Virus record (IMG/VR): IMGVR_UViG_3300009443_000031
Coordinates: 1 to 26,677 of that record
Length of the DNA stretch: 26,677 nt
Reading direction: 5' to 3' (one strand)
From: a virus
Both the position numbers and the translations under genes were made by a program. The notes beneath the pieces are model-generated. The model was not told the DNA's origin. It saw only the letters and a list, made by a program, of their open reading frames with translations, and ran no database searches. Below are positions 1 through 26,677 of this stretch, piece after piece. Position 1 is the first letter of the stretch, and every line of letters starts with the position of its first letter.

Positions 1-1451
1 CCCTGCAAAACGTATCAGCTGAAAATACAACGTTTACTATGCCTGCAGAAAATGTTGTAATACAGGCCGCTTATAAACTAAAAGAGTTTACGGTAACCAT
101 AACGAATGATGGAAATGGCTCTGCGTCATCGTTGGGTGCGATTGCGGTAAATCGAACTATCACTCTGACTAGTACTCCTTATGCGGGGTATCAAATTAAA
201 GAGTGGGAGGTTGTTTCTCCGGTAGGCCTTAATATTGTAAATAATGCGACATTCACTATGCCTGCAGAAGATGTTGAAATAAAAGCGGTTTTTGAAGCGA
301 AGCCAGCTTATTCATCAGAATTGGGAGCCCCTACTGCTCGTATAGTAGGCACTGACGTGTCCTTGAGTCAAGATGGAAAAATTAGGGCCGTAATAAAAGG
401 GAGTAAACCTATTGTTCAAAATTATAATACTACAAATAATACATGGGAAGATGAATGGGCGCCAACAACCATAACCGCGTATAAAGTTTCCTTATCTGCA
501 GATGGGACAATACTGGCTGTTGGTTATAATAACTTTGATGATAAAAAGGGTAAAGTTGTTGTCTATGAAAATGATAATGGAAATTGGCAACAAAAAGGGT
601 CGCAACTTACTGGAGAAAAAGGAGAATGGGTAGGAAATAGCTCGAGCGTTCAAAATTATCAATTTCAAGGAGATCGTTTTGGTAATAGTTTAGCGTTGAG
701 TAACGACGGACTCACTATGATTGTGGGATCTTATTCGGCTGCAGGCTCATTCTTTCATAGAAGCACAGAATACTTCTTTGATCGGGGAGGGAGAGTTCAA
801 GTCTATCAGTTTGCTAATGGAAACTGGAGCCAATTAGGTGCAGATTTTACGGGAGAGAGTCTGTATTTAGGGTATGGTGACGAGGTGAGAATAAGCGGAA
901 ATGGCTTGGTTGTAGCCTTCACTAATTATTATTGGAGCAACGATCATGATGGGAATAAATTACATGTATATGAGTGGGCCTCGAACACATGGGTAGAAAG
1001 AACAGGTGTGAGCGCTTTTAATAACTTCAATCAAATGGGATCGCCATTTGATTTCTCTATAAACAGTAATGGATCTGTGCTTTCTGCGGGGAGGTATAGT
1101 TCTTTTGGTGGCGACGGATCTGTAATAATATATAGATACGCAAATAGTTCTTACTCCAGTGAGATTATATCGGCGGAGAGTACTAATAATATGGTTTTTG
1201 GGTACAAGGTAGATTTAGATGATTCAGGTAATTATTGCGTTATATCTGAAAATTATTCGAATATTTCCGACTCGGGTAACGAGCATATTTACGTTTACCA
1301 TTATAGTGGTGGCCAGTGGAGCAATATAGGCAAAGTGTCGGGAGGAGCAATTTCATCATGGGGAAGCACAGAGACAACTAAGGTCGTACTAAGCGGAAAT
1401 AAAAATGTAGTTGCTGCAATTGTAGGAGGAAAAGTAGTCCACTTTCTTTGA
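1..1451 (+). CDS. Adhesin-like structural protein with InlB-type repeats and FG-GAP-like repeats (5' end missing)
   Basis: The reading frame (frame 3) is open to the left edge, so the N-terminus is missing; the first ATG at 39 lies inside a repeat and is not a real start. The visible part starts with one partial and one complete copy of a roughly 73-residue beta-rich repeat ending in TFTMPAE, resembling divergent InlB B-repeats found in surface proteins. From about base 330 onward the protein has several repeats of the type 'FGNSLALSNDGLTMIVGS' alternating with 'VYQFANGNWSQLG', the look of FG-GAP/integrin-alpha-like beta-propeller blades. No transmembrane segment is visible and the protein ends in a short hydrophobic strand. 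Its position just upstream of tail genes on the same strand suggests a virion-associated adhesin or fibre, but that role is inferred from context. A 46-base AT-rich gap separates it from the next gene. Confidence 0.6.
   Translation, partial: LQNVSAENTTFTMPAENVVIQAAYKLKEFTVTITNDGNGSASSLGAIAVNRTITLTSTPYAGYQIKEWEVVSPVGLNIVNNATFTMPAEDVEIKAVFEAKPAYSSELGAPTARIVGTDVSLSQDGKIRAVIKGSKPIVQNYNTTNNTWEDEWAPTTITAYKVSLSADGTILAVGYNNFDDKKGKVVVYENDNGNWQQKGSQLTGEKGEWVGNSSSVQNYQFQGDRFGNSLALSNDGLTMIVGSYSAAGSFFHRSTEYFFDRGGRVQVYQFANGNWSQLGADFTGESLYLGYGDEVRISGNGLVVAFTNYYWSNDHDGNKLHVYEWASNTWVERTGVSAFNNFNQMGSPFDFSINSNGSVLSAGRYSSFGGDGSVIIYRYANSSYSSEIISAESTNNMVFGYKVDLDDSGNYCVISENYSNISDSGNEHIYVYHYSGGQWSNIGKVSGGAISSWGSTETTKVVLSGNKNVVAAIVGGKVVHFL
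3..299 (+). repeat. Tandem InlB-like protein repeat
   Basis: Two adjacent copies of the same protein repeat are encoded here, the first cut by the window edge. The 15-base string ACTATGCCTGCAGAA occurs at both 36-50 and 255-269, a spacing of 219 bases or exactly 73 codons. The flanking residues correspond (ENTTFTMPAENVVIQAAY against NNATFTMPAEDVEIKAVF). More copies may lie upstream. Confidence 0.7.
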
Positions 1452-1461
1452 GTCCAAAAAC

Positions 1462-1492
1462 TATAAAATAACATTTTTTCTTTTAATATAAT
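1462..1492 (+). promoter_or_regulatory. AT-rich gap with TATAAT-like element, possible promoter
   Basis: The 46-base gap before the gene at 1498 contains TATAAAATA at 1462-1470, close to the T4-type late promoter TATAAATA, and TATAAT at 1487-1492, five bases before the ATG. No good -35 hexamer lies at the right distance from TATAAT and there is no Shine-Dalgarno sequence. Use as a late promoter is only a possibility; AT-rich DNA produces such strings by chance. Confidence 0.2.
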
Positions 1493-1497
1493 AATAC

Positions 1498-2697
1498 ATG
1501 AGCAAGCCTTTTTACAGATACGAAGATGTTCCAGTGTTGCTAGCGACCAAAGGTAGTGAGCCAATTATGGTTTTTGCTAGTTCTGCTGGACTTTCTGCGA
1601 GCCAACCGATAGAGGCTAAAAAATTCCTAGAAGACCATAATATATCTTTTGCATTACAGACTGGGGATGTGCATTTTACAGGAGCTTATGAATCTGGCTT
1701 TTTGATGGGCCCAAGAAATGGCCCAGGCGTAAAAATGCCTGAATCGGTTGAGACTATACCAAGTGGTTACAAGATAGCGTATCCAGGAGGACAATCTTTA
1801 TATTTAACCGAAGATTTATCTGCTGGAGATTACTATATTAAGGTGAGGTCTACCGGTGATACATTATTGGATTATGATAGGGATATAGAATACGGAGAAG
1901 TCGATGTTTTGAGGAATTATGCGGCATCAAATGTTGTAAGGGGTGTGTTGAATATTTCCTACTATATGAACACTGGGAATCTTCATACGTTTGCAAACTT
2001 GACTGGATTATTGGATCCAAATATTTACCCACAAATTAATGAAGAGAAAATTACAGGATCATTTGGTGATTATATTTTTGAAGACGCATACTTGAGGGAG
2101 TTGAATTTTTCGGCACAACCTTTTCAACCAATAGAGTCGAGACTAAGCATAGATATATATGGAAAAATGGAATACCGTGAGGGGTTGTCGCAGTCAATAC
2201 TTGACGATTATGGATGCTTGAAAGAGAATCAATTTAGCATACCTCACGCAGTCAATACTAAGCTTGTTGGTGCGTCCGGAATTGGCATAAATTACCCGCT
2301 TAATTTTGATTATACTATATCGTCACAAAGATCCCCAGAGGTGCCGGTCCCATTAAGCGGTAAAATTAGCGAAGATGGAGAGGTGCCAGTTCGGGTCACG
2401 AAAGATAACATAGATATCACTATAAAAATTCAAGGAGAGAAGCTTGATCCATTTCTAAAAATATCAGGACAAAGAGCTAACGTCACAGTTGAGCTTTCTG
2501 ATATTGGATTCAATAAGGAATTCACGGACAATAACGAAGGGTTGATGAATAAATTTTCTCTAGCCGGAAGTTTGATTTATCCTGATATGCCATCTCAAAA
2601 GCTAAGGGATTACGGGGTTGTAGAGGAAGATAATTTAAGCGTTTCAGAGGGTGGCTTTTTAAAGGGCACTGCAACAATAAAGCAGTCTTACAGGTAA
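1498..2697 (+). CDS. Probable tail structural protein, function not recognised
   Basis: A 399-residue protein I cannot place in a family with certainty. It has no signal peptide or membrane segment and is rich in predicted beta strands. A central stretch (about residues 175-225) containing ITGSFGDYIFEDAYL and then FSAQPFQPIESRLSIDIYG has the alternating pattern of beta-sandwich tail proteins such as tail tube or adaptor subunits. The start at 1498 is the first ATG after the gap and has no Shine-Dalgarno sequence. The stop codon overlaps the next start as TAATG, so translation is probably coupled to the giant tail protein that follows. Location at the head of the tail-tip cassette supports a virion role. 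It could instead be a minor decoration protein. Confidence 0.5.
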   Translation: MSKPFYRYEDVPVLLATKGSEPIMVFASSAGLSASQPIEAKKFLEDHNISFALQTGDVHFTGAYESGFLMGPRNGPGVKMPESVETIPSGYKIAYPGGQSLYLTEDLSAGDYYIKVRSTGDTLLDYDRDIEYGEVDVLRNYAASNVVRGVLNISYYMNTGNLHTFANLTGLLDPNIYPQINEEKITGSFGDYIFEDAYLRELNFSAQPFQPIESRLSIDIYGKMEYREGLSQSILDDYGCLKENQFSIPHAVNTKLVGASGIGINYPLNFDYTISSQRSPEVPVPLSGKISEDGEVPVRVTKDNIDITIKIQGEKLDPFLKISGQRANVTVELSDIGFNKEFTDNNEGLMNKFSLAGSLIYPDMPSQKLRDYGVVEEDNLSVSEGGFLKGTATIKQSYR

Positions 2698-5600
2698 TGG
2701 ATATACCAGCTTCATTATGGAATACTGGAAGGCGGTATAAGAAAGACGATATAGTTCAAATCGCAAACTTGGCCCTTCCTGGTGATGAATATAGGGACAA
2801 GGATGGAGATCTAGTTCAACCTATCACTACTAATGATTATCTTCAATTACAAACAGATAAAGAGTACGTAATATCTGCAGATGTCTTGAGCGAGGTAGAT
2901 GTAATAGATAGCCAAGAAGTTACCATAGGTACATATTTTAATATCAACAAAAACCTGAATTACTCGATAGGATGTATGGTTAAGAAATTAACCGAATCGT
3001 CTTCAACCATAGATGACCAGAAAACATATATTACTCAACCATCTGAGGGAGTTGTTGATTTGGATAGTTCTATAGGCGTAGGAATAGGTGTTAAATTCCT
3101 AGACAGTCTTGGAGAGAAAATAAAAGTTTCAAATCTTAGGGATAATCACAGGTTAATGGCTGGTAGCGAGCTTAATGATAGTGAGTATTATAACGTATTG
3201 TTAGATATAGAGGCAAGTTCAATACCTGATGGTGCGGTTGGCGCATATTTATTTGTATTTGTGTACGGTATGAGGTCTGGTGGTTTTATGTTCAAGAAGC
3301 CTTTTGCATCTAATTTGGGTAGGTTTTTTTATTGCATTGAGGATCATGATTCTGGTTTTGGGAAAGAGCCAAATTCAGAAGTAGGTTCAAGGTATTGGAC
3401 TCAAGATTTTGTATGGAGACCTTCTTATGGGTCAAAGTCAGATTTTGTAGCTATAAATGATGAGTTAAAGATGGGAGAGGGTAAGAATTATGTAACTAGC
3501 ATGGCCATAAATTCTTTACCAATGGAATTGACTTTGAACTTTAATAATAGAACAGATTCTGAAACTAAAGCCATAGTTCATTTTTTACAAGAAAAGTCAT
3601 TTGCTTATAATTCAATTTTTAGTTTAGATTATAAAGGTAATAGATTATTGTCAAGCGATGTAGCTTCTTTTAATTTTAAATATAGTTACCCCTATAAGGA
3701 TGATTTAAAGTATACTTGTACTGAATTTGATCATTCGATAGTTTATAGAAATAAAAACAATATCAAGGCTAAATTCGTATGCAATACTGAGAGCACTTTG
3801 GCTAGCTTCGAGAGTCACGCTGGATACAACAAAAGAGTTGACGCTTTGATACCTATATTTATAGACGAAGTAACTCACTTTAAAAAAGGAGAGCAAATAA
3901 GCTTAAATACATTCACTCTCGAGGGGGACGATGGAGCAAAGAAAATAGAGCCAAGTAATATATTAAGAGTAAAAAGATACGACGAACCGGGAGAACTTAC
4001 AAAAGGTTTAATAATATGTAAAGAGCCAGAAAAGTTCGAGGAAGGGGATTGTGTTTTTGTAAAAGTAAAAGATCCAGAAAACTCTATATACAATGTAGGG
4101 AAAACAAAAATATATAAAAAAATATCTCAAACTGAATTTGTTTTTCACCCGTTATTGGAAGAGGGGTCATATGAAGACGTGGTAAATTTAAGGGCTACAT
4201 CTTCGGCTGGAGAAAATACTTCAGCGCAATGGTTCGATGAGGATGTCAGTAACCAATTGAAGATAAGAGAAGAAGATATTGTTTTTGATAATGTATCAAT
4301 AGTCAGAATGGCTGTGTGCCCTGAGGATTGTGCAGACAGTAAGGTTTTGATGCCAGAGGGAGTGTCTATTATACCTGCAACTAGCGAAGATCCGGCAACC
4401 GGAGAAAGCAGAAAGAGGCAAGTATATTTAAAAAACTACAGAAGGCTACAAATAGACTCAGAGATCACTGCGGAGACTCAAACTGTTAAGTTTACTCCTA
4501 TGGAGAATTTTACACTGGAAGCAAAGGATGACTTCTGGCTGCTTATTTCTGCTGTTCAAGGCAGGAGCAGCTTATACATAAAAGATCCAGACGAAATTCC
4601 AAAATACCCTTGGTTAGAAGTTAGAACCTTTGATCACAAGCCAAGTTTAAATTTCAACATAAATCACACTCCAGAAAATATACAAACAAGTTTCCTTAAA
4701 TACTACAATAAGAAATATAAGAAAGAATTAAATTCTAATCTATCTACATTTAATGTAGTTTTTGATAAAAGGAGCGATCAGGAGGCTGCCGAAATATTGC
4801 AGTTCCTTGAGAGTCATCTTGGGCACAAGAAATTTAGGTTTCAAATGCCTAGGCCATATTTAAAAGATACAAGCGCGACGACTTCTCCGAGTAGACCTTT
4901 CATTTCAACTTTTTATTGTCCTAGCTGGGGGCACGATATAGTTTACAAGAATAATCATAGTATTACGGCAACCTTCATAGAGTCCACAACCTCAATAGAA
5001 GAAGATTTACGTAATGTTTTTGGCATAGGCAGGGAAGAGCAGAAGCCTTGCTATGGAGCTGAGCTTTTTGACCCTGTTACTAAATTTGAATTATGCACCT
5101 TTTCTTCGATATTGCAGGCCACAAATGGAATTGGATTCCAGGTAGTAGAAGGTGAGAACGAGCAATTGATCGGAAAGCCTAAAGCTGTTGATTTAGTTTT
5201 TATAGTTGATACGACGGGCAGTATGACTAACCAGAGTATAGAGACGAATGGAGTCACTAAAACAAAGTATCAGGTATGTATAGATATACTTTTGAAAATG
5301 ATAACAGCTCACGATAGCTATATCATGCCTGGAACCGAATCATATAATGGTGAATTTAACACTCCAGCATTAAGCTTTGGTTCGAATAGTGGTGATGACA
5401 CTATACCTCCATGGCCAGCAGATAATGAAGTCTTGAATAGCTTGTTACCTAAACTTTACGATCCGCTAAAGGAATTGCGAGATTCTCTTGAAAATGAGGG
5501 TTATAATTTAGAAAACCTAGATAGATTTAAAATAAAAATAGACCAAAAAAGAGTAAATCTTGGTTTTATACTGATGGCAGATCCTAGGCAGGTGATACAG

Positions 5601-7484
5601 GACGTATCAGATTACCCTAATTCATTCGACAAGGTGCAGTCTTATAAAAGTATAAACGTAAAAGATCCACAAAGCGTACTAAAAGAAGATTCGCCTAGAG
5701 CAGTTAGTCAGGCTTTGGCTCAATTTTATAATAGTCCACGAGCTGAACATGTGACAGATAGAATAGTTATAATGCTAAGCGATGGAGTTTTTACTAGCGA
5801 TGATGCGGCTATGCCAGGAACTAATTACGATCAGTTTTATAGTCAATACACTCTTGACATGTGCGCTCAATTAAGAAAAGGTGGAGATTTGGCGGTTAGA
5901 AGACCATCTGACGAGGTGCTCAAGAAGTATGGATACGGAAGTCAGACGCCTTTTAATAAGCTAGAGAATTATAAAACAAAAGAAAAAGATGGGGGGGTAT
6001 CTCAATACAATAACCCAGACCTTGAAAAAGAAAACCCTGTCTGGTACAATGAAGAAATGCCGACGGTATTTATGTTTGCCAGAGTGGGTATACCTGGCCA
6101 ATTATCAACTTACGCTCCAAACTATGTTTATGATTATGATAAACCGGCGCCGTATTTAGAGCCACCAAGCAAGACTCCTCAATTCTTTTTTCCAATAACG
6201 CAGGCGGGCGACTTGAATGGCGAAGTAACTAGAATGATGGACCTAATAAAAATTGTAGAAATGCTCACCAATGATAATGGTTATCAAAACGTGTTCTCAA
6301 TAGTGTTATATAATTGCGGGCCTCATGATGTGCAACTTAAGAATACACTAGTAAACATAAAAGGCCAAGCTGGCCCGCTAAAATATACAACCGAAATCTT
6401 AAAGGAAGGAATACCTAAGGGTGGTAACGTTCGTGACTTAAGTTATACCCAACCATACCAAAGTAAAGCATTAATAAATCAAGGTTATGGTGGTCAATAT
6501 TATGGAGATCTAAATAATCAGGATTTATTTTCAGACGAATCAAGAGATTCAAATATATTGTGGTCTTCATTTAATACGAAGTACGAAGTATCTAGGGAAG
6601 GGTTTATTGAAAATATAAATGGAGGTTGGGCTGAGAATTCAACACTAAGTGAGGGAGTAAAGAATGTGGGTGTCGCTTTCAAGGGAATGCCTATAAGGGT
6701 ATTTAAGGCGGATTCAGGTTTGGAAATAACGGACTATAACATAGGCAATGTTCACGCTGGCAACCAATACAGAGGCGATTATTCACACTTGCCGGTGATT
6801 AAACCTGGGGAGAAACTTGATTTGTTTTTTGGAATAAAAACTAACAAGCTGAGCGATTTTTCTGAGAACGTGCAATTATTAATAAATTCAGACGATGGAA
6901 CGATGAGGCAGATGGACTGTTATGCTAATTATGAGTTCGACATACTCATTCCATCAAGCAAAGAGATTGTAGGTGATACCAAAACCGAAGACAAGGGTCC
7001 AAAGAATTGCCAGAGTGTATGGATGAATTCAAATCTTGTTATAGATCATCCAGAATATGGAAAAGTTTCTTTTGATAGCAGCCCTAAGTTGCCCATCGCC
7101 CCAACATACAACCCTTGGGCTTTAAGGAATTTCGCAGACAAGCCGCCGACATCAGGGGGTAATTCTTTCAAGATGTGCAACATAGCTTCAGCTCAAACAT
7201 ATACATTTTCTCAACCAATAAGAAATCCTCTTTTGGCTGTTTATAGTTTGGGGAACCCTGGTTTAAGCGTGACCATAAAAACAAGTACCAAAGTTATCGA
7301 TTATTCGGGAGGAGCAAAATCAGCTGACCATTCTACTATAGTTGTTGATACAGACTTTAGCTTCAAGGGGCCAGAGGCTTTTGGAGTCCTTCAGTTTCCA
7401 GGAGAACATACAAGTATAACTTTAACGCCAAACACCGCTGAGTGTTACTATAGTCTCGTATGGGGGTTGCAATATTGCCCATGA
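2697..7484 (+). CDS. Giant tail protein: two gpM-like domains plus von Willebrand A domain
   Basis: A 1595-residue protein with a mosaic architecture. About residues 237-364 and 645-765 each show the pattern of the lambda minor tail protein M family: a beta-strand block, 'NRTDSETKAIVHFLQ' or 'KRSDQEAAEILQFLE', then an aromatic 'SIVYRNKNNIKAKF' or 'DIVYKNNHSITATF' ending. About residues 825-1210 form a von Willebrand A domain with the metal-site motif DTTGS (838-842), a serine in DSPRAVSQAL at the expected middle position, and LSDG with D1029. The last 100 residues are a beta-sandwich-like segment. In lambda, gpM joins the tail tip before gpL; here the order relative to gpL is kept but two extra genes intervene. 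The start shares its A with the preceding stop (TAATG), which supports it. The VWA domain probably mediates metal-dependent protein or surface contacts; that is inference. Confidence 0.7.
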   Translation: MDIPASLWNTGRRYKKDDIVQIANLALPGDEYRDKDGDLVQPITTNDYLQLQTDKEYVISADVLSEVDVIDSQEVTIGTYFNINKNLNYSIGCMVKKLTESSSTIDDQKTYITQPSEGVVDLDSSIGVGIGVKFLDSLGEKIKVSNLRDNHRLMAGSELNDSEYYNVLLDIEASSIPDGAVGAYLFVFVYGMRSGGFMFKKPFASNLGRFFYCIEDHDSGFGKEPNSEVGSRYWTQDFVWRPSYGSKSDFVAINDELKMGEGKNYVTSMAINSLPMELTLNFNNRTDSETKAIVHFLQEKSFAYNSIFSLDYKGNRLLSSDVASFNFKYSYPYKDDLKYTCTEFDHSIVYRNKNNIKAKFVCNTESTLASFESHAGYNKRVDALIPIFIDEVTHFKKGEQISLNTFTLEGDDGAKKIEPSNILRVKRYDEPGELTKGLIICKEPEKFEEGDCVFVKVKDPENSIYNVGKTKIYKKISQTEFVFHPLLEEGSYEDVVNLRATSSAGENTSAQWFDEDVSNQLKIREEDIVFDNVSIVRMAVCPEDCADSKVLMPEGVSIIPATSEDPATGESRKRQVYLKNYRRLQIDSEITAETQTVKFTPMENFTLEAKDDFWLLISAVQGRSSLYIKDPDEIPKYPWLEVRTFDHKPSLNFNINHTPENIQTSFLKYYNKKYKKELNSNLSTFNVVFDKRSDQEAAEILQFLESHLGHKKFRFQMPRPYLKDTSATTSPSRPFISTFYCPSWGHDIVYKNNHSITATFIESTTSIEEDLRNVFGIGREEQKPCYGAELFDPVTKFELCTFSSILQATNGIGFQVVEGENEQLIGKPKAVDLVFIVDTTGSMTNQSIETNGVTKTKYQVCIDILLKMITAHDSYIMPGTESYNGEFNTPALSFGSNSGDDTIPPWPADNEVLNSLLPKLYDPLKELRDSLENEGYNLENLDRFKIKIDQKRVNLGFILMADPRQVIQDVSDYPNSFDKVQSYKSINVKDPQSVLKEDSPRAVSQALAQFYNSPRAEHVTDRIVIMLSDGVFTSDDAAMPGTNYDQFYSQYTLDMCAQLRKGGDLAVRRPSDEVLKKYGYGSQTPFNKLENYKTKEKDGGVSQYNNPDLEKENPVWYNEEMPTVFMFARVGIPGQLSTYAPNYVYDYDKPAPYLEPPSKTPQFFFPITQAGDLNGEVTRMMDLIKIVEMLTNDNGYQNVFSIVLYNCGPHDVQLKNTLVNIKGQAGPLKYTTEILKEGIPKGGNVRDLSYTQPYQSKALINQGYGGQYYGDLNNQDLFSDESRDSNILWSSFNTKYEVSREGFIENINGGWAENSTLSEGVKNVGVAFKGMPIRVFKADSGLEITDYNIGNVHAGNQYRGDYSHLPVIKPGEKLDLFFGIKTNKLSDFSENVQLLINSDDGTMRQMDCYANYEFDILIPSSKEIVGDTKTEDKGPKNCQSVWMNSNLVIDHPEYGKVSFDSSPKLPIAPTYNPWALRNFADKPPTSGGNSFKMCNIASAQTYTFSQPIRNPLLAVYSLGNPGLSVTIKTSTKVIDYSGGAKSADHSTIVVDTDFSFKGPEAFGVLQFPGEHTSITLTPNTAECYYSLVWGLQYCP

Positions 7485-8860
7485 GTTTTATAACTGAACA
7501 ATCTGGGGTATGTCTCTCTCCTTCCGGTGGAACTGTCTATGCTGCATGCAATTGGTTTATCGATGAATATGGGCAGCGGTATTTGAATACGGAGGAGAGC
7601 AAGAGAATACTTCCAGAAGGGAATTGTTTACCGATTACTAATTTTGATTGTGACTCTAGTAGGAAAACGGTTGATAGTGGTAAGTTTGTATCAATTGTAA
7701 ATACGTGCAGCTTGCCAATAACTATTACTGGTTTTAGAAATTCAGACCCCGAAAGGTTTTCTATATTGAGGTACCCTGAATATGCCGGATTTTCTGAATA
7801 CACAACGGGGAACACTGAAGAATTACCTTTTACTGTTGAGCCCTTTCAGAGAAAAGTGGTTAATGCATTTTTTCATCCATTAATATCTGAACTTACAAGT
7901 GGGACTCCTGGAAAGTTAGAGAATAGAAATGGAGATAAATTTAGAGCAAAAATAGATATTCTTCCTGGATTCGAAGTCTTGAACTGTCAGAAGGAAAACT
8001 TTGTTTCTGTGCTTTGGTGGGATGGATCATGTGGCGGAGGTGGAGATAACTTAATACTAATGGATCAACCAATCGAGAGTTCTGGCCAATGGTTTGAGCC
8101 ATCAGGGTTAGATTCATATATAGTAAGGACTGGAATATATTACCCAGAACAAGAAGCCGCTCAATATTTTGATCATACAGGACAAGACGTAACATTAACG
8201 GAAGACTATGAGCTTCCATCAAACTATTGTTCCGCATCGTTTAAGCTTGAAGCTGAGTTTTTGTGCGAAGCCGTTGATAGGAAATTTTTAAACAATGATG
8301 ACAACTTCATAGAGCCAGACTTGTCGATAATCAAAAAAATACAAAACCAATACTCATTAAGTAAGAAAAAAACGATAGAGCTAAATATAGCAAACAATAC
8401 CTCTGTGCAGAATATTTTTACAGGACTTAGGGATTGCTCTGTGGCTTACGCTTCAATGCTGAACAACATGAATCCAATTTGGCACGAAGCTTATGGAGAT
8501 GTTGGGATATCTGGATCTCTTGGCGCTTTTCATTCTTTGGTTGATGGGCTAATCAGAGCGGGGCAAGACGGTGATATTAATAATTTAATTATGTCAACTT
8601 TACCTCCAACGAATATAAATTATGGTGACGCCGAGATTCAAGTATCTTACACGAGTAATAATACAGGACAAGTGGAACTAGATGGATACCTATGGACAGG
8701 CATGGTCATAGAGAATAAGTCGGTGAAAAATGCTGGAGACTTGACAAATCAAGCGGTGTTTTTTAATGCCCAGGTAATTTCGGGACCTCAAGAAGATGTC
8801 AGAATGTTTATAGTTGATAGCGGCGATTTTAATCTATACCCAATGAAAGAAAAAATATGA
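7481..8860 (+). CDS. Unrecognised tail-region protein with ASH-like beta domain
   Basis: The open frame allows a start at 7460, but the ATG at 7481 overlaps the previous stop as ATGA, the arrangement used throughout this window, so 7481 is preferred (459 residues). An N-terminal segment around 'VNTCSLPITITGFRNSD' followed by 'PFTVEPFQRKVVNAFFHP' resembles the short immunoglobulin-like ASH/HYDIN fold. Several cysteines occur in the first half, including CDSSRK, NTC, and CEAVD further on; disulphides or metal binding are possible. The C-terminal half shows beta-rich patterns and no catalytic motif I recognise. Its place between the gpM-like and gpL-like genes and its translational coupling on both sides argue for a distal-tail component. 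There is no equivalent gene in the lambda tail-tip order. Confidence 0.5.
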   Translation: MSFITEQSGVCLSPSGGTVYAACNWFIDEYGQRYLNTEESKRILPEGNCLPITNFDCDSSRKTVDSGKFVSIVNTCSLPITITGFRNSDPERFSILRYPEYAGFSEYTTGNTEELPFTVEPFQRKVVNAFFHPLISELTSGTPGKLENRNGDKFRAKIDILPGFEVLNCQKENFVSVLWWDGSCGGGGDNLILMDQPIESSGQWFEPSGLDSYIVRTGIYYPEQEAAQYFDHTGQDVTLTEDYELPSNYCSASFKLEAEFLCEAVDRKFLNNDDNFIEPDLSIIKKIQNQYSLSKKKTIELNIANNTSVQNIFTGLRDCSVAYASMLNNMNPIWHEAYGDVGISGSLGAFHSLVDGLIRAGQDGDINNLIMSTLPPTNINYGDAEIQVSYTSNNTGQVELDGYLWTGMVIENKSVKNAGDLTNQAVFFNAQVISGPQEDVRMFIVDSGDFNLYPMKEKI

Positions 8861-10002
8861 GTATATATAATATGTCATCGGGAGATAGTGACCCAAATAA
8901 TGATTTTTTGAGAATGCATATAGCTATGGATGCAGATTCAAGTTCAACTATCACAATTTTCAATAGCGGCAATGCAGGGGTCGTTAAATATAGTACAAAT
9001 TCTGATTACGCATGGAAGGTCGAGAGAATTAAATACATATCAGAAGACACAAGAGCATTAAAAGCTTCAGAGAATCAAAGGGTTGGGTACCCTGAATCTA
9101 TATCCTGGATCCCTGGTTCGTTGATATCGCCGCTATCGAGCTCGGAGGAAGTGAAGGTTGGTGGCCTGAAATCATTTACAAGTAAGGATGACTTAAATGG
9201 AGCGCAATATCTAAAATCAGGACACCTAGTACTAGAAGAACACTATGAAGAACAATGGAGCCCGCAGGGTATAATTCAAGTATCAAATGTTTATTCGGAG
9301 TACGGAAACATGCCGTTTGTTGACATAGAGAATAAAGATATAGACTCCACAGGTGTTATAAATTTATATTCATCCTCTCTAAAGGGTTGCATTTTTAGCA
9401 TCGACATAAAGAGGAATTTCATAAGTGGAGAGGCTAATGAGGCGGGCAGTATACTTCTATCAGATCAGATTGATACAAAATCAAGTAGCTCAGTAAGAAA
9501 AAACGATACAATCAGCGAGTGGAATAGTATATTTGAAATAAATAAAAACTGCAACGCTGACTCTATATTTAAAAACGGAAAAAATAGAGACGAAGTGTTT
9601 GCAGAAGAATTAAAGTCATACCTAGATGACACTTGGCACAACAAGCTAAAGAGAAACTTGTGGGGGGATTATATAGATAATGAAAATATAGAATTAAGCT
9701 CAAGAGATCCGGAAACGCTAAAGAATCATATATTTTATTGTTTTTATTATTTTGGAGCTTCTGATGATATAAATATACTTTCTAATGCCAGTTTTTATGC
9801 TAATGAGGGGTTGAGTTGGTATATCGGTCTTGGTGGTAAAAGTTTATTCTCAGACAACATAAGGTCAATGAAAACTGAGTTGAGTTACCTCCCAGTCATA
9901 TCCAAAACTAAAAAAGTAACAAAAGTTTATGGCTTGCCACCTAGAACAACTTATTCATATAATTTACAAAACAATATTAATATTGCTGATTTTATTGATT
10001 GA
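8857..10002 (+). CDS. Unrecognised tail-region protein
   Basis: A 381-residue protein with no family I recognise. It starts with an ATGA overlap on the preceding gene, so the two are probably translated in a coupled manner. The first half is serine-rich and predicted to be beta-rich; residues about 240-300 contain a charged, more helical segment (VFAEELKSYLDDTWHNKLKRNLW). The C-terminus is polar and asparagine-rich. There is no signal peptide or membrane helix. Like its upstream neighbour it occupies an extra position between gpM-like and gpL-like genes. A role as a tail-tip structural or assembly protein is inferred from position only. Confidence 0.45.
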   Translation: MSIYNMSSGDSDPNNDFLRMHIAMDADSSSTITIFNSGNAGVVKYSTNSDYAWKVERIKYISEDTRALKASENQRVGYPESISWIPGSLISPLSSSEEVKVGGLKSFTSKDDLNGAQYLKSGHLVLEEHYEEQWSPQGIIQVSNVYSEYGNMPFVDIENKDIDSTGVINLYSSSLKGCIFSIDIKRNFISGEANEAGSILLSDQIDTKSSSSVRKNDTISEWNSIFEINKNCNADSIFKNGKNRDEVFAEELKSYLDDTWHNKLKRNLWGDYIDNENIELSSRDPETLKNHIFYCFYYFGASDDINILSNASFYANEGLSWYIGLGGKSLFSDNIRSMKTELSYLPVISKTKKVTKVYGLPPRTTYSYNLQNNINIADFID

Positions 10003-10014
10003 TTAATTTATAAT
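9986..10014 (+). promoter_or_regulatory. Possible weak promoter before the gpL-like gene
   Basis: TATAAT occurs at 10009-10014, nine bases before the ATG at 10024. Seventeen bases upstream of it lies CTGATT (9986-9991), only a partial match to a -35 hexamer. No Shine-Dalgarno sequence precedes this ATG. If functional, the transcript would be nearly leaderless. The whole 21-base gap is A and T, so chance occurrence is likely. Confidence 0.22.
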
Positions 10015-10023
10015 ATATATATC

Positions 10024-11073
10024 ATGAGTAATACAGAAAAGAATATTAAAACTTTATTTGAATTGGATCCTTCTGCTATTATATGTTTGTATAGAATAAA
10101 CTTAAGAGAGAAGGGTCAGTATTTATTTCATGCTGGAGAAAATGGATATAAAAATAAACTAGTATTCAATAGCCAAGAGTACGATTTTTTTCCTATAAAG
10201 GTTGATGGATTTGAAACTCCGGGAGACGGAAGGCTTCCTAGACCAAAGATGACGTTTACCAATCACCAAGGAGTAATTTCTTTGCGGCTTAATTATTTTG
10301 ACGATTTTATTAATTATAAGGTTACTAGGGTAAAGACGTTTGTTAAGTATTTAGATGCAGTTAATTTTCCCCATGGTGTTAATCCTCACGCCGAGCCTGA
10401 TCCTGATGCGGCTTTTGGAGAGGATGTTTTCTTTGTTAATCAGAAAACAAAAGAAGATGATAATATAGTGGAATTTGAACTTGTATCCCTGCTCGAGTTA
10501 GAGAATGCAAATGTTCCAGCTCGAACAATTTATTCCAACAACTGCCCGTGGAACTACAGGGGCGCAATTGGCTGCGGTTATAACGGAAAACCTATATCGG
10601 TCGCGAAGAATAAGAGGTTTGTGCCGAGCGGATATCATCCTGTAAAAATAGGCGATAAGTTTTTACCAGGTGGAGCGGTTGGAGCTGATGTTTATTTTGA
10701 AGACGAGTTTCAAGGTGAGGAGTTTGCTAAAGCGGAAGGTGACGAAAGTTATCAAGATTGGCTTATAACAGAAACATATCAAAAGGGTGATGTTGTCAAA
10801 GTGGTTCCATACGATAACGACTCAGACCTTAATCCAATAGATATATATGTATGTTTGAATAATGAAGTTAGATCTAACCCTATACATGACTCAGAAAACT
10901 GGGCCCTAGATGATTGCGATAGAACATTGTGCGGTTGTAGGTTGAGATTCTCAGATTTAGCTACAGGGGCCGGAGGCGGATCAAGATCCTCTAATGAGGG
11001 GCTGCACGTAGAGTCAAAAGATGGACTTCCGTTTGGAGGTTTCCCTGGAGTTGACCCTTATGAATTTAAGTAA
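10024..11073 (+). CDS. Lambda gpL-like distal tail protein with Fe-S-type cysteines
   Basis: A 349-residue homologue of lambda minor tail protein L, which is part of the tail tip. Family features seen here are the 'PWNYRG..GCGYNG' segment, a downstream 'DCDRTLCGCRLRF', and the terminal 'LPFGGFPG'. The cysteines in NNCPW, GCGYNG and DCDRTLCGC correspond to those reported to hold an iron-sulphur cluster in gpL relatives. Between the second and third cysteines there is an added segment with a 'TYQKGDVVKV...IYVCLNN...ENWALDD' pattern, similar to carbohydrate-binding module 5/12 sequences. The gene follows a 21-base AT-only gap and is followed without any gap by the gpK-like gene (stop TAA directly before ATG). 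gpL links gpM to the gpJ hub in lambda, and the same place is expected here. Confidence 0.9.
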   Translation: MSNTEKNIKTLFELDPSAIICLYRINLREKGQYLFHAGENGYKNKLVFNSQEYDFFPIKVDGFETPGDGRLPRPKMTFTNHQGVISLRLNYFDDFINYKVTRVKTFVKYLDAVNFPHGVNPHAEPDPDAAFGEDVFFVNQKTKEDDNIVEFELVSLLELENANVPARTIYSNNCPWNYRGAIGCGYNGKPISVAKNKRFVPSGYHPVKIGDKFLPGGAVGADVYFEDEFQGEEFAKAEGDESYQDWLITETYQKGDVVKVVPYDNDSDLNPIDIYVCLNNEVRSNPIHDSENWALDDCDRTLCGCRLRFSDLATGAGGGSRSSNEGLHVESKDGLPFGGFPGVDPYEFK

Positions 11074-11787
11074 ATGTTTGAAGAAAGTATCATAGTTCAT
11101 GCAGAAGGTAACCCAGAAGAAGAGGTGTGCGGATTTGTTTTGCTTCATAAAGATTTAACTGTATCAGTTGAGCCCGCAATAAATGAACATTCGGCGCCAA
11201 GAGATTGCTTTACGATATCGCCAAAAAGCTTCATAAAACATTCTATAGACAAAACAATAGTAGGAATATACCACTCTCATCCAAGGAGCAACGAGAGGCC
11301 TTCTCCGCCAGATATAGCTATGTCTGAGGAAATGGGTATTCCTTATTTAATCTACAGCGTAATAACCAAGAAGTTTTTTCTTTATTACCCCGAAAGCTAT
11401 GAGCCAGAAAAGCTTACTGGAAAACCCTACATCAAGGGTTTCTTTGAATGCACCTGTTTACTTAAAGACTATTTCAAAAAAGAACTAAACATAAACATAT
11501 CCAAATGGAATGAAAACTATTGGCTTCCAAAAGAAGATAAAGATGCGAATAAACTATTAATAAATATATTAAATAAGAATTTAAATAAAATAGAGGATAA
11601 AAAAATACAAAAACATGATGTAATAGTGTTTAAGGTTGGGCGTAATGATAGGTGTCACGTTGGTGTATATTGCGGTGATGATTATTTCATACATCAGGCT
11701 GATAAAATTTTATCAAGAAAGGAATTACTTGATCACCGTTGGCAAGCAAAAATAAAAGAAGTGTACAGGCACTCATCGTTAGTGTAA
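11074..11787 (+). CDS. Lambda gpK-like tail-tip peptidase: JAMM plus NlpC/P60
   Basis: A 237-residue two-domain protein matching lambda tail assembly protein K. Residues 1-110 are a JAB1/MPN domain with the JAMM zinc site: E17, H67 and H69 in YHSHP, serine 77 and D80 in SPPD. Residues about 120-237 are an NlpC/P60 cysteine peptidase-like domain; C126 in FECTCLLKDYF fits the nucleophile of the usual DCxxLVRDYY motif, and H195 in RCHVGVY and H207 in FIHQ fit the remaining catalytic positions. The family is thought to cut peptidoglycan during entry or to process tail components. It abuts the gpL-like gene with zero intergenic bases and is followed by a 19-base gap holding a Shine-Dalgarno site. 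The glutamate in place of aspartate before C126 is a mild departure. Confidence 0.92.
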   Translation: MFEESIIVHAEGNPEEEVCGFVLLHKDLTVSVEPAINEHSAPRDCFTISPKSFIKHSIDKTIVGIYHSHPRSNERPSPPDIAMSEEMGIPYLIYSVITKKFFLYYPESYEPEKLTGKPYIKGFFECTCLLKDYFKKELNINISKWNENYWLPKEDKDANKLLINILNKNLNKIEDKKIQKHDVIVFKVGRNDRCHVGVYCGDDYFIHQADKILSRKELLDHRWQAKIKEVYRHSSLV

Positions 11788-11795
11788 ATATACAC

Positions 11796-11800
11796 AAGGA
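11796..11800 (+). promoter_or_regulatory. Shine-Dalgarno site of the gpI-gpJ fusion gene
   Basis: AAGGA lies six bases before the ATG at 11807, in the 19-base gap after the gpK-like gene. It is the only clear Shine-Dalgarno sequence I find before any gene in the window, and it supports the chosen start. Confidence 0.6.
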
Positions 11801-11806
11801 AAAAGG

Positions 11807-14800
11807 ATGAAAAAGGTATTTTTACACGGAGAGCTCGGCAAGGAGTTTGGGAGGGAGTGGAATTTAGATGTTAAATCTGCTTCTGAGGCTTTGTCTGCCC
11901 TGTTTGCCAATAACAGTTCAATAGAAGTTTACCTAAACAAAAAGCAGCAGGATGACGTATTTTACGGGGTAAGAAGTGGGAGATCTAAGTCATTTCTTAC
12001 GAGTGAAGAAATGAGCGCAAGGACTAATGAAGATTTCCACCTGTTCCCAATACCTCTTGGCTCTGGGGGGGCGGTGGTTGGATTATTGGTGACCGCAGCA
12101 ACCACTGCCGCTAGCATGTACGTTTCTAAGAAAATGGCTGAAGCTATGCAGAGGGAGGATAAAACTGTAAAAGCTCAGACTCAATCATTTTTATTTAACG
12201 GTAGTGAGAATAGATACGAGCAGGGGGCAACCGTTCCTTTAGGTTATGGAAGAATGAAGGTTGGAAGTAATACTATATCTGCTTGTAATGTCAATTACGA
12301 TTACGACTCAGACAAGGGAGATATATTTAATTTCACAAGCGGACTTTATAGTTTAATACCAACGTACAGCAAATACTACAATGACGAATACGGACCACTT
12401 GGTTCTTCTTTTCATGTTAATCAATTCGATGGTAGTAGCAAATTTAAAACTGCAGATCCTGCTTATTTATTTTTGAAAACAGCTCCATCATTGAATACAT
12501 TCGGTTCAAACGATGGATCATATGGTCAGTATGAAGATGCGGCAGCACAACAAGATAGGTATGTTACTCAAGATAGTAAAAACGGTAATGCTATTGGTGG
12601 GTACATGTATTATGAGTATAATTATTTTAAAGGTTTAAATAAGTCACTACTTGGAAATGCTCAAGCTAATGGTAATTGGTTTCAGGATTCGAATATTTTA
12701 GACAATACATTGGCGGTTTCGTCGGCGGCTGCAATAAAGAGTTCGTTAGTATGCCTTCAGTCAAGCCCAATAGCTGGAAATGAAGAAAAAGTTTTTTACC
12801 CAATAATGTTTGCCGATGGCGAGCTTACTAGTGCAAGAAATCCTATAGATAGGAACAATCAGGGTTTTGCTCCAATACAGGTTGGAGAAAGGTGGAAGGG
12901 GGCAGATAAGAATAATGGAGTAGGTTGGTTTAAGTTAGAATCCGCTTCAGTTTACAAGGCCGTGGACTTAGTGTGTGAGGGACCTATTGATGGTTTTTCA
13001 GACAACAATGGGGATACATTAAAGTTTCGCAAAGAACTAGAGAGAAACGACGATCCAGCTTTAATGAGAAACAGTATGGATGACTACCTGCAAGGGGTAT
13101 ACTTGAATGACGACCAAGCTAAGGAAGTCAATCATGCGACAAATTTAGATTCTTACAATATAAACGAATTCGATATAGACATAGGTATGAATAAGGATGG
13201 TCTAATTGGGTCAAACGATCAATCTTTACTGGAACCTCAGTATTTGTTTACAGCAAATACTAAGGACATAAACGCTCCGCTGTATGGGCCAAGATCAATT
13301 AATCAAGGAGCTATAATTACAGAGCAAAGCGATATAGGTCCATTCAAGCAAAACAAAACCTACAAGTTAGGGGAATTGGTATCTTATCAGGATGACGGTC
13401 AATCTTATAATTATAAATTAAGCAATAGTTTGTCGAATAAATTTTCAAAAAATGAGGACTATAACTATGCGGCAGATGATGTCAAGATAGTTTACGAAGA
13501 GAATGGAGATAGTAAGACTTTTTATGCTGCCACGCAATTAATAAACGAATATAATGCATTCGACGGAGGTTATGTGGACATTGAAAACGATAATTATTAT
13601 CTACCTGGGGATAAGATAAAGTCAGAAAGTTTCTTGGGGGGTGTTGAATACTACGAAATGGGCCCTGATTCTGAGAAATTTTTAGGCGTATTTGATTACA
13701 AAAAAACTTACGCTGGCCTCAATGGATATGTAATAATGAAATCTCAGGGCGACGTAAATTCTACATCTCCCATATATAAAATAACTGGAGATTACAACCC
13801 CGCCGAGAATGACTCGATAGGGGAATTTGCTAAATTATTAATGCACAAATATAGAGACGAAAACAATCAAGAAAAAATTGTTTCTAACGATCCAATATAT
13901 ATATTAAAAAACACAGAAGATGAAGATTTGGCGGGAAATAGAATTATAGGGGATGAGCAGGATATTACTCCATCCACATCTAATTTGTGGCAGTCTATAG
14001 TTATAACATCCCCTCAGGATGAAATTAAGAATGGACCTATAGGTCCGGGCAGCCAAGGCGATAAATATGATGGAGATTTAAATTTGTTTAAATTTGCAAA
14101 TAACGATTCAGTTGAATTAGTAAAGTCTCAAGAGGAGGAGTATTATGTAGCCCACTCTATAATTAATCCATTAGTTGAGGAGGTTTATGTTTCGCTACAG
14201 ATTGACGAATTAGCTTACATATATGAAGGTGACGAGCTCAACGTGACATACAAACCTGGAGCATTAATGGGTGCCCTTTTTGGATTGATGATAGTTGCCG
14301 AAGATGCTACTGCTGTGGCTGGTGGTATTTTGGCAGCTATAGGTTTACCTACTGAGCCCGGAGCTAAAGTAATGGGAGGCAAGGAAATGGCAAAAGCATT
14401 AGCTAAGATAGCGGCGGTAACGACGTTGGGAGCTGTATTAGGAAACAATACAAAATTTAAAATAGGAACAAAAGTAGAAAACTCAGGAGAGACCTGGCCT
14501 AATAGGGCAAGATTTAGAATTAAATATGGCAACCAAGGAGAATCCCAATATTCAACAGATGTATACATTTATGGGGTAGCTACGTCGCCATATAGGAAAG
14601 ATGTAAAAATTTATCTACCACCAAATCCCTCCGCAAAAGACCGATCAATAAAAGTATACAAACTAAACAGGGAAAGGAACCCAGTAAAAGAAGGAGAGCA
14701 ATCTGCAAGATACAAAGAGAAAATGCTACTAGCTGGAATAACGGAAATTTCACCAGTACAGTTGAGTTATCCTAATTCAGTTGTTATAGGAACAAGGATT

Positions 14801-17104
14801 AACGCAAAAGATGTTCCATCAATACCTAAAAGAAATTACAATTTAAAATTAAAAAAACTAGCGATACCCTCAAACTATAATCCGGATACAAGAATATACG
14901 ATGGAAGTTGGAATGGGCTATTTAGGGGCCAATCCTCAAGCAGTGATCAAGTTCCTGATGCAGCTAAAGAATGGACCGACAATCCGGCTTGGTGTTTGTA
15001 TGATTTAATATCAAGCAAGAGATACGGGGTTGGTAAGTTTGGGGTAAGGCCTGAGAATATAGACAGGTGGACCCTTTATAGAATTGCTAAATATTGCGAC
15101 GAGTTTGTTCCGACTGGTTATAGCTCAAAATACAAGCAGAGAGCGTTTAAGCTATATGGAGATAGAACTATAAAAATAGACCCTACAGAAAACTTAGATA
15201 TTGCAAAATTCAATAAAGAGTTTAACCATCCGAATAAGAGGTTGGCTATATATTATGATAATAACAAGTATGAATCAATAAAGATAAATGGGACTTCAAA
15301 TTCTGGAAACGAAGTAAGGCTAGAAATTAATCCATCTTTAGATTTTGGTAAATGCGCAGTAGAAATAGATTACCCTCTTGTGGAGCCTAGATATACTATT
15401 AATGCTTTTTTAATGAATTCCGATAATGCGTTTAAATTAATAAATGAATTTGCGGCAATTTTTAGAGCATTTGCATATTGGTCTGGTGGGGCAATTAATT
15501 TCTTTCAAGACGAAAAGAAGGATTCAGTGATGCTTTTCGCTAACAACAACATATCTAAGGATGGATTCTCTTATTCAAATACTCCAAAAACCAGTAGGAC
15601 AAATTCGTGCAAGATAAAATATGTCGATAGGTTTAATAATTTTAAATCAAAGATAGAATATTCCGAGGAAAGGGCGTCGGTGCAGAAAAATGGAATAATA
15701 GAGCAGACAATAGATGGTTTTGGGATAACTTCTCAAGGGCAAGCCAAGAGAGCTGCTGATTTTGTCGTCAAAAGCGCCAACATGGAGTCAGAGATATTAT
15801 CTTTTACGACTAGTTCAATCGGGTCTTATTTGAAACCGGGGGACGTGATAGACGTACTAGATAATAAGAGGACTATAGGAAGGTTTGCAGGCAAGATAAC
15901 GGACATATCAATATACGGAGACGGTAAGTCTGCTGAGATATCAATAGATTACCCAATCAATGCAATTATTGAAAAAGACGAAAAGGATACATGGAAAAAT
16001 ATAACATTATATAATATATCTGGAAATGAAACTATAAAATCTCTGGATGAGAAAATTAAGCCAAGCGACCAAGAGATATCAAACATGAGATCCTCTCAGA
16101 TAAAAACATTTACAGCCGCAAGCCTTTACGGGGATGATCAGAAGTTATTATTAGTAAGTAATCCATATAGTTTTATTTCAGGAGAGTATACTTGGAGGGA
16201 GGCAAAAGAAGACGCACTAGATAGGGGTGGAAGGTTGGCCACAATTACCAATGATACTGATCAGTTATTAATGCAATCAACCATTGAGTCTGGGCAAACT
16301 GGATGGATAGGTGGGTATTTCATAGATTTACCTCCGCCTCCTAGATTCATATGGGACCAGCCTGAAGCTTGCAATACTGATGAAATATCTTTCTATAGTT
16401 GGGCTGAAGGTTTTCCAAAAATAGGAGACTCTCTTCAAGACCATGAAGATCAAACCATAGTGACAGACTGTGATGAATTTGAAATAATGACAGACCCGCC
16501 AGATGGTTTTGGTAATTTTATAGCTGCAAGTGGGTCTGAAGATAATTCAATTAATGGAGATTGGGTAACGCTATCAGGAGTTAGTAAAATAGGATACATA
16601 TTAGAGAGAGAGAGTGATGATTCTCTTTTCTCTTTAAAAGATGTCAAGGGTTCGACATTTATGATGGAAGACTCGGTAAACCTTGCTAAACCTAAGCAAT
16701 TTAAAGTTGTAAACATAACAGAATCATCGAATGGAATTTTTGAAGTTAGGGGGCTAGAATACAATAAAGAAAAATTTGACAACATAGAAAAAAATATGTC
16801 GATAAAACATCCAGAATCTCCTGTTATTTTTACAGAAAGCGTCCTAGATGCACCCTCAGAAATAACCATTGAGATATTGAGCGAGGATGTATCCAGGAAA
16901 ATACCATACGGACTTAAGCTTTCGTGGAACACCGTGTTGTCTGCAGCAAGTTACAAGATTCAGTTTTTTAATGGAAATATATTGATATCTACATTTGAAA
17001 TACCAAATGATAAGGGGGTTGAGGTAAATTCTTATAGTTATAGAAATGAAGCAATTAAGGAAGATGGTAATTATTACGGGAGAGTATACTCTGTAGTTTC
17101 ATAA
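11807..17104 (+). CDS. Fused lambda gpI-gpJ tail-tip host-specificity protein with inserted C-type-lectin-like domain
   Basis: A 1765-residue fusion. Residues 1-80 match the ubiquitin-like N-terminus of lambda gpI; about 84-110 are a glycine/alanine-rich hydrophobic segment; the gpI signature 'VPLGYGRMKVGSNTISA' follows at about 145-160. From there gpJ features appear in order: 'VDLVCEGPIDG' (about 388), 'NPAWCLYDLI..RYGVG' (about 1060), 'INAFLMNSDNAFKLINEFAA' (about 1196), and a C-terminal fibronectin III-like domain (about 1680-1765). Residues about 1450-1605 form a C-type-lectin-like domain (YTWREAKEDALDRGGRLATI, then GWIGGY, WAEGFP, GDWVTL) placed inside the hub portion. A long hydrophobic segment at about 818-880 is also unusual. 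gpJ is the central fibre that contacts the receptor and begins DNA entry. The next start overlaps the stop as TAATG. Confidence 0.93.
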   Translation: MKKVFLHGELGKEFGREWNLDVKSASEALSALFANNSSIEVYLNKKQQDDVFYGVRSGRSKSFLTSEEMSARTNEDFHLFPIPLGSGGAVVGLLVTAATTAASMYVSKKMAEAMQREDKTVKAQTQSFLFNGSENRYEQGATVPLGYGRMKVGSNTISACNVNYDYDSDKGDIFNFTSGLYSLIPTYSKYYNDEYGPLGSSFHVNQFDGSSKFKTADPAYLFLKTAPSLNTFGSNDGSYGQYEDAAAQQDRYVTQDSKNGNAIGGYMYYEYNYFKGLNKSLLGNAQANGNWFQDSNILDNTLAVSSAAAIKSSLVCLQSSPIAGNEEKVFYPIMFADGELTSARNPIDRNNQGFAPIQVGERWKGADKNNGVGWFKLESASVYKAVDLVCEGPIDGFSDNNGDTLKFRKELERNDDPALMRNSMDDYLQGVYLNDDQAKEVNHATNLDSYNINEFDIDIGMNKDGLIGSNDQSLLEPQYLFTANTKDINAPLYGPRSINQGAIITEQSDIGPFKQNKTYKLGELVSYQDDGQSYNYKLSNSLSNKFSKNEDYNYAADDVKIVYEENGDSKTFYAATQLINEYNAFDGGYVDIENDNYYLPGDKIKSESFLGGVEYYEMGPDSEKFLGVFDYKKTYAGLNGYVIMKSQGDVNSTSPIYKITGDYNPAENDSIGEFAKLLMHKYRDENNQEKIVSNDPIYILKNTEDEDLAGNRIIGDEQDITPSTSNLWQSIVITSPQDEIKNGPIGPGSQGDKYDGDLNLFKFANNDSVELVKSQEEEYYVAHSIINPLVEEVYVSLQIDELAYIYEGDELNVTYKPGALMGALFGLMIVAEDATAVAGGILAAIGLPTEPGAKVMGGKEMAKALAKIAAVTTLGAVLGNNTKFKIGTKVENSGETWPNRARFRIKYGNQGESQYSTDVYIYGVATSPYRKDVKIYLPPNPSAKDRSIKVYKLNRERNPVKEGEQSARYKEKMLLAGITEISPVQLSYPNSVVIGTRINAKDVPSIPKRNYNLKLKKLAIPSNYNPDTRIYDGSWNGLFRGQSSSSDQVPDAAKEWTDNPAWCLYDLISSKRYGVGKFGVRPENIDRWTLYRIAKYCDEFVPTGYSSKYKQRAFKLYGDRTIKIDPTENLDIAKFNKEFNHPNKRLAIYYDNNKYESIKINGTSNSGNEVRLEINPSLDFGKCAVEIDYPLVEPRYTINAFLMNSDNAFKLINEFAAIFRAFAYWSGGAINFFQDEKKDSVMLFANNNISKDGFSYSNTPKTSRTNSCKIKYVDRFNNFKSKIEYSEERASVQKNGIIEQTIDGFGITSQGQAKRAADFVVKSANMESEILSFTTSSIGSYLKPGDVIDVLDNKRTIGRFAGKITDISIYGDGKSAEISIDYPINAIIEKDEKDTWKNITLYNISGNETIKSLDEKIKPSDQEISNMRSSQIKTFTAASLYGDDQKLLLVSNPYSFISGEYTWREAKEDALDRGGRLATITNDTDQLLMQSTIESGQTGWIGGYFIDLPPPPRFIWDQPEACNTDEISFYSWAEGFPKIGDSLQDHEDQTIVTDCDEFEIMTDPPDGFGNFIAASGSEDNSINGDWVTLSGVSKIGYILERESDDSLFSLKDVKGSTFMMEDSVNLAKPKQFKVVNITESSNGIFEVRGLEYNKEKFDNIEKNMSIKHPESPVIFTESVLDAPSEITIEILSEDVSRKIPYGLKLSWNTVLSAASYKIQFFNGNILISTFEIPNDKGVEVNSYSYRNEAIKEDGNYYGRVYSVVS

Positions 17105-19611
17105 TGTCATTCTCAAATTCCAGAACAGTAAAGGTGCCATTGTCGGACCCAATCCCGAAATACGGAAAAACTTTTAGGGTATCTAATATTTATTTAAATT
17201 CTTCAAGCCAGAAACAGAGGGTAAATGATCTAAGCCCATCTTCATCTCAGACATCTTATTACAGTCAAGACTTCGAGAATAAATACCTATCAGTGGGTTG
17301 GAGCGTAATAGATCCTAGAAGCGACTACGAGTACAAGGTAAGCGCAGATATAGAAAGTAATAAATATATAAGCGGTTTTAATGTAGATATATATAAAAAT
17401 TATGGAGAATTAACTGGACAAAATGCAATAGATAACGGTGAGAAAGTATTTTCAGCAACTGGAATAAAAAATAATTCTATAGAATATGAAATAAATGATA
17501 ATGATTTTCATAGAAATTATTCTGTTGAAGTGACGCTTGTTGATTTCACAGGCAACAAGAGTGTTGGATTGCTTACGACGCAGAATCCGTATGCAGAGTT
17601 TACTGTTCCCGTAAGTGGCGTGGAATCCGGTATATTTAGATGCAATTATATTAAGCCCACAGGGGAAAATGGCGAAGATGAATCTCATGATCTTCAGTAT
17701 GTGACTTTTTATGATTTTACTGGATTGCAAATGGGGACCTTCCCTGGGGCGAGCAATAGTGCAAGAAGTGTCTTGTCAAAAAATGGTTATTTAGAAATAG
17801 AATTAACCCCTGGAACTGCGAATTACATAATGTCCATAGCTTCGGATTCTTATTCGTCTGGGAGTCCATATGGATTCTTTAAAGATCAGGAATATTTAAC
17901 CGGCACTGGATTCACTGGTTACGTAGGCAGGAATGATGAGCCATTTTTAATAGATTACTACCCTGAAGTTAGCTCTATTAGTGGTGGTAGAATATCTGGA
18001 GCTGATGCATATCATTATGAATTCGAAGTGAATTACGACACTGGCAGTAATTTACTTCATACTGTTTATGGTATAACGGGAACGGGTCAAACGTCTGGTT
18101 CTGTTTCTGGTTACGATGGGCAAATATTCTTCGATAGTGGGGTTTTGTTTAATCCAAGCTATAATGAGAGTAATACTGGATTGCAGTATATTTATGATAA
18201 CTCACTTAGCCTGCAGAGCGGTTTTTTTACTGGTGAGTTAATTGACGTGCGAACGGTAACTGGAGTTGGGTTTACCGGCTCTGGAACATATGGAAGTGGA
18301 GCTGGGCATTATTGGCAGGAAGGTTTTCCGAAATACACAGGCTACGAATCTACCGGTGCAGGAGGGGAAATAATTTCTGGGGGTTTTTATGATTATGGGT
18401 ACTTTGACCCATACATGGGGAAATTTAAATGCGCAAGTTATTCCGAAGTGAAATCCGAAAATCAGGAACCTGTTGGCATATATTCAATGCCAAAAAACAA
18501 TCCAAATAGCTATGATATAAAATATAGATCAACTTCAAATTTCACAAAAACATATGAACAGGCAGCTTCTTATTTGAATTCAATAGGAGAAATGCCGGCG
18601 GTTATATTAAACCCTTCGCAATTAAATAAGTTAGTTAATATTAGCGGCGACATTGGGTGGGTTGGTTTGAGAAGAAATAAGGTCGCTGTGCTTACCGGAA
18701 TTTTTAATCAAGATTTTGATAATCAATCATTTTTTGATGGAGTGAATTTTGATAATGAATTTAGCAGGGATTTAGAATTTATTAATTCAAGTGGGGATTT
18801 AGAGAGGTCAAGATTAGAAGTTAATAACGTAGGGGGTGATTGGTGTTGGACTAATTCAAGTGGAACTCATATATATAAATATGCGGGAAGTGGTTATGAA
18901 AAGACGAGAAGCGCAAATATATCCTTTGACATAATTAGGGATATTGATGGTAGGGTTATTAGCTCAACTGGATACACTGCGGAAGCCCCGCCGATGGAAA
19001 TTTCTGAGATTACAGTTGAGTCAGGAAATCAAACAGTAAAGTTTGATTATAAATTCACAAATCAATATTTCGAAACTGGTAATACTAATTATAACGTGGT
19101 ACAAATGAACCTATATGGAGGTACAGGCGAAGGTTTTATCGCAAATGATGGTAGTTTGTTATCAACACATTACATAACAGAACAGAACAATGGATCAAAT
19201 GGGGGTGATTTAATGCAAGGCTCTATTTCTTACGAAATTAATCAGGGGTACTCAGTTCCGGAATATTTTAAGTTAATGCCGTTTGATACAATAGGTTCGG
19301 GGATATTAGCCAACGTAAACGAATTAGCCGGACAAGGATCTATTACGACTAGCTCAACCGACCAAGCTACAATTATAAGTTTGGATGGGCTTTATTTTAA
19401 TAAATCAAATTGCATAAATGTGGAGTTTCCATTCAACCACCCTAATGTGCCTGTTGTTACATTTGGATTGAATTATACAGGGAGCAATGATAATGTATCC
19501 TACCTGGGCGCAATGATAGCTAGTGAGCCTAGTAAGTCTTCAGTTAGGTTTGTACTAACAAGCCCTCCCCCAAGCACTGGATACGCATTAAACGTTAGAT
19601 CCGTAAGTTAA
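17104..19611 (+). CDS. Tail-fibre-like protein continuing gpJ, with second lectin-like segment
   Basis: An 835-residue protein coupled by TAATG to the gpI-gpJ fusion. Residues about 60-165 have a fibronectin III-like pattern (VGWSVIDPRSDYEY, later YSVEVTLVDFTGNKS), as in the distal part of long gpJ proteins, so it looks like a gpJ extension carried on a separate gene. A glycine-rich middle holds repeats such as TGTGFTGYVG and TGVGFTGSGTYG. Residues about 480-600 resemble a diverged C-type-lectin domain: TYEQAASYLNSIG, then GWVGLRR, then GGDWCWTNSSG. The C-terminal 60 residues (HPNVPVVTFGLNY to the end) look like the H-type-lectin-like tips found on some phage fibres. This suggests a receptor-binding fibre at the tail end. 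It is the last gene of the + strand block, four bases from the convergent gene. Confidence 0.7.
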   Translation: MSFSNSRTVKVPLSDPIPKYGKTFRVSNIYLNSSSQKQRVNDLSPSSSQTSYYSQDFENKYLSVGWSVIDPRSDYEYKVSADIESNKYISGFNVDIYKNYGELTGQNAIDNGEKVFSATGIKNNSIEYEINDNDFHRNYSVEVTLVDFTGNKSVGLLTTQNPYAEFTVPVSGVESGIFRCNYIKPTGENGEDESHDLQYVTFYDFTGLQMGTFPGASNSARSVLSKNGYLEIELTPGTANYIMSIASDSYSSGSPYGFFKDQEYLTGTGFTGYVGRNDEPFLIDYYPEVSSISGGRISGADAYHYEFEVNYDTGSNLLHTVYGITGTGQTSGSVSGYDGQIFFDSGVLFNPSYNESNTGLQYIYDNSLSLQSGFFTGELIDVRTVTGVGFTGSGTYGSGAGHYWQEGFPKYTGYESTGAGGEIISGGFYDYGYFDPYMGKFKCASYSEVKSENQEPVGIYSMPKNNPNSYDIKYRSTSNFTKTYEQAASYLNSIGEMPAVILNPSQLNKLVNISGDIGWVGLRRNKVAVLTGIFNQDFDNQSFFDGVNFDNEFSRDLEFINSSGDLERSRLEVNNVGGDWCWTNSSGTHIYKYAGSGYEKTRSANISFDIIRDIDGRVISSTGYTAEAPPMEISEITVESGNQTVKFDYKFTNQYFETGNTNYNVVQMNLYGGTGEGFIANDGSLLSTHYITEQNNGSNGGDLMQGSISYEINQGYSVPEYFKLMPFDTIGSGILANVNELAGQGSITTSSTDQATIISLDGLYFNKSNCINVEFPFNHPNVPVVTFGLNYTGSNDNVSYLGAMIASEPSKSSVRFVLTSPPPSTGYALNVRSVS

Positions 19612-19614
19612 GCG

Positions 19615-19651
19615 GCTAAGATATTAAACTGATTAATATCTTGGCGTCTTT
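19615..19651. terminator. Hairpin between convergent operons, probable terminator
   Basis: AAGATATTAA (19618-19627) and TTAATATCTT (19633-19642) are a perfect inverted repeat around the five-base loop ACTGA. Three more pairs outside (one of them G-U) extend the stem to 13 bp, 19615-19645. On the + strand it is followed by GTCTTTTA, a short T run; on the - strand no T run follows. It starts just after the stop of the fibre gene and lies over the last codons of the opposing gene. It most likely ends the + strand tail transcript. The stem is AT-rich, so it would be only moderately stable. Confidence 0.5.
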
Positions 19652-20434
19652 TACTGATATATCGTCCCAGTCTTTCCATGATTCTATATTTTTGTTTTGA
19701 TACACTCCTTCTTTTTTTGCTTGCCAGCATTTCTTAATAAAAGGTTTAAAGTCTTCAAATGAATCAGTAAATAAAACGCTTTTAGCTCTATTCCTTAAGG
19801 TCGTTACTGGGCTAAATGGGTCGCTTTTTTTAGACGAATCTTGATGCGCAGGTGCGTTTGGGTTTGATTTATCAATCTCGTCATCTCCAACTATATGGAC
19901 ATTAAGGAAGTTCCTAACACATCTAACAAACGACCTATTGCAAGCTATGGTCTCTAGAAATTTGGTAGCAAAACTACTTGTGTTTCTTGTGCTTGCATTG
20001 GCCATATCTTGGAATGAAACTGGATTATTTCCTGTTTCATAATTAGGTATAAAGATCGTGCTACAGGTGACTGCAACGTGATCTTCTTCGCATTTATCGA
20101 TAGAATAAGATATATTTGAAAAACCTCTTAGCCTGGCAAGCTCCTTGATTCCGCTAAGCTTAATTAATAACTGATTATCTTTTAGCCCTTCTATGGATCT
20201 TGGCATGTCTTTATTTCGGGCCTGAAACCAAAGCTTATTTGGGAATAAATGTTCTTCTTTTATCATTGCCCTCCAGTTAACTGATCCGTCCTCATTGAAG
20301 ACATATTGAATGTTTTTTAGTAAGCCGTTTTCGTCTCTGTTGAATAAAGATGGACCGATAGAGTTATCTATTTTAGAGTCTGAAATGGTTGAGGAGTTTT
20401 CGGTTGTTGTTTCACTTTTTTTTGATTTTGTCAT
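19616..20434 (-). CDS. Candidate single-strand annealing (recombination) protein
   Basis: A 272-residue protein. After a polar, serine/threonine-rich N-terminal tail (about 1-28) comes a segment with 'NIQYVFNEDGSVNWR', then a probable core around residues 85-190. The stretch ETIACNRSFVRCVRNFL (161-177) followed by IVGDDEI (181-187) resembles the 'RAxxRAxRxxLG' helix and following loop of Rad52/ERF/Red-beta-like phage annealing proteins. Presence of an SSB gene in the same block is consistent with such a role. I am not certain of the family. The start lies inside the last codons of the preceding gene, a 23-base overlap. TATAAT occurs one base before the ATG but has no matching -35. It is the last gene of the - strand block and ends in the hairpin. 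Confidence 0.45.
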   Translation of the reverse strand: MTKSKKSETTTENSSTISDSKIDNSIGPSLFNRDENGLLKNIQYVFNEDGSVNWRAMIKEEHLFPNKLWFQARNKDMPRSIEGLKDNQLLIKLSGIKELARLRGFSNISYSIDKCEEDHVAVTCSTIFIPNYETGNNPVSFQDMANASTRNTSSFATKFLETIACNRSFVRCVRNFLNVHIVGDDEIDKSNPNAPAHQDSSKKSDPFSPVTTLRNRAKSVLFTDSFEDFKPFIKKCWQAKKEGVYQNKNIESWKDWDDISVKDAKILISLIS

Positions 20435-21590
20435 GATTATAAATATTTAGGTGATTTATTTCTTCCCAGAAATCATCATTATCAATAATTTTTTGGTCTT
20501 CAATTCCTTTTTCGACTCCATCTTTCCATGAAGCTTTACTTGAGTATTCTTTACCATTCGATATTAATAACTTGTTGCTGTGATAGAAAGTATTATCACA
20601 CAATTCAGAACAAAAGTCAAGGTCTTTGTTTTTCTTTTTTATATATTCTTCTATGGTTCTATCAAAAAAATTAAATCTTAATTCAGATATATTCTCGCGC
20701 TCCCTGCAAACTAATGAGTATTTAATGTTCATGGAATCTAGACTACAAAGGTAATCTTCGTCGAAATTTAAATCTTCCATAAATAATGTAATTCCTGCAA
20801 TATTAGATCTATTCCTGTAGATTAAATTTAAGTCAATCTTCCTGGAGGTCATTAGGTTAATCTTGAAATTAAACCATTCGTGAATAAATGAGTCATCGTC
20901 AGTATAGTCGCACCGAAGATTAACTATAGATCTTGGCGAAAAACCTAATGGGCAATGATGGTCGGGCACAACCTCTAGTATACTATTATTATAGTACTGA
21001 CCTATATTTAAGGTTTTATAACCATCTAGGTTGTTGTTAGCATCTATAAAGTTTAAAGCTTTGAAGAATATTTCCTCAGGATTTATTTTATCAATTGATT
21101 TATTTTTATCCGTATTTGAGTAGCTAGGTTTTGAACCTTCCAAATCAGGGGATAAGCAAAAGTGCTTAGACTCTCTATTCCATACTGGGCCAGACTGCTC
21201 TGGAAGCATATCTGAAAATATTGATATAGATGGAATATCTAAACATGAAGACAAGTGCAAGGAGAAGCTGTCAACACAAATATGCAGAGAAGAGCCTTTC
21301 AATATATAAACGATATTCTTAAAAGATGTAGACCCTCTAAGATCATGATCTACACCCTTACATTGGTAATCTTCTTTTGAGCCAACTTGTATTACATCAT
21401 AACCTTTGGCGTTTTTTTTAATCATGGAAACCACGGTTTCCCAGTGAGAATAATTTCTTGATTGTATGCCTTTGGACGTTTGTAGGGTTATGTATTTATC
21501 GGAAGTAATTGGATAAAAATGATCAGAAATTTGTGGGCGCCCTATTTTGACTCCTAGGCATTTTGCGTACTCTTCAATTAAATGACTCAT
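20412..21590 (-). CDS. GT9-type C-terminal glycosyltransferase half plus unknown domain
   Basis: A 392-residue protein. Residues about 30-130 match the C-terminal half of a GT9 (ADP-heptose:LPS heptosyltransferase type) fold: 'ITLQTSKGIQSRNYSHWETV', 'VIQVGSKED', and 'LHICVDSFSLHLSSCLDIPS', where GT9 proteins have the Ds..H.A..lg.P loop. The N-terminal Rossmann half is absent here but occurs at the end of the preceding gene, which overlaps this start as ATGA. Residues about 190-392 form a second, unrecognised domain with 'YNNSILEVVPDHHCPLG' and 'NLRCDY'. A complete GT9 fold may therefore form from two chains. Likely substrates would be sugar nucleotides; whether lipopolysaccharide, virion protein or DNA is modified cannot be told. 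Confidence 0.6.
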   Translation of the reverse strand: MSHLIEEYAKCLGVKIGRPQISDHFYPITSDKYITLQTSKGIQSRNYSHWETVVSMIKKNAKGYDVIQVGSKEDYQCKGVDHDLRGSTSFKNIVYILKGSSLHICVDSFSLHLSSCLDIPSISIFSDMLPEQSGPVWNRESKHFCLSPDLEGSKPSYSNTDKNKSIDKINPEEIFFKALNFIDANNNLDGYKTLNIGQYYNNSILEVVPDHHCPLGFSPRSIVNLRCDYTDDDSFIHEWFNFKINLMTSRKIDLNLIYRNRSNIAGITLFMEDLNFDEDYLCSLDSMNIKYSLVCRERENISELRFNFFDRTIEEYIKKKNKDLDFCSELCDNTFYHSNKLLISNGKEYSSKASWKDGVEKGIEDQKIIDNDDFWEEINHLNIYNHDKIKKK

Positions 21591-23500
21591 AATTTGCTTT
21601 TTAATTCGAATTGGTTTTTATCTTTTCCGTTGTGCTGGAAGTTGAATATTTTCTGGGTGCCAATATGCGGGAGAAAGGCTAAATCAAAATACCCCTTATG
21701 GTCACCGCAGCCTTCTAGGAATAATAAATTATCAAGCTCCTCTTTGTACGCTATGACTTTATGTACGTTACTGTTGTCTTCGATACAATCGAAGAATTCA
21801 GGTTTAGTTATTATGTAAATATTATGGTCAGGATAAAGGTTTTTAACTTCGCCTAATAGTCCATTAATCATTAGAACATCAGACTCATTTCTTGGGATAA
21901 CAATGGCAAGTCTATTTTCAGGACCTTCGTCACCGAGTAAGTCCTTAAAATCTAAAGATTTACCGATGGTGGAGTTTTCTTTATTTGCGACATCTTTGAA
22001 ATATTCAATTATCCCCTCCCTTCTTTTTCCTTTGGAAATTTCCTGCATCCAGTATTTATGGCCATCGTCAGTATTTGGATCAACATCTACGTTTAATATG
22101 TTTTTATATATATCAATTAACCATTCAGAGTCAGACTCAATTGCGGGAGGATTGTATTTTGAGTTCCTTAGTTTTTCTAAAAAATCAAAATCCCAATCAT
22201 TGTCTGGCATCGAGTCTATTATTCCTTCTAGTTGGGATCCAATAACGCCGCACGAGAAATTATCTTCAACAAACTTGCGACCAATCCTGCCCATTTTATC
22301 TCTCTTAACGCGCTTCATTTTGAAGACCTTAGTTAATTGTTTTGATATGCTTGACGGGTACGTGCTAGCTTTTATAAATTGAGTTCCAGGCTCTCTGTAT
22401 TCAGCCCAATCCAATGGGAAAGATCCGCATTCCGTACTTGAGGTATCTTCTCCACAACTATAGTTTGTAACAAGTGTTACGAGCTCGGTAAGTTTGGCTT
22501 CTTGTATTGGTATTTCTTGGCCTCCAGAAGTAAACGGGTGGCAATATACATCCATGAGGTTATATATTTCATTAAGTTGTTTTTCTGAAACGCCTGATTG
22601 TACGTTTGTAGTGCTCTGGGTTTTTTTTGACCCGCAGAATTTGCAATCTAATTTTTGACCTTGAAATGGTTTTATTTCATACTGCTTACAGGATGGGCAG
22701 TAGTAGGTGGTGAGAATTCGGGAGTTTTGGATTCCTTTTTCTTTTATTAATCTTATGATATCCCATCCTTCGCCCCAGTGTGTGTGGAGTAGTAACTTAG
22801 CGTTAGATTCTGGGTTTTGTTTGATAAAATCAAAGAAGCCCTCTAGTAGGTTCGGTACGCTTTTCCTTAGTTGATTCCTGAAAACAAAGCCAATTAAGAA
22901 ACAGTTTGTGTCAATTAAGAATTTCTTCCTTAATGCTGACCTGCTTTCTTCTGGAATCTTGAAGAAGCTCTTTGTTTCAACAGCTCCTCTTAGTGTCTTC
23001 ACTTGCTCGTGCCCTAGTTTCTTAAGCTCCCTCTCCGCAAAGCTTGCCCATACATAAAAATTTTTAACGAATGGGGCGGCCTCTATGGCTAGTGGTAAAA
23101 TTGGCTCCGAATCTAATGTTGTCCAGATCATGCAGTTGGTCTTATTCCACCAATTTCTTTTCCAATATCCATTAAAGCCCCATATGTCCTCTGCCCCTAT
23201 ATATACATCAGGCTTAAATTCCTTGATTAAGTCGTCTATAGTTTCAGCGCCGTAACCAGCAGCTCTAGCCATATTAGGATCTTTATTTAATTGTTTGAGT
23301 CTCTCTTGGTCGTCAGGCAGAGTTCCTACGCATTTCCATGGCAGCTTTGATAAAGCTGGGTGGAGTTTAGTCATCCCGTTGCACGCTTCTATTATTTCGT
23401 ATTTGCCTGTAGAGTGTAGGTGGCGTAATACGTTTTTACAATTCTTACCGAAGCCAGTAAAAGCCTTACTGTGATTACTATGAAATAATATCTTCTTCAT
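21587..23500 (-). CDS. GT4-like glycosyltransferase with zinc-ribbon insert and GT9 N-terminal half
   Basis: A 637-residue protein. Residues 1-460 look like a GT-B glycosyltransferase of the GT4 type: N-terminal 'ILFHSNHSKAFTGFGKN', the 'FKPDVYIGAEDIW' strand, 'GFVFRNQLRKSVPNLLEGF', and the donor-site region 'SGGQEIPIQEAKL' with E329 and E334 as candidate binding acids. Within this, C268, C271, C286 and C289 (CPSC and CKFC) form a zinc-ribbon-type insert. Residues about 530-637 begin with RLAIVIPRNESDVLMI and continue with NIYIITKPEFF and FDLAFLPHIGTQKIFNF, the pattern of the N-terminal Rossmann half of GT9 transferases; the chain then stops. Start overlaps the upstream stop as TAATG; its stop overlaps the next start as ATGA. 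Phages use such enzymes to glycosylate DNA, virions or host surface; the target is unknown. Confidence 0.72.
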   Translation of the reverse strand: MKKILFHSNHSKAFTGFGKNCKNVLRHLHSTGKYEIIEACNGMTKLHPALSKLPWKCVGTLPDDQERLKQLNKDPNMARAAGYGAETIDDLIKEFKPDVYIGAEDIWGFNGYWKRNWWNKTNCMIWTTLDSEPILPLAIEAAPFVKNFYVWASFAERELKKLGHEQVKTLRGAVETKSFFKIPEESRSALRKKFLIDTNCFLIGFVFRNQLRKSVPNLLEGFFDFIKQNPESNAKLLLHTHWGEGWDIIRLIKEKGIQNSRILTTYYCPSCKQYEIKPFQGQKLDCKFCGSKKTQSTTNVQSGVSEKQLNEIYNLMDVYCHPFTSGGQEIPIQEAKLTELVTLVTNYSCGEDTSSTECGSFPLDWAEYREPGTQFIKASTYPSSISKQLTKVFKMKRVKRDKMGRIGRKFVEDNFSCGVIGSQLEGIIDSMPDNDWDFDFLEKLRNSKYNPPAIESDSEWLIDIYKNILNVDVDPNTDDGHKYWMQEISKGKRREGIIEYFKDVANKENSTIGKSLDFKDLLGDEGPENRLAIVIPRNESDVLMINGLLGEVKNLYPDHNIYIITKPEFFDCIEDNSNVHKVIAYKEELDNLLFLEGCGDHKGYFDLAFLPHIGTQKIFNFQHNGKDKNQFELKSKL

Positions 23501-24069
23501 TAAATCGGGCAGTCTTCTTCAGTTTTAGAGTATTTAGGTTTAGAAAATGACTCAATATTTTTCTCTATGCGAAAGTTGTATATTCTAGTTAAAATAGTTT
23601 CTAGGAATCTAGATAAACATTCTGCCTCCCCAGCTTCTAGTGAGCATTTAAATGTATTGCTTCCGTTTTTTATAATTGTTAATCCGAAGTTTGGTAATAT
23701 TTGAATTTCTTCTTTGTAGCTTTTTGTTTTTGCGTCAAACTTAGAAACTTTAGATTCTTTATCCCATGGAGTAAATTTTATAGTAGTTTTTTTGCCTTCG
23801 AATTGATGGAAGGTATCGTATGCAAATCTATTCTTTACTGCGTTGATTATTGAGCCGCACTCAAACTCATTGAATTTCAGGGTAATGTTTTTCTCTGGGT
23901 CTTCTTTGTTCTTGATGAAGGTTCCTCTCCTAGCTTTCTCATCCCAGCTGTGTTGCATTATGGCCGACACGAACAAGATGGGTTCGCCGCTGTTCTTGTC
24001 GTGACCCATTGAAAAACTGAAACCGAATCCAGAGTTGTATTTATTTGGTTTGTATAATTGTAAGCTCAT
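23500..24069 (-). CDS. Conserved-looking phage protein, possible ssDNA-binding (Whirly/PC4-like) fold
   Basis: A 189-residue protein without membrane segments or recognised catalytic motifs. It starts 'MSLQLYKPNKYNSGFGFSF', has a basic, strand-rich centre ('ITLKFNEFECGSIINAVKN' and 'FHQFEGKKTTIKFTPW'), then 'FGLTIIKNGSNTFKCSLEAGEAECL' and a C-terminal helix ending in a basic segment. A strand-helix layout of this kind is reminiscent of Whirly/PC4-like ssDNA-binding proteins that occur in phages, but this is a weak resemblance by eye only. It lies between the FmdB-like gene (two bases apart) and the large glycosyltransferase (TAATG overlap), so it is part of the transcript started at 24460. 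No Shine-Dalgarno sequence is seen. Confidence 0.45.
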   Translation of the reverse strand: MSLQLYKPNKYNSGFGFSFSMGHDKNSGEPILFVSAIMQHSWDEKARRGTFIKNKEDPEKNITLKFNEFECGSIINAVKNRFAYDTFHQFEGKKTTIKFTPWDKESKVSKFDAKTKSYKEEIQILPNFGLTIIKNGSNTFKCSLEAGEAECLSRFLETILTRIYNFRIEKNIESFSKPKYSKTEEDCPI

Positions 24070-24071
24070 AA

Positions 24072-24458
24072 TTAATCGAAGTCTATTTTAACGTTTTTAC
24101 TTTCATATGTGTTACCTTTGTCCATATGATGTTTTGTTCCATTTCTCTCTTTAGAGTAATTTTCAAAGTATTTTTTCTTTAGTGGGTCTACGCCGTCATT
24201 CTTTTCGGCGCGCATAGATGAAAGTTCGGCGCTCTTATCTAACATATCACCAACACTACCCTTCATGTTTGCAGTAGAGTTTACAAAACTTGCATTGTCC
24301 CATGGGTCAATCGACCCCTCTGTATTCAATTGGGAAGACGTGAAGATTCTCCTCCACTCTAATCCTTTTTCGTCTACATATTTCTTCTCATCATTCATGT
24401 GGAAGAACACCTCTGTTTCCTCTTGGGTCTCAGGGTTTTGAAAGATATACATTGGCAT
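24072..24458 (-). CDS. FmdB-like small protein lacking the zinc cysteines
   Basis: A 128-residue protein whose start 'MPMYIFQNPETQEETEVFFHMND' follows the layout of FmdB-family zinc ribbons (MPxYxY..C..C...F), but the CxxC cysteines are replaced by NPET and the whole protein has no cysteine at all. The 'GSVGDMLDKSAELSSMRAEKNDG' and 'KYFENYSKERNGTKHH' segments resemble a phage version of the family I recall from marine T4-like phages, so the zinc-less form is probably normal in phages. The role is unknown; a structural beta-hairpin and a regulatory role are both possible. It is the first gene after a strong consensus promoter. Its ATG lies only about two or three bases after the predicted transcription start, and the MPxY beginning supports the start choice. 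Confidence 0.65.
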   Translation of the reverse strand: MPMYIFQNPETQEETEVFFHMNDEKKYVDEKGLEWRRIFTSSQLNTEGSIDPWDNASFVNSTANMKGSVGDMLDKSAELSSMRAEKNDGVDPLKKKYFENYSKERNGTKHHMDKGNTYESKNVKIDFD

Positions 24459-24466
24459 AGTGTTAG

Positions 24467-24495
24467 ATTATACCAAATATTTATTACATTGTCAA
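24467..24495 (-). promoter_or_regulatory. Consensus sigma70 promoter with extended -10
   Basis: On the - strand TTGACA (24495-24490) and TATAAT (24472-24467) are both exact consensus hexamers, separated by exactly 17 bases. A TGG directly before TATAAT provides the extended -10 TGn motif. The -35 begins at the base immediately after the TAG stop of the upstream gene. Expected +1 is about 24460, so the ATG at 24458 would be leaderless or nearly so. An A-rich stretch upstream of the -35 could act as an UP element. It should drive the FmdB-like gene and those after it. Confidence 0.88.
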
Positions 24496-24792
24496 CTATT
24501 TTTTATCTAATTTATTACAGCTTAATTGTATTAAATCCAATAGAGAATCAAATAACCAACAACAAGCACTAGAGCATAAAGGAAATAACAAATATAAAAT
24601 ATTACTTTCTTTAAAATTATACATTAATAAACCAATAAAGAAACCACACCAAAAGCCTAAACATAAACTACAATTAAATAATTCTTTTAATAAATTAGAA
24701 TGTTTAAAAATAAAACTTCTCAGACGGCCTAATATGGACCCATACCTAAGGATCCACATTAAGCCGACACAGGAGATCAATTCAATTACCAT
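24496..24792 (-). CDS. Small DUF1360-like membrane protein
   Basis: A 98-residue, very hydrophobic protein with probably three membrane segments: about residues 2-16, 45-58 and 65-90. The short motif CSLCLGFWCG (41-50) fits the CPxCLGFW signature of DUF1360-type membrane proteins known from bacteria and phages. Additional cysteines in the last segment (SSACCW) are unusual. The ATG overlaps the preceding gene's end by 11 bases, so it is probably translated from the same message. Its stop codon TAG is followed directly by the -35 element of the next promoter. The function of the family is not known to me; in phages such proteins are sometimes near lysis or envelope genes. Confidence 0.65.
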   Translation of the reverse strand: MVIELISCVGLMWILRYGSILGRLRSFIFKHSNLLKELFNCSLCLGFWCGFFIGLLMYNFKESNILYLLFPLCSSACCWLFDSLLDLIQLSCNKLDKK

Positions 24793-24970
24793 TGAGGGAC
24801 TCTAGCGCTTCCTTGATAACTAGAAGCTGCTCTTGAGTCAAAGATACTTCCCCACCAAAATCATCAGTGAGCGTGTAATGGTCTGTTTTTTCTTTAGATT
24901 TTTTTAATACCGGACATCTTCCTTTGCCGCAGCAGAGGAGAATACCTTCGCCTTGTTTCTTAATGTTCAT
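24782..24970 (-). CDS. CCGKGRCP mini-protein
   Basis: A 62-residue protein. C13, C14 and C19 in LLCCGKGRCP could bind metal or iron-sulphur with only three ligands, or through a dimer. The rest contains a predicted strand pair (YTLTDDFGGEVSL) and a C-terminal helix (TQEQLLVIKEALESLN). I associate such small CCGKxxCP proteins with marine phages, but know no function. Its ATG overlaps the stop of the preceding glycosyltransferase as ATGA, and its end overlaps the membrane-protein gene by 11 bases. This tight coupling on both sides, plus the clear domain-like sequence, argues that it is a real gene despite its size. Confidence 0.7.
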   Translation of the reverse strand: MNIKKQGEGILLCCGKGRCPVLKKSKEKTDHYTLTDDFGGEVSLTQEQLLVIKEALESLNGN

Positions 24971-26052
24971 TTGTTTGTTAGGTTTAAGATTTTTTCAACT
25001 GTATTATCGTAAGTAAATACTTCTTTTATTTCAACACCTTTTTCGTTTCTTTTGTCGTATTTATCTATAGCTTTGTCTAGTGCCTTATAGAATGATTGAT
25101 CGGAGAATGTATTTAAGTTTCCTTGATTAAACGGTTGGCCTTTTTGGAAGAATGCTCCGTCATAAATTTCTTCCTGACCTTCTGGCTCGACCAATATAGA
25201 GTTATCTTTAGTAGCCCAATCCTTATGGGAGGTGGCATTCAAGACAACACTCCATTTGCCCAAACAAGTAGAATTAAATGCGGGCAAATTCCAACCTTCT
25301 GCCCCACTTAGGCCGCTCAGGTTGATGTCGATGGAATTGTAAAGCTCGTTCATTTCTGAATTAGTTTTAAGGTATGGCAGGAAGTTTATGTTTGTGTGGC
25401 GCTTGCCGCCAAGGGCTTGACTTATCGCAATATTCATTTGCTCTGGCTTGAAGAATGGATTAGTTATGCAGCATGTTAATTGGTAGTCATTATTGTTGCC
25501 GTATCTATCGGCCCAGAGTTTGATGATTTTTGCTGTATGTTTTCTTTTTTCAAACTTGCCAACTAGCCCAAAATTAACTCTACCTTTTAGGTAAACTTTG
25601 TTAGTTTCAAAAAAATCAGTATCAAAACCTATTGGTATGTATTCTGTATTCTTTAATCCCGAATTCTTGAAAATATTCATGGCGCTAGAACTACTGAAGA
25701 TGCATTTCCTCTGGACCCCGCAAATACTTTTCTCTACAATAGTGGGGGAGTCGCACTCGTAGAAAGTATAAAGGAACTGATTGTTGCCTATGCCTGACTC
25801 AGATCCATTGATGTGCCACATCTTTAAGGATGGAGAATCTGGGGATAGTGTTGAGAATCTTTCATTTGAAGACTTTTCTATCCAGGACTTTAATTTAGTG
25901 TCAATTTTATCGTAAGCTGTGAAGTCCAAAGACTTACCCATTGGGAAAAAAGAGACTTCTACCTCTTTTTTATGGAGGGATCTTAGCATGTTTACCGAAA
26001 CATTGCCAAAACTTAATGAGTTTATTGGTGCGCTGAAATTTATCTTATTCAT
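24967..26052 (-). CDS. GT-B glycosyltransferase (GT4/group 1 type)
   Basis: A 361-residue protein of usual length for a single GT-B glycosyltransferase. The N-terminal half contains 'INSLSFGNVSVNMLRSL' and 'LKMWHINGSESG' typical of acceptor-side loops; 'EYIPIGFDTDFF' and 'VNFGLVGKFEKRKHTAKIIKLW' mark the entry to the donor domain; 'SGLSGAEGWNLPAFNSTCLGKW' corresponds to the donor-site EGxxLP region. Some GT4 members have a second glutamate seven residues later; here the corresponding positions read ST, so that residue is altered. With the two-gene GT4/GT9 system on the same strand, this points to a phage-encoded sugar modification pathway. No signal peptide; cytoplasmic action is expected. 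It starts two bases after the SSB stop. Confidence 0.78.
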   Translation of the reverse strand: MNKINFSAPINSLSFGNVSVNMLRSLHKKEVEVSFFPMGKSLDFTAYDKIDTKLKSWIEKSSNERFSTLSPDSPSLKMWHINGSESGIGNNQFLYTFYECDSPTIVEKSICGVQRKCIFSSSSAMNIFKNSGLKNTEYIPIGFDTDFFETNKVYLKGRVNFGLVGKFEKRKHTAKIIKLWADRYGNNNDYQLTCCITNPFFKPEQMNIAISQALGGKRHTNINFLPYLKTNSEMNELYNSIDINLSGLSGAEGWNLPAFNSTCLGKWSVVLNATSHKDWATKDNSILVEPEGQEEIYDGAFFQKGQPFNQGNLNTFSDQSFYKALDKAIDKYDKRNEKGVEIKEVFTYDNTVEKILNLTNK

Positions 26053-26054
26053 AT

Positions 26055-26444
26055 TTAAAATGGCATTTCTTCTTCTTCTACTATTGATTGTATAGTAGGG
26101 CTTGGTTGTGGATTTTCAATAACAACATTGGTTGATTCTTTTTTTCCGCTTGGTAGAAACCTGACTAAGTCTGCGCCAAGGTAGAACTTCTGCCTTGGGT
26201 TTCCATTTTTGTCCTCCCATTTGCTGACTTTTATTTTACCCTCAACATAAACACAAGATCCCTTTGATAAAAACTTCTTGCAGTTGTCTGCGGTTTTGTT
26301 CCAGCATTCCGTATCCATAAAAAGAACTTCGTCCTTGGAGTTGTTTATTGCTAATGAAAATGAACATTTAGTGTTGCTGCTTTCGAATGATTTAGTCTCT
26401 GGGTCTTTTGTTAGGTGACCTATTCCTATAAATTTATTTATCAT
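26055..26444 (-). CDS. ssb: Single-stranded DNA-binding protein
   Basis: A 129-residue bacterial-type SSB. Residues 3-97 form the OB fold: 'GIGHLTKDPETK' (the family's VGRLTxDPE), 'CSFSLAINN', 'FMDTECWNKTADNCKKFLSKGS' and 'VYVEGKIKVSKWEDKNGNPRQK' with the expected W and aromatic residues. A short linker leads to an acidic tail, EEEEMPF (123-129), the usual tip that binds replication and repair partners. It is shorter than E. coli SSB because the linker is short. It coats ssDNA during phage replication and recombination. The start overlaps the upstream stop as ATGA, placing it in the same transcript as the sigma-like gene. Confidence 0.95.
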   Translation of the reverse strand: MINKFIGIGHLTKDPETKSFESSNTKCSFSLAINNSKDEVLFMDTECWNKTADNCKKFLSKGSCVYVEGKIKVSKWEDKNGNPRQKFYLGADLVRFLPSGKKESTNVVIENPQPSPTIQSIVEEEEMPF

Positions 26445-26677
26445 AATTCGTTTTTTAGTTCTCTTTTTATTTTAGTGATTGCTTTGTCGTGGATGTTTAT
26501 GCATCCCTGTATGCTAAGCTTTAGTGGCTTGCATATTTTATTCCATGGCATTACGTTGTTTCTCTGCCCTTCTATGTATCTCATTTTGAATATCTTTGAA
26601 ACCCTGGTGTCAGGATCTTTATTTATTAGGTTCATTATCTTGCTTAAAACTTCTAGGTCTACTTTTTTATCTTCAGG
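26441..26677 (-). CDS. Sigma-region-4-like helix-turn-helix protein (5' end cut by window)
   Basis: The reading frame stays open past the ATG at 26635 to the right edge, reading PEDKKVDLEVLSKI before it, so only the C-terminal 78 residues are visible. Their pattern fits sigma70 region 4: a helix ending in KIFKMRYIEG (as in RILELRYIEG), then MPWNKICKPLKLSIQGCINIHDKAITKIKREL, matching 'xxEIAxxLxVSxxxVxxIxxRAxxKLRxxL'. The turn of the HTH has a proline and lysine, not the usual glycine/glutamate, so DNA-binding is not certain. A phage sigma factor, or an HTH regulator related to one, is likely. It may equally be a small HTH domain at the end of a larger replication protein, since the rest is not visible. 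It is coupled to ssb by ATGA. Confidence 0.5.
   Translation of the reverse strand, partial: PEDKKVDLEVLSKIMNLINKDPDTRVSKIFKMRYIEGQRNNVMPWNKICKPLKLSIQGCINIHDKAITKIKRELKNEL

Follow-up and report, generated by a model that had tools for sequence, protein, structure and literature searches.

A von Willebrand A fold in a probable exchangeable adhesion arm of a gpM-type tail-tip protein with duplicated ring domains

What a von Willebrand A (VWA) domain would do at the tail tip of a lambda-like siphophage, and whether it still holds a metal ion there, is the question raised by a locus in a virus record of 26,677 bases (the window, that is, the whole stretch of DNA analysed). A single open reading frame on the plus strand (2697..7484) encodes a tail-tip protein of 1595 residues, organised from the N-terminus as an N-region, a gpM-like domain (gpMa), a middle region, a second gpM-like domain (gpMb), the VWA domain and two further domains, C1 and C2. 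The length of the protein and the positions of its motifs DTTGS (residues 838–842) and LSDG, with D1029, are as the original prediction had given them. All coordinates within this gene refer to the plus strand of the window.

The genes that follow are arranged as in the lambda tail tip. The 1595-residue protein is succeeded by two genes without assignment and then by genes for gpL, a gpK-like and a gpJ-like protein, which is the order M, L, K, J, interrupted after M by the two extra genes. The first extra gene (7460..8860, plus strand; 466-residue product) is directly next to the tail-tip gene and the second (8857..10002, plus strand; 381-residue product) follows it; comparison of contigs places both within a swapped cassette. 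The first gene past this cassette encodes a gpL-like tail-tip hub (10024..11073, plus strand; Pfam Phage_tail_L, E 5e-44). The gpK-like gene has JAB and NlpC/P60 domains, and the gpJ-like central tip protein (11807..17104, plus strand) matches NCBIfam lambda_TipJ with E 2.8e-59, a score below the cut-off of that model, and Pfam Phage-tail_3 with E 1.8e-19. Upstream of the tail-tip genes, window positions 39-1451 encode a 470-residue protein with InlB B-repeat-like and FG-GAP-like matches, and a protein matching glycosyltransferase family 9 is encoded near the tail module on the minus strand (20412-21590).

The gpM-type character of the protein is carried by gpMb (residues 641–790; 4617..5066), which matches Pfam Phage_min_tail at residues 644–761 with 45.9 bits against a cut-off of 39 and also the minor tail protein family phrog_14. 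Above the cut-off, Pfam detects this one gpM domain alone. gpMa (residues 231–400; 3387..3896) has a Phage_min_tail match below the cut-off (E 9.9e-4) and is recognised from its profile-profile match with gpMb (98.4%, E 4.9e-15); self-similarity within the protein reveals it likewise. In lambda, six gpM copies form the ring, where they adopt two conformers arranged with three-fold symmetry (PMC10721106). By analogy, the protein, placed at the gpM position, would be the tail-tip ring subunit of a lambda-like siphophage, and three copies with two tandem gpM domains each would probably form a six-part ring.

Pattern searches of IMG/VR yielded 35 related contigs, and 27 sequences were aligned. The borders between VWA, C1 and C2 were set by the way in which relatives split, fuse and exchange these parts. 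The VWA-fold domain covers residues ~829–1205 (5181..6311). An AlphaFold2 model of residues 791–1425, built with the 27 aligned sequences, has a mean pLDDT of 85.4 and a pTM of 0.86 and follows the VWA plan: a core strand at 831–838 ends at D838, a helix at 999–1012 begins just past the loop-2 position, and a strand at 1021–1028 stops before D1029. Strands and helices alternate in the Rossmann-like manner of VWA domains. The best Foldseek matches in the PDB are complement factor B, Toxoplasma MIC2 and Plasmodium TRAP (one of them Mg-loaded), with integrin beta lower. TM-scores normalised by the target reach 0.57–0.63 for single MIC2 and TRAP domains; normalisation by the 635-residue model gives low values, since C1 and the inserts are part of that model. 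Factor B and the apicomplexan TRAP/MIC2 proteins, which use the domain for metal-dependent adhesion or protein contact, are eukaryotic and differ from the window protein in having no large inserts of its kind.

On the window protein, Pfam VWA reaches 14.0 bits against a cut-off of 23.8 and VWA_2 12.9 against 27, the Pfam VWA match on the window contig is below threshold, and PDB sequences searched with a profile yielded one weak irrelevant match and no VWA protein. Two inserts split the sequence model, and the domain is assigned to the VWA fold and not to the Pfam VWA family. The low score of the window would agree with an unrelated Rossmann-like or novel domain whose motifs match by chance, a reading that is barely credible and is largely refuted by the predicted structure and its fold matches, by the Pfam VWA matches in 13 of the 27 relatives (E up to 1; best 2.4e-4) and by L069, a distant relative with 29% identity over the aligned module and a textbook metal site (MIDAS) of DISGS, GGTS and LTDG. 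The domain at residues ~829–1205 thus has a VWA fold, and the proposal that such a domain is built into a gpM-type tail-tip protein is correct. L069 (L069:1155-5594) is the most distant relative, and no close kin of it was found in the viral collection. A tblastn search of 50,697 phage records with the whole 1595-residue protein and with L069 gave no match.

The metal site of the window is not the complete one that had been predicted. Loop 1, DTTGS (5208..5222), is found where the first core strand ends and conforms to the DxSxS / DxTxS pattern. Loop 3, S1028-D1029-G1030 (5778..5786), lies within LSDG (residues 1027–1030) at the end of core strand 1021–1028, and D1029 is invariant in 27 of 27 aligned relatives. 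At the loop-2 position, right before the helix that starts at residue 999, E997-D998-S999 (5685..5693) stands in place of the canonical threonine, in the segment EDSPRAVSQAL (about residues 997–1007). The model and the alignment with GGTS of L069 put D998 in the region of the L069 threonine, with S999 adjacent; this position is Y in L015, L016 and L022. The VWA domains of TRAP/MIC2 and factor B have the canonical MIDAS threonine. The serine of DSPRAVSQAL, originally proposed as a metal-site residue, is not confirmed as such: three relatives with DTTGS have F or Y in its place, and the invariant loop-2 residue in the DTTGS group is E997. In the 11 sequences that share DTTGS (42–96% identity), positions 838–843 and 1027–1030 are all invariant while their codons differ synonymously, against a background of 96 invariant columns out of 378 (25%), and selection therefore acts on these loops. 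The description of the site as apparently intact is thus right for loops 1 and 3 and too strong for loop 2, since the threonine is absent there, and for the same reason the window is not filed as a canonical MIDAS. Use of a divalent metal in the window's lineage is plausible from this pattern of conservation.

The predicted large insert between the metal motifs is present, and a second one follows. The spacing from D838 to residue 998 is 160 residues in the window, against 123 in L069; in the integrin alpha-M I domain it is 69 residues. Insert 1 (approximately residues 871–950; 5307..5546) lies between the first helix and the next core strand and has a conserved PPW. Insert 2, identified by alignment, comprises ~90 residues after D1029 (approximately 1031–1122; 5787..6062) and has conserved RRPxD and NPD..W motifs. 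Strictly invariant residues outside the metal site are R1068, D1072, P1107, W1116 and NCGP.

Metal binding is not required by the family, because the MIDAS is degraded in 9 of the 27 aligned sequences: loop 1 reads KKGAS, EAGEG, DGSAA, DGDPI or others, and eight of these nine also have SDF for SDG. On the VWA tree this degradation needs three state changes, and eight of the nine degraded sequences fall in one supported clade (99/96), with long branches that blur the details. About a third of the family appears, from these sequences, to have lost the metal site and to retain only the VWA scaffold. Such losses suit the main rival reading, that the VWA fold is a structural platform, a rigid support between the gpM ring and exchangeable heads with the metal site as a relic, all the more as every locus complete enough to be checked retains the fold and as the strictly invariant residues include those outside the metal site. 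We regard this reading as possible and somewhat unlikely. DTTGS and LSDG are invariant in the window's group despite synonymous change, and the distant relative L069 keeps the full MIDAS.

The way in which relatives exchange the C-terminal part of the gene also bears on the choice between a platform and an adhesion arm. Among the 35 related contigs, most loci encode the VWA domain in one protein with the gpM pair; in L027, L030, L032 and L033 it is separate, at the start of the next gene. No full-length locus without a VWA domain was found among those complete enough to check. The DNA of L014 and L008 is 99.5% identical as far as the conserved CTFSSQL motif that precedes the VWA domain, at about window codon 804. 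Beyond it, the VWA domain, C1, C2 and the two next genes are replaced, the VWA domains having 38% protein identity, and 99.2% identity resumes ~65 bases before the end of the second downstream gene, with both junctions in frame. A search for another independent contig bearing the L014 junction found none, and this clean cassette swap is known from one contig, so an assembly chimera at L014 is possible. Within the gene, a sharp difference confined to C2 separates the window from L010 and L017 from L021; these two pairs, in which C2 alone is swapped, are what a platform bearing interchangeable heads would also give. Against a platform stand the exchange of the VWA domain in L014/L008 and the pair L015 and L016, where the VWA domain (70% identity) diverges faster than its flanks (95 and 91%). 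Exchange of this sort is typical of receptor-binding parts. An adhesion role of the VWA arm is supported because the cassette is swapped between related phages, and the VWA domain is probably part of the host grip because an adhesin-type fold sits in the swapped part of the gene. The metal-dependent adhesion step originally proposed is plausible for the window's clade, where loops 1 and 3 are conserved. Its loop 2, however, lacks the threonine, and the site has been lost in about a third of the family. Against the arm reading, the VWA domain is, in the full-length loci found, always present and thus more constant than a typical receptor-binding decoration.

Two further domains follow the VWA fold. 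C1 (residues 1206–1425; 6312..6971) is a conserved beta-rich domain that begins with NCGP. C2 (residues 1426–1595; 6972..7481) is the swappable C-terminal head. It has no Pfam match; its AlphaFold2 model is all beta with a pLDDT of 83.8 and resembles a carbohydrate-binding module, the Foldseek matches being weak (none at E<=0.001) with carbohydrate-binding domains foremost. The model suggests that C2 is likely a sugar-binding head. In the contig of L022, a 371-residue protein (L022:13683-14798) combines a piece like the 466-residue product with a C2-type head, a head that has moved between tail genes.

The metal site may instead serve an assembly contact. The VWA domain of factor B binds C3b, and on that model the MIDAS would bind an acidic residue or the C-terminus of a partner tail-tip protein, such as the product of one of the co-exchanged genes. 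Factor B is the top structural match, the two next genes are exchanged along with the VWA domain in L014/L008, and in the four loci with a separate VWA protein that protein must dock. This assembly contact is nevertheless distinctly unlikely, the co-exchange being seen in one clean case and the sites being degraded elsewhere.

Far less probable still is a VWA domain that works with an AAA+ chaperone of the MoxR type in assembling the tail. VWA-MoxR pairs are common in bacteria. The Gordonia phage group of Gmala1 was reported with separate vWA and AAA genes (PMC4563357). No MoxR-type AAA+ gene, and hence no such pair, was found in ten related contigs, which may be incomplete. The AAA matches examined were ClpB-like and RuvB-like and distant from the tail genes, and a MoxR partner was rejected for these contigs. 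The contig of L021 encodes an 804-residue ClpB-like ATPase (L085:3532-5946).

The best reading, by analogy, is that the window protein is an adhesion arm on the tail-tip ring comparable to the evolved Dits of siphophages of Gram-positive bacteria, distal-tail ring proteins with extra host-binding domains, including carbohydrate-binding modules (PMC7291167, PMC10688798). Carbohydrate-binding inserts in evolved Dits help the phage to adsorb (PMC10688798). In the window family, contig comparison shows extra modules that are present and exchanged. The differences are that the ring domain is here gpM-type and duplicated and that the extra part includes a VWA domain in all full-length loci found; none is described for evolved Dits in PMC7291167 or PMC10688798.

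On balance we think it somewhat probable that the protein is a tail-tip ring subunit of a lambda-like siphophage with an exchangeable adhesion arm, whose VWA domain in the window's lineage probably holds a metal and grips the host or a partner tip protein. The VWA domain would follow gpMb, project outward from the ring and bear C1 and the exchangeable, sugar-binding-like head C2, and arm and two next genes would form a host-recognition cassette that phages exchange. A divalent metal would, in the window's lineage, probably be bound through D838, T840, S842, D1029 and the acidic loop-2 residue and would grip an acidic group of the host surface or of a partner tip protein; in other lineages the domain may serve as a scaffold only.

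VWA domains had been held to lie outside the lambda tail-tip plan, which is right for lambda itself, but the window protein is not unique, as cultured Rhodobacter and Stenotrophomonas phages have VWA domains in tail-tip proteins. In Rhodobacter phage RcTitan (KR935213), the gene that immediately follows the tape measure encodes gp22, which combines a DUF2460-like distal-tail region with a VWA domain that has a full MIDAS (DVSGS, GGTTP, ITDA); nine phage records carry this VWA type. Its VWA domain lies between two tail-protein parts and, unlike that of the window, has the canonical loop-2 threonine; such proteins are annotated as hypothetical or tail assembly proteins, and tblastn detected no homology to the window protein. 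The RcTitan gene (L070:17177-18904) is labelled hypothetical in GenBank. Stenotrophomonas phage vB_SmaS_QH3 (PP932004) has VWA domains in its hub (residues 26–214) and in its J-like protein (VWA_2 at 156–274), both over the Pfam cut-off, and thus in the hub and central tip protein and not in a gpM-type ring protein. The two genes (L082:2687-5545 and 5968-7422) encode different tail-tip proteins, each with a VWA domain. A literature search, mostly of freely readable papers, found no description of VWA domains in siphophage tails and no paper on those of RcTitan or QH3. Outside phages, PilY1 of the type IV pilus tip, with a patchy MIDAS (PMC13190605), and VWA-bearing tail fibres of extracellular contractile injection systems (eBAP4; PMC12923769) likewise have the domain at or near the tip of a filament or tube; these belong to a bacterial pilus or a contractile injection system and have no gpM ring domain. 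What is new here is that a ring protein with two gpM domains bears a VWA fold, which most likely belongs to an exchangeable adhesion arm; the protein is kin to the known decorated distal tail proteins. A wider generalisation, offered tentatively and short of probable, is that siphophages attach to their hosts through a metal-dependent VWA arm of integrin type on the tail-tip ring, recruited more than once (in this family, in RcTitan-like and in QH3-like phages), exchanged as a host-recognition cassette and deprived of its metal in some lineages.

Carbohydrate-binding domains, fibres and beta-rich receptor-binding heads make up most of the adhesion modules described so far at siphophage tail tips. 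A VWA arm, if true, would add a metal-switchable grip to them and link phage attachment to a fold that integrins, pilus tips and malaria parasites also use. The pattern of swaps marks the likely site at which host recognition is determined in this uncultivated and probably marine phage family. L008 and L014 are a natural pair on nearly the same backbone, the VWA domain being metal-competent in L008 and degraded in L014 (KKGAS in loop 1), and would make the role of the metal directly testable. A search of genome contigs found one partial locus (L034) in a metagenome-assembled genome of Flavobacteriaceae, a weak pointer to the host.
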